Source of the DNA: Lacibacter cauensis
GTDB lineage: Bacteria; Bacteroidota; Bacteroidia; Chitinophagales; Chitinophagaceae
Direction: 5' to 3'
Assembly: GCF_007830055.1 (NCBI RefSeq)
Contig: NZ_VLLE01000003.1
Location: forward strand, 806,001-870,000
Length of the DNA: 64,000 bases
In this document: positions 1-64,000 of the stretch, piece after piece
How the letters are laid out: each line of letters opens with the position of its first letter
Position numbering within the stretch: position 1 is the first letter of the stretch
The notes under the pieces: model-generated
Seen by the model: the letters and a program-made list of their open reading frames with translations, nothing else
The model's database searches: none
Told to the model about the DNA's origin: nothing
Made by a program: the position numbers and the translations under genes

Positions 1-392
1 ACAAATTTTTCTGTATCTGTTCTCACCTTGGTTAAAATAGAAAGTGTTTCACCGCTGCGTTGATCTTCAAAATCCTGGTAGGGTAGCTTCATAGCATGTT
101 TTAACCCATCGGTAAAAACTTTGGTGCCAAATTTTTGTGTGGTAAGGTTTTGAAAATAATCCTGGAAAGCTTTGGCAATACGGCTGATCATGGCAACTGT
201 AATAGAGGTCGTAAGTACATATAACACTCCCGGTTTATCCCAGGTAAAGGAAAAAAAGAAATCTTCCTTTGTTAGTGTGGGGGTATTGTTTTGACCGAGA
301 TGTCTTGTTGCAAGGTTGATCAGCTTACCAAATAAAATAGGATCGATGAGTGAAAAACCAATGTTAACACCGGCTAAAGCCATGGTTAGCAT
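1..392 (-). CDS. ABC exporter, N-terminal membrane part (cut by window edge)
   Basis: This is the beginning of an ABC exporter that runs off the left edge. The visible part is the first transmembrane segments and the start of the intracellular loops (IDPILFGKLINLA; later RSGETLSILTKVRTDTEKF). Family members are half-transporters with a membrane domain followed by an ATPase domain; the ATPase part is outside the window, so substrate and partners cannot be named. The open frame has its first ATG at 392. A better family-like start, MKLLLK, begins at 438 but lies in a different frame: a run of five A (minus strand, about 420-424) puts it one base out of register, and the exporter frame has a TAA just upstream. 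Either the gene has a real frameshift, the run is a sequencing error, or translation starts at the internal ATG. Family assignment is good; the start is uncertain. Confidence 0.7.
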   Translation of the reverse strand, partial: MLTMALAGVNIGFSLIDPILFGKLINLATRHLGQNNTPTLTKEDFFFSFTWDKPGVLYVLTTSITVAMISRIAKAFQDYFQNLTTQKFGTKVFTDGLKHAMKLPYQDFEDQRSGETLSILTKVRTDTEKF

Positions 393-650
393 AATGAGGC
401 CTTTGTAAGGAGCCAGATATTTTAAAAGCAGTTTCATAAAATGATTGATGTAAAAGGTTATGACGGTTCAAAGCACGATCCAGTTTTAAAAGTAAGACAA
501 GTTTACAGTACCCGGAGGGTTAAACAGGGTAAAAAGAAGGTAAGTTCCGTTTAGTGTCATTCATGTTCAGCGGCTTTGGAAAAGTTCAACAGGATTTCTG
601 CCAAAATGAACGTATCTAAAAATTTGTTTACTTTGGCGATATTATACATC

Positions 651-1529
651 ATGAAGATTACCGGAGTCACCATTGTTCGTAATGCTGTTTTAAACGATTT
701 TCCTGTGGTAGAGGCTATTACATCGGTGTTGCCTGTGGTAGACGAAATGATTGTTAGTATTGATAAAGGGGATGATGATACCGACGGCTTGATACGCAGT
801 ATCCAATCGCCCAAGTTGAAGATCGTGTATTCAACCTGGGATATGACGCTTCGCAAAGGCGGAAGGGTGTATGCGTTGGAAACGGATAAAGCGATCGATC
901 ATGTATCGGCCGATACCGATTGGATCTTTTACATCCAGGCAGATGAAGTGATTCATGAAAAATACCATGCTGTCATCAGGCAAACAGCCGAAAAGTATGT
1001 CAACAATAAACGGGTAGATGGTTTTTTATTCAACTACCTCCATTTTTATGGTACATACGATTATGTGGGCGATAGCCGCAAATGGTATAAAGATGAGATT
1101 CGCATTATCCGTAACGACAGGAGTATTCATTCATATAAAGATGCGCAGAGTTTCAGACGGGGAGAGGAGAAACTGGATGTTGCAAAAATAGATGCAGAAG
1201 TGTACCATTATGGTTGGGTAAAAAGCCCCGAACAAATGAAACGTAAGCTTAAGAATGTGCAGCGTTTCTACCACGCCGATGATCAACAGCTGGAAGCTCA
1301 CCTGAATAGCCTAGACTTTTTTGATTTTAACGAGTTTGATGCGTTGCGAAAATTTACCGGTACACATCCGCAGGTGATGCAGCAACGCATTGCTGCCCGC
1401 AACTGGCAGGTTGAACTTGATATCAGTAAAAAGCATTTGTCGTTAAAAGACCGATTGCTTTACAGCTACGAAAAACTTACCGGCAAGCGATTGTTTGCAT
1501 TTAAAAACTATCGAAAGATTATAAAGTAA
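651..1529 (+). CDS. Glycosyltransferase, GT2-like
   Basis: This predicted cytoplasmic glycosyltransferase of about 292 residues has a GT-A fold start (TGVTIVRNAVLNDFPVVEAI) and an acidic nucleotide-sugar/metal region around residues 95-100 (IQADEVIH). The sugar donor and acceptor cannot be read from sequence. The open frame extends upstream to 576, but the family-like N-terminus begins at ATG 651, right after a promoter-like TTTACTTTG stretch, so 651 is preferred. The C-terminus is strongly basic (KNYRKIIK), which may help it sit at the inner membrane. It is followed after 26 bases by a second GT2 gene and then an O-antigen-ligase-like gene, so it probably works in lipopolysaccharide core or O-chain assembly. 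It resembles the glycan-core transferases of Bacteroidota, but this is family-level recognition only. Confidence 0.8.
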   Translation: MKITGVTIVRNAVLNDFPVVEAITSVLPVVDEMIVSIDKGDDDTDGLIRSIQSPKLKIVYSTWDMTLRKGGRVYALETDKAIDHVSADTDWIFYIQADEVIHEKYHAVIRQTAEKYVNNKRVDGFLFNYLHFYGTYDYVGDSRKWYKDEIRIIRNDRSIHSYKDAQSFRRGEEKLDVAKIDAEVYHYGWVKSPEQMKRKLKNVQRFYHADDQQLEAHLNSLDFFDFNEFDALRKFTGTHPQVMQQRIAARNWQVELDISKKHLSLKDRLLYSYEKLTGKRLFAFKNYRKIIK

Positions 1530-1555
1530 CCAATTTAAACCAACCACAAGTATTT

Positions 1556-2338
1556 ATGGAGTGTACTCTTGTTATATCTACCTATAACTGGCCACAGGCA
1601 CTCGATCTTGTGTTGAAAAGTGTATCAAAGCAAAACGTATTGCCCGGTGAAGTCATTATTGCAGATGATGGATCGAATGAAGAAACAAAACAGCTGATTG
1701 CTGCATACCAGGCTTCATTTCCGGTGCCGTTAATTCATATGTGGCACGAAGATGATGGTTTTCGTAAAACCATTATTCTCAACAAAGCGTTCAAGGCTGC
1801 AAAGGGGGACTACATTATACAGATTGACGGTGACATTATTATTCATCCTGATTTTATAAAGGACCATCTTAAGTTCAGAGAAAAAGGCTACTACATCAAA
1901 GGCAGCAGGGGTTTGTTAACGAAAGAGTTTACCGAAAAAGTACTCAAGAGTAAACAGATTAATTTTTCGTTACTGCAGTCGGGCATCAAATCCAGGTTTA
2001 ATATAACACGTCTGCCATTGGCATCACGACTTTTGTATGGCAAACCTGATAATACACGAAAAGTAAAAGGCTGCAATTTTGCCGTTTGGAAAAGCGATTT
2101 TATAGCTGTAAACGGATATAACAACGATGTGAAGGGATGGGGGCATGAAGATATTGAGCTTGCTGCAAGATTGGTGAACCATGGAGTGAAGCAACGGCAT
2201 TTAAAACTGGCGGCTATTTGTTTTCATATTCATCACGAACTGGCTTCGAGGCATAAAGAAGCAGATAACCTGCAATCGTATTACGACGTTGTGCATAACA
2301 AGGTTGTGCGTTGCGAAAGCGGCTACGACCAGGTTTGA
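1556..2338 (+). CDS. Glycosyltransferase family 2 with C-terminal galactosyltransferase-like domain
   Basis: The 260-residue protein has the standard GT2 N-terminal fold: CTLVISTYNWP at the start, ADDGSNEETKQL near residue 37 and the metal-binding QIDGDIIIHPDF near residue 92. The C-terminal third carries GWGHEDIELAARLV, the pattern of the Glyco_transf_7C domain that GT2 enzymes related to chondroitin-type polymerases have. It transfers a sugar from a nucleotide donor to a growing surface glycan on the cytoplasmic face; the sugar is unknown. It lies 26 bases behind the previous transferase and is probably co-transcribed with it. A separate promoter precedes the next gene, so the pair may be its own unit. 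Confidence 0.87.
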   Translation: MECTLVISTYNWPQALDLVLKSVSKQNVLPGEVIIADDGSNEETKQLIAAYQASFPVPLIHMWHEDDGFRKTIILNKAFKAAKGDYIIQIDGDIIIHPDFIKDHLKFREKGYYIKGSRGLLTKEFTEKVLKSKQINFSLLQSGIKSRFNITRLPLASRLLYGKPDNTRKVKGCNFAVWKSDFIAVNGYNNDVKGWGHEDIELAARLVNHGVKQRHLKLAAICFHIHHELASRHKEADNLQSYYDVVHNKVVRCESGYDQV

Positions 2339-2430
2339 GATGAAATTTCCAGTGAGTTTAACTGTATTAGAAATTCTTCTAGAAAATCTGCGGAGCACGA
2401 ATAGTAACCGTAAAACGTAAGAGATTCAAC

Positions 2431-2460
2431 TTGTCTTGTTGTTGTTTACAGGTATTTTTG
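2431..2460 (+). promoter_or_regulatory. Bacteroidota-type promoter for the O-antigen-ligase gene
   Basis: TTG at 2431-2433, a 19-base spacer and a perfect TATTTTTG (TAnnTTTG) box at 2453-2460. The start codon is only 15 bases further on. Both elements match the -33/-7 consensus known for Bacteroidota sigma-A promoters. Confidence 0.75.
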
Positions 2461-2475
2461 CAGACAACCTGATTT

Positions 2476-3762
2476 ATGAAGACATTATTGTTAGCGGATG
2501 CAGAAGGGCGGCAGTTAAAGTGGCAGGAAAAAGCGTTTTACTGGCTTGTGCTTGTTTTTTTTATTTCTTTATTTATACCCCGTGCACCGGTTGCTTCTAA
2601 CATTCTACTTGGGGCGTTTGTAGCACACTCTTTTTTTTATAATCGCCTCAACGAGAAATTGCAGATTCTGAAACAGCGGCCAGTTGTTATTTTAATTACT
2701 GCGTACTATTTATTACATGTTATAAGTTTAGCTTGGTCAACAGATAAAGAGGAAGCTGCAACACAGTTAGCCATCAGGTTGCCCATTTTTATTCTTCCGC
2801 TGGCAATAGGAACTGTTATTATAAAAAAAGATTTAGCTGATCGTATCATTCTTGTAATCGGATTCATTACTACCGGTGTTGCAGTTGTAAGCCTTGGTCT
2901 TTCATTTTCGCAATACATGAAAACAGGCAACTCCGGTTTCCTATACAACGATAGTTTAACCGTTCATTTTGGGCAACAGTCGATTTATGTTGCGATGCTG
3001 GTTAATCTTTCAATAGCCGGTATTGTTTACTTGCTGCAAAGAAAAACGGTAGCACAATCGCTGCAGGGTTGGCTTTATGTGTCGCTGATTATTTTATTTG
3101 TCTTTCATTTTCTGTTAGCCAGCCGGTCTGCCATGTTATTGTTGTACGGCAGCGCATTACTTTTTGCTTTTTACTATGTATTTACAAAGCGCAGGTATCT
3201 TGAAGGAGCAACGCTGATCTTAGGGTTAGTTATTGGTGCGTTTATGCTCTTTAAGTTTTTTCCTAAAACGGTACAGCGGTTTAAAGAATTGGCATATACC
3301 AATTTCACGTTTGAAAGTAAAGCAGCCGAAAGCCATTACGATATGCAACTCGACAGTGCACAATGGAACGGGGCCAATACAAGACTTGCACTATGGCAAT
3401 GTGGTTGGGAGCTAGCAAAACAAAATATGCTTACCGGAGTTGGTATCGGCGATCGTGTAAGCGATATGAATAAAGTTTATGCAGATCGAAAATTTGCAAT
3501 GGCGATTGAAACAAAAAAGAATGTGCACAACAGTTATCTCGATGCATGGCTGACGTTTGGAATTGGGGGTTTTATTTTATTGTTACTAGCGTTTGCTGTA
3601 TTGCCATTTGTTGATGCTGTACGTGCTACTAATGGATATTATCTGTTTGTTGTAACCGTGTTTATTGTATCCATGCTGTTTGAAGTATACATAGGCCGAA
3701 GTTTCGGTTGTATGCTCGCCGGATTTTTCTATTCGTTTATAGCCGCAACAAAAAAGAAATAA
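2476..3762 (+). CDS. O-antigen ligase / polymerase family membrane protein
   Basis: This 428-residue polytopic inner-membrane protein has about ten to twelve hydrophobic segments and the Wzy_C/O-antigen-ligase hallmark region. A long periplasmic loop lies roughly at residues 270-355, followed by NSYLDAWLTFGIGGFILLL. Family members join undecaprenyl-linked glycan to lipid A core (ligase, WaaL) or polymerise repeat units (Wzy); sequence alone does not separate the two. In this locus an ABC exporter is present, and ABC-exported O-chains need a ligase but no Wzy, so the ligase role is favoured by inference. It has its own promoter 15 bases upstream and ends head-on against the ABC operon, sharing a hairpin with it at 3762-3787. 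Confidence 0.8.
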   Translation: MKTLLLADAEGRQLKWQEKAFYWLVLVFFISLFIPRAPVASNILLGAFVAHSFFYNRLNEKLQILKQRPVVILITAYYLLHVISLAWSTDKEEAATQLAIRLPIFILPLAIGTVIIKKDLADRIILVIGFITTGVAVVSLGLSFSQYMKTGNSGFLYNDSLTVHFGQQSIYVAMLVNLSIAGIVYLLQRKTVAQSLQGWLYVSLIILFVFHFLLASRSAMLLLYGSALLFAFYYVFTKRRYLEGATLILGLVIGAFMLFKFFPKTVQRFKELAYTNFTFESKAAESHYDMQLDSAQWNGANTRLALWQCGWELAKQNMLTGVGIGDRVSDMNKVYADRKFAMAIETKKNVHNSYLDAWLTFGIGGFILLLLAFAVLPFVDAVRATNGYYLFVVTVFIVSMLFEVYIGRSFGCMLAGFFYSFIAATKKK

Positions 3763-3787
3763 TGGCCGATTATTGATTATCGGCCAT
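3762..3787. terminator. Shared hairpin between converging genes
   Basis: ATGGCCGAT (3762-3770) pairs with ATCGGCCAT (3779-3787) around an 8-base loop. It overlaps the stop codon of the plus-strand gene and the last codons of the minus-strand ABC ATPase. An A-rich run precedes it on the plus strand, which gives a U-run on the minus transcript, so it probably terminates the operon. Confidence 0.65.
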
Positions 3788-4504
3788 GTAGAGTTCAATT
3801 GCTTTTTCGGTATCGCCGAAGTAAACCATTTCGCCGTTTTTCATAAAACCTGCACGGCTGCAGTATTTACGAATAACATCCATACTGTGACTCACAAGCA
3901 CAACTGTTTTTCCTTCTATCCAGGAGCTTTCAAAAACCTTGATAGCTTTTTCCTGGAACTTCATATCACCTACTGCAAAAATTTCATCGAGGAACATAAT
4001 GTCTGCACCGGCGTTTACCGCAATGGAAAAACCGAGACGTGCCACCATACCTGAAGAGAAGTATTTAATCTTGGTATCTACAAAGTCACGAAGCTCGGCA
4101 AAATCGATAATGGTATCAAAAATGGCATCGATTTCTTTGATTTTTAAACCCAGTACCGAGCCGGAAACATAAATATTTTCTCGTGCAGTTAACTCATGAC
4201 TCATACCTACACCAAGGTTCATGAGCATGGTGCTGCCGTTAATTTTTACATAGCCGGTATCAGTAGGGTATACACCTGCAAGAAGCTTAACCAGCGTTGA
4301 TTTACCACAACCATTACGGCCGAGCAATCCTACACATTCGCCTTTGTTGATTTCAAAGGATGTCATTTTTAATGCAGATACTTTCTTTTTTCTGGGAGGA
4401 TTGAACAGGTTGAACAGGCGATGTTTTACCGTGTTGTGGCTGTCTTCTGAAATGTAAAACGTCTTGCTTATATTTTTAGCTAGTAATGCTGTTGAGTTTT
4501 TCAT
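3770..4504 (-). CDS. Polysaccharide ABC exporter, ATPase subunit (Wzt/KpsT type)
   Basis: This 244-residue ABC ATPase powers export of a lipid-linked glycan across the inner membrane together with the permease encoded 10 bases upstream. Motifs are complete: Walker A GRNGCGKST at residues 62-70, signature YFSSGM at 148-153, Walker B ADIMFLDE at 167-174 and the switch histidine in VSHSM near 206. An N-terminal extension (residues 15-45) with a basic PPRKKK patch is typical of teichoic acid and O-antigen exporters. It stops right after the nucleotide-binding domain, so it lacks the C-terminal carbohydrate-binding domain that chain-terminator-sensing Wzt proteins carry. That suggests export coupled to synthesis without recognition of a capped end. 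It is the last gene of a seven-gene minus-strand operon. Confidence 0.9.
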   Translation of the reverse strand: MKNSTALLAKNISKTFYISEDSHNTVKHRLFNLFNPPRKKKVSALKMTSFEINKGECVGLLGRNGCGKSTLVKLLAGVYPTDTGYVKINGSTMLMNLGVGMSHELTARENIYVSGSVLGLKIKEIDAIFDTIIDFAELRDFVDTKIKYFSSGMVARLGFSIAVNAGADIMFLDEIFAVGDMKFQEKAIKVFESSWIEGKTVVLVSHSMDVIRKYCSRAGFMKNGEMVYFGDTEKAIELYMADNQ

Positions 4505-4514
4505 TTAAAAATAA

Positions 4515-5312
4515 TTATAGTTTTTCTGCAGCTTTGCTTCCAATTTTATTTAAAAGTATTAAACCTAAAAAGAGAAGGAAACTGGAATATACCCAGCCGA
4601 ATGCCATTAAATCCCACTCAGGGTTCTTATTATACAGTATGACATTTCTGGCGTTAATAATGATGCCAGAAATTGGATTAAGGTAATCTACTCCTGGTAA
4701 TGCTTTCCGAAATAATTCCAGCTTGAAAAGAATTGGCGATAGCCAAAATCCTACCCCGGTTATCACCAACCATATTTGTGTAATGTCTTTTGCTAACACA
4801 TAGATATTTGAGAGAATAAGCGAAAAAGCCAATGAAAAAACAACTAGATTAATGAAAATTGGAATTATATACAGCGATTTTAAACTTAATTCTGCTGTGC
4901 CGTTATCAAGAAACTGGAAGTAAATAAGGAAAAGGGAAAGATTGAAAAAGAATCCAATGCAGTTAGATAGGATAGTAGACAAATATATTTCAAGTTTATT
5001 CATATTTGTGTACTCGTATAAATATTTTTTAGCGTTCAATATTTGTATTGTCCCGGCAGTACTTTCTACAAAAAAATTCCACATGATTAAAGCTATAAAT
5101 AAAAAGGAAACAAAGTTTGGTACACCTTGTTTAAGCACAATTTCAAACGCTACGTAAAAAATAAAGATTTCAGATATTGGTTTAAGTAAGGCCCATAGCA
5201 AGCCGAGCTTATTCTCATAATATCTTAGTTTAAATTCTATTTTGGCTAATAACCAAATCCTTTCAATTTTATTGGATCTGTTATTCCAATCTCTTAAAAC
5301 TGTTGATGACAT
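4515..5312 (-). CDS. Polysaccharide ABC exporter, permease subunit (Wzm/ABC-2 type)
   Basis: This 265-residue integral membrane protein of the ABC-2 family has about six transmembrane segments. The cytoplasmic N-terminus runs into KLRYYENKLGLLWALLKP, the amphipathic entry helix typical of O-antigen and teichoic acid permeases. It forms the channel through which the ATPase encoded directly downstream moves an undecaprenyl-linked polysaccharide to the periplasm. Upstream neighbours are glycosyltransferases at 4-base spacing, which supports a dedicated export route. Codon and base use are AT-rich like the rest of the operon. The exact glycan cannot be told. Confidence 0.88.
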   Translation of the reverse strand: MSSTVLRDWNNRSNKIERIWLLAKIEFKLRYYENKLGLLWALLKPISEIFIFYVAFEIVLKQGVPNFVSFLFIALIMWNFFVESTAGTIQILNAKKYLYEYTNMNKLEIYLSTILSNCIGFFFNLSLFLIYFQFLDNGTAELSLKSLYIIPIFINLVVFSLAFSLILSNIYVLAKDITQIWLVITGVGFWLSPILFKLELFRKALPGVDYLNPISGIIINARNVILYNKNPEWDLMAFGWVYSSFLLFLGLILLNKIGSKAAEKL

Positions 5313-5316
5313 GTTA

Positions 5317-7482
5317 CTATTTTTTTACTGCTTTGTAAATTTTTAAAGCAAATTTTTTTACGTGAAGATGTTTTCTGATTGAATAGAAGATAAAACTTTT
5401 GAATGGTAGCCATTTTGGAAGCGATCTCCTTTTTGAATAGTCCAATGTAGGGTTATCAATTTTATAGCCTGGTCCATTAGCATTGAGTAATAAGGTCAAA
5501 TCCTGTGCATATTCGCTAAATACATCTGAATGTTTGTTGGTAATATATTTTATTGAATAAAGGATTTTTTCTGAAGTAAAACGTCTTGCCATTGAGCCTT
5601 TTCTGATTCTATATTGGTAAAATGGCTCAGGAAGAACAATGCCTTGCCTTCCACTTTTAACGAGTGAGAGAACTGACTCCCAATCTTCTAGTCCATACTC
5701 AAGAGCCTCATCGTTTTTGCCAGCTTCTAGGTAGGCTATTTTCTTATAAACAAGGCCTCCGCCACATACCATATTGTAGTAAAGCAGGTAAGGTAACTCT
5801 GGAGTGAATGATGGCCATATGCCATTGCTATTTTCAAAATATCTTACCCACGAGCCAACAAAGTATACGTTACTTTTAGATTGCAAAACTGAGATTGCAG
5901 CTCGATAAAATTTCGGGTCTATTTTATCGTCTGCATCAATAAAGGCAATGTATTCACCGCTGGCCTCTTCTGCCCCTCTGTTTCGTGCAAATGAAAGTCC
6001 ATAGTTAGACTGATTGATCAATCGGAATCCGAAAGCTTTTTGTAGTTTATTTAGTTCTTTTACACTTTCTTCTTCGGTAGAGCCATCGTTAATAACAATT
6101 ACTTCGAAGTTATCGTATTCAATGTTATAAACAGAGGAAAGAGTTTCTTTAACTGTTTTTCCCATGTTAAAAAATGGGATTATGATAGATAACTTATTAT
6201 TTATTATTTCTTTTACCGAAACCTCTTTGCGAACTTTTATTTGAGGGCGTAAGAAAGGGAATACATCGCTTTTAGTTGCTTGTTCTAATAGGTTGTTAAT
6301 AAGTGTCTTTTTTTCTGAAAAGACTTTATCATAGTTATGTAGGTTGTTAACTGATCTTACAGCTTCCTGTCTAATTTTTTGTAATTCGTTTAAAGGCATG
6401 CTTTCGATTAGTAAAATCTTGGCTTCAAGATCGCCATGGATCGTATGGTCAAATAAAAAGCCATTTTTGCAATGTATGATTATTTCACTTTGGCCACCTT
6501 GTTTTGAAGCCAATACAATTTGCCCATTACTCATTGATTCCAGTACAGTAAACGGATAATTATCTCCAATACTTGGAATAATGATTATGCCTCCATTTTT
6601 CGTTTTATCAGTCCAGTTTTCCTGTGAAAGGTTACCAAGAAGTATTAGTTGTTGCTTTCTTAGTTCTGCGGAAAACCTTAGCTTAATCCAATCAGACATT
6701 AACATATTTTCCGGGTGATAATAGTGATCCCCACCTCCGATAATGATCAGTTTTCTTTTCCATCCTTTACTCCAAAGTTTTTTGCATGCAATCAAGAGAG
6801 GAATAATTCCTTTTTGCGGAGTCATCTTGCCAAAGAAAAACCAATTATTTCTTATTTCATTTTGCTGAATTGTTACAGGTGAAACATTTTTATATGGATA
6901 TCGAATTATTGAAATTTTCTCAGTTAAGGATTCTAAAAAAAAAGGTTGAATTGCATTTATAAGAAAATGCCCAGGGCTATTTAATTTATCGGCTGCATGA
7001 ATACACCATTTCTCCATTTCTCCGATCCAAAAGTATGGTAAGCTGTATGAGGGAACTTTATTGTATTCGTAGTACAAGAAAGCGGGTGCATGCAGCGTTA
7101 GCAATACTTTCAGATTGCCGAAAAAAGCATAATTCAGGTGCTTATATAGCAATGTGAAATAGGCAATTCCTCCATATTCCTGAGACTCCAATATATCAGG
7201 AATTCCTTCTTTTGCCATGTGGTTTTCAATAGCCCTCGCAAAAAGAAAAGATCTTGCTGTCTCATATCCAAGATGCGGATATTGTTCGGTGTTACAATTG
7301 AATCTGATTACCCTAATACCATGTTCAAATTTGATAATTTCAGGTAAACTGATTTCTGAAGTAACAAAAATTGAAACTTCATAACCTTTTTCTTTTAGCA
7401 TTTGCGCATTGTGATAACAATAAGTCGCAATTCCGCCGCCATATTCAGGCGGATATTCGGATGTTAGAATCCAGTATCGCAT
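5317..7482 (-). CDS. Two-domain glycosyltransferase, GT4 fused to GT2
   Basis: This 721-residue fusion contains two complete transferases. Residues 1-405 form a GT-B/GT4 enzyme: the N-terminus YPPEYGGGIATYCYHNAQML is the acceptor-side glycine-rich start, and later GKMTPQKGI and TVLESMSNG mark the nucleotide-sugar site with its E-x7-E type glutamate. Residues about 428-650 form a GT2 enzyme (LSIIIPFFNMGKTVKETL, then FIDADDKIDPKF as the DxD region). A basic amphipathic tail (FALKIYKAVKK) ends the protein. Two activities in one chain suggest it adds two successive sugars or builds a disaccharide repeat. It sits 4 bases from its neighbours on both sides. Donor sugars are unknown. Confidence 0.88.
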   Translation of the reverse strand: MRYWILTSEYPPEYGGGIATYCYHNAQMLKEKGYEVSIFVTSEISLPEIIKFEHGIRVIRFNCNTEQYPHLGYETARSFLFARAIENHMAKEGIPDILESQEYGGIAYFTLLYKHLNYAFFGNLKVLLTLHAPAFLYYEYNKVPSYSLPYFWIGEMEKWCIHAADKLNSPGHFLINAIQPFFLESLTEKISIIRYPYKNVSPVTIQQNEIRNNWFFFGKMTPQKGIIPLLIACKKLWSKGWKRKLIIIGGGDHYYHPENMLMSDWIKLRFSAELRKQQLILLGNLSQENWTDKTKNGGIIIIPSIGDNYPFTVLESMSNGQIVLASKQGGQSEIIIHCKNGFLFDHTIHGDLEAKILLIESMPLNELQKIRQEAVRSVNNLHNYDKVFSEKKTLINNLLEQATKSDVFPFLRPQIKVRKEVSVKEIINNKLSIIIPFFNMGKTVKETLSSVYNIEYDNFEVIVINDGSTEEESVKELNKLQKAFGFRLINQSNYGLSFARNRGAEEASGEYIAFIDADDKIDPKFYRAAISVLQSKSNVYFVGSWVRYFENSNGIWPSFTPELPYLLYYNMVCGGGLVYKKIAYLEAGKNDEALEYGLEDWESVLSLVKSGRQGIVLPEPFYQYRIRKGSMARRFTSEKILYSIKYITNKHSDVFSEYAQDLTLLLNANGPGYKIDNPTLDYSKRRSLPKWLPFKSFIFYSIRKHLHVKKFALKIYKAVKK

Positions 7483-7486
7483 AGGG

Positions 7487-9874
7487 TTATTGGCTTTTAC
7501 TAAAAAGTGATTTTAACGATCGATCCTTTCGTATTACCTTAATAATGTGGCCAAAACGTTTGTACCAAAGCGGAAGAACCTCATACTCTTTGTGATACCA
7601 ACTTTTGATTTCTGATGCGTTTTTTTCCCAATAGTTAGCAAGTTCACTAAAAGCCTCAGCTTTTTCTAATGAAATTTGCTCTAATGTATTTACAGTATCT
7701 TTTGTTGTATTTGTAGATAACTGACTGTTGTTTATTTCTGGAAAATTCGAAAGATGTTCATTTGTGTGTAACTGCTCACGATAGATTGCTGAGTTGTAAG
7801 GAAACTGTTTTTTATGCAGTTTGCCCATTTCCTTTTGATTGAAATAATAGTCAAAGAGTTCGTCAAATCTTTCACATCTGCCTTCCCAAGTCCAGTTTTT
7901 TATCCTTATTTCATTTTCTTTTGAAAGTGATTCCAGAATTTCCCTGTTCTTTATCAGGTTAAGTAGTAGTTTCTTCAAGGCCTCTTTCGATCTCTCAGTA
8001 AGTATATATTCTTTCTGTAGTTTTCCAAAAACCTCTTTTACTATACCAACATCTGTCGAAATAACTGCTATACCGCATGCCATTGACTCTAAAACCGGGT
8101 TTGGAGTTCCTTCAATATCGGATGCACATATGTATACATCTAACTGATTATAATAGTCAACCATATTTGCTGGGTCAATATGTGTATGTGGCTCTTGCTT
8201 GTCTGCATAAGTCAGTTTAATTGCATATCCTTCCTGAATTAGTTCCTCTACCGCTGGTTTAATAATGGAAATAAAACCTTTGTGATCAATACCATCTTCA
8301 GATTGCCCCCATGCACTATTACCTGCCCATCCAACAACCAGAGGCGAATTATGAGATGAAAACGCTTTTTCTTTTTTTCTGTAGAATTTATTTATATCAA
8401 CGCCATCCTGAATGACACAATATGGCTTTTTATATTCGCTTATTTTGTTGTAGATATTCATTAATTTATGAGAAGAGACAAAATAGCCATCAATGTTATT
8501 ATTAAAAATGTCAATATTGTTTTGCTTATCAAGTTCTTGTAGATACAAATGATCATAAACACCTGTTAGAAGAATCGTTTCGTTTAAGAAGTCTTCGAAT
8601 TGATTCCTGGAGATACTGAATTTATATTCAAGGTAATTTTTAAGATCGACGCTGAACAAGTGTTTATATACCGGTCTCCAGAAAAAGAATAGAAGATCGT
8701 ATTTTTCTTTGTATAAGATTGGATAAAGATCAAGCCATTTTTCCCAAGCATATTCGGATTGAAAATATATCGTAAAATTATATTTATGCGAAAGATGATG
8801 CTCGATATTCTTTGCGATGTTATGAAATGCCCAATTCTTAACATCTACGATAAGTGCAATCCTTTTCTTTATTTCATCTCCTTTTTTACTTGTACTTGCC
8901 GTTATTAATTGATCCTGTTTTTGTTTGAGCCAGTCCTCGGTATGTTTATCATACACTACCAAACCATTCTTCTTTTCAAAAGCTTCAGCTGACGCTTTTA
9001 TTATGTCGTTATTAAATCTTTTCTTTTCAGCTTCTATATCATCCTTGTCACTTGAAGGTTTGTGATTATGCACAACAACAAACTTATGTAGGTTGCCAAT
9101 TTTGTAACCCTTTTTGTATAGTCTGAGTGAAAAATCAATGTCTTCGAATCCAACAAACATGTTGCGGTCAAATCCTCCAATATCCAGAAATTCTTGTCTG
9201 TTTAGTATGCATGCGCCACCAAATAGAAAATCAGACAAAAAAGGCGCTTCGATCTCAAGATCATTATATTCTAAATCGGTTTTAAAATTATAACAACTGC
9301 CTCCACCCGAAAAGAAGGTTTCGTTTGTAGGCCAGGTAAAAAGAGCACCACCCAAAGCAAAAACTGATTTGTTATCATAATTTATCAATGGAAGGTTTAA
9401 GAAATTTACCCCTAAGGTATTAATTGCTTGTTGAACTGATTCCAGCGGATCTTCAACAAAAAACATATCGTTGTCAAGAAACATAATCCAATCTTTTTTT
9501 GTTTGACTTGCTGCATAGTTTCTTGCATTTCCAACTCCAAGATTCTCTTGTAATTCAATAATCTTTATCGGGCAACTACAGGTTGAGGTAAATTCTTTAA
9601 GAAGTTTTTTTTGTGCAGCCGAAGAATTGTTATCAATGATTAGTATTTCACCTTTAAATTCCGGGATATAGTATTCTACAGAAGTAAGTAATCGGATAGT
9701 TAAATTTACCCTGTTTAAACTAAGCAGAACTATACACATGTTTGATCCGTATGGTGCAAATGAAACCTTATTGAATTTTGGAACATTATTTAGATTTGCT
9801 GTATTATCACTATAACAATACTCTGTTTTTTTTATGCTATAAGTTAGTTTGTTATATAGTTCTCCAATTTTCAT
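7487..9874 (-). CDS. Two-domain glycosyltransferase, GT2 fused to GT4-like domain
   Basis: This 795-residue protein is arranged in the opposite order to its downstream neighbour. Residues about 45-290 are GT2 (IVLLSLNRVNLTIRLLTSV, then MFLDNDMFFVEDP as the DxD region and GFEDIDFSLRLYKKG as the acceptor-site ED motif). Residues about 335-690 are a GT-B/GT4-like domain ending in IEGTPNPVLESMACGIAVI. The last 100 residues are polar and helical with a basic end (RSLKSLFSKSQ), possibly a membrane- or partner-binding tail. It overlaps nothing but is only 3-4 bases from its neighbours, so it is surely co-transcribed. The catalytic ED/DxD residues look intact in the first half; the second half is recognised by its PNPVLESMACG segment alone, so its activity is less certain. 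Confidence 0.85.
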   Translation of the reverse strand: MKIGELYNKLTYSIKKTEYCYSDNTANLNNVPKFNKVSFAPYGSNMCIVLLSLNRVNLTIRLLTSVEYYIPEFKGEILIIDNNSSAAQKKLLKEFTSTCSCPIKIIELQENLGVGNARNYAASQTKKDWIMFLDNDMFFVEDPLESVQQAINTLGVNFLNLPLINYDNKSVFALGGALFTWPTNETFFSGGGSCYNFKTDLEYNDLEIEAPFLSDFLFGGACILNRQEFLDIGGFDRNMFVGFEDIDFSLRLYKKGYKIGNLHKFVVVHNHKPSSDKDDIEAEKKRFNNDIIKASAEAFEKKNGLVVYDKHTEDWLKQKQDQLITASTSKKGDEIKKRIALIVDVKNWAFHNIAKNIEHHLSHKYNFTIYFQSEYAWEKWLDLYPILYKEKYDLLFFFWRPVYKHLFSVDLKNYLEYKFSISRNQFEDFLNETILLTGVYDHLYLQELDKQNNIDIFNNNIDGYFVSSHKLMNIYNKISEYKKPYCVIQDGVDINKFYRKKEKAFSSHNSPLVVGWAGNSAWGQSEDGIDHKGFISIIKPAVEELIQEGYAIKLTYADKQEPHTHIDPANMVDYYNQLDVYICASDIEGTPNPVLESMACGIAVISTDVGIVKEVFGKLQKEYILTERSKEALKKLLLNLIKNREILESLSKENEIRIKNWTWEGRCERFDELFDYYFNQKEMGKLHKKQFPYNSAIYREQLHTNEHLSNFPEINNSQLSTNTTKDTVNTLEQISLEKAEAFSELANYWEKNASEIKSWYHKEYEVLPLWYKRFGHIIKVIRKDRSLKSLFSKSQ

Positions 9875-9877
9875 TAT

Positions 9878-11395
9878 TTAATTCTTTTTAAAAATTTTTC
9901 GGAACATGATCTGTAAAATATTCGCTTCTTCAAATTTTTCTTTATAAGCAATGATTTGTTGCGATTGTTTATCGTTGCTTTCAGATAGTTCATTTATTGT
10001 ATTGCTTTGTGCGGTAATTATTTGCTGAAGAGAATTAAGTTCCTTATAAAGAGTATTTTCTGTGTTTTGTTGAGTAGCAAAAATTTTACTTATTTGCACG
10101 ACTAGATTGTCGATTTTGTTGTTTAAAATATTATTATTTTTTTCCTGTTCAACCAATAAGTGTTGTTGCGAGGTGTTATGTAGTTGTATTAACTGGATAA
10201 TATTATCACATGAGTTTTTTATACCAATTATCTCTATATCCTGATTTTGCAACAAGTTCATTTGTTCGAACTGTGTTTTTTTAATTTCATTTATTATAAC
10301 AAACAAGGTTTCTAATCTTGTTTGTAATGTGTCAAAAAGCCGTAATTGCTTTGATAGCAATTCTTGTTCTGAAAGCAGAGCTACCTGCGAGCTCACTATT
10401 TTTTGAAGAAGAGAAGCGTGATTTTCGTTTTCCTTAATCAATTGTTGAGTCCTTATTTCAAGACCGTTAATTACATTATGAAGGTCGTTAATTTTATTTT
10501 TTGTAATATTTATGCCTGAATCAACTAATGCAAAATGATTTTCACAACTGAAAGTGAGGGCTTCAAGAGCAGAAAAGACTTGTATCAGTTCTCTGTTATT
10601 TGATAATATGGAATTAAGTTCATTCGTTTTTACCTCAAGATTTGCTTCTGATTCATCGAGTCTCTTTTGAATACTAACGTTGATATTCTGTTGTTCAGTT
10701 TTCAGCTTTTGATAGTAATCAATCAAGTCAATAGACATTTCTTGAGTAAACCATGAGCGTCCCCACATGTGGATTGCAATGGTTTTTGATGTTAGTTCCC
10801 ATTCGCTGCTGTTTTTTCGTAGGTATGCTTTTTCGTAAGGTAATGGATAGAAGACTTCCTTTTCGAAAAGCATGATGTCGGCAAGAAGTTGTTCTCCATA
10901 TTTAGCGAGCGAATACTTTTGTTTTAGAATTTCAGTTACAAGGTGGGGAGCAGATAAATTAGCTTTTTCGGTGCCATCAAATTTTTCTAGAAGAGTTTTC
11001 TCACAATCCTTTATAAATTCATGATTAGGAATTGCACCGACAATTGCGTTATTAACCCAATAGTCTTCATTTCCGAAGTTACCGGATTCAAAGCCTAAAA
11101 AACAATGATAATTTAAAAGAATATCTAATGGACCTAGAATTTTCATATCTGTGTCCATATAAATGCCTCCTTCAGTTCTCAATGCATAAAGTCTTATATA
11201 GTTGCTAGCATTAGCCCAATTTTTTTTATTGATTGAAGTTTCGAGATAAGGAATATATGAAGGGATATTATTATTATTCCATTCTTTAATTTTGAAATCA
11301 GGATTGAACCGTCTCCATTCGTTTATATATTCTTTATACTCATCATTAAGAGGAGTATCCCCAAACCAACAATAATGTATAATTTTTGGTATCAC
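9878..11395 (-). CDS. GT32 glycosyltransferase with long C-terminal coiled coil
   Basis: Residues 1-225 are a GT32 (DXD sugar-binding, TcdA/TcdB-like) transferase: PKIIHYCWFGDTPL at the start, ALRTEGGIYMDTDM with the DxD near residue 80, and IAIHMWGRSW near 210. From about residue 230 to 490 the chain changes to a glutamine-, asparagine- and leucine-rich coiled coil, ending in a short basic amphipathic tail (IMFRKIFKKN). Capsule GT32 enzymes are normally only the first part; the coiled coil roughly doubles the length. In ABC-exported O-antigens such as E. coli O9a, a coiled coil in WbdD sets chain length, so a scaffold or ruler role is conceivable here but unproven. There is no kinase or methyltransferase domain like WbdD's. 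It lies between a coiled-coil gene and a GT2-GT4 gene in the operon. Confidence 0.83.
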   Translation of the reverse strand: MIPKIIHYCWFGDTPLNDEYKEYINEWRRFNPDFKIKEWNNNNIPSYIPYLETSINKKNWANASNYIRLYALRTEGGIYMDTDMKILGPLDILLNYHCFLGFESGNFGNEDYWVNNAIVGAIPNHEFIKDCEKTLLEKFDGTEKANLSAPHLVTEILKQKYSLAKYGEQLLADIMLFEKEVFYPLPYEKAYLRKNSSEWELTSKTIAIHMWGRSWFTQEMSIDLIDYYQKLKTEQQNINVSIQKRLDESEANLEVKTNELNSILSNNRELIQVFSALEALTFSCENHFALVDSGINITKNKINDLHNVINGLEIRTQQLIKENENHASLLQKIVSSQVALLSEQELLSKQLRLFDTLQTRLETLFVIINEIKKTQFEQMNLLQNQDIEIIGIKNSCDNIIQLIQLHNTSQQHLLVEQEKNNNILNNKIDNLVVQISKIFATQQNTENTLYKELNSLQQIITAQSNTINELSESNDKQSQQIIAYKEKFEEANILQIMFRKIFKKN

Positions 11396-11406
11396 AATTC
11401 TTTACC

Positions 11407-11799
11407 TCACTTTTTTGTACCTAGCAGCTTTTCTTTAATCGTTCCAATCAAACTTCTCGTCTCATACGTCCTCTTATACCACTCAATATCATTCTGGTAA
11501 CGGCGTATATCTTCAAGCAGTTTATTAATCAATTGCTTCGTTCCTTCCTGCTTACGGAGTTCATCTTTTAATATTTTTTCTGCTTCTTCCTTTTCTTTTT
11601 GCTCTTTCAACAATTGGTCTTCTATTTTTTGTAATCGTTCTACAAGTTCTTCAATACGATCACGCTTAAATTCATTCTCCGAAAGCAAGTGCGTATAAAC
11701 CTGGCGTAAAACATCTTCCAGGGGAAGATCTTTCAACTTGCCTGCGAGTGCAACAAGTTTGCCGGTGTCATGTAATTGTGTTTGTCCCTGTGTTTCCAT
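11407..11799 (-). CDS. Small coiled-coil protein of the polysaccharide operon
   Basis: This protein of 130 residues has no enzyme motif. Residues about 35-105 are almost continuous heptads rich in Glu, Lys and Leu (VERLQKIEDQLLKEQKEKEE). The N-terminal part is short and polar, and the C-terminus ends in a basic amphipathic stretch (GTIKEKLLGTKK). It sits 21 bases behind a GT4 gene and 11 bases ahead of the GT32/coiled-coil gene, so the two coiled-coil proteins are adjacent and probably expressed together. They could form a hetero-oligomer that scaffolds the transferases at the membrane; this is inference from shape and position. No named family is recognised. Confidence 0.75.
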   Translation of the reverse strand: METQGQTQLHDTGKLVALAGKLKDLPLEDVLRQVYTHLLSENEFKRDRIEELVERLQKIEDQLLKEQKEKEEAEKILKDELRKQEGTKQLINKLLEDIRRYQNDIEWYKRTYETRSLIGTIKEKLLGTKK

Positions 11800-11820
11800 T
11801 GTTGTTAGATGTAAAGTGAT

Positions 11821-12888
11821 TTAATAGGCATAAGCAATACGGTAATTACCAGCACTGCTGGCCGCATTAAATTCTGTGTTGCATAAACTTTTTGAATAGC
11901 TACCCATTGCTTCCAGCATAAAAGGGTTATTGATGTAGTAAAGAATTTGTGTACACGCCTGTTCGATGGAATCGTACAAATCACCATTTACTCCATAACG
12001 GATAATATCTTTATTACCGGTACAGTTTGATAGAATTAAAGGTTTGCCTAATGACATTGCGTCAAGTACACCAAAAGATAGGCCTTCATAATCAGCAGTT
12101 GAAAGATAAAGAGAGGCTTTTGAGAGTTCTTTTTTTACATCTTCTTCCAAAAGCCATCCTGTTATGCGAATATTGGATGATGATAATAAATACCTGTCAG
12201 CTCCATCTCCAATCCAAACAAATTCTACTTGTGGGTACGCTAAAAAATGTTCCGCTATTTCGTTAAAACGTTTTGGGTTCTTTTGTGCAAGAATGCGTCC
12301 GCTGAAAGCAATTATAAATTTACCTTCATTGTTATCTGCATTTCTTACCTGCTTAAGCGAGCTGGTTCCATTATTGATATAGGTAGCTTCAATACCCAAA
12401 TTGCGATAAGCTTCTGCTTCAGATGCTGACACACAAACTACTTTACCTCCGAATGAATGACCAATTAATTCCAATTGCTTATACAGCAAACGTTTAATGC
12501 GGCTGTCTTTAACAAGGAAAGGTGCACCGTTGGGGGTATAAATAACCTGCTTTATATTTAGCCATCTGCAAACAAGTCGGCCTAAAAAGCCACTTTTTGA
12601 TGAGTGCAGATGTACCGCATCTGCAGTACGAAATCGCTTCAGTATAGTAAACAGTTCAAATAAAGCACGGGTATCCTTTACAATGTTTAATCCTCTTTGT
12701 GCTGATTTCCAGTGAATAAATTTTACCTGGTTTGGAGGGAAAAGTTTTTTTACTTCAGCACGTTCCATTACCTCGGGGCGCTCTCCGTGAATAACGATAT
12801 GATAATCCTCCGGCAGATGCTCTACCAGTGACTTTACAAAGGTTACTACGCCGCTCGCAAACGGCTCTACTACATGAACAATTCTCAT
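11821..12888 (-). CDS. Glycosyltransferase family 4, first gene of the export operon
   Basis: This 355-residue GT-B enzyme has the N-terminal acceptor domain starting MRIVHVVEPFASGVVTFV and a C-terminal donor domain with FSGRILAQKNPKRF, then TADYEGLSFGVLDAMSLG containing the EGLSFGVLDA version of the GT4 E-x7-E motif (the second acidic residue is Asp). It resembles EpsD/EpsF- and Cps-type transferases that add early sugars. It is preceded by a TACCTTTG box about 75 bases upstream, so it is taken as the first gene of the seven-gene operon reaching to 3770. A short reading frame overlapping its 3' end is not believed. Confidence 0.87.
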   Translation of the reverse strand: MRIVHVVEPFASGVVTFVKSLVEHLPEDYHIVIHGERPEVMERAEVKKLFPPNQVKFIHWKSAQRGLNIVKDTRALFELFTILKRFRTADAVHLHSSKSGFLGRLVCRWLNIKQVIYTPNGAPFLVKDSRIKRLLYKQLELIGHSFGGKVVCVSASEAEAYRNLGIEATYINNGTSSLKQVRNADNNEGKFIIAFSGRILAQKNPKRFNEIAEHFLAYPQVEFVWIGDGADRYLLSSSNIRITGWLLEEDVKKELSKASLYLSTADYEGLSFGVLDAMSLGKPLILSNCTGNKDIIRYGVNGDLYDSIEQACTQILYYINNPFMLEAMGSYSKSLCNTEFNAASSAGNYRIAYAY

Positions 12889-12964
12889 TTATAGGTATTG
12901 TTTTTTCTTAGGCACATTATGTGTCACAGTACTTAGCTTGACAAGTGCTAAACGTAAACCGCTG

Positions 12965-12972
12965 CAAAGGTA
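12965..12972 (-). promoter_or_regulatory. -7 promoter box of the polysaccharide operon
   Basis: Perfect TACCTTTG on the minus strand, about 77 bases before the start codon of the first operon gene. No TTG is seen at the usual -33 distance, so an activator may help; that last point is inference. Confidence 0.6.
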
Positions 12973-13048
12973 TTTGCTATGTATTTAATCGGCTGCACAC
13001 TTATCGCTTAAAACACACAGTTATGAACTTTGACGATTTTTTATTTTA

Positions 13049-13855
13049 TCAATGTGGAAAACTAAAGCGCTTTAGTTGGGTAATGATTTTATACGGAAAC
13101 AATGAAAGTAGATGTTGACGTAATAATCCGACGAAAATTAGTGTTTTAATAAAACCGTAATGCTTTATTACTTTTAGTTTTGAACGTATCTGTTGCTTTC
13201 TTTTTTTTACACTGATTCCCTCTGTATTTACTTCTGTTTCAACTAAGATTTCCTGTAGAATATGCGAGTGAAATTTCCCGATTAGCTCAAAGAAAAATGC
13301 ATAATCTTCTGCATAAGGAAAGTTGTAAGGATAAAGTGCTGTTTGTTTTAGTGATTCGTTTCTAAACATAACTGTAGGGTGTATAAAACTGCACTTTAGA
13401 TGCATTTGTTTGCGAATTACATAATGCTTCTCTGCAGCATGATAAACGAATCGATTTTTTTTTGCAGAATCAACAAACAAACACAAAGAACCAAGTAGAG
13501 ATATGTAAGTGTTTTCATTTAAAAAATTCACTTGTTTTAAAAATCGCTCTTCATTACATATATCTCCGCAATCTAAACGTGCGGTATACAATGCATCGTT
13601 GCGTTCCAGAATAAGTTGCAGGCCGGTGTTTAATGCCTCCGTAATACCTTTGTTTTCTGTTAGCCTGATGATTTCAATTTGCAACTGTTGCAGAATGTCT
13701 GCCGGTAGTAATTCTATTGTTACAGGAACATCACTTCCATCATCAACAATCAGAACTTTGCATTTTTTCTTGGGATATACTACCGAGCGAAGCGACCTTA
13801 TCAATCCTTCAAGATTATTGTAACATGGTATTAAAAGATAGAAATCAAGCATCAT
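13049..13855 (-). CDS. Glycosyltransferase family 2
   Basis: This is a 268-residue GT2 enzyme. The N-terminus FYLLIPCYNNLEGLIRSLRS and IVDDGSDVP near residue 37 form the nucleotide-binding half. The usual ARxDADD metal site reads ARLDCGDIC near residue 93, with Asp, Cys, Gly, Asp in place of the commoner DADD, so the second acidic residue is kept. The C-terminus is basic and hydrophobic. It begins 9 bases after the comM stop codon on the same strand and may be read through from it, while its product belongs with the polysaccharide genes downstream. Two ATG codons in a row (MM) leave a one-residue start ambiguity. Confidence 0.85.
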   Translation of the reverse strand: MMLDFYLLIPCYNNLEGLIRSLRSVVYPKKKCKVLIVDDGSDVPVTIELLPADILQQLQIEIIRLTENKGITEALNTGLQLILERNDALYTARLDCGDICNEERFLKQVNFLNENTYISLLGSLCLFVDSAKKNRFVYHAAEKHYVIRKQMHLKCSFIHPTVMFRNESLKQTALYPYNFPYAEDYAFFFELIGKFHSHILQEILVETEVNTEGISVKKRKQQIRSKLKVIKHYGFIKTLIFVGLLRQHLLSLFPYKIITQLKRFSFPH

Positions 13856-13864
13856 CAGTTCTAC

Positions 13865-15406
13865 TTATCCTGCCCAGCCTTCTCTGTCTAAGCTGCGGTA
13901 TTGAATGGCTTCGGCCAGGTGTTCAATTTTAATGTCGTTGCTTTGCGCAAGGTCGGCAATGGTACGACTAACTTTTAAAATACGATCATACGCTCTTGCA
14001 CTTAAGTTTAATTTATCCATCGCTGCTTTTAGCAACGTTTGTCCGGCTTGCGAAATAACACAGATTTCTTTCAGTTGCTTGCTGCTCATTTGCGCATTGG
14101 CGTAAATGCCTTCCACATCTTTATAACGTTGTTCCTGTATTTCACGTGCAGCAATAACCCGTTCACGAATAACAGTACTTGTTTCGCTGTTTTCTGTTTT
14201 CGATAATTCGCTGAAGGGAACGGGTGTTACTTCTACATGCAGATCGATACGATCTAACAATGGTCCGGATATTTTATTGAGATATTTCTGTACTGCACCG
14301 GGCGGACAGGTACATTCTTTTTCCGGATGATTGTAATAACCACAGGGGCAGGGATTCATCGATGAAATGAGCATGAACGATGCAGGAAAGTCGAGTGCAA
14401 TTTTTGCTCTGGAGATGGTGACTCTTCGTTCTTCCATGGGCTGACGCATAACTTCCAGTACAGTGCGTTTGAATTCCGGCAGTTCATCTAAAAACAACAC
14501 ACCGTTATGCGCTAACGAAATTTCTCCGGGTTGCGGATTGCCGCCGCCACCAACCAATGCAACATCGCTAATTGTATGATGTGGCGAACGAAACGGACGC
14601 TTTGAAATGAGCGTAGCATTTTCCGGTAACTTGCCTGCTACACTATGAATTTTTGTTGTCTCTAATGCTTCCTGCAAACTCAATGGCGGAAGGATGGTAG
14701 GCAACCTTTTTGCAAGCATGGTTTTACCTGCACCGGGCGGGCCAATTAAAATAGCATTATGACTTCCGGCAGCTGCAATTTCCAAGGCACGTTTAATGTT
14801 GTGCTGTCCTTTTACATCACTGAAATCAAATTCGAAATCGTATTGTGCATGAAAGAATTCTTCTCTTGTATTTACAACAACAGGCTTCAGTGAATCTTCG
14901 TTTTCAAAAAAGTTGATCACATCACGTATATGCTCTACGCCATACACGTTGAGATTGTTCACCATTCCTGCTTCACGTGCATTTTGTTTGGGAACGATCA
15001 ATCCTTTAAAATTTTCTTTACGTGCCTGTATGGCAATAGGCAATGCGCCTTTAATGGGTTGAATGCTTCCATCCAGACTCAGTTCACCCATAATCACATA
15101 CTCACTTAATTTTTCCGGATTAGGTACTTGCTCTGTAGCACCGAGTATACTAACGGCAATGGGCAGGTCGAATGCAGTACCTGTTTTGCGAATGTCGGCA
15201 GGAGCGAGGTTGACAATTACTTTTGTGCGGGGGAAAAAATAGCCCGATGTTTTTAATGCACTTTCAATACGCTGCTCGCTTTCTTTCACAGCGCTATCTG
15301 GTAAACCCACCATGAAAAATTTCTGGCCATTACTCACATTCACTTCAATAGTGATGGTAATTGCATTTACTCCGTAAACAGCGCTTCCAAAGGTTTTAAC
15401 GAGCAT
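13865..15406 (-). CDS. comM: YifB/ComM family Mg-chelatase-like AAA+ ATPase
   Basis: This 513-residue protein has the full family architecture: an N-terminal Lon-protease-like fold domain (residues about 15-140), a Mg-chelatase-type AAA+ domain with Walker A IGPPGAGKTMLAKRL near residue 220 and Walker B LFLDELPEF near 306, a cysteine cluster NPCPCGYYNHPEKECTC around 355 and a C-terminal chelatase-like domain. ComM is a hexameric helicase that extends branch migration during natural transformation in Vibrio; in other bacteria the role is less studied. Length and motifs are normal. It is followed after 9 bases by a GT2 gene, which is probably an accident of gene order. Confidence 0.93.
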   Translation of the reverse strand: MLVKTFGSAVYGVNAITITIEVNVSNGQKFFMVGLPDSAVKESEQRIESALKTSGYFFPRTKVIVNLAPADIRKTGTAFDLPIAVSILGATEQVPNPEKLSEYVIMGELSLDGSIQPIKGALPIAIQARKENFKGLIVPKQNAREAGMVNNLNVYGVEHIRDVINFFENEDSLKPVVVNTREEFFHAQYDFEFDFSDVKGQHNIKRALEIAAAGSHNAILIGPPGAGKTMLAKRLPTILPPLSLQEALETTKIHSVAGKLPENATLISKRPFRSPHHTISDVALVGGGGNPQPGEISLAHNGVLFLDELPEFKRTVLEVMRQPMEERRVTISRAKIALDFPASFMLISSMNPCPCGYYNHPEKECTCPPGAVQKYLNKISGPLLDRIDLHVEVTPVPFSELSKTENSETSTVIRERVIAAREIQEQRYKDVEGIYANAQMSSKQLKEICVISQAGQTLLKAAMDKLNLSARAYDRILKVSRTIADLAQSNDIKIEHLAEAIQYRSLDREGWAG

Positions 15407-15480
15407 GCAGGTTGTGGATGTTTAGTTGTAAGATAAAAGTAATTTTTTTAGCGGAGAAGTAAAGTCTTGTCGCCGCATGG

Positions 15481-15825
15481 TTAAAACCAGAGTGGCTCAT
15501 TCTTGAGCAAAACCTGCCACAGCAATGTTACAGCAGTAAGAAGTGAATACAGGATCTTCCGTACAAAGAACCGCAGCTTTACTTTGTTCGGTTGAAATCC
15601 CATTCGTTCGAAAGCTTCTGAGTAGAACGTACTGCCATCTTCTTCACTCAAGCCATGTTTGGCATTCAGCAGGCAACGGCCCCAGATCGCATGTTGCAGA
15701 ATCGTGGCAACAAATACCGGTACCAGGATTTTCCAGTTAAGGAGAAAAGGCGCTGCATAAGCACCCGCAGTAAGAATGCAATGCACGACGAAAATGATGT
15801 TTGATTTTACTTGTGGTGAAAACAT
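15481..15825 (-). CDS. Small integral membrane protein of unknown function
   Basis: This is a 114-residue protein with three likely membrane segments: residues 9-28, 31-50 and 88-108. A charged, probably cytoplasmic loop between segments two and three holds ECs of the form HAIWGRCLLNAKHGLSEEDG, with a conserved-looking His and Cys. Family recognition fails; it resembles small DUF-type membrane proteins with a His/Cys loop, but I will not name one. It lies between comM and a nitrilase-like gene on the same strand with short gaps. The downstream gene begins to be read about 75 bases away. Confidence 0.65.
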   Translation of the reverse strand: MFSPQVKSNIIFVVHCILTAGAYAAPFLLNWKILVPVFVATILQHAIWGRCLLNAKHGLSEEDGSTFYSEAFERMGFQPNKVKLRFFVRKILYSLLTAVTLLWQVLLKNEPLWF

Positions 15826-15849
15826 AACAGTACTGTAAAGTTGCGTCTT

Positions 15850-16854
15850 CTACTTCAGCCACAAACATACAATTCTTCCTTTGCCTGTGGCCGGAGGAAA
15901 GACCATTGCAGAATCGTTTTGGATCAGCTGTAGATGCCCGTTTAACTGTTTATCGAACAGGCTGCCATTAAATGTAAGGGCGATACCTTGCTGTATTTCA
16001 CTGGCCAGGTTTTCCTTGTGCAAAGGAAAAGCGTGTATTGAATCTGTACCCGGAAAATGAGCAGTAGGTTTCATTGCTTCAAACCAAATTTTTTGACGGT
16101 TTGCTGCAACAAAAGTTAAGTTGCCCGATGCTGAAAAATCAACAAGAGCAGCACCGTTCAACTCCTGTTTTTTTACAGGCTGTGCAATAGCTCCACTTGT
16201 ATCAAACAAGAAAAATGTATTGAGCAAAACAGCACCCGGTTTTGGTTGGATTGTATGGGCGGAATCAATACCAGCATCGGGCAACAGGATCGAACCCGCA
16301 GCAATCCGGCATTTGTATTCTTTTGCTAAATTGGTAAATACCTGGCAGTATTGCTTTGCCATTTTTGCTGCTTTCAGATGAAAAACAGCATAACTGTTCT
16401 TATCTGCCACCGGCGATTTAAACCATCCATTGAGATAGCTGAATAAGCTGGCAGATCGAATGCCCTTGAAAGCATCCTGTAACGATGCAGCTTTGTAAAC
16501 ACTTTCTTTTTCATTCGCTAATACCAGCCAGGTGCCAATCTGTTCGGGCAGCACAACAACCGATTTGCTGTTGAGTTTTCCTTCACGTTTCAGCTGTTCA
16601 AAATAAAAGCGGAGCGATGTTTCGAAATTGTAAGCAGTGGAATAATTAACTGCTGTTAAATAAGGTTGTATGCCGATGAGGTTTCCTTTGCCACTGTCTG
16701 CGCCTTGTTCAATATATTCAAACCGTACTTTAAACTCGGGGTTTTTGCTCCAGCCGCTTTCTTTTTCTGTTGCACGACCGGTAAGCGACCAAATAAAATA
16801 GCCTGCAAACAAAACAGCTAAAAGAATCGTTATGCGGATGAAGAATTTTTTCAT
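15850..16854 (-). CDS. Carbon-nitrogen hydrolase-like membrane-anchored protein, catalytic Cys apparently missing
   Basis: This is a 334-residue protein with an N-terminal membrane anchor (residues 1-22) and a periplasmic domain resembling the nitrilase superfamily: VVVLPEQIG carries the family Glu, IAAGSILLP and NTFFLFDTSGAI are the usual core strands, and VKKQEL carries the family Lys. The catalytic Cys expected further on is not seen; the only late cysteine is six residues from the end (IVCLWLK). It may therefore be a degenerate or binding-only member. The frame extends seven codons further upstream, but MKKFF at 16854 gives a proper signal/anchor start. The upstream intergenic gap holds a recurrent repeat (16891-16936). 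Confidence 0.6.
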   Translation of the reverse strand: MKKFFIRITILLAVLFAGYFIWSLTGRATEKESGWSKNPEFKVRFEYIEQGADSGKGNLIGIQPYLTAVNYSTAYNFETSLRFYFEQLKREGKLNSKSVVVLPEQIGTWLVLANEKESVYKAASLQDAFKGIRSASLFSYLNGWFKSPVADKNSYAVFHLKAAKMAKQYCQVFTNLAKEYKCRIAAGSILLPDAGIDSAHTIQPKPGAVLLNTFFLFDTSGAIAQPVKKQELNGAALVDFSASGNLTFVAANRQKIWFEAMKPTAHFPGTDSIHAFPLHKENLASEIQQGIALTFNGSLFDKQLNGHLQLIQNDSAMVFPPATGKGRIVCLWLK

Positions 16855-16890
16855 TGAATTATTTTTTTGAACCACAGAGACACAAAGAAA

Positions 16891-16936
16891 AAAATCTGTG
16901 AAAATCTTTTACATCCGTGTTATCTGCGATTCTATC
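16891..16936 (-). repeat. Copy of the ATAGAAACGCAGATGACGC repeat family
   Basis: On the minus strand the copy begins GATAGAATCGCAGATAACAC and continues to a GATT word. It shares a roughly 28-base core with the copies at 21368, 21505 (inverted) and 46680. It fills the gap between the MutS-like gene and the nitrilase-like gene. Confidence 0.6.
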
Positions 16937-16940
16937 TTAC

Positions 16941-18254
16941 TTACAACTTCTCCAACATATCCACCACCTTCTCCCGCTTCAAAATCAAATAACCAAAGCG
17001 GTCGTTGCTGATGCCTTCTTTTAATTGGTAGCTGAATTGTAATTGCTCATCGGTGGCTGTTGTTTCAAAATAGCGGAACGAAATATTCGGGTATTGTTTC
17101 AACTCTTCACCAATTTCATACAAATGGGTAGAAAGAATAAACAGCGAACTTTTAATCTTCACCAATCCTTTAATCACCGCTGTACTGCAATGCATCGCAT
17201 CCTGTATATTGGTGCCTTTAAACAATTCATCAATCAGCACCAACCATTTGCGGCCATCAGTAATTTTCTGTACCGTATTTTTTATGCGTTGCACTTCATT
17301 GAAGAAATAACTTTCGCCTTTTACAATATTATCCTGCACCTGAATATTACTCAGCAATCCATCAAACATGCTTAATTCAAACGATGCTGCCGGTACACCC
17401 ATACCCAGGTGTGCCAGGTAAACAGCACAGCCCATCGATTTAATAAACGTGCTCTTACCGGCCATGTTGGCACCGGTGAGAAATAAAAAGTTGGCCTGCG
17501 GATTCAAGGTGATATCGTATGCAACAGGTGTTTTCAACAGCAGGTGATACAGCCCTGTTGCTTTAATCATGGGTTCGCTGCTGTCGTGCATTGCAGGAAA
17601 ATGCAGGTTGAAGTGCTTTACCGCTTTTGCCATGCTGTAGAATGCATCGAGCTGATGATACAGATTGATCAGTTGCTCCGCTTCCTGTTTGTAATGGTAC
17701 TGCAGAAAATGCCCGAACTGCAACATTTTTTGAGGCAGCCATTTGGGGTTACCTGCAGCAATCATTTCATGAATCATTTGATGATTCATCCATTTACGGA
17801 TGTCGGTTAACAGCTTTTGTAAAATGGGTGAACCATTATCATCCCACAGTAATTGCTGCAGCTGATCCATGCCTTTTAAAAAATCAACAAAGTGTCCCAC
17901 TGTATAACGTACCAATCGGTAATCGGCTGCATTTACCAGCCGGTACATCAATGTCGGTAAGGGCGAGTAACTGTTGGGAATATGATCGAACGGGTAACCA
18001 TAAAATTTCTCGATCATTAAAATGGTCCCATTGGTAATCGATACTGGCCACTGTTCTAACAGCGAGCCGATATGTTGCAATGCCTGTTGTGTTTGCAGAA
18101 TATTCGATAACTGTTTATGCGGATGCGTTAACAGGTATTCGAGATGTTCTCTGCCACCAACTGTATTGCAGAAGTTGATGCGTTGCAGCAACGAGTACTC
18201 TTCCTCAGGATTAAAGATCGAAAGATCGTAGTATGTGACTTTGTCTATTTCCAA
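16941..18254 (-). CDS. MutS-family ATPase without mismatch-binding domain
   Basis: This 437-residue protein corresponds to the core and ATPase domains of MutS. Residues about 1-240 are helical (core/clamp-like) and residues 250-437 form the ABC-type ATPase with Walker A TGANMAGKSTFIKS near 262 and Walker B VLIDELFKGTN near 345. The N-terminal mismatch-recognition domain with its Phe-x-Glu motif is absent, so it should not start canonical mismatch repair; MutS2/MutS-like paralogues of this size occur widely in Bacteroidota. A DNA-junction or recombination role is plausible. It runs into the dihydroorotase gene upstream (22 bases). Confidence 0.82.
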   Translation of the reverse strand: MEIDKVTYYDLSIFNPEEEYSLLQRINFCNTVGGREHLEYLLTHPHKQLSNILQTQQALQHIGSLLEQWPVSITNGTILMIEKFYGYPFDHIPNSYSPLPTLMYRLVNAADYRLVRYTVGHFVDFLKGMDQLQQLLWDDNGSPILQKLLTDIRKWMNHQMIHEMIAAGNPKWLPQKMLQFGHFLQYHYKQEAEQLINLYHQLDAFYSMAKAVKHFNLHFPAMHDSSEPMIKATGLYHLLLKTPVAYDITLNPQANFLFLTGANMAGKSTFIKSMGCAVYLAHLGMGVPAASFELSMFDGLLSNIQVQDNIVKGESYFFNEVQRIKNTVQKITDGRKWLVLIDELFKGTNIQDAMHCSTAVIKGLVKIKSSLFILSTHLYEIGEELKQYPNISFRYFETTATDEQLQFSYQLKEGISNDRFGYLILKREKVVDMLEKL

Positions 18255-18276
18255 TGCTTGCAGATGCGTTTATGGT

Positions 18277-19620
18277 TTAGTTCCGGTCGAATAATAAGCG
18301 TTGTCCTCTATGAGATTCATTGATCACTCCATTTTCATAAACTAAATGTCCGCTTACGAAAGTATGCGAAATAGCCGCCGGGAATGTAAAGCCCTCAAGT
18401 GGACTCCAGCCGCACTTGTAAAGTATGTTTTCTTTTGTAACAGTGTACGGTTTGTTTACATCAACCAACACCAGGTCGGCATAGTAACCTTCACGCACAT
18501 AACCACGCTCTTTTATCTGGAAACAATCGGCCACTGCATGGCTCATTTTTTCGGCAATCTTTTCCAGCGAAATTCTTCCTTCTTTGGCATAATGGAGCAT
18601 CAGTAACAGCGGATGTTGCACCAATGGTAAACCCGCATGTGTTTGTTCGTAACCACCTTGTTTTTCTGCCCATGTATGCGGTGCATGATCAGTTGCAATG
18701 ACATCAATCCGGTTATCGAGTAATGCTTTCCACAACGCTTCTTTATTTTCTTTTGCTTTAATGGCGGGGTTGCATTTAATCTGGTAACCGAGTGTTGCAT
18801 AATCATCGGCTGTAAAATGTAAATGATGTACGCACACTTCGCTGGTAATACGCTTTTCTTTCAGCGGCATCATATTTCCGAATAAATCCAGTTCTTTGGC
18901 TGTTGTAATATGGAGGATGTGTAAACGTGTGTTGTATTGCCTTGCAATTTGTATAGCCATCAGGCTCGATTCGTAACAGGCATCTACATTGCGGATAACC
19001 GGATGATCGGCAGGAGAAAGTTCTCCTTTTTCGGCTTTCAGCTTTTCGTAGTTTTCTTTAATAATGCTTTCGCTTTCGCAATGGGTGGCTATCAGCATTT
19101 CACTTTCACGAAATACTTTATCCAGTGTATTGTAATTATCCACCAGCATATTACCTGTACTGGCACCCATGAATATTTTAATACCGCAGATTTTATCTTT
19201 ATGCAGATTGGCTTTCAGCGTATCATCGGCACTGACATTACTCGTTCCCATAAAAAACGAATAGTTGGCCAGCGATGTGTTGGCGGCAATCGTGTATTTA
19301 TCTTCCAGCAATTCGAGGTTTAATGCGTTGGGTACGGTGTTGGGCATTTCCATAAATGATGTAACACCACCTGCCACTGCAGCTTTCGCCTCTGTATAAA
19401 TATTGGCTTTATGCGTTAAACCGGGTTCACGAAAATGCACCTGGTCGTCAATTACACCGGGAAACAAATGTTTGCCCTCGGCATTAATTTCTGTTACAGC
19501 AGTATCGGTGCCGATGTTGGGAGCAATCTTTTCAATACGTCCGTTCTTAACCAATACATCTGTTGCAGTAATGGTTCCTTCATTTACCAGCAAACAATTT
19601 TTGAGGAGATAGTTTTGCAT
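18277..19620 (-). CDS. pyrC: Dihydroorotase
   Basis: This 447-residue amidohydrolase closes N-carbamoyl-L-aspartate to dihydroorotate in pyrimidine synthesis. The N-terminal metal motif reads DDQVHFREPG instead of DxHxHxREPG, so the first metal histidine of HxH is a glutamine; I recall this as usual for Bacteroidota enzymes, but it is unchecked here. Further motifs are THCESES near 180, LHILHITT near 236 and DVIATDHAPHTWAEK near 310, which supply the other histidines and the catalytic Asp. Length is normal for the class I type. It starts only 30 bases from a divergent outer-membrane gene, so both promoters overlap the opposite coding start. Confidence 0.9.
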   Translation of the reverse strand: MQNYLLKNCLLVNEGTITATDVLVKNGRIEKIAPNIGTDTAVTEINAEGKHLFPGVIDDQVHFREPGLTHKANIYTEAKAAVAGGVTSFMEMPNTVPNALNLELLEDKYTIAANTSLANYSFFMGTSNVSADDTLKANLHKDKICGIKIFMGASTGNMLVDNYNTLDKVFRESEMLIATHCESESIIKENYEKLKAEKGELSPADHPVIRNVDACYESSLMAIQIARQYNTRLHILHITTAKELDLFGNMMPLKEKRITSEVCVHHLHFTADDYATLGYQIKCNPAIKAKENKEALWKALLDNRIDVIATDHAPHTWAEKQGGYEQTHAGLPLVQHPLLLMLHYAKEGRISLEKIAEKMSHAVADCFQIKERGYVREGYYADLVLVDVNKPYTVTKENILYKCGWSPLEGFTFPAAISHTFVSGHLVYENGVINESHRGQRLLFDRN

Positions 19621-19632
19621 AACTTATTTTTA
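19601..19632 (+). promoter_or_regulatory. Possible promoter for the outer-membrane barrel gene
   Basis: TTG at 19601-19603, a 21-base spacer and TATTTTTA (one mismatch to TAnnTTTG) at 19625-19632. It lies across the dihydroorotase start codon, which the 30-base divergent gap forces. Confidence 0.4.
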
Positions 19633-19650
19633 CGAATAAAATATAACCGC

Positions 19651-21366
19651 ATGCAATTTAGCAAATGCAGTCTATGGTTCGCTCTTCTTACGCTTCCCTT
19701 TTTTGCAGCTGCACAAAGCACCTACCTGCCGCAGCAATCGAAACACCAGCATTTCATCGACCGCCTGGAGTTGAAAACAGGTACTGTCAGTAACCTCAAC
19801 TTCACCACCACGAAACCGTACGATCGTAAATATGCCGTACAATGGCTGGGGGCCAAGGCCGATTCCATGCTGGCGCTGAAGCCTTTGTTTTTTAACCAGG
19901 ATACTGCTTTGCGGTTGAGTAAGGTAGATGAATACAATCTCCGCAGCCTGTACCTCAACAACCAGGAATGGGTAAAAGGCGACCGCAGTGTGTTTAACAG
20001 TAAGAAACCTTTTCTGAAAAATTTTTATAAAACACCCGCCAGTTTGATTGAAAAGTATGGTGATGATTTTTTTGTTGCCGTAAACCCCATCATCAGCTAT
20101 CGTCAATCGGTCGAGCTGAATAATACCAGTCAGAATTTATTTATTAACCAGCGAGGTTTAACGGTACGTGGCGGTATTGATAACCGTGTTGGCTTTAATG
20201 CAATGGTGATGGATGTACAGGAAAGAGGGCCGTTGTTTGTACAGCAATGGATTGATAGTGTGGATGCGGTACCCGGTGCCAACTTCTATAAAAAATTTAA
20301 GCAAACCGGTGTTGATTATTTTGATGCACGTGGTTCGTTTACGTTTAATGCGGCGAAGTATATCAACTTTCAAATTGGATACGACCGCAATTTTATCGGT
20401 AATGGTTACCGTAGTTTAATGTTGAGTGAGTTTGCAGGTAACCAGCTGTTTGTAAAACTCAATACCCGCATCTGGAAATTTAATTACCAGAATCTTTTTA
20501 TGGAGTTGCATACAAAAGGAAAGAATAACAACAACAACGACCTGGTGCCAAAGAAGTATGCAGCCATGCACCACTTAAGTATGAATGTGTTGCCCTGGTT
20601 AAATGTGGGTGTGTTTGAAGGCGTGGTATTTGGACGGAAGGATAAGTTTGAATTCGGGTATATGAACCCGCTTATCTTTTACCGCACCATTGAAGGAAAC
20701 TTAGGCAGCAGCGACAATGCATTGGTAGGTGCTGATTTTAAAGCAAACCTGGCCAAGCGTGTGCAATTGTACGGTCAGTTAATTATTGATGAATTCAATT
20801 TTAAAGAACTCCGTAAGGATCGCAGCTGGTGGGGTAACAAAACAGGTACACAGTTAGGGTTGAAGTATATTGATGTTGCCAATGTAAACAACCTGGATCT
20901 GCAGGTGGAATGGAACAGTGTGCGTCCGTTCACCTACTCGCATTTCGATTCGGTATCGAGCTACACGCATTACAATCAACCATTGGCGCATCCGTTAGGA
21001 GCGAACTTTAGTGAGGTGATTGCTATTCTGCGTTACCAGCCAACTGGCAAGCTTAACTTAACCGGCAAACTTATTTACTGGAAACAAGGATTGGATAGTG
21101 CCAGTGGCCGCAACTCCGGCAGCGATATTTTTCGGTTGAATAACGATGGCCGTACAAGCAATTATGGATATAGCCTGGCCAATGGTGTGAAGAGTACCGG
21201 CATTAATGCCTTGTTCCTTGCCAGTTACGAACTGTATGAAAATATTTTTATTGATGCTAACCTGCTGTTCCGCCGTTTTACCAAAGGCACAGCTGCTGCA
21301 CAAAACACAACCATGCTCGGCTTGGGTGTGCGGATGAATTTGTGGTACAGGGAGTATGATTATTGA
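19651..21366 (+). CDS. Wzi/RemB-like outer-membrane beta-barrel protein
   Basis: This 571-residue secreted protein has a signal peptide at residues 1-19 (cleavage after FFAAA). The mature part has an alpha-helical start (residues about 25-130) and then alternating aromatic strands typical of an outer-membrane barrel. The segment ISYRQSVELNNTSQN, the glycine-rich RGLTVRGGIDN and RNFIGNGYRSLMLSEF resemble the Wzi capsule-assembly family and the gliding-motility protein RemB. In Bacteroidota such proteins are linked to surface polysaccharide attachment or gliding. The 72-codon upstream extension of the frame, which overlaps pyrC, is rejected because the signal peptide begins at 19651. The function assigned is family-level. 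Confidence 0.75.
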   Translation: MQFSKCSLWFALLTLPFFAAAQSTYLPQQSKHQHFIDRLELKTGTVSNLNFTTTKPYDRKYAVQWLGAKADSMLALKPLFFNQDTALRLSKVDEYNLRSLYLNNQEWVKGDRSVFNSKKPFLKNFYKTPASLIEKYGDDFFVAVNPIISYRQSVELNNTSQNLFINQRGLTVRGGIDNRVGFNAMVMDVQERGPLFVQQWIDSVDAVPGANFYKKFKQTGVDYFDARGSFTFNAAKYINFQIGYDRNFIGNGYRSLMLSEFAGNQLFVKLNTRIWKFNYQNLFMELHTKGKNNNNNDLVPKKYAAMHHLSMNVLPWLNVGVFEGVVFGRKDKFEFGYMNPLIFYRTIEGNLGSSDNALVGADFKANLAKRVQLYGQLIIDEFNFKELRKDRSWWGNKTGTQLGLKYIDVANVNNLDLQVEWNSVRPFTYSHFDSVSSYTHYNQPLAHPLGANFSEVIAILRYQPTGKLNLTGKLIYWKQGLDSASGRNSGSDIFRLNNDGRTSNYGYSLANGVKSTGINALFLASYELYENIFIDANLLFRRFTKGTAAAQNTTMLGLGVRMNLWYREYDY

Positions 21367-21367
21367 T

Positions 21368-21505
21368 GATAGATTCGCAGATGACGCCGATTGAAAAGAT
21401 GAGCGCTGATTTTTTCTGCTAATGAATCTGAATTACAAGTCGGTCAAATGATTTGAAATAATCAGTGAGTATCAGCAATGCTCAGTGTCATCTGCGTTTC
21501 TATTG
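21368..21505. repeat. Inverted pair of ATAGAAACGCAGATGACGC repeats between converging genes
   Basis: The left arm starts GATAGATTCGCAGATGACGC at 21368; the right arm, read on the minus strand from 21505, starts CAATAGAAACGCAGATGACAC. The interior also pairs in part: CTGATTTTTTCTGC/TGCTGATACTCACTGATT-like segments. The whole is a long imperfect hairpin between two convergent genes and could act as a two-way terminator. Confidence 0.65.
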
Positions 21506-21507
21506 CC

Positions 21508-22221
21508 TTATCCTTCCAAATGAATACTAAACACCAGCATTCTTGCCTGCATTCTGTCAATTACATTCGAGTAGATGAGATTTTTATCCCGGCTGTGTAC
21601 GCTGTTAAAGCTGTTGCTGAATTTTATTTCGGGACTGAAGATGAACGTTGGAAAATAAAAATGGAACCCAAGACCCAGCTCATAGCCCAAGGCTGATTTG
21701 TTGAGCTTCACTAAGTCTTCTGCACGACGTGCCTGGCTGTTGCTAGCCAAATCGTATTCGTATTTACCACCGCCCAGCATGTACACACGAAAATTATCAA
21801 TACGATCACTGCTGAATTTTAATTGCAAGGGCAGGCTGATGTAAATGCTTTCCACATTTTTTTGTTGCCAGTTCGGATCGCCGGTTAACGGTTGATTAAT
21901 GTAATAATTGATGCCTCTTGTTGCAAAGATCAACTGCGGATTTGTTCTTGCTTCCAGGTGATTCACCAAACGAAGTGTACCCAGCAAACCTAAACCAAAA
22001 CCACCTTTACCGATGGACGCAACACTTGCAACGCTGTCGTCCTGTAAAAATTTCGGGGCATGATCCATATGAAAATAAGCCGTGTTACCGCTCAATGTAA
22101 TACCAAAGTAATAGGGCTTCATTTCATGGTTCGGCAAATTAATTTCCCGTTGAGCAAATGAACTGATGCAAATAAACAGAAACAGGGTAACGATTATTTG
22201 TCGCCGCAATAAATACTGCAT
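21508..22221 (-). CDS. porT: PorT-family outer-membrane protein (type IX secretion)
   Basis: This 237-residue secreted barrel has a signal peptide ending in CISSFAQ near residue 24. The body is amphipathic beta strands (YYFGITLSGNTAYFHM, EARTNPQLIFATRGINYY, LPLQLKFSSDRIDNFRVYMLGGG), the PorT/OMP_b-brl_2 pattern. PorT is needed for type IX secretion and gliding in this phylum and its gene is often beside ubiE in Bacteroidota genomes, as here. ATG 22221 gives a clean signal peptide and makes the gene overlap the end of ubiE by 28 bases, which suggests translational coupling. An eight-codon longer start is less likely. Confidence 0.78.
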   Translation of the reverse strand: MQYLLRRQIIVTLFLFICISSFAQREINLPNHEMKPYYFGITLSGNTAYFHMDHAPKFLQDDSVASVASIGKGGFGLGLLGTLRLVNHLEARTNPQLIFATRGINYYINQPLTGDPNWQQKNVESIYISLPLQLKFSSDRIDNFRVYMLGGGKYEYDLASNSQARRAEDLVKLNKSALGYELGLGFHFYFPTFIFSPEIKFSNSFNSVHSRDKNLIYSNVIDRMQARMLVFSIHLEG

Positions 22222-22940
22222 ATGCCGAGCGTAAGAGGTTTGCATGAAGTGTTTGTAAATCCGGTTTTGTTCAATACAGCAACAAAGTTTTTTCCTTCCG
22301 GAAAAGCCTGTATGCTGTTGTTAAGATATTGATAGGCTTTTTTGTTTTTACTTAAAACGCCGGCAACCTGTGGAGCCACCAAACGCATGTACAGGTTATA
22401 TGCCTGCTGTACACCAGGTAGTTTGGGTTTCGAAAATTCCAGCACCACTAATCGTCCACCGGGCTTTAACACCCTGTAAATTTCACTGATTCCCTTTTCC
22501 AGGTTTTCGAAATTGCGTACCCCAAATGCCACAGTTACAGCATCAAACGTGTTATCGGGAAAGTTTATTGTTTCGCTGTCGCCGCTTTTCAGTTCAATCA
22601 CCGTTTCTAAACCCTTGGCTTTCACTTTTACCCTTCCGCCCTGCAACATACCTTCACTAATATCGATACCGATAATTTTTTCCGGCTGCAGTTGTTTGGC
22701 CGCCATAATAGCTACATCGCCGGTACCTGTTGCCACATCCAGCATCAGCTTCGGATGGAGTGGGGCCAGTTTGGCCAATGCCTTTTTACGCCAGCTTACA
22801 TCAATACCGGCCGAAAGAAAACGGTTGAGGAAATCGTAACGGGGCGCAATGTCATCGAACATTTCAGCCACTTGTTTTTTCTTGCTCTCGGCCGAGGCTG
22901 CATCGGGTACTACCTTGTCGTGTGAATATTGTTCTGCCAT
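22194..22940 (-). CDS. ubiE: Demethylmenaquinone methyltransferase (UbiE/MenG)
   Basis: This 248-residue class I SAM methyltransferase carries out the last step of menaquinone synthesis. Motifs: MFDDIAPRYDFLNRFLS near residue 30, LMLDVATGTGDVAIMA (motif I) near 69, IGIDISEGML, and FPDNTFDAVTVAFGVRNFEN near 130, all characteristic of UbiE. Menaquinone is the quinone of this phylum, so the demethylmenaquinone substrate is preferred. A three-codon extension that would start on TTG inside the promoter box is rejected in favour of ATG 22940. The gene's end overlaps the start of the porT-like gene. Confidence 0.93.
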   Translation of the reverse strand: MAEQYSHDKVVPDAASAESKKKQVAEMFDDIAPRYDFLNRFLSAGIDVSWRKKALAKLAPLHPKLMLDVATGTGDVAIMAAKQLQPEKIIGIDISEGMLQGGRVKVKAKGLETVIELKSGDSETINFPDNTFDAVTVAFGVRNFENLEKGISEIYRVLKPGGRLVVLEFSKPKLPGVQQAYNLYMRLVAPQVAGVLSKNKKAYQYLNNSIQAFPEGKNFVAVLNKTGFTNTSCKPLTLGICSIYCGDK

Positions 22941-22946
22941 GGGCCG

Positions 22947-22954
22947 CAAAGGTA
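22947..22954 (-). promoter_or_regulatory. -7 box directly before ubiE
   Basis: Perfect TACCTTTG on the minus strand, only 6 bases before the ATG. A transcript starting a few bases downstream of the box would have virtually no leader. Confidence 0.6.
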
Positions 22955-23008
22955 AGGCAAAGCTGTAAGGAGTAAGGTAGAAGGTGGAAGGAAAAGCCGC
23001 TGCTTATA

Positions 23009-23038
23009 CCCTAAACCTTCAACCCTTAACCTTTAACC
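23009..23038. repeat. Short GGTTTAAGG-type repeat
   Basis: CCCTAAACCTTCAACCC and CTTAACCTTTAACC; on the minus strand this reads as tandem GGTTAAAGG/GGTTGAAGG words. It is of the same type as the tandem repeat at 49681-49712. Confidence 0.5.
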
Positions 23039-23059
23039 ATTTACAACTATCTTGCAGTC

Positions 23060-23704
23060 GTGAACATTCATGCAGCAACATATCTCATCAGCAGTCCGTC
23101 GGTAGAGCAGTGCCCCAAGCCCGATAAGGCCGAATATGCCTTCATCGGCCGCAGTAATGTGGGCAAATCATCGCTCATTAACATGATCTGCAACAACCAG
23201 AAGCTGGCCAAAACCAGTGCGTCACCGGGCAAAACACAAATGATCAATCATTTTGTAATTGAAAGCCTGGATGAGAAAAGCAACAAAAAAACAGCCTGGT
23301 ACCTGGTCGATCTGCCGGGGTATGGGTATGCGAAAGTGGCGCAGGGCAAGCGGAAACAATGGATCAAAATGATTGAGAACTACATCCGCAAACGGGAAAA
23401 CCTGGTGAATCTGTTTGTACTTATCGACAGCCGACACAAACCACAGGAAATCGATTTGGACTTCATCAATCAACTGGGCGAGTGGGAAATACCATTCACA
23501 ATTGTGTTTACCAAAGCCGATAAGAGCACACAAAAAGAAGTGGCGGCCATGGTAAAAACATTTTTAACCGCATTGGGTAAAACCTGGCAGTTTCTGCCGC
23601 AGAGTTTTGTAAGCTCGGCTGTAAAGTACAGGGGAAGAAAAGAAATACTCGGCTTTATTGAACAGTGCAACAAAGATTACTACAATCCAAAGCAGGAAGA
23701 ATAA
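23060..23704 (+). CDS. engB: Ribosome-biogenesis GTPase EngB/YsxC
   Basis: This 214-residue GTPase of the TrmE-Era-EngA-EngB family acts in assembly of the large ribosomal subunit. G motifs: G1 GRSNVGKSSLIN near residue 30, G2/G3 PGKTQ and DLPGYG near 84, G4 TKAD near 152 and G5 SSA near 184. Length is typical. Translation starts at a GTG (23060) that gives VNIHAATYL; no better ATG lies upstream. It is divergent from ubiE and converges on the response regulator with a strong hairpin between them. Confidence 0.93.
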   Translation: MNIHAATYLISSPSVEQCPKPDKAEYAFIGRSNVGKSSLINMICNNQKLAKTSASPGKTQMINHFVIESLDEKSNKKTAWYLVDLPGYGYAKVAQGKRKQWIKMIENYIRKRENLVNLFVLIDSRHKPQEIDLDFINQLGEWEIPFTIVFTKADKSTQKEVAAMVKTFLTALGKTWQFLPQSFVSSAVKYRGRKEILGFIEQCNKDYYNPKQEE

Positions 23705-23725
23705 TAGGAAGAAGCTTAAATGAAA

Positions 23726-23765
23726 AATGAGAAATGAAGAAGTGTATACTTCTTCATTTCTCATT
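23726..23765. terminator. Perfect 18-bp hairpin between converging genes
   Basis: AATGAGAAATGAAGAAGT (23726-23743) pairs perfectly with 23748-23765 around a 4-base GTAT loop, with further A/T-rich pairing outside. Probably a two-way terminator for engB and the response regulator. Its AATGA words match the repeat at 43201-43283. Confidence 0.7.
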
Positions 23766-23790
23766 CGATATTTTTCATTTTTAATTATCC

Positions 23791-24489
23791 TTACTCCGAT
23801 ACTACCAGACGGAAACCGTTACCGTGGATGTTAACAATTTCCACTTTCGGATCATCTTTCAGGTATTTACGCAGCTTGGCAATATAAACATCCATACTGC
23901 GGCCGTTGAAATAGGTATCGCTGCCCCAAATACGTTTCAACGCTGTTTCTCTTGGTAACAGATCATTCTTGTATTCGCAAAGCATACGTAACAGTTCGCT
24001 TTCTTTAGGCGAAAGGGTATGCGTTTTTCCTTCAATCGTCAGTTCACGCAACTTGGGGTTGAAATGGTAAATTCCCAAGTCGAATTCTTTATTTTCGGTT
24101 TCCTGTTTCGTTTCTTCGTTACGTTTTAAAATGGCTTTGATTTTCATCAGCAACACTTCACTGTCGAAGGGTTTGGTAATGTAATCGTCAGCACCCAGTT
24201 TATAACCGGTTAAAATGTCGTCCTTCATGGTTTTTGCACTCAGGAAAAACAAAGGAACATCGGGGTCTATATCACGAATTTCTTCAGCCAGTGTAAAACC
24301 ATCCACGTGCGGCATCATTACATCCAGCAGGCAGATATCGAATTTTTCCCGTTGAAACGCAGCCAAACCGAGGCGGCCATCACGCTCCAGCACCACATCA
24401 AAATCGTTCAGTTCTAAATAATTCTTCAGCACATTTCCAAAGCTGGTATCATCTTCCACCAACAATACTTTTGATTTTACTTCTTCCAT
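23791..24489 (-). CDS. OmpR/PhoB-type response regulator (RprY-like)
   Basis: This 232-residue two-component regulator has a receiver domain at residues 5-120 with acidic pair EDD near 12, phospho-Asp in CLLDVMMPHVDG near 56, switch Thr/Ser in FLSAKTM near 82 and Lys in YITKPFD near 108. The winged-helix DNA-binding domain is at residues 135-230 (LSPKESELLRMLCEYKNDLLP; SMDVYIAKLRKYLKDD). It is similar to RprY, which with RprX is a common sensor pair in Bacteroidota, but no histidine kinase is beside it, so its sensor must be elsewhere. The target genes cannot be told from this window. Confidence 0.88.
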   Translation of the reverse strand: MEEVKSKVLLVEDDTSFGNVLKNYLELNDFDVVLERDGRLGLAAFQREKFDICLLDVMMPHVDGFTLAEEIRDIDPDVPLFFLSAKTMKDDILTGYKLGADDYITKPFDSEVLLMKIKAILKRNEETKQETENKEFDLGIYHFNPKLRELTIEGKTHTLSPKESELLRMLCEYKNDLLPRETALKRIWGSDTYFNGRSMDVYIAKLRKYLKDDPKVEIVNIHGNGFRLVVSE

Positions 24490-24613
24490 CGTATAAAATT
24501 TAATGTCAAATAAAGTTAAAGCTTTTGGTACTTACCTCATTTGATGCGCAATTTTTTGTTAAAGAAAGCTCGTTTTTGGCAGTATGAGAAGGTATAAAAA
24601 ATTGCACGGTACT

Positions 24614-24621
24614 TATTTTTG
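24614..24621 (+). promoter_or_regulatory. -7 promoter box for the GroES-like gene
   Basis: Perfect TATTTTTG, 18 bases before the ATG at 24640. No -33 TTG at the usual spacing was found. Confidence 0.6.
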
Positions 24622-24639
24622 CACTTTAACTGAAAAGCT

Positions 24640-25011
24640 ATGCGTATTACAGCAGATAACCGTTTTAAAAAGTTAATCGTAATTGGCGATCGTGTTTTAA
24701 TTAAGCCCGGCACTCCCGATCAACGAACTGCAAGTGGATTGTATTTGCCTCCCGGGGTGCAGGAAAAAGAAAAAGTGCAGCAGGGGTTTGTTATAAAAAC
24801 AGGCCCGGGTTATGCCATACCTATGCCGGTAGAAGATGAACCGTGGAAAAGTGATGAAGACCAGGTGAAGTATGTACCGCTGCAGGCGAAGGAAGGTGAT
24901 CTTGCCATTTTTTTATTAAGCGGAGCTACCGAGGTAATGTACGAAGGCGATAAGTATTTTATTGTTCCGCAGAGTGCTATTTTGATGCTTGAGCGGGAAG
25001 AAGAGTTATAA
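24640..25011 (+). CDS. GroES-like chaperonin-10 family protein
   Basis: This 123-residue protein has the Cpn10 fold: the N-terminal strand VIGDRVLIKP near residue 15, a mobile-loop-like region TASGLYLPPGVQEKEKVQQG and the C-terminal GATEVMYEGDKYFIVPQSAIL. It is longer than GroES (about 97 residues) because of an acidic insertion (residues about 60-85, PVEDEPWKSDEDQ). The mobile loop differs from the GroES consensus, so it may act as an accessory co-chaperone or stand-alone protein. There is no groEL beside it, so it is not the ordinary groESL operon. It has its own promoter and a strong terminator, i.e. it is monocistronic. Confidence 0.82.
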   Translation: MRITADNRFKKLIVIGDRVLIKPGTPDQRTASGLYLPPGVQEKEKVQQGFVIKTGPGYAIPMPVEDEPWKSDEDQVKYVPLQAKEGDLAIFLLSGATEVMYEGDKYFIVPQSAILMLEREEEL

Positions 25012-25043
25012 AAAAGCATCCTGTGAAAACAGGATGCTTTTTT
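25011..25043 (+). terminator. Rho-independent terminator after the GroES-like gene
   Basis: AAAAGCATCCTGT pairs with ACAGGATGCTTTT around GAAA, followed by T's. It begins at the stop codon. Confidence 0.9.
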
Positions 25044-25060
25044 ATGTAAGCGAACCAGAA

Positions 25061-25459
25061 TTAATTTACACGGTCCATGTACCATGTTCCGCTCCCCGAA
25101 ACATTGGAACCCGAACCCCAGGTGCCATCGGTTAATTTACCGGTGTTGCTGAAGTTAGCCTGAATACTGAAAGTAGAACCACCATTTTGGTACGTATAGG
25201 TTGCTTTAAATACGTTACCAGTCATTGTCCATGTACCAACCGCTTTGCTTGAAGTTGAAATTTTACTACCATCGGCGATTGTTAATACACCACCTGGTTC
25301 AATCAGCATTGAATATCCGCTTGCAGGAGTAGCAGATCCGCTGCCATACTTTCCAACCCAATAGCCTTCGATGGAATAAACAGGATCTTTTTCTTTTTTG
25401 CACGATGCAAATACGAACAGAAGCGATAAAACGGTAAATGCTGTAACTAGCTTTTTCAT
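25061..25459 (-). CDS. Small lipoprotein of unknown function
   Basis: This 132-residue predicted lipoprotein has an N-terminal signal MKKLVTAFTVLSLLFVFASC with Cys20 as the lipid-attachment site, followed by a KKEKD linker. The mature part is rich in Gly, Ser, Thr and aromatic residues (IEGYWVGKYGSG; VGTWTMTGNVFKATYTYQN), suggesting a small beta-barrel or lipocalin-like fold. The exact family is not recognised. The reading frame continues far upstream, but the lipoprotein signal fixes the start at 25459. A good promoter lies 43 bases ahead (25502-25532). It faces the GroES-like gene, whose terminator separates the two. Confidence 0.75.
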   Translation of the reverse strand: MKKLVTAFTVLSLLFVFASCKKEKDPVYSIEGYWVGKYGSGSATPASGYSMLIEPGGVLTIADGSKISTSSKAVGTWTMTGNVFKATYTYQNGGSTFSIQANFSNTGKLTDGTWGSGSNVSGSGTWYMDRVN

Positions 25460-25501
25460 TTGGTTTAGTTTAAGGTTTAATGATAACTGATGAATGAGGC
25501 A

Positions 25502-25532
25502 CAAAACTATTTTACTAAACGAAGGCGAACAA
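25502..25532 (-). promoter_or_regulatory. Promoter of the lipoprotein gene
   Basis: Minus strand: TTG at 25530-25532, a 20-base spacer and perfect TAGTTTTG at 25502-25509. Both boxes match the Bacteroidota consensus. Confidence 0.75.
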
Positions 25533-25567
25533 TACCACTTTGAGGGAGCTACCGCAAAGTGGTAGCT
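25533..25567. other. Two mutually exclusive hairpins
   Basis: TACCACTTTG (25533-25542) can pair with CAAAGTGGTA (25555-25564), and AGCTACC (25547-25553) can pair with GGTAGCT (25561-25567). The two overlap, so only one can form. They lie just upstream of the lipoprotein promoter and just past the terminator-like hairpin of the putative small RNA. Confidence 0.5.
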
Positions 25568-25627
25568 AAAAAAAACGCTGCATAAACATGCAGCGGTTAC
25601 AATAAAGTATGAGAAAAATTGCTTGAC
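25568..25627 (-). ncRNA. Possible short RNA (low confidence)
   Basis: On the minus strand there is TTG (25660-25662), 20 bases, then TACTTTTA (25632-25639; one mismatch to TAnnTTTG), then about 60 bases ending in CGCTGCAT-GTTT-ATGCAGCG followed by eight T's. No reading frame of note occurs. This is the outline of a short independently terminated RNA, but no expression evidence exists here. Confidence 0.35.
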
Positions 25628-25733
25628 GCAGTAAAAGTAATTTCGTTTGTTGCTGTTGTCAATACAACAAACAGGTAACTTTATACGGCAACAAAAGAAA
25701 AGCAGCATACACGAATCATCTAATAACTTCATA

Positions 25734-27311
25734 ATGGCAGACGCACAACAATTTACTACCGCAGTACAACAGGGTTATACATTCAAAGGCGAATGGTTTC
25801 GCTTAGGAACAGCAATGCTCGATCAACAGGTGTTGAAAGGAACCGATGTATTGTTGCCGTTGAAAACAATGAACCGTCATGGTTTAATTGCAGGGGCTAC
25901 CGGTACCGGTAAAACAAAAACCTTACAAGTAATTGCCGAAGGATTGAGTGATGCCAGTGTGCCGGTTGTGTTGATGGATATTAAAGGCGATCTGAGTGGT
26001 ATTGCAGCAGCAGGTGCAAGTAATGCAAAAATTGAAGAGCGTTTGCAGTTGATGGGCGGCGAATTCAAACCCACTGCATTTCCGGTGGAGTTAATGACGC
26101 TGAGCGACGACAAAAAAGGAGTTCGCCTGCGGGCCACCGTTAGTGAGTTTGGCCCAATACTCTTATCGAAAATTTTAGCATTGAATGATACGCAGCAGGG
26201 TATAGTTGCCATGATTTTTAAATTCTGCGACGATAATAAAATGCCCTTGCTCGATTTGAAAGATTTTATCAAAGTAATTCAATACATCAGCGATGAAGGA
26301 AAGGCAACCATTGAAAAAGACTACGGCAAAATTTCTACTTCATCTACGGGAACCATTTTGCGTAAGGTAGTAGAGCTGCAACAGCAGGGTGCCGATGCAT
26401 TTTTTGGTGAACCAAGTTTTGAAGTAGATGATCTTATGCGAATAGGTGATGATGGCCGTGGCATGATCAGCATTTTGCGTGTAATGGAACTGCAGGACAG
26501 GCCCAAACTCTTCTCTACATTTATGTTGAGTTTATTGGCTGAACTGTATGCTACATTGCCCGAAGAAGGCGATATGGATAAACCCAAGCTGGTATTGTTT
26601 ATTGATGAAGCGCATCTGGTTTTCCAGGAAGCCAATGAAGCTTTGTTGCAACAGATTGAAACAGTGATTAAACTCATCCGTTCGAAAGGCGTTGGTATTT
26701 TCTTCTGTACACAAAATCCGCAGGATGTACCAGCCAGTGTATTATCGCAATTGGGTTTAAAGGTGCAGCATGCGTTACGTGCATTTACAGCAGCCGATCG
26801 CAAAGTAATTAAACAGGCCGCAGAAAATTATCCGGAAACAGAATACTACGATGTAGATGAGCTGCTCACACAATTAGGTATTGGTGAAGCCTTTGTTACA
26901 TTGCTGAATGAAAAAGGTATTCCCACACCGTTGGTGCACACCATGTTGATGCCGCCACGTAGTCGCATGGATGTGTTGAGTGATGCGGAAGTAGATGAGC
27001 TGACAGGTAAAAGTAAACTGGTACGCAAGTATGCCGAAACAATTGATCATGAAAGTGCGCATGAAATAATTACAGCTAAACTGGAAGAAGCTGCCGCCAA
27101 AACAAAAGCAGCTGAAGAAGCAGAAGAGCAGGCGAAAGAAGAAGCAAAAGAAGAAAAGAAACGGCCTGCTAAAAAAGAAGAAAGCTTTTTTGATAACCCA
27201 ACAGTAAAACAGGTTGGTCGTACAGCTGCAACTATTATAACACGCAGCTTATTGGGTGCATTAGGTTTGGGCGGAAGAACAACCAAGCGTAAGAAGACGG
27301 GTTGGTTTTGA
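25734..27311 (+). CDS. HerA-like P-loop ATPase (DUF853 type)
   Basis: This 525-residue hexameric-helicase-like ATPase of the HerA/FtsK superfamily has Walker A ATGTGKTKTLQ near residue 51, DIKGDLSG near 82, Walker B LVLFIDEAHLVFQEA near 287, and the sensor-type motif FFCTQNPQDVP near 325. The C-terminus is a charged helical stretch (residues about 440-490, rich in Glu, Ala, Lys) and a glycine-rich end. This DUF853 subfamily is common in Bacteroidota and Proteobacteria and is not the HerA/NurA repair enzyme itself; its role is unclear. No nuclease partner is adjacent. The start at 25734 is chosen over an upstream frame without family similarity. Confidence 0.85.
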   Translation: MADAQQFTTAVQQGYTFKGEWFRLGTAMLDQQVLKGTDVLLPLKTMNRHGLIAGATGTGKTKTLQVIAEGLSDASVPVVLMDIKGDLSGIAAAGASNAKIEERLQLMGGEFKPTAFPVELMTLSDDKKGVRLRATVSEFGPILLSKILALNDTQQGIVAMIFKFCDDNKMPLLDLKDFIKVIQYISDEGKATIEKDYGKISTSSTGTILRKVVELQQQGADAFFGEPSFEVDDLMRIGDDGRGMISILRVMELQDRPKLFSTFMLSLLAELYATLPEEGDMDKPKLVLFIDEAHLVFQEANEALLQQIETVIKLIRSKGVGIFFCTQNPQDVPASVLSQLGLKVQHALRAFTAADRKVIKQAAENYPETEYYDVDELLTQLGIGEAFVTLLNEKGIPTPLVHTMLMPPRSRMDVLSDAEVDELTGKSKLVRKYAETIDHESAHEIITAKLEEAAAKTKAAEEAEEQAKEEAKEEKKRPAKKEESFFDNPTVKQVGRTAATIITRSLLGALGLGGRTTKRKKTGWF

Positions 27312-27614
27312 TGATCGTTATTGTCATCCCGAAGAATGAGGGATCTGACCAGCTTTGTGCAAGTGTTGAATGTATCGATATCTCCCGCATTGGGAAAATA
27401 GCTTAGTTCGAGTGCTGGCGCAAGATTTGTGAGCAGGCTTGTGTGCGGCTATCTTGTGCCTGAATATAGTACTGCAAACAGTTTAATTTTCAGGCACAGG
27501 AAGCAAAAGCACAAATCCTTCGCCTCATTCCTGCGCCAGATTTCCGAATGTTAAAGATTAAATACTTGGACTATATGGGGGATGGTTTTAAAAAATTATT
27601 TGAGAGTAGTTGAA
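27312..27614. repeat. Gene-free gap filled with inverted repeats
   Basis: No credible gene is seen in these 303 bases. At 27322-27347 lies a word starting TGTCATCCCGAAG and ending GAGGGATCTG, a type found scattered in many genomes of this phylum. At 27415-27466 and 27487-27539 (inverted) lie two copies of an element starting CTGGCGCA and ending TGTGCCTGAA on their own strand; together they make a long hairpin. Confidence 0.7.
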
Positions 27615-27615
27615 G

Positions 27616-28278
27616 CTAATGTTTATAACTAAAAAGCAGGTATCTGTTTTTAATTTCTTCAGCTCCTCCCGGAATTATTATTTCTAATTTATTTTCAGTG
27701 TGAAGAGATGATACTATTTTGTAAATATCTTCAACGAAGTCTCCAATCCATGGCAGACCAATGATTGTTGTATTATCAATCGATTTATTTTCATTTTGAC
27801 CATCCCATTTTACGGAAGGTATTTTAATAAATGGATTAGTATATGCACCTCTTAATGTAAAGTGATGTGTTAAAGAGGGCTTTTTGCTATTCTTATTGGA
27901 AAGGCTGTAATCATGAGCAAATGCATTTCTAAGTGCATAGATTGCATCAATTTCTTGGTCACTAAGCTTTGTGTTTAGTTTTAAACAACGTTGAATAGGG
28001 CTCAAATCTGTTAAGTTCGGATCCTTTTTGGCTTTGTAGCACTTCCCTAACTGATCAAGGATTACTAAATAACAAATGGAGCCTAACCAATTGCTTGAAA
28101 GAGTGTTATTATTTTTGTCAGGATTTTCTCCTGTTTCAATATTTCTCCCCGTAGCTTGTCTAGCGTCACGAAGTGCAGCTACCAAAGAAGAAAATACAAT
28201 CGTATCATCATCATAAGGCTCAATCAAGTTTAAATGAAATGATATAATTTCTTCATTTGATAGGTTTTTAAAATTCAT
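27616..28278 (-). CDS. Unknown protein with HepT-like RX4HXY motif
   Basis: The 220-residue protein has no close family that I recognise. Near residue 135 it carries ALRNAFAHDYSL: Arg, four residues, His, one residue, Tyr, which is the HEPN/HepT RNase motif RX4HXY. The mostly helical prediction for residues 60-145 fits a HEPN bundle. The second half (IPSVKWDGQNENKS; IIPGGAEEI) is unassigned. It follows recQ by 12 bases on the same strand and is richer in A/T than recQ, so it may be an acquired gene that exploits recQ transcription. No nucleotidyltransferase antitoxin (MNT) is adjacent, so a toxin pair is not demonstrated. It could equally be a HEPN protein of non-toxin type. Confidence 0.6.
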   Translation of the reverse strand: MNFKNLSNEEIISFHLNLIEPYDDDTIVFSSLVAALRDARQATGRNIETGENPDKNNNTLSSNWLGSICYLVILDQLGKCYKAKKDPNLTDLSPIQRCLKLNTKLSDQEIDAIYALRNAFAHDYSLSNKNSKKPSLTHHFTLRGAYTNPFIKIPSVKWDGQNENKSIDNTTIIGLPWIGDFVEDIYKIVSSLHTENKLEIIIPGGAEEIKNRYLLFSYKH

Positions 28279-28290
28279 AAAAAATTATTT

Positions 28291-30201
28291 TTATTTGATT
28301 TTCAACAATCCCTCCTCATTCAACACAATCTTCTCTTCCGCTACCAAGTAATCAATCACCTTCCATACCCGTTCTTTTTGTTTGCTTCCAAGTCGACTGA
28401 TGAATTCTTTTACGACAATGCCTTTTTCAGTAGCAGCATGTAAAATCTGTTGCTGTAGTTGTGTAAACTCAGCAGGAGAGAGTTCGTTTCCTTTTTTCCA
28501 TAAGCATACATCGCACACGCCGCAATCGGTACTATGTTCATCACCAAAATACAAGCCAATGGTTTTGCTGCGACAATGGCTGTTGTCGGTTGTGTAGCGG
28601 ATCATCTGCTGCACTCTTGCTTCAAACTGTTGTTTGCGGTTGGCGATATTTGTTGGGTTAATAAACAATTGTTCAACAGGTACACGGCTTTGTAAAAACT
28701 GCAGTTGCGGTTTTTCTTTTTGTGGCGTGTATTGCAGAATGCCGAAACGATGCAGTTGTATTAATGCTTGCTGTATAAATGCCAGATCGGTTTTGAGCAC
28801 TTTTACCAATTGCTTTTCCGAAATAATACATTCCATATCGAAGATACCACCATAGGTACGTAACAATCCTTTGATGATGGGTTCCAGTTGCGGATGCTGT
28901 GCTTCAAATTCTTCTAATGTTTGCCTGCTGCTGGTAAATACTACTCTTGAAGGGAGAAAGATCTGTTCGGCATAACTGATCCAGCCTTCCTGTTCCAATG
29001 TTTTCAACGCATACACAGCAGTATGACTGTTGAGCTGAAATGTTTTGATGAAATCCTGCAGATCGAATTCCAACCATTGTCCTTCGCCGCTGCCAGAGGG
29101 TAATTGTAGATAGTTTACCAGGCAGCGATAAATCTGTTTCACATCTTCCACCGAAGGAAAACGAATGGCCGATAAATCCTTCAACTCTGCAATATCTTTT
29201 GCATCGTATAACAAAACAGCATATGCTTTTTGTCCATCACGGCCTGCACGCCCGGCTTCCTGGTAATAGTTTTCCAAACAGTCGGGCATGTCGTGATGGA
29301 TCACCACACGTACATCGGGTTTATCAATGCCCATGCCGAATGCATTGGTACAAACCATTACTCTTGTTTCGTTGCGCAACCATGCTTCCTGCCGTTTGCT
29401 GCGTTCATCGTTCGATAAACCTGCATGGTAATAATCGGCAGTAATCTGTTGCAGCTGTAACAGCTGTGCTACTTCCTGCGTACGTTTCCGGCTCTTGCAA
29501 TAAACAATAGCACAGCCCTGCACATTCTGCAATACCTGTACAACTTTATTGATGCGGCTCTCCACTTCAAACACACTGAACGAAACATTCGGTCGCAGGA
29601 AAGAGCCTTTGTAAATATGATGCTTGCGGAATTGTAATTGTTTGCAGATATCATTCTGCACCAATGGCGTGGCAGAAGCAGTAACAGCCAACACAGGAAC
29701 ACCGGGAAGTTCTTTCCGAAACGCAGCAATCTTTAGATACGAAGGACGAAAATCATAACCCCATTGCGAAATACAATGCGCTTCATCTACAGCAATCAAC
29801 TGAATGTTCATACCCGGCAGATATTCTAAAAACAAATTTGTTTCTAAACGTTCGGGTGATACGTACAAAAATTTCAATTTGTCGTTCACCGCCATCTGTA
29901 ATATATCTTTTACCTGCGGAAACGGCATGCCTGTGTAAATAGCTGCGGCACGAATGTCTTTCCGGTGCAGCGCTTCTACCTGATCTTTCATTAATGCAAT
30001 CAATGGCGAAACCACAATACACAAACCCTCTTTTGCTAAAGCGGGCACCTGGTAACAAATACTTTTACCTCCACCCGTTGGTAGCAGAGCCAGGGTATCA
30101 TGCCCTTCCAGTACAGAAGTAATGATTTGCTCCTGCATCGGACGGAAAGAAGAGTAGCCCCAATATTGGTGAAGTATGTCGTGAACTTTTTGCATGTACA
30201 T
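28291..30201 (-). CDS. recQ: RecQ-family DNA helicase
   Basis: This 636-residue superfamily 2 helicase unwinds DNA 3' to 5' in recombination and repair. Motif I LLPTGGGKSICYQVPAL near residue 38, motif II AVDEAHCISQWGYDFRPSY near 137, motif VI QEAGRAGRDG near 319. A zinc-binding region follows (SKTIGLYFGDEHSTDCGVCDVC near 546-566) with four cysteines reduced to a CxxC pair plus others. The C-terminal part (residues 570-636) is winged-helix-like but no clear HRDC domain is seen, matching the shorter RecQ type of Bacteroidota. Start MYMQK or the third-codon ATG are both possible. The HEPN-like gene follows after 12 bases. Confidence 0.9.
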   Translation of the reverse strand: MYMQKVHDILHQYWGYSSFRPMQEQIITSVLEGHDTLALLPTGGGKSICYQVPALAKEGLCIVVSPLIALMKDQVEALHRKDIRAAAIYTGMPFPQVKDILQMAVNDKLKFLYVSPERLETNLFLEYLPGMNIQLIAVDEAHCISQWGYDFRPSYLKIAAFRKELPGVPVLAVTASATPLVQNDICKQLQFRKHHIYKGSFLRPNVSFSVFEVESRINKVVQVLQNVQGCAIVYCKSRKRTQEVAQLLQLQQITADYYHAGLSNDERSKRQEAWLRNETRVMVCTNAFGMGIDKPDVRVVIHHDMPDCLENYYQEAGRAGRDGQKAYAVLLYDAKDIAELKDLSAIRFPSVEDVKQIYRCLVNYLQLPSGSGEGQWLEFDLQDFIKTFQLNSHTAVYALKTLEQEGWISYAEQIFLPSRVVFTSSRQTLEEFEAQHPQLEPIIKGLLRTYGGIFDMECIISEKQLVKVLKTDLAFIQQALIQLHRFGILQYTPQKEKPQLQFLQSRVPVEQLFINPTNIANRKQQFEARVQQMIRYTTDNSHCRSKTIGLYFGDEHSTDCGVCDVCLWKKGNELSPAEFTQLQQQILHAATEKGIVVKEFISRLGSKQKERVWKVIDYLVAEEKIVLNEEGLLKIK

Positions 30202-30206
30202 GTTTA

Positions 30207-30240
30207 GCCGTGAGGCGTGAATCGTCAGTCGTCAGTCAGG
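30207..30240 (+). repeat. Left copy of an inverted repeat around the four-helix gene
   Basis: GCCGTGAGGCGTGAATCG... It matches, in reverse orientation, GCGTGAGTCGTGAATCGG at 30671-30701. The stop codon of the four-helix gene lies inside this copy. Confidence 0.6.
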
Positions 30241-30589
30241 CTCCGATCATCTTCGACAGCATTTGAAAGCAGCGGATGATGTGTGAGCCAAGCTCCTGTA
30301 ATTGTTCGTTTGTTGTGTAATTTAATTCAACTGCAATATCAAATGCTGTATCTACTTCAACAAGTGAACCTCTTGCAATTTCGTAAAATCTTTTTCTTTC
30401 AGCCAGTGATTTTCTGGATGCGCCTTCGGCAATATTCAGATGAACAGACAATGCTGCCCTTCTGATCTGTTGAATTATTGCAAACTTTTCATCAGAAGGA
30501 AAGTTATTTGTTTCCTTATAGCAAAGCAGTGTAAAAGTGCGTGATACTTTAAACAGATCGAGGTTGGTGTGCGATAGGTTGAGAAACAT
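30236..30589 (-). CDS. Four-helix-bundle protein (23S rRNA intervening-sequence family)
   Basis: This 117-residue protein of the S23/four-helix-bundle family shows the family core (NLDLFKVSRTFTLLC; AIIQQIRRAALSVHLNIAEGASRKS; ARGSLVEVDTAFDIAVELNY). Members were first seen inside 23S rRNA intervening sequences but most, like this one, are stand-alone and of unknown function. The structure known for the family is a pentameric helical bundle. The gene is enclosed by an inverted repeat (30207-30240 and 30671-30701), which raises the possibility of past mobility. No rRNA is nearby. Confidence 0.85.
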   Translation of the reverse strand: MFLNLSHTNLDLFKVSRTFTLLCYKETNNFPSDEKFAIIQQIRRAALSVHLNIAEGASRKSLAERKRFYEIARGSLVEVDTAFDIAVELNYTTNEQLQELGSHIIRCFQMLSKMIGA

Positions 30590-30670
30590 ATTTTTAATAC
30601 AAACTAAACATTTTCGAAAGAAAATGAAAGTCCTGTAAAATATAGCAGGTAACCTGAAAAAATCAGGGTC

Positions 30671-30701
30671 TCACTCACGACTACCGATTCACGACTCACG
30701 C
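30671..30701 (-). repeat. Right copy of the inverted repeat around the four-helix gene
   Basis: On the minus strand it reads GCGTGAGTCGTGAATCGG..., matching the left copy at 30207-30240. Confidence 0.6.
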
Positions 30702-30704
30702 TTA

Positions 30705-32948
30705 TTACACGACTCTTTTCACAAACAACCTTACACTGTTAATCGCCAGTACCACATCACTCATACCCATGACCAATGCACCAAAGGTGGGCGTTAATAA
30801 ACCAAACGCAGCAACAGGTATGGCAATGATGTTGTAGAAAAACGCCCAGAATAAATTTTGCTTGATGGTTAAGAAGGTATGTTTACCCAAGCCTAATGAT
30901 AAGGGCAGATTTTTTAATCCGTGATTCATCAACACCACATCGGCCGTTTGCATCGCTACCTGCGAAGCTTCGCTCAATGAAATGCCAATGGTTGCTTTTG
31001 CTAATGCAGGCGCATCGTTAATACCATCGCCAACCATTGCCGTAGGTGTAGCTTTATTTAAACGTTCAACTACTTCCAGTTTTTGTTCGGGTGTTTGTTC
31101 GGCAATCACTTCATCAATACCCAGCTCTTTTGCAATGGCTTCACTCTTTATTTTGCGGTCGCCACTCAGCAAAATGGTTTTAATGTTTTTGCTTTTCAGG
31201 TATTGTACAATTGTTTTTGCTTCGGGTCGTAATTCATCTTTTACATCAACCCAGCCAACTAATTCTCCATTGCGTAATACATATACATTGTGACTTTCAT
31301 CTGTTGTTTGTACAGCAGCTGCTTTATAGGAACCGGCGATCCATTCCACACCATCTTTGGTAACGGCTTTCATACCCAAACCTTTGATCTCTTCAATAGA
31401 AGCCCAGCGTTCATCTTTATTCGTTTTCCATTCGGTTGCTATACAAACAGCGATCGGGTGATTGGAATATTTTTCAAGCGAATAAACAATGCGCTGGAAT
31501 TCGTCATTGTCAATGTTGAATGGTGAATGGTGAATGGAAGATCCTGCTGTTGAAATATTACTTTCTTTCGGTAGAGTATTATTTTGAACCTGACTATTGA
31601 CCATTGACCATTCACCATTCACAGTTGTTTCTTGTCCATTCACAATCTTCCAATCGGCCAATGTAAATCTTCCTGTTGTAAGCGTTCCTGTTTTATCGAA
31701 CACAACCTGTGTAATGTTCTTAAAAAGCTCCAGGCTTTTTGCATTACGGAACAGTACGCCATTTTTTGCAGCACGACCCAAACCCACGGCAATAGCTGCA
31801 GGTGTAGCCAAGCCCATGGCACAGGGACAGGCAATTACCAATACCGCAATGCTGCGCATGAGTGCAGGTGTAAATTCTTTTAAGATGATCCAGTTGGCAG
31901 CTAATGTTACAACGGCAATACCTAATACAATCGGTATAAATACAGCGCTGATTTTATCAGCCAATTGTTGCACCGGTGGTTTTTCGCCCTGCGCCTGTTT
32001 TACTAAGTTGACGATGTTTGCGAGTACAGAATCTTTTGCAGTTGCTGTTACCTGCGCTTTAACAGTGCCATCCACCAATAAGCTTCCGCCAATCAGTTGA
32101 TCTTTCTGTTTTTTTGTTAAGGGTAAACTTTCACCTGTAATAATTGCTTCGTTAACCGTTGCTTCACCCCAGAGTATTTTACAATCGGCCGGTATCTGTT
32201 CACCGCTTTTAATAAGGATGAGATCGCCTACATGCAACACGGTATTCTCAACAGGAAAAATCTGTTCCTGATGCTGATCATCAAAGGCGATCATGTTGGC
32301 CATTACCTTCTGGCTTTTTGCCAAACTGTTTAGTGCACGTTGTGTTTGTTCAACCGATGCATCTTCTAAATAATTACCCAAGAACACCAGTGTAATAATG
32401 GTAGCAGCTGTTTCATAAAACATGTATTCTTCTGCCTGTCCGGTTAATGTGCCGTATAAACTGTATACGAATGCAGCAGTAGCACCAACAGCTACCAATA
32501 CATTCATATTCGGTAAACCGTTGCGGATGCTTTTCCATGCACTGCGGCCAAAATAACTCATACCAATTACATACACCGGTAAACACAAACCCAGTTGTAC
32601 CCACGGATTCATGAGCCAATGAATGTGTACCCATTTTTCAATCATATGCAGCATCAGCACCAATGTAAATGGCGCACAAATCAAAACATAACGGAGAAAG
32701 CGGTTCATCTTTTTCTTCTCTTCCGGTTTAGCCACAACGCCGTTACGTTCGGCTACGGTATAGCCCAAGGACTCCAATCCTTTTTCGAGTTTATCCTGAT
32801 CGGTTGTTTCTGTAAAATCAAATAATACTTCGCCGCTGGCGGGATTGGCTTTAACGTTTTTCAAGCCTTCTTTTTCGAGGTATTTGCTGATGGTGAGGGC
32901 ACAATTTGCACAGGTCATTCCATCAACTTTCCAGTTCATTGTTTCCAT
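30705..32948 (-). CDS. copA: Copper-type P1B ATPase
   Basis: This 747-residue heavy-metal exporter has one N-terminal metal-binding domain (MTCANC near residue 12), membrane helices, A-domain motif ITGESLP near 270, the intramembrane CPC of VIACPCAMGLA near 370, the phosphorylation site VFDKTGTLTTG near 412 and hinge VGDGINDAP near 650. Cu(I) export is the usual role for CPC-type proteins of this size. It carries an extra stretch of about 50 residues just after the phosphorylation site (residues about 430-475), encoded by a repeat-rich segment at 31517-31627. The frame is open throughout. It is transcribed divergently from tsaE with promoters only 27 bases apart. Confidence 0.9.
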   Translation of the reverse strand: METMNWKVDGMTCANCALTISKYLEKEGLKNVKANPASGEVLFDFTETTDQDKLEKGLESLGYTVAERNGVVAKPEEKKKMNRFLRYVLICAPFTLVLMLHMIEKWVHIHWLMNPWVQLGLCLPVYVIGMSYFGRSAWKSIRNGLPNMNVLVAVGATAAFVYSLYGTLTGQAEEYMFYETAATIITLVFLGNYLEDASVEQTQRALNSLAKSQKVMANMIAFDDQHQEQIFPVENTVLHVGDLILIKSGEQIPADCKILWGEATVNEAIITGESLPLTKKQKDQLIGGSLLVDGTVKAQVTATAKDSVLANIVNLVKQAQGEKPPVQQLADKISAVFIPIVLGIAVVTLAANWIILKEFTPALMRSIAVLVIACPCAMGLATPAAIAVGLGRAAKNGVLFRNAKSLELFKNITQVVFDKTGTLTTGRFTLADWKIVNGQETTVNGEWSMVNSQVQNNTLPKESNISTAGSSIHHSPFNIDNDEFQRIVYSLEKYSNHPIAVCIATEWKTNKDERWASIEEIKGLGMKAVTKDGVEWIAGSYKAAAVQTTDESHNVYVLRNGELVGWVDVKDELRPEAKTIVQYLKSKNIKTILLSGDRKIKSEAIAKELGIDEVIAEQTPEQKLEVVERLNKATPTAMVGDGINDAPALAKATIGISLSEASQVAMQTADVVLMNHGLKNLPLSLGLGKHTFLTIKQNLFWAFFYNIIAIPVAAFGLLTPTFGALVMGMSDVVLAINSVRLFVKRVV
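31517..31627. repeat. GAATGGTGAATGG repeat pair inside copA
   Basis: TGAATGGTGAATGGTGAATGG at 31517-31537 (shown as three tandem GAATGGT-like words) and an inverted match CCATTCACCATTCAC near 31609-31622, preceded by CATTGACCATTGACC. Words of this type normally lie between genes in this phylum; here the pair sits in an open reading frame. Confidence 0.7.
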
Positions 32949-32952
32949 ACTG

Positions 32953-32983
32953 CAAAGTTACGGCAGTATCAAAAGCGCTTCAA
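32953..32983 (-). promoter_or_regulatory. Promoter of copA
   Basis: Minus strand: TTG at 32981-32983, 20 bases, perfect TAACTTTG at 32953-32960. The ATG follows 4 bases after the box, so the mRNA would be nearly leaderless unless translation starts at the internal ATG 32939. Confidence 0.7.
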
Positions 32984-32987
32984 TCAA

Positions 32988-32995
32988 TATCTTTG
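32988..32995 (+). promoter_or_regulatory. -7 box of tsaE
   Basis: Perfect TATCTTTG, 21 bases before the GTG start at 33017. It sits back to back with the copA promoter. Confidence 0.6.
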
Positions 32996-33016
32996 CAACC
33001 ATCATTCAATTCTGCC

Positions 33017-33436
33017 GTGCAGTACACTATTACAAAGGAGAATATACACAGCGTTGCAAACGAATTATTGCAGCAATTGAAGCCTTACAAAGTATGGGCT
33101 TTTTATGCGGCGATGGGCAGTGGGAAAACAACGTTTATTCATGCATTGTGCGATGTAATGGGAGTGGAAGATGCGGTGGGCAGTCCTACATTTTCCATCA
33201 TTAATGAGTATAAAGCCGCAGATGGATCAATTGTGTATCATCTCGACTTATACCGCATCAACGATGAAGAAGAAGCGATACAGGCCGGGGTGGAAGATGT
33301 ATTGTACAGCGGCGATCTCTGCCTGGTGGAATGGCCCGAAAAAACACCCGATCTTTTTCCTGCAGATACCGTTCAGCTCTCGATCGATGTTGTGGACAGC
33401 ACAACCCGCAGAATAACGGTGAAAGTTCCGTCCTGA
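33017..33436 (+). CDS. tsaE: tRNA threonylcarbamoyladenosine biosynthesis ATPase TsaE
   Basis: TsaE of 139 residues from a GTG start. It is the P-loop ATPase that works with TsaB, TsaD and TsaC/TsaC2 to install t6A37 on ANN-decoding tRNAs. Walker A is AMGSGKTTFIHALCDVMG near residue 38; PTFSIINEY and YHLDLYR are the family strands; the end EWPEKTPDLFP is the usual EWPE signature. The N-terminal extension of the frame upstream of 33017 has no TsaE similarity and overlaps the promoter, so it is rejected. It precedes ald by 47 bases. Confidence 0.93.
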   Translation: MQYTITKENIHSVANELLQQLKPYKVWAFYAAMGSGKTTFIHALCDVMGVEDAVGSPTFSIINEYKAADGSIVYHLDLYRINDEEEAIQAGVEDVLYSGDLCLVEWPEKTPDLFPADTVQLSIDVVDSTTRRITVKVPS

Positions 33437-33483
33437 TTTTGTAATTTGTACCTCTTTCCAACAAGAAACCAGCTTCAAACCGT

Positions 33484-34701
33484 ATGGCTTTATCGAAACC
33501 GATTGTGAGCGCATCCTTCAGCTACGAAACATTAGAGGAAAAATTAGATATTAAATCGAAAGGAGCACAGCTGTTTATTGGCTTACCTCGTGAACATATG
33601 TTCCAGGAAAACCGTGTGGCACTTACACCTGAAGCGGTAAGCGTACTGGTGAGCAACGGTCACCGGGTGATGATTGAATACCTTGCCGGTGAAGGTGCCC
33701 ATTTCAGCGATAAAGATTACAGTGAAGCAGGTGCAAAAATTGCATACGATCGCAAAGAAGTGTATCAATGTGATATCCTTATTAAATCGGCTCCGGTTTG
33801 CGAAGCAGAACTGGAATTACTCAAGCCCGGGCAAACCATAATTTCGCCCATACATATTGCTGTGATGAAACCGGAAATTTTAGCCGGTATGATGGAGAAG
33901 AGAATTACGGCATTGTCGTTTGAAAATCTGAAGGATGATTCGGGACATAATCCCATTGTTAGGAGTATGAGCGAAATTGCCGGTAGTGCAGTGATGTTGA
34001 TTGCCGGACAATACCTGAGCAGTTTCAATAACGGTAAAGGCGTGTTGCTTGGTGGCATCAGTGGCATCCCTCCAACAAAAGTCATCATCATCGGTGCAGG
34101 TATTGTGGGCGAATATGCAGCCCGTACAGCATTGGCCATGGGTGGCAGTGTAAAAGTGTTCGACAACAATATCTATAAACTCAAGCGCATGCAAACGGCC
34201 ATCGGTCATCGCATGTGGACCTCCGTTATTGAGCCGAAAATTTTAGCCAAGCAATTAAAAACGTGTGATGTTGCAGTAGGGGCATTATCATCCATTGGTG
34301 GTGCAAGAAGCCCTATTGTAGCAAGCGAAGAAATGGTTGCCAACATGCGGCCCGGCAGTGTTATTGTAGATGTAAGTATTGATCGTGGAGGTTGCTTTGA
34401 AACAAGTGAAGTAACCAGTCATGAAAGTCCCATCTTCATCAAACACGGTGTAATCCATTACTGCGTGCCCAATATACCGAGTGGTTTTGCACGTACGGCA
34501 TCGCAAGCCATCAGCAATGTATTGATGCCGTTATTACTTGAAATGGCAGACGAAGGTGGTTTGGAAAAACTACTCTGGCACAAGCTCAATATCCGCAACG
34601 GTATTTACCTGTTTAAGGGAGCGCTCACCAATTTTTATTTAAGTCAGCGTTTCGATTTAAAATACACCGATTTGAATTTGTTGATTGCAAGCAGGGGTTA
34701 G
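33484..34701 (+). CDS. ald: Alanine dehydrogenase
   Basis: This 405-residue NAD-dependent dehydrogenase of the alanine dehydrogenase/PNT family converts L-alanine to pyruvate and ammonia. The N-terminal catalytic part shows IGLPREHMFQENRVALTPEAV near residue 34 with the pyruvate-binding Arg/Lys, and MIEYLAGEGAHFSDKDY. The Rossmann dinucleotide motif VIIIGAGIVGEYAARTALAMG is near residue 201. It is longer than classical Ald (about 370) by an N-terminal extension and a C-terminal tail, as is usual in Bacteroidota. It may be transcribed with tsaE. Direction in the cell (assimilation or catabolism) cannot be told. Confidence 0.9.
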   Translation: MALSKPIVSASFSYETLEEKLDIKSKGAQLFIGLPREHMFQENRVALTPEAVSVLVSNGHRVMIEYLAGEGAHFSDKDYSEAGAKIAYDRKEVYQCDILIKSAPVCEAELELLKPGQTIISPIHIAVMKPEILAGMMEKRITALSFENLKDDSGHNPIVRSMSEIAGSAVMLIAGQYLSSFNNGKGVLLGGISGIPPTKVIIIGAGIVGEYAARTALAMGGSVKVFDNNIYKLKRMQTAIGHRMWTSVIEPKILAKQLKTCDVAVGALSSIGGARSPIVASEEMVANMRPGSVIVDVSIDRGGCFETSEVTSHESPIFIKHGVIHYCVPNIPSGFARTASQAISNVLMPLLLEMADEGGLEKLLWHKLNIRNGIYLFKGALTNFYLSQRFDLKYTDLNLLIASRG

Positions 34702-34853
34702 AACAGATAGCTTATCGGGAGCGGTATAAAATAAAAGGAACGTTTTGTTTGTAAGAATGGTTTTCTGAGTAATAATTCCGATTGATTGTTTGTTGAAAGA
34801 ATCTTCTCAGTTCGGAGACAAACACATTTGTTTAGAGCTTTAGCTGATGCTTT

Positions 34854-34915
34854 TGTTCTGTAGGAACACACGGTTTCTAGCATAATCAAAAGCAAGATTC
34901 GGCTCCGTAGGAGCC
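34854..34915 (+). repeat. Two REP-like hairpins upstream of the transposase
   Basis: TGTTCTGTAGGAACA (34854-34868) followed by CACGGTTT, and GGCTCCGTAGGAGCC (34901-34915) followed by TCCCGGTTT. Each has a short stem, the GTAGGA loop region and a similar trailing word, so they are two copies of one element in the same orientation. Confidence 0.7.
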
Positions 34916-34937
34916 TCCCGGTTTGAAAAACATGCAT

Positions 34938-35396
34938 ATGCCAAATACCTATTCCCAAATCTATCTGCAGTTTGTGTTTGCGGTAAAACACCGGCAAAGC
35001 CTCATACCCAAAGAACACAAAGAAGAATTACACAAATACCTTACCGGCATCGTGCAAAACAGAAAAGCAAAGATGATTGCTGTGCATTGTATGCCCGATC
35101 ATACCCATTTGTTTGTAGGCTTTAAACCGGTCATGTCTATTTCTGATTTTGTAAAGGAAGTGAAGGTTGCCAGCAATGAGTTTATAAATGACAAACCGTG
35201 GATGAAACAAAAATTTAACTGGCAGGAGGGGTATGGTGTATTTTCCTACGGTCATTCACAAATAGATGCAGTTGCAAAATATGTGCTTAACCAAGAGGCG
35301 CATCATCAAAAGAAAACGTTTAAGGAAGAATACCTGGAGTTTCTTGAAAAATTTGTAATTCCTTACGACGAGAAATATTTGTTTGAATTTTTATGA
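34938..35396 (+). CDS. IS200/RAYT-type Y1 transposase
   Basis: This 152-residue HUH single-strand transposase of the IS200/IS605 TnpA superfamily has the HUH motif as DHTHLFVGF near residue 57, and the catalytic tyrosine is in AVAKYVLNQEAHHQKK near 118. Such proteins cut and rejoin hairpins at their own ends. The protein is complete and has no tnpB beside it. It is bracketed by hairpins in mirrored orientation (two before, two after), the arrangement called a REP-associated transposase unit. It could be a stand-alone IS200 or a domesticated RAYT; the presence of several hairpins favours the second. The start at 34938 is the third possible ATG in the frame. Confidence 0.85.
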   Translation: MPNTYSQIYLQFVFAVKHRQSLIPKEHKEELHKYLTGIVQNRKAKMIAVHCMPDHTHLFVGFKPVMSISDFVKEVKVASNEFINDKPWMKQKFNWQEGYGVFSYGHSQIDAVAKYVLNQEAHHQKKTFKEEYLEFLEKFVIPYDEKYLFEFL

Positions 35397-35405
35397 GAAA
35401 CAGGA

Positions 35406-35468
35406 GGCTCCTACGGAGCCAGACATACTATGATTAATATTCTAAAAGCAGGGAACTCCTTTGGAGTT
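35406..35468 (-). repeat. Two REP-like hairpins downstream of the transposase, inverted
   Basis: GGCTCCTACGGAGCC (35406-35420) is the exact reverse complement of the hairpin at 34901-34915. AACTCCTTTGGAGTT (35454-35468) on the minus strand reads AACTCCAAAGGAGTT followed by CCCTG, again like the first type. Confidence 0.7.
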
Positions 35469-35498
35469 AATAAAGAACAGTTGAAGAGAGTTACAATG

Positions 35499-35819
35499 TT
35501 ATTTGTACTCCTCTCTCTCCGGCATAAAAATATCAATCACTTTGCAGTTGCTGATGGCTTTGCCGCCATGTTTAATATGGCCGGGAATGGTTACAACCGC
35601 TCCTGCGGTTAATTGTTCTGTTTTTCCATCAACTGTTAATTCAAACTCGCCTTCCACAACATGCATAATCTGTTCGTGCATGTGCGAATGTTCAGGAATA
35701 GGAGCACCGGCATCAATATTCCAGAAGGCAACAGTTGAAGTGCCTGTATGCACAAACTTACCGTGATAGCCGGGAAATAATTCTTTAGCTTCAATGTTGT
35801 TGAGATGATGGAAATACAT
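35499..35819 (-). CDS. Cupin-domain protein
   Basis: This 106-residue single-domain cupin has motif 1 as PIPEHSHMHEQIMHVVEGEF near residue 41, with the two His and the Glu that bind a divalent metal, and motif 2 in PGHIKHGGKAISNCKV near 79. Substrate and reaction are unknown; small cupins of this kind act as dioxygenases, isomerases or sensors. It is transcribed toward the transposase unit and away from the lipid A genes, 4 bases behind the ABC ATPase gene, so it may be the last gene of the lpx operon. Family assignment is strong, function is not. Confidence 0.85.
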   Translation of the reverse strand: MYFHHLNNIEAKELFPGYHGKFVHTGTSTVAFWNIDAGAPIPEHSHMHEQIMHVVEGEFELTVDGKTEQLTAGAVVTIPGHIKHGGKAISNCKVIDIFMPEREEYK

Positions 35820-35823
35820 ACAC

Positions 35824-36441
35824 TTATTGTTTATAATCCATAATGCTGATCTTGTGTTGGCAGAAGTTGTATTCTACTTCATCGTTACTGCTAACGATCA
35901 CCAAACGATCAGCACAGTAAGCATTCACTAAACGATGGTACAACGAAATACCATCTGCATCTAAGTTGGTACAAGGCTCATCCAGCAATACAACAGGTAC
36001 ATCGCTTAAAATAGCCTGGGCCAGTTTTACCCGTTGCTTCATACCGCTGCTGAAATAACGGATTTGTTTGGCCGCTGCTTTTTCAAGTCCAAGCAAAGCA
36101 ATGATCTTTTTCACAGTTAAACCCGGCAAAAAAGTTTTGAACGATTGATGGAACGTTAGAAATTCTTCCAGTGTCATTTCTTCGGGCAACTCTAAGTAAG
36201 GAGCTGCCATCGCAACCAAACGATGTTGCACATCGGCAGCTATGGTAGAACCATTATTGTATTCAATAGTACCTTCCGAATGTTGAACTGCTCCTGAAAT
36301 GATCTGCAGCAAGGTCGATTTCCCGGAACCATTGTTACCGGTAACAGCATAGGCTTCCCCTGCATTGAACTCGTATGTTACATGGCGAAAAATCCACTCC
36401 CTGTTGTAGCGCTTACCGGCATCAGAAAGCAATATCTTCAT
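35824..36441 (-). CDS. ABC ATPase of the lipid A block
   Basis: This 205-residue ABC ATPase has Walker A NNGSGKSTLL near residue 36, signature YFSSGMKQRVKLAQAI near 122 and Walker B DVPVVLLDEPCTNLD near 144, all intact. It is a CcmA-like short ATPase with no membrane partner beside it. The start ATG 36441 overlaps the end of lpxA by 20 bases, which implies translational coupling; a longer frame reading through lpxA is rejected. In this phylum an ABC ATPase is often found directly downstream of lpxA, suggesting a role in envelope lipid transport, but its transmembrane partner is not here. Confidence 0.85.
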   Translation of the reverse strand: MKILLSDAGKRYNREWIFRHVTYEFNAGEAYAVTGNNGSGKSTLLQIISGAVQHSEGTIEYNNGSTIAADVQHRLVAMAAPYLELPEEMTLEEFLTFHQSFKTFLPGLTVKKIIALLGLEKAAAKQIRYFSSGMKQRVKLAQAILSDVPVVLLDEPCTNLDADGISLYHRLVNAYCADRLVIVSSNDEVEYNFCQHKISIMDYKQ

Positions 36442-37228
36442 CACTGATGGTTTGTGAATGACGTTTGATAATGCCGATCTCCGATTTTTTAATGAAGCCG
36501 AGAATTTCGTCTCTTGTTTCGGTAGAAGGCAACATACTTTCAATCAGCTCAACTGCTTTTGAAACAATATGCTTCTCCACAAAAAGGATATGATAAATTT
36601 TGAAGATCTCTTCAATGGTTTCTTTGCTGTAACCACGGCGACTTAAACCAACGTTGTTAATGCCTACATAGCTTAATGGCTCACGGGCTGCTTTTACATA
36701 CGGAGGTACATCTTTGCGGATGGCGCTCATGCCCGCAATGTAAGTATGCTTACCAATATGTGTAAACTGGTGGGCGGCACTCATACCGCCGATGATGGCA
36801 AAATCATCAACCGTAACATGGCCAGCCAATTGCACAGAGTTGGCGAGAATAACATTGTTGCCAACAATACAATCGTGTGCCACATGCGCATACGCCATAA
36901 TTAAACAGTTGCTGCCAACTTTCGTGGTGTTTTTATCGGTGGTGCCACGGTGGATGGTTACACATTCACGGATAGTAGTGTTATCGCCAATTTCTGCAAG
37001 GGTGTATTCGCCCCGGTATTTCAAATCCTGCGGAACAGCACCAATAACAGCACCGGGAAAAATGTTACAGTTTTTTCCGATTCTTGAGGCAGAAAAAATA
37101 GTGACGTTGCTCATTACATGGGTACCATCGCCAATAACAACATCGTCGTGGATAACAGTAAACGGATCGATGGTTACATTTTTACCGATCTGAGCATTAG
37201 GATGTATATGAGCAAGGTTACTAATCAT
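36422..37228 (-). CDS. lpxA: UDP-N-acetylglucosamine acyltransferase
   Basis: This 268-residue left-handed beta-helix enzyme catalyses the first step of lipid A synthesis, moving an R-3-hydroxyacyl chain from ACP to UDP-GlcNAc. Hexapeptide repeats fill residues 5-190 (HPNAQIGKNVTIDPFTVIHDDVVIGD), including the catalytic His region AHVAHDCIVGNNVILAN near 120, GGMSAAHQFTHIGKHTYIAG near 148, and a helical C-terminal part. It overlaps lpxC-fabZ by 8 bases at its start and the ABC ATPase by 20 at its end, so the three are translated together. Confidence 0.95.
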   Translation of the reverse strand: MISNLAHIHPNAQIGKNVTIDPFTVIHDDVVIGDGTHVMSNVTIFSASRIGKNCNIFPGAVIGAVPQDLKYRGEYTLAEIGDNTTIRECVTIHRGTTDKNTTKVGSNCLIMAYAHVAHDCIVGNNVILANSVQLAGHVTVDDFAIIGGMSAAHQFTHIGKHTYIAGMSAIRKDVPPYVKAAREPLSYVGINNVGLSRRGYSKETIEEIFKIYHILFVEKHIVSKAVELIESMLPSTETRDEILGFIKKSEIGIIKRHSQTISDEDIAF

Positions 37229-38642
37229 TCTTGGTTCTTTTTACAATTTGAGCAGTGAGATCGCCTTCACAAACAACTTTACTGCCCACAAAAATAGTCC
37301 CCCTCATTTCAACAATACCTCTTCTGATGGGGTTTTTCAATTCCATTTTTAAAATTAAGGTATCGCCGGGCACTACCTTTTGCTTGAATTTACAATTATC
37401 AACTTTCAGGAAATAAGTATCGTACTTATCGTCTGTATCTTTTGGTATTGCCAGCAAGCCACCACATTGTGCCAATGCTTCAACCTGTAACACACCGGGC
37501 ATTACATAGTTTCCGGGAAAATGTCCCTGGAAGAAGGGCTCATTGTAAGTTACATTTTTTACGCCTACAATATAGGTGTCTGTCAACTCAATAATCTTAT
37601 CAACTAACAGGAACGGATAACGGTGCGGCAGAATTTTTTCAATGGCTGTTACATCGTGTACCGGTGGCTTATCAGGATAATAAGCCGGCACCTGTGCTTT
37701 AAAACGGTTCTTTTTAATATGTTCTTTGATCTTGCGTGCAAACTCTACGTTGCTGGCATGACCGGGGCGGTTGGCAATGATGTGTGCTTTGAACGGTATA
37801 CCCACCAGCGACAGATCGCCCACCAGGTCGAGGAGTTTATGACGGGCAGGTTCGTTGGGGAAGCGTAACTGCAGGTTGTTGAGATAGCCTTCGCTGGTAA
37901 CCGCAAATTTTTCTTTACCAAACGCAGTGGATAAGGTTTCCAGCTGCTCATCTGTAACGGGCTTATCAACCACCACAATGGCATTGTTTAAATCGCCGCC
38001 TTTAATGAGGTTGTTCTTTAAAAGAAATTCTAATTCGTGGAAGAACGAAAACGTACGGCAGGATGCAATTTCGTTATTGAACTCACCGATATTGCTCATT
38101 TGCGCATGCTGTGTACCCAGCACCGGCGAGTTAAAATCGATGAGGGTATTAATGCGAAACGTATCAGCCGGCATGGCTACCATTTCCACTTTCTTATTCT
38201 CATCTAAGAAATAAATATTGTGTTCAATGCTGTACCAGGTTTTGATGGCATCTTGTTTTTGACGACCGGCTTTTTCCAAGGCTTCCACAAAAGGGCGGGA
38301 ACTGCCGTCGAGGATGGGTACTTCCGGTCCGTCGATCTTTACTAAAACGTTATCGATTTCGCAACCGGCAAAGGCTGCCAGTAAATGCTCAATTGTGCTT
38401 ATCGAAGCGCCATTGTTGGCAAGGGTTGTGCTGCGGTTGGTTTCGGTTACAAAATCAACGTCTGCTTTTACCGAAGGTTGATTGGGTAAGTCAACTCGTT
38501 GAAAAACAATACCGGTGTTTGGCTCTGCGGGTTCAAGGGTCATCGTTACCGATGCACCTGTATGTATACCTACACCGCTGATTGTAATTGGTTGGGCAAG
38601 TGTATGTTGGTTGGCATTTTCGTTGCCGTTACTCTGATTCAT
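37221..38642 (-). CDS. lpxC-fabZ: Fused LpxC deacetylase and FabZ dehydratase
   Basis: This 473-residue natural fusion has a LpxC zinc deacetylase at residues about 15-300 (TLAQPITISGVGIHTGASVTM; TIEHLLAAFAGCEIDNV with the metal His; KLLDLVGDLSLVG; GHASNVEFARKI), then a FabZ hot-dog domain at about 325-470 (ILPHRYPFLLVDKI; NEPFFQGHFPGNYVMPGVLQVEALAQ with the catalytic His and Glu). The first makes the committed step of lipid A; the second makes R-3-hydroxyacyl-ACP precursors, so the fusion couples acyl supply to lipid A. The fusion is a hallmark of Bacteroidota. Start at ATG 38642, two codons inside a GTG alternative. Confidence 0.95.
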   Translation of the reverse strand: MNQSNGNENANQHTLAQPITISGVGIHTGASVTMTLEPAEPNTGIVFQRVDLPNQPSVKADVDFVTETNRSTTLANNGASISTIEHLLAAFAGCEIDNVLVKIDGPEVPILDGSSRPFVEALEKAGRQKQDAIKTWYSIEHNIYFLDENKKVEMVAMPADTFRINTLIDFNSPVLGTQHAQMSNIGEFNNEIASCRTFSFFHELEFLLKNNLIKGGDLNNAIVVVDKPVTDEQLETLSTAFGKEKFAVTSEGYLNNLQLRFPNEPARHKLLDLVGDLSLVGIPFKAHIIANRPGHASNVEFARKIKEHIKKNRFKAQVPAYYPDKPPVHDVTAIEKILPHRYPFLLVDKIIELTDTYIVGVKNVTYNEPFFQGHFPGNYVMPGVLQVEALAQCGGLLAIPKDTDDKYDTYFLKVDNCKFKQKVVPGDTLILKMELKNPIRRGIVEMRGTIFVGSKVVCEGDLTAQIVKRTKND

Positions 38643-38690
38643 GGGCACGAAAGTAATAAAAAACAGGTGAAACGATTGTAAGCAGATCGC

Positions 38691-39746
38691 TTACTGTATA
38701 CTTTCCCTTTCGGCCATGAGTTGTTTTACCAACAGTTCCAGTTCGGCAATGCGTTTTTCCATATCCGGAAGGTTGCGAAAAATAGCCTGGCTGCGCAAGG
38801 TGCTGGTATAATCGGATGCGGGTGAACCGGTAACCACACTGTTGGGTTGCTTCAGCGATTTGCTTACACCACTCTGTGCGTTAATGCGGCTGCCATCGGC
38901 AATGGTAATATGGCCAACAATGCCGGCCTGTCCGCCAATCATTACCCGGCTGCCGATTTTGGTACTGCCGCTAACGCCTGTTTGTGCCGCAATTACGGTG
39001 TATGTACCAATTTCAACATTGTGGGCTATTTGAATCAGGTTATCGAGCTTGGCGCCTTTATGAATAATGGTGGAACCCATGGTTGCCCTGTCGATGGTGC
39101 AATTAGAACCGATCTCCACCTCATCTTCTACCACCACATTGCCAATTTGCGGTACCTTCTTATAGGTGCCGTCAGCTTGTGGGGCAAAACCAAAACCATC
39201 ACCACCGAGTACGGTGCCCGCATGGATAATGACTTTATTGCCGATTACACAATTGTGGTAAATTTTTACACCCGGGTTGATCACACAATTATCACCAATG
39301 CTTACCCCATTGCCAATGTAGCAATGCGGGTGAATCTTTACATTCTTTCCCAGCTTTACGTTTTCGCCAATGTAGCTGAAAGCACCTATGAAAACGTTTT
39401 CGCCCACGGTTGCAGTTTTAGCAACAAACGATGGTTCCTGAATACCCACCATCTTTTGTTCCATAATTTGTTCGTAAGCCTGTAAAAGGGTGGCGAAAGC
39501 GGTATATGCATCGGGCACACGGATAAGAGTGGCCTCTAAGGGCTGCCTTAATTCCAGCGATTCGTTGATGATGATGACCGAGGCACCGGTGGTATATAAA
39601 TAATCTTCGTATTTGGGATTAGCTAAAAAAGCGAGCTGACCTGCAACGGCTTCTTCAATTTTACTGAAGGAATTTACTGTTGCATTGGGATTACCCTCTA
39701 CTGAACCTTTAATGATGAGCGCAATTTGCGAGGCCGAAAACTCCAT
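38691..39746 (-). CDS. lpxD: UDP-3-O-(3-hydroxyacyl)glucosamine N-acyltransferase
   Basis: This 351-residue enzyme adds the second hydroxyacyl chain in lipid A synthesis. The N-terminal uridine-binding domain (residues 1-100; LAFLANPKYEDYLYTT) is followed by hexapeptide beta-helix repeats (VFIGAFSYIGENVKLGKNVKIHPHCYIG, IGDNCVINPGVKIYHNCVIG) with the catalytic His region NLIQIAHNVEIGT near 240 and a C-terminal helix (ELELLVKQLMAE). It lies 48 bases upstream of lpxC-fabZ. The order lpxD, lpxC-fabZ, lpxA, ABC ATPase is a compact lipid A operon. Confidence 0.95.
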   Translation of the reverse strand: MEFSASQIALIIKGSVEGNPNATVNSFSKIEEAVAGQLAFLANPKYEDYLYTTGASVIIINESLELRQPLEATLIRVPDAYTAFATLLQAYEQIMEQKMVGIQEPSFVAKTATVGENVFIGAFSYIGENVKLGKNVKIHPHCYIGNGVSIGDNCVINPGVKIYHNCVIGNKVIIHAGTVLGGDGFGFAPQADGTYKKVPQIGNVVVEDEVEIGSNCTIDRATMGSTIIHKGAKLDNLIQIAHNVEIGTYTVIAAQTGVSGSTKIGSRVMIGGQAGIVGHITIADGSRINAQSGVSKSLKQPNSVVTGSPASDYTSTLRSQAIFRNLPDMEKRIAELELLVKQLMAERESIQ

Positions 39747-39822
39747 GTATCCTGTCTTATTATTTTAAAGTTACTTTCAAAAACGTTCCAAAACAATCTT
39801 TATGACGTGCTTTCTGCACTTT

Positions 39823-41040
39823 TTACTTCAGCGCAGGCCGGCAAAGATAAAACTTACGCACCGGGGTTAGCACTGTTTCGTGTATCAATCCGTACTCAAC
39901 TTCCGAAATATCTTTTACCGTACCATCTTTAAACAGGATATTGATGTGCTCATTACCCGTATTGTACATCCTGTTTTCGGCTATGCCATTAAAAACGAAA
40001 TAGTTGACTTCTTCTTCTGTTAACGACAATTGTTCCTTTGCTTTACGCTGCACCACCTCCATTTCTTTTTCATCAAACGGCTGCATCTGCAGTTTTGTTT
40101 TAAGCATATTACGATTCAACAGCCATTGGCTGAGGGTGCTGAGCACTTTATCCGGATGGTGCTGCCACTTTTTGATGGATGCGAGCACATCGTAATCGTC
40201 CAGCTCGCAAAATTTCGCCAGGTTGTTCCGGATAAATGCCGATGATTGCGTTGTACGCAAAAATTCGTCCAACAATGGCGTTGATGCAAAAAGACCTTCT
40301 TCCTGCTTCGCCAGTAACCTTGCCCGTTCCAGGATTTTTACCAGCATATTCTCCGCACTCAGCACTGTTTTGTGCAGGTAAGCCTGCCAGTACATGAGGC
40401 GTCGTGCTACTAAAAACTTTTCAATGCTGTACACCGCTTTTTCCTCCACCATCAGTTCATTATCGTGCACCACCATCATTTTAATAATGCGGTCGTAGCC
40501 AATTACACCTTCACTTACACCACTGTAAAAACTGTCACGGGTGAGGTAATCCATGCGGTCTACATCCAGCTGGCTGCTGATGAGCTGGTGTAAAAACAAT
40601 TTCGGATGCGTGCCTTTAAAAATAGCAATCGCTGTTTCCAATCCGCCGTTGAATTCGTTGTTGAGGTGTTCAAATATGAGCAATGATATCTCTTCGTGAT
40701 GTACATCTTCAATTAACACATGCTCCAAAGCATGGCTGAAGGGCCCATGTCCCACATCGTGCAGTAAAATAGCCAGTTTTGCCCCTTGCTCTTCTTCGGC
40801 AGTAATGTCAACACCTTTGCTTTTCAATTCGGCCAATGCCAGGCACATTAAATGATAAGCGCCCATGCTGTGGTGCAGGCGTGTATGCACAGCGCCGGGG
40901 TAAACCATGTGCGCCATCGCCATTTGATGAATGCGTCGTAAACGTTGGTAAAAAGGGTGCGACAGCACTTTGTAAATCAACTCATCGTCGAACGTAATAA
41001 ACCCATACACCGGATCATTCACTATTTTTCTAAACTTCAT
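39823..41040 (-). CDS. HD-domain phosphohydrolase
   Basis: This 405-residue protein is of the dNTPase-like HD superfamily. The HD metal motif: RRIHQMAMAHMVYPGAVHTRLHHSMGAYHL near residues 34-62, LAILLHDVGHGPFSHALEHV near 90, and the Asp of QLDVDRMDYLTRDSFYS near 156. The C-terminus is a helical domain as in SAMHD1-like and YdhJ-like proteins. It may degrade dNTPs or act in nucleotide signalling; sequence does not decide. It has a -7 box (41173-41180) 130 bases ahead, separated by a leader with an 8-bp inverted repeat (TGAACATT at 41088-41095). It is divergent from porX. Confidence 0.85.
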   Translation of the reverse strand: MKFRKIVNDPVYGFITFDDELIYKVLSHPFYQRLRRIHQMAMAHMVYPGAVHTRLHHSMGAYHLMCLALAELKSKGVDITAEEEQGAKLAILLHDVGHGPFSHALEHVLIEDVHHEEISLLIFEHLNNEFNGGLETAIAIFKGTHPKLFLHQLISSQLDVDRMDYLTRDSFYSGVSEGVIGYDRIIKMMVVHDNELMVEEKAVYSIEKFLVARRLMYWQAYLHKTVLSAENMLVKILERARLLAKQEEGLFASTPLLDEFLRTTQSSAFIRNNLAKFCELDDYDVLASIKKWQHHPDKVLSTLSQWLLNRNMLKTKLQMQPFDEKEMEVVQRKAKEQLSLTEEEVNYFVFNGIAENRMYNTGNEHINILFKDGTVKDISEVEYGLIHETVLTPVRKFYLCRPALK

Positions 41041-41172
41041 GTGCTATGTATAGTTGCTTTTTATTGCCACCCGTTATTGGCCATTGATGAACATTGCTTT
41101 TGTAAAGAATGTTCATTGTTTTTTATGGCTCATTTCATTGGTAAACTGTTAAATATCAAACGGGCAAGTGTG

Positions 41173-41180
41173 CAAAGGTA
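41173..41180 (-). promoter_or_regulatory. -7 box before the HD phosphohydrolase
   Basis: Perfect TACCTTTG on the minus strand. The leader to the ATG at 41040 would be about 130 bases long and contains TGAACATT/AATGTTCA (41088-41095 and 41108-41115). Confidence 0.5.
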
Positions 41181-41192
41181 ATAGCTTATGCG

Positions 41193-41223
41193 TTGAAACT
41201 TGTACCTTAGGTTCTTAACTTTA
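41193..41223 (+). promoter_or_regulatory. Promoter of porX
   Basis: TTG at 41193-41195, 20-base spacer, TAACTTTA at 41216-41223 (one mismatch). The start codon follows at 41240. Confidence 0.6.
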
Positions 41224-41239
41224 GAATAAACCAATAAGC

Positions 41240-42796
41240 ATGGCTTTAGCAAAAATATTATGGGTTGATGATGAGATTGAAAGTCTGCAATCGCAGAAGC
41301 TGTTTCTGGAAGCGAAGGGCTACGAAGTACATACACTAACCAACGGTTTTGATGCCATTGATTATGTAAAAGAAAACCCGGTTGATGTGGTGCTGATGGA
41401 TGAGACCATGCCGGGTATTACGGGGTTGGAAACACTTACAAAAATTAAGGAAGTGAACCAATCCATACCGGTTGTATTGATTACTAAAAATGAAACCGAG
41501 AACCTGATGGACGACGCCATTGGTTCACAGATAAGCGATTACCTGATTAAACCCGTAAACCCCAACCAGGTTTTATTGAGTTTGAAGAAGATCATCGACA
41601 ATAAACGGTTGGTGAGCGAGAAAACAACATCGGCTTACCAGCAACAGTTCCGCAATTTGTTTATGGCACTCAACAGTAATCCCAATTACAACGAGTGGAT
41701 GGACATCTATAAAAAGCTGGTGTATTGGGAATTGGAAATGAGCAAGGCCGACAGTCCCGAAATGAGCGAAGTATTGCAGCAACAAAAGAGTGAAGCCAAT
41801 AATGAGTTCTTCAAATACATTTCACGCAATTACTCCACTTGGGTAAAACCGAAGGCAGCCGAATCGCCCATTATGAGCCATACGCTGTTTCAGTTTAAAG
41901 TATTGCCACATGCTGAAAAAGGAACGCCTTTATTTTTTATACTGATCGATAACCTGCGTTTCGATCAATGGAAGGCGATACAGCCGGTGTTTGCCGATAA
42001 CTTCCGCATTGCGGAAGAGGAGTCGTTCTACGCCATTTTACCAACTGCCACACAATACAGCCGCAATGCTATTTTCAGCGGATTGTTGCCGGTTGATATT
42101 GAAAAGAAATTCCCCAAACAATGGAAGAATGATCATGATGAAGGCGGGAAAAACCTGCACGAAGAAGAGTTCTTCCGGGCACAGCTGCAACGGTTGGGCA
42201 AAGGCGATTTGAAAGTATCGTTTACAAAAGTGCTCAATCACCAGGCAGGGCAGGAGCTGGTGAACAATATACATAACCTGTTGCAGAACGATATTAATGT
42301 GATTGTGTACAATTTTGTGGATATGCTGAGCCATGCCCGTACCGAAATGGAAGTGCTGAAGGAACTGGCGAACGATGAAAAAAGTTACCGCAGTATTACC
42401 GCCAGTTGGTTCGAACATTCGCCGCTGAACCAGGCATTGAAGAAAATTGCGGATAAAAAGATCAACATCGTAATGGCAACCGACCATGGCAGTATTCGTG
42501 TACAAAAGCCCGCCAAAGTAATTGGTGATAAGGAAACCACTACCAATATCCGCTACAAGCATGGCCGTAACCTCAATTTTGAACCAAAAGATGTATTGGC
42601 TTTTCGTGATCCTGCCGAAGCAGGGTTACCGGTGCCCAACGTCAATTCCTCATACATTTTTGCCAGGGAAGATGTGTACCTGTGCTATCCCAACAATTAC
42701 AACTACTATGTCAACTATTACCGCAACACATTTCAGCATGGCGGGGTGAGTTTGGAGGAAATGATTATACCTGTGGTGCGGATGACAAGCAAATAG
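41240..42796 (+). CDS. porX: PorX, type IX secretion response regulator with PglZ domain
   Basis: This 518-residue fusion has a CheY receiver (residues 1-120: WVDDEIESLQSQK, phospho-Asp in VVLMDETMPGI near 54, Lys in LIKPVNP near 107), a helical linker (about 125-205) and a PglZ/alkaline-phosphatase-like domain (210-515) with IDNLRFDQWKAIQPV, YNFVDMLSHARTEMEVL and VMATDHGSIRV. This architecture is PorX, the regulator of type IX secretion genes in Porphyromonas; the PglZ domain binds zinc and cleaves cyclic or linear oligonucleotides. It has its own promoter and no sensor kinase beside it. The gene is intact, so the organism probably has a functional type IX system. Confidence 0.93.
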   Translation: MALAKILWVDDEIESLQSQKLFLEAKGYEVHTLTNGFDAIDYVKENPVDVVLMDETMPGITGLETLTKIKEVNQSIPVVLITKNETENLMDDAIGSQISDYLIKPVNPNQVLLSLKKIIDNKRLVSEKTTSAYQQQFRNLFMALNSNPNYNEWMDIYKKLVYWELEMSKADSPEMSEVLQQQKSEANNEFFKYISRNYSTWVKPKAAESPIMSHTLFQFKVLPHAEKGTPLFFILIDNLRFDQWKAIQPVFADNFRIAEEESFYAILPTATQYSRNAIFSGLLPVDIEKKFPKQWKNDHDEGGKNLHEEEFFRAQLQRLGKGDLKVSFTKVLNHQAGQELVNNIHNLLQNDINVIVYNFVDMLSHARTEMEVLKELANDEKSYRSITASWFEHSPLNQALKKIADKKINIVMATDHGSIRVQKPAKVIGDKETTTNIRYKHGRNLNFEPKDVLAFRDPAEAGLPVPNVNSSYIFAREDVYLCYPNNYNYYVNYYRNTFQHGGVSLEEMIIPVVRMTSK

Positions 42797-42915
42797 CAAG
42801 TATAAAGTAAGAACGGCAAAGTACAACTGTGGAAAAGTCCTCCTTACCGAAACAGGTAAAAAGAGGCAGTAACGGTAAATTTGCCAAGAACTAAAGCTTC
42901 CCATTGGGGCAGAGT

Positions 42916-43197
42916 ATGAAACTGAATCAGACGACACTTAATAAGTTAGAAGCTATTTTAGGCGAAAGCGGTTATATCGTTCGCTACGAACGTGGTACTT
43001 TTCAAAGTGGTTATTGCATACTGGAACAGAAAAAAGTGGTGGTATTGAATAAATTTTTGATGCTCGAAAGCCGGGTAAATACCCTGCTCGAATTAATTCC
43101 CCTCATCAACATCAGCTTTGATGCATTAACCGGCGAGTCGCAAAAATTGTACGAAGAAGTGATGGCACTGGCTGCGGCAAAAGCAACGAATGAGTAA
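42916..43197 (+). CDS. Small conserved protein of unknown function
   Basis: The 93-residue soluble protein has an N-terminal helix (NQTTLNKLEAILGESG), a beta part with a Cys (YERGTFQSGYCILEQKKVVVLNKFL) and a C-terminal helix. No catalytic motif is visible. I recall similar small proteins next to metallo-hydrolase genes in Bacteroidota, but no name is attached. The gene is on the same strand as porX (119 bases earlier) and the metallo-hydrolase (94 bases later). A four-codon upstream start is possible. Confidence 0.7.
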   Translation: MKLNQTTLNKLEAILGESGYIVRYERGTFQSGYCILEQKKVVVLNKFLMLESRVNTLLELIPLINISFDALTGESQKLYEEVMALAAAKATNE

Positions 43198-43200
43198 TTA

Positions 43201-43283
43201 GAAATGAAAAATTTAAAATGAAAAGGAAACGCCGTCGATCTATGCACTTTTTCATTCCTCCTTTTCAATTTTTCATTTTTAAT
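43201..43283. repeat. AATGAAAAATGA-type inverted repeat
   Basis: GAAATGAAAAATTTAAAATG near 43201-43226 matches, inverted, the segment CCTTTTCAATTTTTCATTTTT near 43260-43280. It is the same kind of word as the perfect hairpin at 23726-23765, but here it lies between two genes on the same strand. Confidence 0.55.
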
Positions 43284-43291
43284 TTTAAGTT

Positions 43292-44068
43292 GTGAGCTAT
43301 CCTCCCATTAAAATTACATTTCTCGGTACGGGCACCAGCAGTGGTGTACCGATGATCGGTTGCGATTGTGACGTATGTACTTCATCCAACAAAAAAGACA
43401 ACCGGCTCCGCAGCAGCATTATGGTTGAAACGGCCGATACAACAATTGTTGTTGATACAACGCCCGATTTTCGTTACCAGATGTTGCGACTGGGGGTAAA
43501 GAAAATAGACGCTATCATTTTTACACATCCGCATAAAGATCATATTGCCGGACTCGATGATGTACGTGCCTTCAACTACATCAACCGCAAACCCATGGAA
43601 GTGTACTGCAACTATCTTACAGAAGAAGCCTTACGCAGAGATTTCTATTATGCCTTCTCCGATACCCGTTATCCCGGTGTACCCGAAATCAATCTCAATA
43701 CCATCACCGATCAACCATTTACCATTAACGAATTATTGATTGAGCCTGTTTTGGTGTGGCATATGAAAATGCCTGTGCTTGGTTTTCGCTTTGGACCGTT
43801 TACTTATATTACGGATGCAAATTTTATTGAACCTGCTGAACAGCAAAAGATCAAAGGCAGCGAAGTAATGGTGGTGAACGCACTGCGCAAGGAAAAACAC
43901 ATTTCTCATTACAATCTTGAGGAAGCTGTTGCGCTGGTGCAGGAACTTGAAGTACCGCAGGCTTATTTTACGCATATCAGCCATCAGTTAGGTTTGCACG
44001 ATGTAGTTGAAAAAGAATTGCCCAAGGGCATTCATTTAGCGTTCGATGGTCTTGTGCTGCATTTGTGA
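43292..44068 (+). CDS. MBL-fold metallo-hydrolase (PhnP-like)
   Basis: This 258-residue metallo-beta-lactamase-fold protein starts at GTG 43292. The N-terminus FLGTGTSSGVPMIGCDCDVCTS carries an additional Cys-rich loop seen in PhnP/RNase Z-like phosphodiesterases. The metal motif is FTHPHKDHIAGLDDVRAF near residue 80 (HxHxDH), with further His/Asp in VWHMKMPVLG and YFTHISHQLG. It may cleave cyclic nucleotide-like or phosphodiester substrates; the precise one is unknown. It follows the small unknown gene with a repeat-filled gap and precedes an HhH protein. Confidence 0.87.
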   Translation: MSYPPIKITFLGTGTSSGVPMIGCDCDVCTSSNKKDNRLRSSIMVETADTTIVVDTTPDFRYQMLRLGVKKIDAIIFTHPHKDHIAGLDDVRAFNYINRKPMEVYCNYLTEEALRRDFYYAFSDTRYPGVPEINLNTITDQPFTINELLIEPVLVWHMKMPVLGFRFGPFTYITDANFIEPAEQQKIKGSEVMVVNALRKEKHISHYNLEEAVALVQELEVPQAYFTHISHQLGLHDVVEKELPKGIHLAFDGLVLHL

Positions 44069-44129
44069 GCTGCAGCTCTACCCGTTTTGAAGTATTTCAT
44101 TTAAAAGCGTCAACTGCTAATTTTAAAGT

Positions 44130-45104
44130 ATGCAGTTTACCCGCCCCCATTGGATAAAAGAATACTTCAGCTTCACCAAAAAAGAACGCAATGCAACATT
44201 ACTACTTGCTGCAGCTGCACTTTTGTTTTCCTTGCTGCCTTCTATTTTTCCATTTCTTGTAAAAAATGATCTAGAGCTAACTGTTGACACAACTGTGCAG
44301 CAGCAACTGGCCGCTTTACAAACTATAGAAACAGAAAAAGGAAAAGTGAATGATGAATATGATGATGCCTCGTTGTTTCAACCCAAAGAGTCGCAGTTTG
44401 AAAAGTATCAAAGAAAAAAACAGAGCAGCGAGTTGTTTTATTTTGATCCGAACAACGCAACTGCGGATGAGTGGAAAAGACTTGGTGTAAGAGAAAAAAC
44501 AGTTGCAACAATTCTTAAGTACAGAAGCAAAGGTGGTAAATTTTACAAGCCGGAAGATCTGAAACGTATTTATGGGCTGCGGCCCGATGAAGCAGAGCGG
44601 TTGCTTCCCTTCGTATCAATTGAAGCAAAACAAAAGCCTGCAAGCGTTACTGAAAATTCAACTGTTGAAACTTCTTATACAAAAGAAAGGAAAGAATTTA
44701 CAAAGATCGTTGTTGATATTAACAGCTCCGATACAAGCGATTGGAAGTTGCTTCGTGGCATTGGGTCTGGTTATGCCCGCCGGATTGTTAATTTTCGCAA
44801 CAAACTCGGTGGTTTTGTTTCGGTTGATCAGGTTGCAGAAACTTACGGACTACCCGACAGCGTGTTTCAACAAATAAAACCTCAGTTAAAAAATACAACA
44901 GCTGATGTGCGGAAAATAAGCCTGAACAACAGTACAGTTGAACAGTTAAAAGCGCATCCTTATATTGGTTTTAGTGTTGCCAATGCCATCGTGCAATACC
45001 GGAAAGAGCATGGCAGTTTCAGCAGTATTACCGAATTACAGAAAATTGGGGCAATCGACGAAAAGCTGTACCAAAAGATCAGTCCTTACCTGCAGGTTGA
45101 ATAA
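44130..45104 (+). CDS. Helix-hairpin-helix protein with N-terminal membrane anchor
   Basis: This 324-residue protein has one membrane segment near residues 22-44, then three helix-hairpin-helix units: near 112-150 (ATADEWKRLGVREKTVATIL), near 195-240 (INSSDTSDWKLLRGIGSGYA) and near 270-318 (NNSTVEQLKAHPYIGFSV). The hairpins read GxGxxxAxxI-like and resemble ComEA-type DNA-binding domains, so the protein may bind DNA at the cell surface or periplasm. ComEA itself is shorter with one such region. Function in competence is inference, supported loosely by comM elsewhere in the window. The C-terminus is intact. Confidence 0.8.
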   Translation: MQFTRPHWIKEYFSFTKKERNATLLLAAAALLFSLLPSIFPFLVKNDLELTVDTTVQQQLAALQTIETEKGKVNDEYDDASLFQPKESQFEKYQRKKQSSELFYFDPNNATADEWKRLGVREKTVATILKYRSKGGKFYKPEDLKRIYGLRPDEAERLLPFVSIEAKQKPASVTENSTVETSYTKERKEFTKIVVDINSSDTSDWKLLRGIGSGYARRIVNFRNKLGGFVSVDQVAETYGLPDSVFQQIKPQLKNTTADVRKISLNNSTVEQLKAHPYIGFSVANAIVQYRKEHGSFSSITELQKIGAIDEKLYQKISPYLQVE

Positions 45105-45128
45105 AGGAAAAATATTTTCTCTGTTTCG

Positions 45129-45159
45129 CTAACACGTGTTAGTAATTCTCCTATATTTG
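45129..45159 (+). promoter_or_regulatory. Palindromic operator with -7 box before the acyl-CoA dehydrogenase gene
   Basis: CTAACACGTGTTAG, a perfect 14-base palindrome, at 45129-45142, and a perfect TATATTTG (TAnnTTTG) at 45152-45159. The palindrome covers the place of the -33 element. Palindromes of this size are typical of TetR/FadR-type repressor sites; the regulator is not in the window. Confidence 0.65.
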
Positions 45160-45196
45160 TTTAGCCGTTTCGATTGATTGCTATTATGTAAAACAG

Positions 45197-45237
45197 TTGA
45201 GTCATGGTACTGGTTTGAGAGTCAGTTCATGGCTCAA
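45197..45237 (+). other. Leader hairpin
   Basis: TTGAGTCATG (45197-45206) pairs with CATGGCTCAA (45228-45237) allowing one G-U pair, in the roughly 110-base leader of the acyl-CoA dehydrogenase mRNA. No known riboswitch pattern was recognised. Confidence 0.35.
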
Positions 45238-45272
45238 CTTATTTTAAAGAAGACCGTAAACAAGAATACAGG

Positions 45273-46412
45273 ATGAATTTTTCGCAAAACGAAGTAACAC
45301 AGCAGGTAGCGCAGGTAGCCAGAGATTTTGCACAGAAACACATTCTGCCACATGTAATGGAGTGGGATGAAAGCCAGCATTTTCCCAAAGATGTATTTCA
45401 TGAAATGGGTAAGCTGGGGCTTATGGGCATTTTTGTACCGGAAGAGTATGGTGGCAGTGGCTTTGGCTATTACGAATATGTAGCTGCAATTGTGGAAACA
45501 GCCAAAGTGTGTGGGTCGATAGGATTAAGTCTCGCTGCTCATAATTCGTTGTGCACAGGACATATTCTTTATTGTGCAAGCGAGGAACAGAAGAAAAAGT
45601 ATTTGCCTAAACTGGCAAGTGGCGAGTGGATCGGTGCATGGGGTTTAACAGAGCCCAATACCGGCAGCGATGCAGGTAATATGAAGACTACGGCTGTTAA
45701 AGATGGTGATGACTGGATATTGAACGGCACCAAATGCTGGATTACGCATGGTATTAGTGCAGAACTGGCGGTAGTGATTGCACGCACCGGTGAACCACGG
45801 GAAAGCGGTAACTCAACAGCATTTTTGGTTGAAAGAGGTACACCTGGCTTTAAAGCCGGAAAGAAAGAAAACAAGCTGGGCATGCGTGCAAGCGAAACAG
45901 CAGAAATGATTTTTGATAACTGTCGTATACCCGATGCCAACAGAATTGGTACGGTGGGAGATGGGTTCCGGCAGGCGCTGAAAATACTGGATGGTGGCCG
46001 GATTTCTATTGCTGCTCTCTCGCTGGGTATTGCCAAAGGAGCTTACGAAGCGGCGGTAAAATATTCGCAGGAGCGTTACCAGTTCGATCAGCCGATTGCC
46101 AATTTTCAGGGAATTTCGTTTAAGCTGGCCGATATGGCTACTGAAATTGCTGCAGCTGAATTACTGATTTTAAAAGCAGCCGATTTAAAAAACCGTGGTG
46201 AAAAAGTAACCGAAGCTGGGGCTATGGCAAAATACTATGCCAGCGAAATAGCGGTGAAAGTAAGTAACGATGCCGTACAGATTTTTGGCGGTTATGGTTA
46301 CACCAAAGATTTTCCGGTTGAAAAATATTATCGTGACAGTAAACTCTGCACCATTGGCGAAGGCACCAGTGAAATACAGAAGATTGTTATTGCACGTGAA
46401 CAATTAAAATAG
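45273..46412 (+). CDS. Acyl-CoA dehydrogenase
   Basis: This 379-residue FAD enzyme of the acyl-CoA dehydrogenase family has the N-terminal helical domain (residues 1-115), the beta domain with WGLTEPNTGSDAGNM near 126 and the C-terminal helical domain with EGTSEIQKIVIA near 365. The glutamate in QIFGGYGYTKDFPVEKYYRD near 341 has the usual short/medium-chain pattern. It introduces a double bond in an acyl-CoA. Chain length and branch preference are not readable. Its upstream palindrome suggests repression relieved by fatty acid or acyl-CoA. Monocistronic, with a terminator right after. Confidence 0.92.
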   Translation: MNFSQNEVTQQVAQVARDFAQKHILPHVMEWDESQHFPKDVFHEMGKLGLMGIFVPEEYGGSGFGYYEYVAAIVETAKVCGSIGLSLAAHNSLCTGHILYCASEEQKKKYLPKLASGEWIGAWGLTEPNTGSDAGNMKTTAVKDGDDWILNGTKCWITHGISAELAVVIARTGEPRESGNSTAFLVERGTPGFKAGKKENKLGMRASETAEMIFDNCRIPDANRIGTVGDGFRQALKILDGGRISIAALSLGIAKGAYEAAVKYSQERYQFDQPIANFQGISFKLADMATEIAAAELLILKAADLKNRGEKVTEAGAMAKYYASEIAVKVSNDAVQIFGGYGYTKDFPVEKYYRDSKLCTIGEGTSEIQKIVIAREQLK

Positions 46413-46430
46413 GCGATCGATAGCATGAGA

Positions 46431-46460
46431 AAGCCGGGCCGTTCCTTCGGGAACGGCTTT
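46431..46460 (+). terminator. Rho-independent terminator after the acyl-CoA dehydrogenase gene
   Basis: GCCGTTCC (46438-46445), TTCG loop, GGAACGGC (46450-46457), followed by TTTATT. Converging position with the small minus-strand gene suggests use in both directions. Confidence 0.85.
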
Positions 46461-46465
46461 ATTGT

Positions 46466-46639
46466 TTAATCGAGAAAATCATCGTCGTCTTTTGGCCCGT
46501 ACTTGTCAAACAGTTTATCAATAGCTCCGCCGAAGATGGGAAACTTTTCTTTCGCAAATGTTTTGATGACATCGATAGCTGCATAGGCCTGCTGTTCGGT
46601 TAAACCTTTTTCCATTAAACGGTTGATAAGATCCTGCAT
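46466..46639 (-). CDS. Small acidic-tailed protein of unknown function
   Basis: This is a 57-residue protein starting MQDLINRLM at ATG 46639. It has one amphipathic helix pair (residues 1-45: RLMEKGLTEQQAYAAIDVIK; AKEKFPIFGGAIDKLF) and a C-terminal acidic tail KYGPKDDDDFLD. There is no known motif. A longer upstream extension exists but lies in A/T-rich sequence and is not believed. Similar tiny proteins with a DDDD tail occur in this phylum; none is named here. The gene is the only one between the acyl-CoA dehydrogenase and clpX. Confidence 0.65.
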   Translation of the reverse strand: MQDLINRLMEKGLTEQQAYAAIDVIKTFAKEKFPIFGGAIDKLFDKYGPKDDDDFLD

Positions 46640-46679
46640 GCGTAAAAGTTTAAAGTGGAAAGTTAGAAGATTAAACTTG

Positions 46680-46731
46680 GATAGAAACACGGATGACGCA
46701 GATTTTAGCAGATGCTAACTGATTTGTTATG
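46680..46731 (+). repeat. Copy of the ATAGAAACGCAGATGACGC repeat family
   Basis: GATAGAAACACGGATGACGC followed by AGATTTTAGCAGATGC... It matches the copies at 16891-16936 (minus) and 21368-21505 (both arms). Confidence 0.65.
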
Positions 46732-46781
46732 TGTGTGCATTGGTAGTGTCCCTGTTACAAGTCAATCTATCTTTCTGCAAA

Positions 46782-46814
46782 TAAAAAACCTGTTGAAAAA
46801 ATCAACAGGTTGAA
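46782..46814 (-). terminator. Terminator of clpX
   Basis: AACCTGTTGA (46787-46796) and TCAACAGGTT (46802-46811) form a 10-bp stem; the minus-strand transcript then runs into six U's. Confidence 0.85.
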
Positions 46815-46860
46815 ATATAGTTCACGTTCGTACTTCTAACTTTGTAATTCTTACTTGCGT

Positions 46861-48093
46861 TTACGCAACTTTCAACAAGCCGAGTTTGCTCTTATCAAAC
46901 TTGTGCATTGCATAATCGAGTGTAAGATGGAATTGTTTTTCTTCGCTGCCCGGTAAATCAAACATGGCATCGGTTAAAATGCTTTCGCAGATGCTGCGCA
47001 AACCTCTTGCACCGAGTTTGTATTCCATTGCTTTTGCTACCATAAAATCGTACACTTCATTATCGATGACGAGTTCAATGCCTTCCAGTTCAAACAACTT
47101 TTTGTATTGTTTAATCAAAGCATTCTTTGGTGTAACCAGAATTTCACGGAGCGTTTCTGCATCCAGCGGATTGAGGTAAGTAACGATTGGTAAACGGCCG
47201 AGTAATTCAGGGATCAAACCAAATGTTTTCAGATCCTGTGCATTAACATACTGCAACAGATTCTTCTTCATGTGCTCCTGTTCTTCTTTGTTTACATTGA
47301 AGCCAATGGCATTGGTGTTTACACGACGTGCAATCACTTTATCAATACCATCAAATGCACCTCCGCAAATAAAGAGAATATTCTGTGTGTTGATCTTAAT
47401 GAGTTTTTGCTCGGGGTGTTTACGGCCGCCTTGTGGTGGAACCAATACTTCTGTTCCTTCCAGCAGCTTCAACATACCTTGCTGTACACCTTCGCCACTT
47501 ACATCTCGGGTAATAGAAGGATTATCGCCTTTACGGGCAATTTTATCAATCTCATCAATGTATACAATACCTTTTTCAGCAGCGGCAACATCGTAGTTAC
47601 AAACCTGTAACAAACGGGTGAGGATGCTTTCCACATCTTCACCTACATAGCCGGCTTCTGTAAATACGGTAGCATCAACAATCGCAAACGGAACATTGAG
47701 TAAGCGTGCAATAGTTTTCGCCAGCAATGTTTTACCAGTACCTGTTTCGCCCACCATTACAATATTGCTCTTTTCAATTTCAATTTCGCTTTCGGCTTTT
47801 TGCTTTAAGCGCTTGTAATGATTGTACACTGCAACTGCCAATACTTTCTTTGCTTCGTCCTGGCCAATGATATACTCATCCAAAAAGCGCTTTATTTCAA
47901 TCGGCTTTTTTACGTTGAGTTTAAAATTAGAAGTAGTTGTTTCATTACGCAGCAATAATTCCTGCGCAATAATTTCCTGTGCATGTTCAACGCAATTCTC
48001 ACAGATATGACCTTCCTGTCCTGCAATGAGGATCTTCACTTCGTCTCTGCTTCTGCCACAAAAAGAACAATGCAACATGTTGTTTTTCGCCAT
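46861..48093 (-). CDS. clpX: ClpX, ATP-dependent unfoldase of the ClpXP protease
   Basis: This 410-residue AAA+ unfoldase has an N-terminal zinc-binding domain [14 protein letters not shown]...ICENCVE (Cys8/11 and the CxxC near 30-33), Walker [16 protein letters not shown] near residue 120, Walker [15 protein letters not shown] near 182, sensor 1 and the IGF-type loop for ClpP docking. It presents tagged or misfolded proteins to ClpP. It is separated from clpP by a terminator (48177-48212) and has its own promoter box (48137-48144), so it can be expressed on its own. Confidence 0.95.
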
Positions 48094-48136
48094 TTGGAAT
48101 GGGTTTTCAGGTTGTTTTGATTATACAAAACCAACT

Positions 48137-48144
48137 CAAAGATA
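48137..48144 (-). promoter_or_regulatory. -7 box of clpX
   Basis: Perfect TATCTTTG on the minus strand, about 43 bases before the clpX ATG. Confidence 0.6.
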
Positions 48145-48176
48145 ACAATGCTTTTTAATTAAGGTAGTAGAATGAT

Positions 48177-48212
48177 AAAAAAGGGATGGAGCACTACAAA
48201 GCCCCATCCCAG
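48177..48212 (-). terminator. Terminator between the second clpP and clpX
   Basis: GGGATGG (48183-48189) and CCATCCC (48204-48210) stem; the minus transcript ends in six U's. It separates clpX from the clpP genes. Confidence 0.85.
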
Positions 48213-48232
48213 TAAATAGTGTAAATGTTCTG

Positions 48233-48862
48233 TTACAGCTTATCGAGAATACCGTCCACAATACCGTACTCTACAGCTTCTTTGGCATCCATCCAGTAGT
48301 CACGGTCAAAATCTTTCAACACCTGTTCTACCGATTTGCCGCAGTTTTCAGCCAAAATTCTGGCGCCCATTTCTTTGGTTTTGGCAATTTGTGTAGCAAT
48401 AATTTCCAAATCAGCACTGGTTCCTTGCGCACCACCAATGCTTGGCTGGTGAATCATTACTTCGCCACTTGGGAAAATATAACGCTTGCCTTTTGTACCA
48501 CCGCTGAGCAAAATAGAGCCCATTGATGCAGCCATGCCCATACAGATTGTGCTTACAGGTGAGCTGATGAGTTTCATGGTATCGTAAATAACCATACCGC
48601 TCGTTACCACACCACCGGGGCTGTTGATGTAGAGTTTAATTTCTTCGCCGGGTTTTACTGCATCTAAGTAAAGCAGTTTGTTTACGATTTCTTTGGCTGA
48701 ATTATCGTGTACAACACCCCAGAAAAAGATCTTGCGTTGCTCTAAGAATTTTTTATTGTATGGTCCGAAAGCTGCAGCCGAAAACTGTTCCAACGGATTT
48801 TCTTTTGGCTCATCATCTTGGTCTTCGAAACGAACAGGAAATTTTAAATTATACTGATTCAT
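48233..48862 (-). CDS. clpP: ClpP protease subunit, second copy
   Basis: This 209-residue ClpP shows intact catalytic Ser in CMGMAASMGSILLSGG near residue 105, His in EVMIHQPSIGGA near 130 and Asp in DFDRDYWMDAKEAVEYG near 180. It has an N-terminal extension (residues 1-25) relative to E. coli ClpP, including the DQDDEPKENP stretch. It follows the first clpP by 21 bases and is transcribed with it. The two copies are clearly different in sequence and may form mixed or separate heptamer rings. Confidence 0.95.
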   Translation of the reverse strand: MNQYNLKFPVRFEDQDDEPKENPLEQFSAAAFGPYNKKFLEQRKIFFWGVVHDNSAKEIVNKLLYLDAVKPGEEIKLYINSPGGVVTSGMVIYDTMKLISSPVSTICMGMAASMGSILLSGGTKGKRYIFPSGEVMIHQPSIGGAQGTSADLEIIATQIAKTKEMGARILAENCGKSVEQVLKDFDRDYWMDAKEAVEYGIVDGILDKL

Positions 48863-48883
48863 TGTTTGTAACGGTTTTGAGGT

Positions 48884-49585
48884 TTAGCTTTCTTTTGATT
48901 TACGTGGGTTCATTACCAGTACTTCATCCACCAGTCCGTATTCTTTTGCTTCAGATGCAGTCATCCAGAAATCACGGTCGCTGTCTTCTTTTACTTTATC
49001 GAATGTTTGACCACTGTGGTAAGAAATGATCTGGTATAATTCATCTTTCAGCTTTTTTACTTCATTCACCATAATCTGAATATCGGTAGCCTGGCCACCT
49101 GCACCGCCGTATGGCTGGTGTAACATAATACGAGAATGTTTCAGCGCTGTACGTTTGCCTTTTGTGCCGGCACACATTAGCACCGCACCCATACTTGCAG
49201 CAATACCAATGGTAATGGTGCTTACATCGGGGGTGATGTACTGCATGGTATCGTAAATGCCAAGCCCTGCATAAATGCTGCCACCGGGACTGTTGATGTA
49301 CATCTGAATATCACGTGTACGATCGGTACTTTCCAGGAACAACAGCTGGGCTGTTACAATGTTGGCTACATAATCATTAATCGGTTCGCCCATAAAAATA
49401 ATACGGTCCATCATCAGGCGGGAGAACACATCCATGCTTGCAACATTTAACGGACGTTCTTCGATGATGTAAGGCGTAAGATTAGTAGGGGTGAAAGCGT
49501 TCTGATAATTATGCAATGTGGCGCCGGAGATACCACGGTGTTTCACGGCGTATTTTTCAAATTCTTTATTGAAATCCATAGTCAT
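48884..49585 (-). CDS. clpP: ClpP protease subunit, first copy
   Basis: The 233-residue ClpP has Ser in TITIGIAASMGAVLMCAG near residue 122, His in SRIMLHQPYGGAGG near 148 and Asp in EDSDRDFWMTASEAKEYG near 197, all present. The N-terminal extension (residues 1-30) is longer than in the other copy. It lies downstream of tig, separated by 280 bases with repeats and a terminator, and directly upstream of the second clpP. Start MTMDF or the third-codon ATG are equally likely. Confidence 0.95.
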   Translation of the reverse strand: MTMDFNKEFEKYAVKHRGISGATLHNYQNAFTPTNLTPYIIEERPLNVASMDVFSRLMMDRIIFMGEPINDYVANIVTAQLLFLESTDRTRDIQMYINSPGGSIYAGLGIYDTMQYITPDVSTITIGIAASMGAVLMCAGTKGKRTALKHSRIMLHQPYGGAGGQATDIQIMVNEVKKLKDELYQIISYHSGQTFDKVKEDSDRDFWMTASEAKEYGLVDEVLVMNPRKSKES

Positions 49586-49680
49586 TTATTTTCCGGTTTG
49601 AAGTTAAGGGAAACGTTTGGAATAAATTGTTTTCAAATACCATGCGAGGCATAAAAGCAGGACATTAAGGCAGAGGAAAC

Positions 49681-49712
49681 GGTTTAAGGTTTATGGTTTA
49701 AGGTTTATGGTT
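49681..49712. repeat. Tandem GGTTTAAGGTTTAT repeat
   Basis: Two exact 14-base units GGTTTAAGGTTTAT at 49681-49694 and 49695-49708, followed by GGTT. Similar words, inverted, lie at 23009-23038. Confidence 0.65.
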
Positions 49713-49748
49713 GCTTGCAGTTCGGTTATTATGGCTGGGTTGATTGCA

Positions 49749-49855
49749 GATTGGCGATTTTAGATTTCAGATGTTGGAGGCTTGCTTAAACAAAAACCCC
49801 GCTGTAAATTATACAGCGGGGTTTATAATAAATCTGCAATCTAAAATCGCAAATC
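49749..49855. repeat. Inverted repeat flanking the tig terminator
   Basis: Left arm 49749-49772 (starting GATTGGCGATTTTAGATT) matches right arm 49832-49855 on the other strand with two mismatches over 24 bases. The terminator hairpin sits between the arms. Confidence 0.65.
49795..49823 (-). terminator. Terminator of tig
   Basis: AACCCCGCTGTA (49795-49806) pairs perfectly with TACAGCGGGGTT (49812-49823) around a 5-base loop; the minus transcript then reads U-rich. Confidence 0.88.
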
Positions 49856-49864
49856 AAAAAAATC

Positions 49865-51238
49865 CTAGTGGTGGTGGTGGTGGTGTTCTTCGTTCATCTT
49901 AATAAACTCTTCAGAGCTTACTTCTTTCTCATCTTTTTTCACCTGGCCTTCTGCCCACACAAATACTTTTTCTGTCACCAAACGACGGTATGTTTGATCA
50001 ACCTGTTGTTCATCTTTCAATAAACCATCAACATATTGATCTAACCATTCGAGGTTGCCATCACCAAGGCTCATGCTGCCAAAGTAGCTGAGCACCTGCT
50101 GGCGCATGCTTTCTTTCAGCTCTTCCTGGGTTACATCCAGTTTATTTTCAGTAATGATTTTATCCGTAATCAACGTCCAGCGGAGTTGGTTGTTGAAGGT
50201 TGGGAATTCTGCTTCCACTTCTTCAGCTGTTTTTGGCTTTTCACCGGAAGTAGCTAACCATTTTTTCAGGAAGCTTTCAGGTAATTCCATTTTTGTATCA
50301 TCTAACAACACATGATACAGGTGGTGCTGGATCTGGTTGCTGCTCTGACGATCCCAGTATGCCTGGATATCGGCTTCAATGGCAGCACGGAAATCGGCTT
50401 CTGTAGTAATGTCTTTACCAGGCAACGCTTCTTTAAAGAACTCTTCGTTCAACTCACGTTTTTCAATGAGGCCAACCTTTGTAATGGTGAGTTTAAAGAA
50501 TTTACCTTCAGCTTCTGCTGCATCTTTCAAACCTAAATCACTTACAACCCAGCTGCGTTCTTTTTCTTCAAATGCATCAGCCAAAGTAATAACGATTGTA
50601 TCGTCTTTCTTTTTGCCCTGCAGTTGCGTGCGGTAAGCTGGTGTGAAATATTTTACGAGGAGAGAGTTGTCTTTTTTAATGCCGCCTTCAACAACAGTAC
50701 CTTGTGCATCGCTTTCTTCAAACGTAAGGTTCAGTACATTGTCGTCGCTGTTAACCGCTTCTGGCTCAGTCATTTTACCAAAACGGTTTTGCAAACGCTC
50801 AATTTCGTCGTTTACCATTTCGGCAGTAGCCTTCACCTTATAATAAGGAGCTTTTACGTTACCGAGGTTGATTTCGAATGCAGGTTTTAAACCAATTTCA
50901 AAATCAAAGCTGTAATCAGCCGGTTGATCCATGTTTGGCTTAAACTCCGTGTTGGCAAGAGGAAGAGGCTGTGCAAAAATGTCCAGCTTTTCGTTTACGA
51001 GGTAATCGTTCAATCCTTTTTCAATATTGCGGATTACTTCTTCGGTAAAGATACCGGGACCATACATTTTCTTTACCATACCTGCAGGCACCATACCCTT
51101 ACGGAAACCGGGGATATTTGCTTGCTTGCTGTAAGTTTTTAATGTTTTTTCAAACGCAGGAAAATATTCTTCCTTGGTGATTTTTACAGTGAGTTTGTCG
51201 TTTAACAACCCAATGTTTTCTCTTGTTACTGTTGCCAT
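49865..51238 (-). CDS. tig: Trigger factor, with natural C-terminal six-His tail
   Basis: The ribosome-associated chaperone is 457 residues. The N-terminal ribosome-binding domain has the signature IPGFRKGMVPAGMVKKMYG near residue 40. The middle PPIase-like part (residues about 150-245) is divergent, and the C-terminal helical arms (about 260-445) make up the rest. The protein ends NEEHHHHHH: six histidines encoded by six CAC codons, directly before the TAG stop. Such a tail can bind Ni, Zn or Cu; its natural purpose is unknown. The gene is separated from clpP by a terminator and starts the tig-clpP-clpP-clpX order. Expression from an upstream promoter was not located. Confidence 0.93.
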   Translation of the reverse strand: MATVTRENIGLLNDKLTVKITKEEYFPAFEKTLKTYSKQANIPGFRKGMVPAGMVKKMYGPGIFTEEVIRNIEKGLNDYLVNEKLDIFAQPLPLANTEFKPNMDQPADYSFDFEIGLKPAFEINLGNVKAPYYKVKATAEMVNDEIERLQNRFGKMTEPEAVNSDDNVLNLTFEESDAQGTVVEGGIKKDNSLLVKYFTPAYRTQLQGKKKDDTIVITLADAFEEKERSWVVSDLGLKDAAEAEGKFFKLTITKVGLIEKRELNEEFFKEALPGKDITTEADFRAAIEADIQAYWDRQSSNQIQHHLYHVLLDDTKMELPESFLKKWLATSGEKPKTAEEVEAEFPTFNNQLRWTLITDKIITENKLDVTQEELKESMRQQVLSYFGSMSLGDGNLEWLDQYVDGLLKDEQQVDQTYRRLVTEKVFVWAEGQVKKDEKEVSSEEFIKMNEEHHHHHH

Positions 51239-51281
51239 AGTAATTTCTGCTTTTAGCTTTCAGCTACCGGCTGTAAGCTGT

Positions 51282-51310
51282 TAAAAAAGCCTCCCCGGTA
51301 AAGGGGAGGT
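51282..51310 (-). terminator. Terminator of tRNA-Leu
   Basis: CCTCCCC (51290-51296) and GGGGAGG (51303-51309) stem, followed on the minus strand by CTTTTTT. Confidence 0.88.
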
Positions 51311-51321
51311 TGAAGCGGTTG

Positions 51322-51403
51322 TCCGGATGGAGGGACTCGAACCCCCACACCTCACGGCATCAGATCCTAAGTCTGACGTGTCTACCAATTTCACCACATC
51401 CGG
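51322..51403 (-). tRNA. tRNA-Leu, anticodon TAG
   Basis: This 82-base class II tRNA has acceptor stem CCGGATG/CATCCGG, a D arm with GTAGAC, an anticodon loop CTTAGGA giving anticodon UAG (reads CUA/CUG), a long variable arm and T arm with GTTCGAGTC. The 3' CCA is not encoded (the genome continues with CAA), so it is added by tRNA nucleotidyltransferase. It has a -7 box at 51496-51503 and its own terminator. It lies between relA/spoT (divergent) and tig. Confidence 0.95.
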
Positions 51404-51495
51404 AGTCAAAAATCCAATGTGAAAAATCCAAACTCCAATACTGCTGTGCGCTTGGGCATTGGTTTTTGTGGTCTGGACCTTTTTTAAATGGGTTG

Positions 51496-51503
51496 CAAAG
51501 GTA
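51496..51503 (-). promoter_or_regulatory. -7 box ahead of tRNA-Leu
   Basis: Perfect TACCTTTG on the minus strand, about 90 bases ahead of the tRNA 5' end. Confidence 0.55.
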
Positions 51504-51572
51504 GGGGGTTTCAGTTATTCCTGCGCTTTGTAAAAGCGCTTTTTCCTAAATTCGCATTTACTGGAAACAAAC

Positions 51573-53798
51573 GTGAACATACCGGCCTATACCCTTACCC
51601 CCGAACAGGAAAAAAAGGAAATCCTTCGCCATTACCGTAGTTTATTGCGCTCGCTGAAGACGAAACTTAAAAAAGGCGACAAGGAATTGGTGCGTACTGC
51701 CTTTGAAATGGCAGCCGATGCACACAAGACGATGCGTCGTAAAAGCGGCGAACCTTATATACTCCACCCGTTGGCGGTGGCACAAATTTGTGTGGAAGAA
51801 ATTGGGTTGGGTGTACGCTCTACCATTTGTGCATTGCTGCACGATACGGTAGAAGATACCGATATTACACTGGAAGATGTAGCCCGTGAATTTGGCAATG
51901 AAATTGCCCGCATTATTGATGGGCTTACTAAAATTTCTACCGTAGTTGATGCCAACTCCTCGCAACAGGCCGAAAATTTTAAAAAGATTCTGCTTACCCT
52001 TACCGATGATCCCCGTGTGATTTTGATTAAGCTGGCCGATCGTTTGCACAACATGCGTACGATGGACAGTATGAAGCGGGAAAAGCAACTGAAAATATCC
52101 AGCGAAACGGTTTATGTGTATGCGCCACTGGCACACCGCCTCGGTTTGTACAACATCAAAACTGAAATGGAAGATCTTTCCATGAAGTACCTGGAGCCCG
52201 ATACCTATAAAGAAATTGCCCGTAAGCTCAGCGAAACCAAGCGGGAACGCAGCCGGTATATTAATGAGTTCATTAAACCCATTAAAGAAAAACTCGACCG
52301 TGCAGGTTTTGGCAGTTATGAGGTGTATGGTCGCCCGAAATCAATCCATTCGATTTCCAATAAAATCAAGAAGAAGGGTGTAAGCTTTGAAGAGGTGTAC
52401 GATCTGTTTGCCATCCGAATCATCATCGATTCACCTGCCGAAAAGGAAAAAGAAGATTGCTGGAAAGCCTATTCCATCGTTACCGATATGTACACGCCTA
52501 GTCCCGAACGTTTGCGTGACTGGCTGAGTAATCCTAAAAGCAATGGCTACGAAGCCCTGCACACAACCGTGATGGGGCCGCAAGGTAAATGGGTGGAAGT
52601 ACAGATACGCACCAAGCGGATGAATGAAATTGCAGAGAAAGGGTTGGCGGCGCACTGGAAATACAAAGAAGGAACCGGTGATGAAGACCGCTTTGATAAA
52701 TGGTTCCATAATATTCGTGAAGCACTCAATACACAGGACAGCAGCTCCATCGATTTTCTGCAGGACTTCAAAAGCTCCTTTCTGGCCGAAGAAATTTATG
52801 TGTACACACCAAAGGGCGACGTAAAGATGCTGCCTGTTGGTGCAACAGCACTGGACTTTGCATTTAGTGTGCATAGTGATGTAGGTAGCCGTTGTATTGG
52901 CGCCAAAGTGAATCACAAATTGGTACCGATAGCGCACAAACTACGCAGCGGCGACCAGATTGAAATTATTACCAGCAGCAAACAAAAGCCCAGCGAAGAC
53001 TGGTTGAATTTTGTTGTTACTGCTAAAGCCCGCAACAAGATTAAAGATGCGCTGAAGGAAGAAAAGCGCAAGGTTGCCGACGAAGGAAAATATGTGCTGC
53101 AACGTAAACTGGAACAACTGGGGGCCAGTTACGATGTGCAGAATGTGGATACGCTTACCTTGTTTTACAAACAGCCTTCGCACCTTGAACTGTTTTTTAA
53201 AATTGCTACAAAAGGCATCGATCTCAAGGAGCTGAAAGAGCTGCACCTGGTGGGCGATAAGTTTGAACTGCCAAAACCGGTTAAGCCGGTCATGGAGCCC
53301 AAGCCCGATTACGATCCCAACAAACCATCGCACAAAGATTCGGAGCTGATCATTTTTGGTGAAAGCAGCGATCGTATTGTGTATACCTTGGCGAACTGCT
53401 GTAAGCCCATCCCCGGCGATGACGTGTTTGGCTTTGTATCCACAGGTAAGGGTTTAATCATACATCGTACCAGTTGCCCCAATGCTTCGAGGTTGCTGGC
53501 TAATTTCGGCCACAGGGTGGTAAAAACCAAGTGGGCGAAAAACAAAGAGATTTCGTTCCTCACCGGTATTAAAATTATTGGAGTGGATGATGTGGGTGTG
53601 GTGAGCAAGATCACCAACCTCATCAGTGGCGAAATGCGTCTCAACATCAGCGCCATTACCATCGAAGCAAAAGAAGGTGTCTTTGAAGGCAATATCAAAA
53701 TCTTTGTGCACGATAAAGACGAACTCGACGACCTTGTTTCGAGGCTGTATAAACTAACGGGCATTCAGAAAGTAGAGCGGTACGATACAGAGCAATAA
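51573..53798 (+). CDS. spoT: Bifunctional (p)ppGpp synthetase/hydrolase (RelA/SpoT)
   Basis: This 741-residue stringent-response enzyme starts at GTG 51573. Domains in order: HD hydrolase (about 45-200, with CALLHDTVEDTD near 88), synthetase (about 235-365, with YGRPKSIHSISNKIKKKG near 252), TGS (about 405-465, EIYVYTPKGDVKMLPVGATALDFA), helical region and ACT (about 665-741). The HD motif is intact, so it should both make and break ppGpp. The hydrolase side is likely primary. It is a single gene with no close partner. Length and domain order are typical. Confidence 0.95.
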   Translation: MNIPAYTLTPEQEKKEILRHYRSLLRSLKTKLKKGDKELVRTAFEMAADAHKTMRRKSGEPYILHPLAVAQICVEEIGLGVRSTICALLHDTVEDTDITLEDVAREFGNEIARIIDGLTKISTVVDANSSQQAENFKKILLTLTDDPRVILIKLADRLHNMRTMDSMKREKQLKISSETVYVYAPLAHRLGLYNIKTEMEDLSMKYLEPDTYKEIARKLSETKRERSRYINEFIKPIKEKLDRAGFGSYEVYGRPKSIHSISNKIKKKGVSFEEVYDLFAIRIIIDSPAEKEKEDCWKAYSIVTDMYTPSPERLRDWLSNPKSNGYEALHTTVMGPQGKWVEVQIRTKRMNEIAEKGLAAHWKYKEGTGDEDRFDKWFHNIREALNTQDSSSIDFLQDFKSSFLAEEIYVYTPKGDVKMLPVGATALDFAFSVHSDVGSRCIGAKVNHKLVPIAHKLRSGDQIEIITSSKQKPSEDWLNFVVTAKARNKIKDALKEEKRKVADEGKYVLQRKLEQLGASYDVQNVDTLTLFYKQPSHLELFFKIATKGIDLKELKELHLVGDKFELPKPVKPVMEPKPDYDPNKPSHKDSELIIFGESSDRIVYTLANCCKPIPGDDVFGFVSTGKGLIIHRTSCPNASRLLANFGHRVVKTKWAKNKEISFLTGIKIIGVDDVGVVSKITNLISGEMRLNISAITIEAKEGVFEGNIKIFVHDKDELDDLVSRLYKLTGIQKVERYDTEQ

Positions 53799-53848
53799 TT
53801 TTCTTTTCCCCACTCGCATTTTTTTGCGGCTTGCCCTTTGTATTCTCT

Positions 53849-53856
53849 TATTTTTG
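53849..53856 (+). promoter_or_regulatory. -7 box of purA
   Basis: Perfect TATTTTTG; a TTTTTG stretch ends 22 bases upstream and may be the -33 element. The ATG follows at 53888. Confidence 0.6.
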
Positions 53857-53887
53857 CGGCTTCAAAATAATCCACTCAAACTTTTTT

Positions 53888-55150
53888 ATGGTTGATGTAA
53901 TTCTCGGCCTCCAGTGGGGCGACGAAGGAAAAGGAAAAATCGTTGATTTTTTTGCACCTAATTATGATGTGATTGCACGTTTCCAGGGAGGCCCCAATGC
54001 AGGACACACACTGTATGTAAATGGTACCAAGGTGGTGTTGCACCAGATACCCAGCGGTATTTTTCATAAAGGCATTGTTAACCTCATTGGTAACGGTGTT
54101 GTACTCGATCCTGTTACCTTGAAAAAGGAATGCGAGAAAGTAGCAGCCATGGGAGTGGATGTGCGTGAAAACCTGTTTATTGCTGAGCGTACAAACATTA
54201 TTGTACCTACACACCGTGCGTTGGATAAAGCTGCTGAACTGGCAAAAGGCGATGAAAAAATCGGATCAACCTTAAAAGGGATTGGTCCTGCTTATATGGA
54301 TAAAACAGGGCGTAATGCATTGCGTGTTGGCGACCTGCTCGATCCTGAATTTAACAAGCTGTACGAAAAGCTGAAAGCAAAACATCTGCAACTGCTCGGT
54401 AATTATAATTTTTCAGAAGACATCAGCGAGTGGGAAAAAGAATTTTTCGAAGCAGTTGAGTTTGTAAAAACACTCAACATTGTAAACGGCGAATATTTCA
54501 TCAACGAAAAAATAGATGAAGGTAAAAAGGTATTGGCCGAAGGGGCACAGGGTAGCATGCTCGATGTGGATTTCGGAACATTTCCGTTTGTAACTTCATC
54601 AAACACGATTTCTGCGGGTGTAAGCACAGGTTTAGGTGTTGCGCCGAATAAAATACGTGAGATCATTGGTATTACCAAAGCCTACTGTACACGTGTGGGC
54701 AGCGGACCTTTCCCAACAGAATTGTTCGATGCAACCGGTGAAGAGCTGCGTAAAATAGGGAATGAGTTTGGTGCAACAACTGGTCGCCCACGCCGTTGCG
54801 GGTGGATTGACCTGGTAGCATTGAAGTTTGCATGTATGGTGAATGGTATTACACAAATTGTAATGACAAAAGCCGATGTACTGGATAGTTTTACCGAACT
54901 TGAAGTATGTACGGCATACAATGTAAACGGAAAGGAAACCAAACAGATTCCGTTTGAGATTAGCAAAGTAAAAATTGAACCTGTATACAAAGCATTCAGT
55001 GGTTGGAGTAAACCAATTACGGAGTGTAAAACATGGGCCGATTTTCCTGAGCAAATGAACGACTATTTAGCATTCATCAACAATTACCTTGGAGTAGATG
55101 TTAAGTATGTATCAAATGGTCCCGGTCGTGATCAGATTATTACCGGCTGA
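53888..55150 (+). CDS. purA: Adenylosuccinate synthetase
   Basis: This 420-residue GTP-dependent ligase joins IMP and aspartate in AMP synthesis. Motifs: LQWGDEGKGKIVD near residue 9 (GTP P-loop), GGPNAGHTLYVNG near 37, GIGPAYMDKTGRNALR near 135, and KTWADFPEQMNDYLAF at the C-terminal end. The 19-codon upstream extension is rejected because it overlaps the promoter. Length and motifs are typical. Confidence 0.96.
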   Translation: MVDVILGLQWGDEGKGKIVDFFAPNYDVIARFQGGPNAGHTLYVNGTKVVLHQIPSGIFHKGIVNLIGNGVVLDPVTLKKECEKVAAMGVDVRENLFIAERTNIIVPTHRALDKAAELAKGDEKIGSTLKGIGPAYMDKTGRNALRVGDLLDPEFNKLYEKLKAKHLQLLGNYNFSEDISEWEKEFFEAVEFVKTLNIVNGEYFINEKIDEGKKVLAEGAQGSMLDVDFGTFPFVTSSNTISAGVSTGLGVAPNKIREIIGITKAYCTRVGSGPFPTELFDATGEELRKIGNEFGATTGRPRRCGWIDLVALKFACMVNGITQIVMTKADVLDSFTELEVCTAYNVNGKETKQIPFEISKVKIEPVYKAFSGWSKPITECKTWADFPEQMNDYLAFINNYLGVDVKYVSNGPGRDQIITG

Positions 55151-55238
55151 TAAGAAAATAAGCAATTAAAAAAAACTGGAAAAAAGTTTGGCTAATTCAA
55201 AAACCCGTTGAAATTTTACAGCACAATCCAATAATAAA

Positions 55239-55673
55239 ATGGCAAAGTCAATAAAGAAATCTGCGGACAAATCATCTCCTAAGGCGGAGAACACAGGCAA
55301 GGCTGACAGCAAGCCAAAAAAGAATCATGAAGAAGATGAAGACGAAGATGATTTTGAGTTAGAAGATGATGAACCCGTTGCAAAAAAGGGCGGTAAAGCT
55401 GTTGCATCAAAATCGAAGTCGAAAGACGACGATGATGATGACGATGAAGAAGGTGATGATGAAGATGACGATTGGAACAAATCGGAAGATGATGATGATT
55501 ACGATCCCGATTTCGAAGAATTTGATTTACCTAAATCGAAAGGTAAAGCTACAGGTGCCGGTAAAAAGAAAGGCGGCGATGATGACGATGATTTTAAACT
55601 CGATGAAGATTTCAAAGAGTTTGATATGATGGGTGGTGGTGATGATTTTGATGATGATGATGATGATTTTTAA
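55239..55673 (+). CDS. Very acidic low-complexity protein
   Basis: The 144-residue protein has a lysine/serine N-terminal third (residues 1-30), then stretches of Asp/Glu (EEDEDEDDFELEDDEP; DDDDDDDEEGDDEDDDW) alternating with lysine clusters (KKGGKAVASKSKSK; GKATGAGKKKGG) and a final FDDDDDDF. It has no predictable fold. Acidic proteins of this sort may mimic nucleic acid, act as chaperones for basic proteins or resemble the acidic tail of the RNA polymerase delta subunit; none is shown. It is 88 bases behind purA and 8 bases ahead of pabB. Confidence 0.8.
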   Translation: MAKSIKKSADKSSPKAENTGKADSKPKKNHEEDEDEDDFELEDDEPVAKKGGKAVASKSKSKDDDDDDDEEGDDEDDDWNKSEDDDDYDPDFEEFDLPKSKGKATGAGKKKGGDDDDDFKLDEDFKEFDMMGGGDDFDDDDDDF

Positions 55674-55681
55674 ATCTGCAC

Positions 55682-56971
55682 GTGAAGCATAACTTCCGCA
55701 CTTATTTCATAACAGATTTTTCTGTAGTAAAGCAACAAATGTTGAGCTGGTGTAACAACCGGTTCAACATTTGTTCTTTTTTAGACAACCACCACTACCG
55801 CTTGCCTGGTAACAGTTACGAGTGTTTAGTTGGTTGTGGCGAAGTTTCCTTATTACAACTCAACGCCGGTACTGCACTTGAACAATTGCAACAATGGTTG
55901 CAACAGCACGCAGAAGAATGGCGTTTTGGACATTTGGGCTACGATTTGAAAGCAGAGATCGATGACCTCCCTTCCTCACACCAAAACAAAACAGGATTTG
56001 CTGATCTGTGTTTTTTTGTACCGCAGTATGTGCTGCAACTGTCGGAAACCGAATTGAAGATCGGTTCCGTTAATTACGATCATGATTTGGTTTGGCAGCA
56101 GATCAAAACTGAGGTTTTACAGGCAGCACAAACAAAACAGCCTCTGCAGGTAAGCGAACGCATCAGTAAAGCCCAATACATTGATGCCATTGAAACCATC
56201 CGCAAACATATTTTGCGTGGAGATTGTTACGAGCTTAATTACTGCATGGAGTTTTTTGCAGAAAATGTGCAGCTCGATCCTTTGTACTGTTATCAATCGC
56301 TTACAACGATATCCCCCAATCCATTCTCTGCTTTTTATAAAGTAAACAACAGCTATCTGCTTTGTGCGAGTCCGGAACGTTTTTTACGTAAGGAAGAAAA
56401 TAAACTCATATCACAACCCATTAAAGGAACCATTAAGCGTAATACTACAGATGCAGCGGATGATGAACTCTTGAAACAGCAGTTACATAAAAGCGAAAAA
56501 GACCGTAGTGAAAACGTAATGGTGGTAGACTTGGTGCGGAATGATCTGAGTCGTGTATGCAAAGAAGGCTCGGTGCAGGTAGATGAGTTGTTTGGTATTT
56601 ATTCGTTTCCGCAACTGTATCAAATGATCTCAACCATCAGCGGTGAAGTAAATGATGCGTTAACGTTTACAGATGTGCTCCGTGCAACGTTCCCTATGGG
56701 TAGTATGACGGGTGCTCCCAAGCGAAAAGTAATGCAACTCATTGAACAGTATGAGCAGTCACGAAGAGGATTGTTCTCCGGTGCAGTTGGTTACATCGCT
56801 CCCAATGGCGATTTTGATTTTAATGTGGTCATCAGGAGCATCTTTTACAATGCTGCTTCCAATTATCTCTCGTACATGGTAGGCAGCGGTATTACCTATT
56901 ACAGCAATGCAGAACAGGAATATGAGGAATGTTTACTGAAAGCAGATGCGATACGGAAAGTGTTGGGATGA
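55682..56971 (+). CDS. pabB: Aminodeoxychorismate synthase component I
   Basis: The 429-residue chorismate-binding enzyme starts at GTG 55682. The C-terminal two thirds carry the family motifs GDCYELNYCMEFFAE near 177, SPERFLR near 231, PIKGTIKR near 245, LVRNDLSRVCKEG near 281, and GAVGYIAPNGDFDFNVVIRS near 366. PIKGT favours aminodeoxychorismate (folate) over anthranilate synthase. The N-terminal part is poorly conserved. No glutaminase subunit (pabA) is adjacent. It is 8 bases behind the acidic-protein gene. Confidence 0.9.
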   Translation: MKHNFRTYFITDFSVVKQQMLSWCNNRFNICSFLDNHHYRLPGNSYECLVGCGEVSLLQLNAGTALEQLQQWLQQHAEEWRFGHLGYDLKAEIDDLPSSHQNKTGFADLCFFVPQYVLQLSETELKIGSVNYDHDLVWQQIKTEVLQAAQTKQPLQVSERISKAQYIDAIETIRKHILRGDCYELNYCMEFFAENVQLDPLYCYQSLTTISPNPFSAFYKVNNSYLLCASPERFLRKEENKLISQPIKGTIKRNTTDAADDELLKQQLHKSEKDRSENVMVVDLVRNDLSRVCKEGSVQVDELFGIYSFPQLYQMISTISGEVNDALTFTDVLRATFPMGSMTGAPKRKVMQLIEQYEQSRRGLFSGAVGYIAPNGDFDFNVVIRSIFYNAASNYLSYMVGSGITYYSNAEQEYEECLLKADAIRKVLG

Positions 56972-57023
56972 TTCTTTTACATCGTTTAACTTATTTACTA
57001 TTCTAAAATTGGGTTAGATTTTC

Positions 57024-57914
57024 ATGAATTACTCTGCTCTCACTGACATTTTGAGAAAAAATATTGGCGCATATAAGTTACTCTTGATTGATATGCTTAC
57101 GGCAAATGAAGCATTGGCTAGTGCTATTAGTAAGACTTATTATGAGAGTAATATCGGTATTGTTGAATGGGTCGAAAGTGTCGAAGCAAATTCTTTCTTT
57201 GATTTCAATAGTAAGCTTCTCGGATACATGAAACCACGACTTGGGTTTAATGATATTATTTATGATGAGCGAGAAGTAAAAGCTATAAACAAGCTAATGG
57301 GAAATGAACAGAAAAATTATTTTGGACGAAGGGAGTTTGACAGCTTAGAAGGTATAAAAGGGTTATCTCCAAGACCCTTTTATATTTACGATGAAAAAAA
57401 AATGATGAACCTAGATTACGATTTCGTCCAGTTAATTGGTGGTTATAATGAAATTGGAAATAACGCTGGACAAAAGAGGATATCAGATAAAGTGGCGTTA
57501 GAATTAGTGTATGTGTCTAAGAAATTAGGCTATAATTCAATTGATGCTTATTGTTTTCCAGAGATTTACATTGTTGTGAATAAAAATAAGTACTGGATAT
57601 GTGAAGAAGCTGATGTAAAGAGTTTTTTATTTCTTGGAAATCGTAGTTTTAGTCTATTTCAGAAAAATTCAGTAGAACCTATATTAGATGGATCGGGAAA
57701 TATTATTTCTTTCAAGTATAAAACGGATGAGCCAAAAATCATTATTGATTCGCTAGAGAATAAATTTATACTTACTAATTCTGATGAGGCGAAGGAAAAG
57801 TACAATCTGTTTATTAATATGACTTTATCTCTTTCAATAGTATTTTTTAACTTGTTTGAAAAGTGGTTTATTAATGAAATGGCTGACTTGGTAGAAGCAA
57901 ATAAAGAATTGTGA
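57024..57914 (+). CDS. Orphan protein of unknown function
   Basis: The 296-residue protein shows no motif I recognise. It is mixed helical with a helical start (NYSALTDILRKNIGAYKLLL), a tyrosine- and asparagine-rich middle (PRPFYIYDEKKMMNLDYDF; LIGGYNEIGNN), and a hydrophobic helix near residues 268-284 (INMTLSLSIVFFNLFEKWF). The gene is clearly richer in A/T than its neighbours, like the HEPN-like gene at 27616. It lies alone between pabB and the lytic transglycosylase, 52 bases behind pabB. It may be a recent arrival. No function is offered. Confidence 0.65.
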   Translation: MNYSALTDILRKNIGAYKLLLIDMLTANEALASAISKTYYESNIGIVEWVESVEANSFFDFNSKLLGYMKPRLGFNDIIYDEREVKAINKLMGNEQKNYFGRREFDSLEGIKGLSPRPFYIYDEKKMMNLDYDFVQLIGGYNEIGNNAGQKRISDKVALELVYVSKKLGYNSIDAYCFPEIYIVVNKNKYWICEEADVKSFLFLGNRSFSLFQKNSVEPILDGSGNIISFKYKTDEPKIIIDSLENKFILTNSDEAKEKYNLFINMTLSLSIVFFNLFEKWFINEMADLVEANKEL

Positions 57915-58040
57915 GATGTCAGGTTATGTTACTGAACCTTAGACCTTGATTTGATTTCCTTATCTCAAAGGAATATTTATTAGTTGATTCGAGGAAATAA
58001 AAATTAGTAAATCTGTTTCTCCATCAAATGCGTAAAGAGC

Positions 58041-59126
58041 CTAACCCTTTTTCTTCACCACAGGTTTCTTCTTTACTTCCGGTAATTCAGAAACTTTCGG
58101 ATAAATATCTTTCATGCCATCTTCGCCATAAAAGCGCATCAGCAGCTGAATACTTTCGCTAAGTATAGCATATCGATTACTGTTGAAGAGTTGCATCTTC
58201 TCCTTTGGTAAACGCAGGCTAAATGTATTGTTGCCCGCCAGTACCGCATCAAAATTCGGGTTCAGCTGATTGAAGTATAACAGATCCACCATCAGGTTTT
58301 TTGCCATCACTACCGAACTGAATTTTCCGGCTATCACCTGCACATCAATATTCGGATCTGTTTTTTCCGGGGCAAATTCGGCAGGCTGTTGTTGTTTGCC
58401 ATCGTTTACAACAGTTGTAACGCCGCCTTTTCCTTCCATGATGTAATGCGTAGCAATAAATTTCTTTACGTGGTTACGGCTCTCTTCAGGCAAATGATAT
58501 TGCAGCTTCCAGAAATCTCTGCTGCCGCTTTTCTTAATGGCGCTATACACACGTCCTGGTCCGCCGTTATAGGCTGCAATTACCAGTAACCAATCATTGA
58601 GGTCGTTATAAAGCGTGGTGAGATATTTTGCGGCTGCATGTGTGCTGCGGAAATAGTCGGTGCGTTCATCAATCCAGCCGTTTACATTCAATCCATATTC
58701 TTTGGCTGTGTAAGGCATAAACTGCCATGGTCCACGTGCACCAACCCAGCTGGTCGCATTGGTGTTCAAGCCGCTTTCAATAACGGCCAGGTATTTTAAT
58801 TCATGTGGTAAACCATATTGTGTAAGCACATTATCAATCAGTGTAAAGTAAGGTGTGCCCCAGCTCTTCATTTTTTGCAGATTCTTACCGTGCCGGTCGA
58901 GATAGTCTTGTATAAAACCCCATGCCTGCGGATGGATCTGTGCATCGTACGCATTGGTACTGTTGAACTCTTTGTTTACAAACAGCGATTTGAATCCATA
59001 ATTTTCTACATTACCCTGTTGAGTAGCAATGCCGGTATCTGCTGCTGAACCTTTTGCAGTAGTTGTTTGCGCAAAGGAGCCAACTACAAATAGAATAAAT
59101 GAAAGTGTAATGATTAATTTTTGCAT
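58041..59126 (-). CDS. Membrane-bound lytic murein transglycosylase (MltD-like)
   Basis: This 361-residue periplasmic protein has a signal peptide ending near residue 20 (FVVGSFAQ), an SLT lysozyme-like domain at about 95-215 with the catalytic Glu in LAVIESGLNTNATSWVGARGPWQFMPYTA, and a C-terminal LysM-less tail with charged end (VKKKPVVKKKG). It cleaves peptidoglycan glycan strands with formation of anhydro-muramic acid. The long upstream extension of the frame is rejected because the signal peptide begins at ATG 59126. It is 10 bases downstream of gatA on the same strand. Confidence 0.87.
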   Translation of the reverse strand: MQKLIITLSFILFVVGSFAQTTTAKGSAADTGIATQQGNVENYGFKSLFVNKEFNSTNAYDAQIHPQAWGFIQDYLDRHGKNLQKMKSWGTPYFTLIDNVLTQYGLPHELKYLAVIESGLNTNATSWVGARGPWQFMPYTAKEYGLNVNGWIDERTDYFRSTHAAAKYLTTLYNDLNDWLLVIAAYNGGPGRVYSAIKKSGSRDFWKLQYHLPEESRNHVKKFIATHYIMEGKGGVTTVVNDGKQQQPAEFAPEKTDPNIDVQVIAGKFSSVVMAKNLMVDLLYFNQLNPNFDAVLAGNNTFSLRLPKEKMQLFNSNRYAILSESIQLLMRFYGEDGMKDIYPKVSELPEVKKKPVVKKKG

Positions 59127-59136
59127 GGATAACAAC

Positions 59137-60579
59137 TTACCCTGCTTTATACGTTTGCATAAACGTATGTGCAAGACGAAGCAAAGATACTTCATCGAAG
59201 TGCTTGGTCATCATTTGTAAACCAAATGGTAAACCATTGCTATGCTGAAAGAGGGGAATTGATAAGCCGGGAATACCAACCAGGTTGGCAAACACGGTAT
59301 AAATATCAGCAAGGTACATTTCAACCGGGTTGCTGTTCTTTTCACCAATTTTAAAAGCGGTAGAAGGCGATACAGGCATCAGCAAAACATCTACTTCACT
59401 GAAAACCAGTTTTGTTTGTTCAAATAATTTACGACGAACTTGCTGTGCCTTGGTATAATAAGCATCGTAATAACCGGCGCTCAACACAAAAGTACCCAGC
59501 ATAATACGGCGTTGTACTTCCTTGCCAAATCCTTCGGAACGATTGGCCGAATAAAATTCCGTTAATTCTTCTTTTACAGGTGTAGCCTGGTAGCCATAGC
59601 GCACACCATCAAAACGGGAAAGGTTACTGCTGGCTTCAGCAGTTGTTAGCACATAATAAGTTGGAACGATATAGTCGATGAGATCGAACTCCAGTTCTTT
59701 TACCTGGTATCCATCCTGCTTCAGCTGTGCAATAAATGCAAGATGCGATGAACGGATTTCTTCATCCAATCCTTCGTGCTGCAGGGTTTGTTTGAAATAA
59801 CCGATTACGGGTTTGGTAGACGCAGAAGTCAATTCCTCAGCATAGGAGGGAACAGGCAAGGTTGAGACCGTAGCATCATACTCATCTTCTCCGGCAATAA
59901 CCGAAAGTACCAAAGCGGCATCTTCTACATTGTTTGCAAGAATGCCAATCTGGTCGAAGCTTGAACCGTAGGCAATCAATCCATGACGGCTGACACGGCC
60001 ATAGGTGGGCTTTACACCAACAATACCGCAGAAGTCGGCTGGCTGCCGAACAGAACCTCCGGTATCGCTTCCCAAGCTAACCATACAAAGGTGTGCCTGT
60101 ACTGCTACCGCCGATCCACCCGATGATCCACCTGGTACTCGACTTTCATCAATTTTATTACGCACAGGTCCAAAGGCAGATTTCTCGTTACTGCTGCCCA
60201 TTGCAAATTCATCGCAGTTATTAATACCGATGATAATAGCATCTTCGGCTACTAATTTTTGAACGGCGGTAGAATTATAGATAGAATGAAAACCTTTCAG
60301 GATGTTTGAAGAGGCAGAAAGCGGATGTTGTTCCCATGCAATTACATCTTTAATGGTTACAACTACACCATGCAATTTTCCGGTTGATGTTCCCGCTTTT
60401 CGTTTTGCATCGAGCAGTTCAGCCCGTTGTCTTGCTTCTTGCGGGAACACGGCAACTAACGCATTTAAATGCTCTTGTCGTTCTATTTGTTGCAAATAGA
60501 ATTCAACGGCTTCTTTACAGGAGGTTGTGCCTGCAAAAAGTTGCTGTTGATATGCGTTTATGGATGCGAAAGGATACAA
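59137..60579 (-). CDS. gatA: Aspartyl/glutamyl-tRNA amidotransferase subunit A
   Basis: The 480-residue amidase-signature enzyme has catalytic Lys in VVTIKDVIAW near residue 76, the Ser-cisSer region GGSSGGSAVAV near 152 and LGSDTGGSVRQPADFCG near 172. As GatA it supplies ammonia from glutamine to GatB, which converts Glu-tRNA(Gln) or Asp-tRNA(Asn). gatB and gatC are not in the window, which is usual in this phylum. It is followed by the lytic transglycosylase at 10 bases, and the two may be co-transcribed. Start ATG 60579. Confidence 0.92.
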   Translation of the reverse strand: MYPFASINAYQQQLFAGTTSCKEAVEFYLQQIERQEHLNALVAVFPQEARQRAELLDAKRKAGTSTGKLHGVVVTIKDVIAWEQHPLSASSNILKGFHSIYNSTAVQKLVAEDAIIIGINNCDEFAMGSSNEKSAFGPVRNKIDESRVPGGSSGGSAVAVQAHLCMVSLGSDTGGSVRQPADFCGIVGVKPTYGRVSRHGLIAYGSSFDQIGILANNVEDAALVLSVIAGEDEYDATVSTLPVPSYAEELTSASTKPVIGYFKQTLQHEGLDEEIRSSHLAFIAQLKQDGYQVKELEFDLIDYIVPTYYVLTTAEASSNLSRFDGVRYGYQATPVKEELTEFYSANRSEGFGKEVQRRIMLGTFVLSAGYYDAYYTKAQQVRRKLFEQTKLVFSEVDVLLMPVSPSTAFKIGEKNSNPVEMYLADIYTVFANLVGIPGLSIPLFQHSNGLPFGLQMMTKHFDEVSLLRLAHTFMQTYKAG

Positions 60580-60637
60580 AAGGGAGATCGCTTCAAAAAA
60601 GTTGAAGTGTAAGAATCAAATCGAAAGGGGTAATCGA

Positions 60638-60847
60638 TTACTGTTTGTTCTGAGGAGTTTCAGTTGTGCTTTCCTCTATCTCCTTACGTACAGTATTCTT
60701 GGCATCGTTAAATTCACGGATACCTTTACCCAAGCCTTTCATCAGTTCAGGAATTTTACGACCTCCGAAAAGGAGCAAAATAATAATGGCAATAATGATG
60801 ATTTCCTGCGTACCGAGAACACCAAGCAATATGGGTTGAAAATTCAT
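60638..60847 (-). CDS. tatA: Twin-arginine translocase subunit TatA/TatE
   Basis: This 69-residue protein starts at ATG 60847. It has a single transmembrane helix ([14 protein letters not shown], residues about 16-29), followed by the amphipathic helix with the [20 protein letters not shown] signature and a polar acidic tail. It is the pore-forming component of the Tat pathway. A promoter box is at 60869-60876. It is not beside tatC. The eight-codon upstream extension would run into the promoter and is rejected. Confidence 0.92.
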
Positions 60848-60868
60848 GATCAAAAATTTAAAGGAACA

Positions 60869-60876
60869 CAAAGTTA
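60869..60876 (-). promoter_or_regulatory. -7 box of tatA
   Basis: Perfect TAACTTTG on the minus strand, 21 bases before the tatA ATG. Confidence 0.6.
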
Positions 60877-60911
60877 CAGTTATTTATAACTCGGGCTTTG
60901 AAACAATTTGA

Positions 60912-60943
60912 TAAAAAAAACCTTCCGGAGAGGGAAGGTTTCA
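60912..60943 (-). terminator. Terminator of the 41-residue lipoprotein gene
   Basis: AAACCTTCC and GGAAGGTTT pair around a 6-base loop; the minus transcript continues with a U-run. Confidence 0.85.
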
Positions 60944-60966
60944 ACATTTTTATGAAAGTCTGCAAA

Positions 60967-61092
60967 TTAGCGAATGTAATTTTTGCCGCATTTGCCTGCT
61001 TTGCCATTGGCTGCCTGGTAAGGAGTAATACCCCTGTTACAAGACATTAAAAAGAAAGCGACAACTGCAAGAGCTACTAATACCTTTTTCAT
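60967..61092 (-). CDS. Tiny lipoprotein (41 residues)
   Basis: A complete short gene encodes 41 residues. The N-terminal signal MKKVLVALAVVAFFLMSC has a lipobox LMSC, so Cys18 should be lipidated. The mature part NRGITPYQAANGKAGKCGKNYIR is only 24 residues and carries one further Cys. Small lipoproteins with a similar tail occur in Chitinophagaceae as far as I recall, but their role is unknown. It is between rplS and tatA on the minus strand and is bounded by terminators on both sides (60912-60943 and 61215-61245), so it is transcribed alone. It is too short to appear in ordinary gene lists. Confidence 0.8.
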   Translation of the reverse strand: MKKVLVALAVVAFFLMSCNRGITPYQAANGKAGKCGKNYIR

Positions 61093-61214
61093 GACCGGAA
61101 CAACTGATTTAGTTAATAAATAGAGTTACGATTCTTTCAAAAGGTATGGAATTACAAACAAGCAATGCTTGCCCGGGAGCATAAATATAACGCAAAGGCC
61201 TGGTATATTCATAT

Positions 61215-61245
61215 AAAAAGGGGAAAGATTTCTTTCCCCTTTTTA
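61215..61245 (-). terminator. Terminator of rplS
   Basis: AAAAAGGGGAAAG and CTTTCCCCTTTTT pair around ATTT. It works in both directions, as both sides have T or A runs. Confidence 0.88.
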
Positions 61246-61267
61246 AGTATTGTGATAATCTTTTGGA

Positions 61268-61621
61268 TTATTTCATGCGCTTTTCCTTGATACGTGCGCT
61301 CTTACCGCTTCTTTCACGGAGGTAGAACAGTTTAGCACGGCTAACCTTACCAACCTTGTTGAGTTCAATTGACTCAACGTTAGGAGAGTTTACAGGGAAG
61401 GTACGCTCAACACCAACACCATCAGAGATCTTACGAACTGTAAATGATGCAGTTGCACCCTGGCCCTGACGCTTGATTACATCGCCACGGAAACCCTGGA
61501 TACGCTCTTTACCACCTTCAACGATTTTATAGTTAACAGTAACATTATCACCAGCTTTAAAGTTGGGATGTTGTTTTCCTGCAGTTAATTGCTCATGTAC
61601 AAATGCAACAGCGGCGTTCAT
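61268..61621 (-). CDS. rplS: 50S ribosomal protein L19
   Basis: The 117-residue L19 of the large subunit has the family core [64 protein letters not shown] and the C-terminal [20 protein letters not shown]. Length is typical. It is preceded by a perfect TACCTTTG box (61643-61650) and followed by a strong terminator, so it is transcribed alone, unlike the rpsP-rimM-trmD-rplS operon of many bacteria. Confidence 0.97.
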
Positions 61622-61642
61622 AACTCTTAATTTTTAGGACGG

Positions 61643-61650
61643 CAAAGGTA
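61643..61650 (-). promoter_or_regulatory. -7 box of rplS
   Basis: Perfect TACCTTTG on the minus strand, 21 bases before the start codon. Confidence 0.6.
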
Positions 61651-61745
61651 AGGGGTTTTTGTAGTAAATGGTAATTTGTTCGCAGGAATTTGGAAAAAAA
61701 GTTCAGACAATATTTCCGATCACTAATTACCAGTTGCTTTCAGTC

Positions 61746-63305
61746 TTATCTCGCCACGTTTACAGCTCTTTTTTCTCTGATAACGGTTACTTTAATCTGG
61801 CCAGGATAAACCATTTCGGTCTGAATTTTCTGCGCCATTTCAAAGCTCAGCTTGTCCGATTCTGCATCGGTAACCTTCTCTGCTTCTACGATTACACGCA
61901 ACTCACGACCGGCCTGGATAGCGTAAGCCTTTTCAACACCAGGATAGCCCATTGCCAGGCTTTCAAGATCTTTAATACGCTGCAGGTACTGCTGCATAAT
62001 TTCACGGCGTGCACCCGGTCTTGCACCACTAATGGCATCGCAAGCTTGGACAATCGGAGAAATAACATACTGCATTTCCATTTCATCGTGGTGGGCACCA
62101 ATGGCATTGACAACTGCAGGGTTTTCACCGTACTTCTCAGCCAGTTTAGCACCGAGCAATGCGTGGCTCAGTTCAGTTTCTTCGTCTGGTACTTTACCAA
62201 TATCGTGTAAAAGACCGGCACGTTTAGCCAGCTTTGGATTCAAACCAAGTTCAGAAGCCATGATGGCACAAAGGTTCGCTGTTTCACGGCTGTGCATTAA
62301 CAGGTTTTGACCGTAAGAAGAACGGAAACGCATACGGCCTACCATGCGGATCAGCTCTTTATGCATGCCATGAATGCCGAGTTCAATAACAGTACGCTCG
62401 CCAATTTCCATTACCTGCTCTTCCAGTTGCTTACGGGTTTTTTCCACCACTTCCTCAATACGGGCAGGGTGAATACGACCATCGGCCACCAAACGCTGTA
62501 AGCTCAAACGGGCTACTTCACGGCGAAGCGGATCGAAAGAAGATAACAGAATCGCCTCAGGCGTATCATCAACAATCAGGTCAACGCCTGTCGCTGCTTC
62601 AATCGCACGGATGTTACGGCCTTCACGACCGATGATCTGACCTTTTATTTCATCGCTTTCAAGGTTGAAAACGGTTACTGTATTTTCAATAGTCTGTTCT
62701 GCTGCAGTACGCTGAATTGTTTGGATGACAATCTTACGTGCTTCCTTACCGGCTTTGAGCTTGGCATCTTCAATAATTTCCTGTTGCAATACCAGTGCAC
62801 GGGTCTGTGCCTCCTGCTTCAGACTTTCTACCAATTGATTTTTGGCTTCTTCTGCGCTAAGACCAGCAATTTTTTCGAGGCGGCGGATATGCTCCTCCTG
62901 GTGTTTCTCCAGTTCGGTACGCTTTAGGTTCACCACTTCGATCTGGCGGTTGAGGTTTTCTTTGATAGCCTCGTTTTCTTTAATCTGCTTATCGAGGTTA
63001 GCTTCCTTCTGGTTAATGGATTGTTCTTTCTGGCGGGCACGGTTCTCGCTTTCGCTGATTTTGCGGTTGCGTTCCATCACGTCACGGTCGTGATCAGCCT
63101 TCAGTTGAACAAACTTTTCTTTTGCCTCGAGTTCTTTTTCTTTCCGGATGGTTTCGGCCCGGATGCCTGCTTCTTTAATAATGGATTGTGCCTGTGCTTC
63201 GGCTTCTTCTACCTGCTTTTGTGTGTTTTTAGCAAAGATGAATTTTCCTGCTACCACCCCTATGAGGAGTGCTACAATACCAATTATAACATAAATGAGT
63301 TCCAT
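61746..63305 (-). CDS. rny: Ribonuclease Y
   Basis: The 519-residue endoribonuclease initiates mRNA decay at the membrane. It has an N-terminal transmembrane helix (residues 1-22), a long coiled coil to about 200, a KH RNA-binding domain (about 210-275, with [29 protein letters not shown]) and an HD metal domain (about 330-425, with [29 protein letters not shown]). All parts are intact. It is followed by rplS on the same strand (124 bases) and preceded by zapA. Confidence 0.95.
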
Positions 63306-63445
63306 TGTTGATGTGGGGTTTGTTTTCTTTCTGCAAATCGTTCCTTTCTATGGCTTTATACATATACATAGCGGGACAATAGTGGCGAAAATACAGAAAA
63401 AAAGAAAGCATACCGACGTAATACAGCCCGAGCGGAGAATATGGC

Positions 63446-63748
63446 TTACGATTGCAGCAGCTGATCTATTTGCAGTTCGAGTTTTTTCAAGGCTTCTTCT
63501 GCATCGGCAGCGTTGGCTGAAGCTGGGGTATTGCCCGTTTTGGCGCTCACTTCAGTAGCATACCATATCAACACCATTGCAACATAATCCTGCATGTCTT
63601 TGCCGGCAAAGCTGGTTTTGTATTCAATTATTTTTTCATTGATGATTTTAACCGTTTTGCGAACATGTTCTTCATGCTCGCTGCTTACTTTAATACGGTA
63701 GCTGCGGTCGCCAATAACAATGTTTATGGGAATTAATGATTCCATCAT
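63446..63748 (-). CDS. zapA: Cell division protein ZapA
   Basis: This 100-residue ZapA bundles FtsZ filaments at the Z-ring. The family core is INIVIGDRSYRIKVSSEHEEHVRKTVKIINEKI with a C-terminal coiled coil (AEEALKKLELQIDQLLQS). Length is typical. Start MMES leaves a one-codon ambiguity. It lies upstream of rny on the same strand, 140 bases away; that gap was inspected for a 6S-like RNA, and nothing convincing was seen. Confidence 0.9.
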   Translation of the reverse strand: MMESLIPINIVIGDRSYRIKVSSEHEEHVRKTVKIINEKIIEYKTSFAGKDMQDYVAMVLIWYATEVSAKTGNTPASANAADAEEALKKLELQIDQLLQS

Positions 63749-63867
63749 ACCAAAATAAGGCTAAGTTTTTATATATTCGAAACTCGTAAAAAAGTTCCCT
63801 TATCTGTTTTGTTGCATACTTTTTGAGAAGCACTGCTTATCACTTACCTCAAACCAGGATCAAAACA

Positions 63868-64000
63868 ATGTTTGCAAAAGTTAAACCACAAGTGTTTATC
63901 GATACACTTACGTTGGAACTTTCGTCACCGGAACGGAAAGCAATAAAAGCAGTACTGAAAGATGAAGGTGGAGCTGTATGTCGCCATCTCGAATCAGAAG
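63868..64000 (+). CDS. Unknown protein, cut by the right window edge
   Basis: Only the first 44 codons are visible, starting MFAKVKPQVFIDTL and continuing through LSSPERKAIKAVLKDEG. No family can be told from this. It is divergent from zapA, and the gap between them is 119 bases. A TTATCTGTTTTG stretch about 60 bases ahead may be part of a promoter but does not match the -7 consensus well. Confidence 0.5.
   Translation, partial: MFAKVKPQVFIDTLTLELSSPERKAIKAVLKDEGGAVCRHLESE

Follow-up and report, generated by a model that had tools for sequence, protein, structure and literature searches.

Gene content of the locus

The window examined here, a stretch of 64,000 nucleotides from Lacibacter cauensis, carries an O-antigen locus of the ABC-transporter-dependent type, in which both ends are constant and the middle can be swapped. 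It has Wzm and Wzt as well as glycosyltransferases and an O-antigen ligase (Table 1). The constant 5' block consists of GT268, GT355 and cc130, and the constant 3' block of GT721, Wzm and a Wzt that lacks a glycan sensor, usually with the O-antigen ligase adjoining. A coordinate check placed all the operon genes at their positions on the minus strand. A preliminary description of this DNA had reported an operon with an ABC exporter, a GT32 enzyme fused to a coiled coil and a neighboring 130-residue coiled-coil protein; coordinates, Pfam matches and coil prediction confirmed that it is real. Its extent had been understated, as the operon starts upstream with GT268 and ends against the convergent O-antigen ligase. 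The description was also right that the ATPase lacks a glycan-sensing C-terminal domain, since the window Wzt matched only ABC_tran and a weaker, overlapping AAA model in Pfam, and that a kinase/methyltransferase terminator is absent, with no such model on any of the eight operon proteins (Pfam, E up to 0.001).

Table 1. Features of the O-antigen locus, in window coordinates
Feature	Positions	Strand	Basis
O-antigen ligase (Wzy_C), convergent with wzt	2476..3762	+	PF04932
Wzt, 244 aa ATPase without carbohydrate-binding module	3770..4504	-	Pfam
Wzm, ABC-2 permease	4515..5312	-	PF01061 and alignment
GT721, GT4 + GT2 dual glycosyltransferase, constant, adjoins wzm	5317..7482	-	Pfam
GT795, GT2 + GT4 dual glycosyltransferase, variable middle gene	7487..9874	-	Pfam
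GT795 tail B, WYxKEYExLPLWYKRxGHIIK, residues 757-795	7490..7606	-	motif
GT32 enzyme, 505 aa, long coiled coil at the C-terminus, variable middle gene	9878..11395	-	PF04488
GT32 possible degenerate tail A, residues 481-505	9881..9955	-	MAFFT
GT32 helical rod, residues 218-503, break at ~266-279	9887..10744	-	coil prediction and AlphaFold2
cc130, 130-aa stand-alone coiled-coil protein outside known families	11407..11799	-	
cc130 C-terminal tail A, WYxRTYExRSxxGxxKEK, residues 98-130, conserved	11410..11508	-	
cc130 rod, residues 31-86	11542..11709	-	homologue alignment
GT355, GT4 glycosyltransferase, constant cc130 partner	11821..12888	-	Pfam
GT268, GT2 glycosyltransferase, opens constant 5' block	13049..13855	-	PF00535

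Across related clusters, a carbohydrate-binding module was absent from all 16 Wzt proteins scanned, Wzt length ranged from 230 to 268 aa (28 clusters), and the convergent gene was of the O-antigen ligase type in 26 of 26 aligned cases (PF04932). A search of the source genome found no second copy of the two-gene coiled-coil stretch, and the second match to cc130 there was weak (E 0.05, 30% identity, within a 917-aa frame).

Distribution and co-occurrence

Genes were defined as open frames of at least 90 aa by our own caller, and identical proteins from overlapping loci were dropped as duplicates. The cc130 locus was found in Chitinophagaceae and Hymenobacteraceae. Among 195 sampled family genomes, cc130 (E up to 1e-3) was detected in 21, spanning 15 of 101 genera, and all 21 carry this Wzm and this GT355; Wzm (E up to 1e-60) and GT355 (E up to 1e-70) were found in 23 and 24 genomes, respectively. 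The Fisher test on this co-occurrence takes no account of relatedness among the genomes. Only G002 and G107 have Wzm without cc130, and G002 keeps GT355, Wzm and Wzt, with GT268, GT721 and a ligase-like gene recognized by eye. In 20 of the 21 genomes cc130 and Wzm share a contig and strand, separated by 2.2-17.9 kb; in G122 their contigs differ.

Since the 35 clusters compared below were chosen for readable cc130 and Wzm, the presence of both in 35 of 35 holds by construction, and the less biased co-occurrence figure is cc130 in 21 of 23 Wzm genomes. In a 26-entry set, Wzm was present in 24 entries; three genomes were entered twice, so that the figure is 21 of 23 distinct genomes. Wzt was readable in 31 of the 35 clusters, GT721 adjoins Wzm in every one, and GT268 is present in 34, missing only from the minimal cluster G065, which is composed of GT355, cc130, GT721, Wzm and Wzt and has no middle gene. 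In the phylum sample, cc130 matches were obtained in 9 of 395 genomes; seven of these were weak, covered the coil part only and fell in frames of 319-968 aa, and the phylum search with Wzm recovered the same two strong genomes as cc130.

cc130 and its association with GT355

A coiled coil was predicted for cc130, as for the GT32 protein, by our own COILS-type script with an approximate matrix, so that coil counts are approximate too. Of 45 aligned homologues, 44 have a rod spacing of 55 residues and one (G065) has 41, a shortening of exactly two heptads. Mean identity over the 45 rows is 0.29 in the rod and 0.64 from Gly86 onward, and this retention of length while the sequence drifts is spacer-like behavior. 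When GT355 and cc130 were folded as one chain, cc130 was modeled as a single helix (27-113) followed by a short helix, with its tail at low confidence (pLDDT 49-62). The window cc130 stayed below the cut-offs of Pfam (best match 19.3 bits, cut-off 25) and NCBIfam (15.9, cut-off 65) and matched no catalytic family in Pfam. Although 91 Pfam models weakly match the 45 homologues, each occurs in at most eight members among the 25 listed. The cc130 profile retrieved generic coiled coils from the solved structures, and no description of cc130 or its tail was found in titles and abstract openings of the open-licence PMC literature.

In all 45 aligned homologues the gene immediately upstream of cc130 is GT355; in G129 it is broken into two frames. 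Over 29 clusters, cc130 distances correlated with those of GT355 at r 0.81, followed by GT268 (0.69), Wzt (0.36), GT721 (0.16) and Wzm (0.06). The partial correlation was 0.60 for cc130 and GT355 given GT268, and 0.12 for cc130 and GT268 given GT355; plain linkage of neighbors may also cause the cc130-GT355 correlation. In six loci, from Niastella and like genomes, GT355 and cc130 occur as a pair, and GT268, GT721, Wzm and Wzt are all missing from the 15-20 kb read; neighbors were identified in one of these loci (L067), where a neighboring gene encodes a GH20 hydrolase. By sequence, the solved proteins closest to GT355 are PglA from Campylobacter and WbnH from E. coli, which ranked first and fortieth, respectively, among its fold matches. 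Both enzymes act on undecaprenyl-diphosphate monosaccharides and, unlike GT355, have no dedicated coiled-coil partner gene to our knowledge.

The GT32-coil protein and the swappable middle

The GT32 assignment is well above threshold (PF04488, 49.7 bits, cut-off 23), the DxD motif D81 T82 D83 is invariant in nine of nine aligned proteins, and the fold matches include YeGT and Och1. The catalytic head (residues 1-215) is followed by helices over 218-503, which the AlphaFold2 model divides into 218-265 and 280-503, separated by a break of low confidence. Coil prediction placed 166 residues of the rod above threshold, with weak scores around 330-400. The continuous coil of roughly 38 nm envisaged in the preliminary description is thus an upper bound.

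GT32 was present in 10 of the 35 clusters, in one of them as a fragment, and was absent from both same-genus clusters that were read (G083, G160), each of which has cc130. Its head-to-tail spacing ranges from 205 to 315 residues. Elsewhere, coiled-coil proteins with methyltransferase or GT4 heads are found in this variable middle; a middle protein with at least 50 coil residues occurs in 21 of 35 clusters and none at this threshold in the other 14. In L077 and L079 the order is head, coil, tail, glycosyltransferases.

In 13 of the 35 clusters, middle proteins carry the tail A of cc130. It was undetected on the middle proteins of the other 22 and therefore cannot be the only docking device. In a MAFFT alignment, residues 481-505 of the window GT32 line up with tail A of five relatives in which that tail is clear; the tail HMM did not detect tail A on the window GT32. 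The phylum search for tail A, whose first pass may miss genomes, covered 390 genomes and gave a strong score only in the window's own; G405 was marginal (E 0.009). Twenty proteins from 18 of the 35 clusters have the tail B motif, its start never more than 38 residues from the C-terminus, and 18 of the 20 entered its alignment. Comparison of the two tails by hhalign gave a probability of 34% over 13 columns (E 4e-4). A membrane-helix role for the conserved tails was considered and dropped; their hydrophobic moment did not exceed that of shuffled versions, which leaves a membrane-anchor role unsupported.

Comparison with known ruler systems

Coiled-coil rulers have been described in enteric bacteria, paired with a glycan-reading exporter domain (PMC11231755, PMC3482155). 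WbdD of E. coli O9a and K. pneumoniae O3 has a coiled coil and recruits the polymerase through a C-terminal region (PMC3482155, PMC11231755). It shares with our locus an ABC-exported O-antigen and a coiled coil; however, the heads of WbdD are a kinase and a methyltransferase and its partner Wzt bears the module, whereas cc130 is headless and the window Wzt has no such module. Ruler-terminators have a membrane helix and an enzyme-recruitment site at the C-terminus; the tail conserved here is not amphipathic above shuffles and may or may not recruit enzymes. The window Wzt lacks the C-terminal carbohydrate-binding module of their cognate Wzt. K. pneumoniae O4 ORF7, O7 ORF6 and O12 WbbB, as presented in PMC11231755, have a head-coil layout with or without polymerase modules, which the GT32-coil protein and the methyltransferase-coil proteins of sister clusters share; the window differs in its GT32 head, its module-free Wzt and its extra stand-alone rod. 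K. pneumoniae O2a has, like the window, a Wzt without the module and couples chain extension to export (PMC11231755); the passages on it mention no coiled-coil protein, whereas the stand-alone rod is a core gene here.

Interpretation of the two coiled-coil proteins

We consider it about an even chance (probability roughly 0.5) that cc130 is a core, headless, fixed-length coiled-coil scaffold working with GT355, and that the GT32-coil protein is an exchangeable enzyme. The near-constant length of cc130 and the way it follows GT355 make it probably a core scaffold and not half of a two-part measuring stick. cc130 would oligomerize through its rod and stand with GT355 at the lipid-linked primer, with its conserved tail docking into an export-coupled biosynthetic complex that would also hold the middle enzymes bearing tail A or tail B. 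The GT32-coil protein, a strain-specific enzyme on its own rod and perhaps a terminator, would probably cap or branch the glycan from the distal end of that longer rod.

It is possible, with perhaps one chance in a few, that the GT32-coil protein alone is a ruler-terminator like WbdD or WbbB, a capping transferase whose rod sets chain length, and that cc130 has a separate job. We know of no GT32 terminator, and the modeled rod is broken. The head-coil-tail layout, the methyltransferase-coil and GT4-coil proteins in the middles of other clusters and the 21 clusters with a coil-bearing middle protein argue for this, as does the gene order of L077 and L079, which resembles K. pneumoniae O7 as described in PMC11231755; the 14 clusters lacking such a protein at the same threshold argue against it. 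So do the 16 module-free Wzt proteins, as all terminated K. pneumoniae examples in that paper are reported to have the module (PMC11231755). The ruler idea of the preliminary description survives in part: cc130 goes with an ABC exporter of O-antigen and keeps its rod length, and the GT32-coil protein is laid out like known ruler-terminators, but the Wzt lacks the module found in those terminated examples (PMC11231755).

The more specific proposal that the GT32 coil and cc130 pair into one chain-measuring rod is very unlikely. The genes are adjacent, both encode coiled coils, the cc130 rod length is conserved and tail A is on both proteins, in degenerate form, if homologous, on the window's GT32; however, GT32 is present in a minority of clusters while cc130 is core, G065 has cc130 without any middle gene, and the six isolated GT355-cc130 pairs have no GT32. 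Beside ABC exporters in other genomes, the constant two-gene block is GT355-cc130 and not GT32-cc130, and we do not favor pairing of the two rods. That cc130 merely stabilizes GT355 or recruits it to the membrane, with no scaffold or spacing role, would agree with the constant adjacency, the co-variation and the pair's occurrence without the rest of the locus, but it leaves unexplained both a rod length kept to the residue and tail A on other enzymes of the locus, and we regard it as rather unlikely. A two-rod length system with no glycan sensor in the exporter seems improbable: GT355 would place cc130 as a constant base rod at the primer, a strain-specific, exchangeable enzyme with a GT32, methyltransferase or GT4 head would supply the second rod, and both rods would dock through one shared tail. 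How far the rods differ in length would then decide when the chain is passed on, with no terminal sugar being read by Wzt.

Two Bacteroidota families have coiled-coil proteins without a glycan reader, together with a headless, fixed-length rod tied to an early glycosyltransferase, an arrangement in which the "rod" is separated from the "terminator". The clusters offer a natural series for studying rod function, with one rod that stays constant, others that vary from 205 to 315 residues, a deletion of two heptads and a single loss. The sole cluster without a middle gene, G065, is also the one with the sole shortened cc130 rod among the 45.

Gene organization and distribution of the locus

The preliminary description of the L. 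cauensis operon holds, with small corrections. The operon comprises glycosyltransferase genes (GT268, GT355, GT32, GT795, GT721), a stand-alone 130-residue coiled-coil protein (cc130) and the exporter permease and ATPase, Wzm and Wzt. The genome spans 4.9 Mb, and the closest named relative for the locus is Lacibacter luteus (GT355 91%; cc130 83%, the latter for the best segment). The upstream neighbor, which we take to be comM-like, recurs 5' of the GT268-GT355-cc130 block in 11 of 35 clusters, which suggests a fixed chromosomal address.

Genes of the locus, by position in the window
Feature	Position	Strand	Description
Eight-gene block	13855 -> 3770	-	5'-3': GT268, GT355, cc130, GT32-coil, GT795, GT721, Wzm, Wzt
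GT268		-	GT2; 1st gene
GT355		-	GT4; 2nd gene
cc130		-	coiled coil, 130 aa; 3rd gene
GT32		-	GT32 with coiled coil; 4th gene
GT795		-	GT2+GT4; 5th gene
GT721		-	GT4+GT2; 6th gene
Wzm, Wzt		-	7th and 8th genes
O-antigen ligase	2476-3762		convergent with the block, after Wzt
comM-like gene (presumed)	13865-15406		precedes the block

Searches with cc130 gave matches in 21 of the 195 family genomes sampled and at 31 loci of the GTDB collection, the latter in Chitinophagaceae (Lacibacter, Niastella, Terrimonas and others), Pontibacter and Rufibacter relatives (Hymenobacteraceae), a few unplaced Bacteroidetes and one contig labelled Beijerinckiaceae; family membership was looked up for four of the genera. 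The surroundings of cc130/Wzm loci yielded 35 distinct clusters, all with GT355 ahead of cc130 and GT721 adjoining Wzm, and 34 with GT268. The interval between cc130 and GT721 varies from zero genes (G065) to twelve open frames and contained, in the two clusters scanned, dTDP-rhamnose genes, an RgpF domain and more glycosyltransferases. The minimal cluster (L075 of G065, 8483-13962) consists of GT355, cc130, GT721, Wzm and Wzt.

Association of cc130 with GT355

Profile matches in the 195-genome sample numbered 23 for Wzm, 24 for GT355 and 21 for cc130, and all 21 genomes with cc130 also had Wzm and GT355. Wzm occurred without cc130 in two genomes. The Wzm contig of G107 begins 9 kb upstream of Wzm, so its 5' block may be cut off. 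In G002 (L121, 2178-13353) the cc130 slot is taken up by a pair of genes encoding 316 and 512 aa on the opposite strand, whose products look membrane-bound by eye, a six-frame search of the slot found no tail motif, and a second gene with a GT721-like start precedes GT721.

GT355 lies directly upstream of cc130 in 45 of 45 aligned loci, with an overlap of at most 70 bases or a gap of at most 200 (start positions self-called). Across 29 clusters, pairwise distances of cc130 correlated with those of GT355 (r 0.81), GT268 (0.69), Wzt (0.36), GT721 (0.16) and Wzm (0.06); controlling for GT355 lowered the GT268 value to 0.12. Plain linkage of neighboring genes can account for part of this pattern. 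The tie to GT355 is independently supported, because six loci (L035, L036, L039, L041, L067 and L074) carry the pair while GT268, GT721, Wzm and Wzt are all missing from the stretch read. The one scanned for neighbors, L067, has glycosidases (fucosidases, GH20), a permease and SusC/D-type genes.

Predicted as a single chain joined to GT355, cc130 would form one helix (27-113) and, after a break, a short second one (117-126), with low confidence in the tail. The rod from Leu31 to Gly86 measures 55 residues in all but one of 45 sequences; the exception, from G065, has 41 and lacks 14, or two heptads. The Gly86-Trp107 spacing is constant at 21 across the 45. Pairwise identity averages 0.29 within the rod versus 0.64 from Gly86 on. 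Such maintenance of length under sequence drift has been described for coiled-coil spacers (PMC5082667).

Weighing the possible roles of the coiled coils

A scaffold role for cc130 is our leading reading, at a probability of about 0.5. That cc130 is a simple partner of GT355 accords with their adjacency and with the pair-only loci, and seems rather unlikely beside the length-constant rod. The preliminary description had raised the possibility of a two-part chain-length ruler of GT32 coil plus cc130. The two-gene block is not conserved: GT32 occurs in 10 of the 35 clusters (one a fragment), is absent from both same-genus clusters read (G083, G160), and the interval holding it changes from cluster to cluster; we consider that pairing very improbable. 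The ruler idea survives in altered form: the conserved rod is cc130, with GT355 as its partner and the GT32 rod reduced to a variable accessory.

GT32 acting alone as ruler and terminator is doubtful, if somewhat likelier than the simple partnership. Its head matches the folds of YeGT and Och1 with an intact DxD motif, and its rod is predicted as two helices with a break rather than one continuous coil. Head to tail-tryptophan spacing in five relatives with clear tails is 205, 242, 307, 314 and 315 residues, and 268 in the window protein, whose tail is degenerate; two further relatives end early, and a long one (L034) lacks a clear tail. Heads of ten other coil proteins between cc130 and GT721, chosen for their coils, comprise seven methyltransferases and three GT4 enzymes.

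Exporter and ligase

Wzt is 230-268 aa long (28 clusters), and no carbohydrate-binding module was found in the 16 scanned. According to PMC11231755, on K. pneumoniae, Wzt has an attached module in every terminated example; the O1/O2 exporter has no module, and O2a chain extension and export are coupled. The loci therefore combine a coupled-type exporter with coil proteins. The gene after Wzt, readable in 28 clusters, is convergent and matches O-antigen ligase in 26; two Rufibacter clusters have a different gene.

Shared tails

The conserved tail of cc130 (tail A, WYxRTYExRSxxGxxKEK) also occurs on larger enzymes in 13 of 35 clusters, where it follows coils, separates domains or lies close to the N-terminus; among 390 phylum-sample genomes the sole strong score came from the window's own genome, and one other match was marginal. 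A second tail (tail B, WYxKEYExLPLWYKRxGHIIK; window 7490-7606), which shares the start WYxxxYE, is C-terminal on glycosyltransferases of the variable interval and ends 20 proteins (GT795 and 19 others) in 18 of 35 clusters. The order in L077 and L079 is methyltransferase, coil, tail A and then glycosyltransferases. On the Beijerinckiaceae-labelled contig (L061, 8471-11546), whose label may reflect either gene transfer or a binning error, a methyltransferase protein with terminal tail A precedes GT268-like and GT355-like genes.
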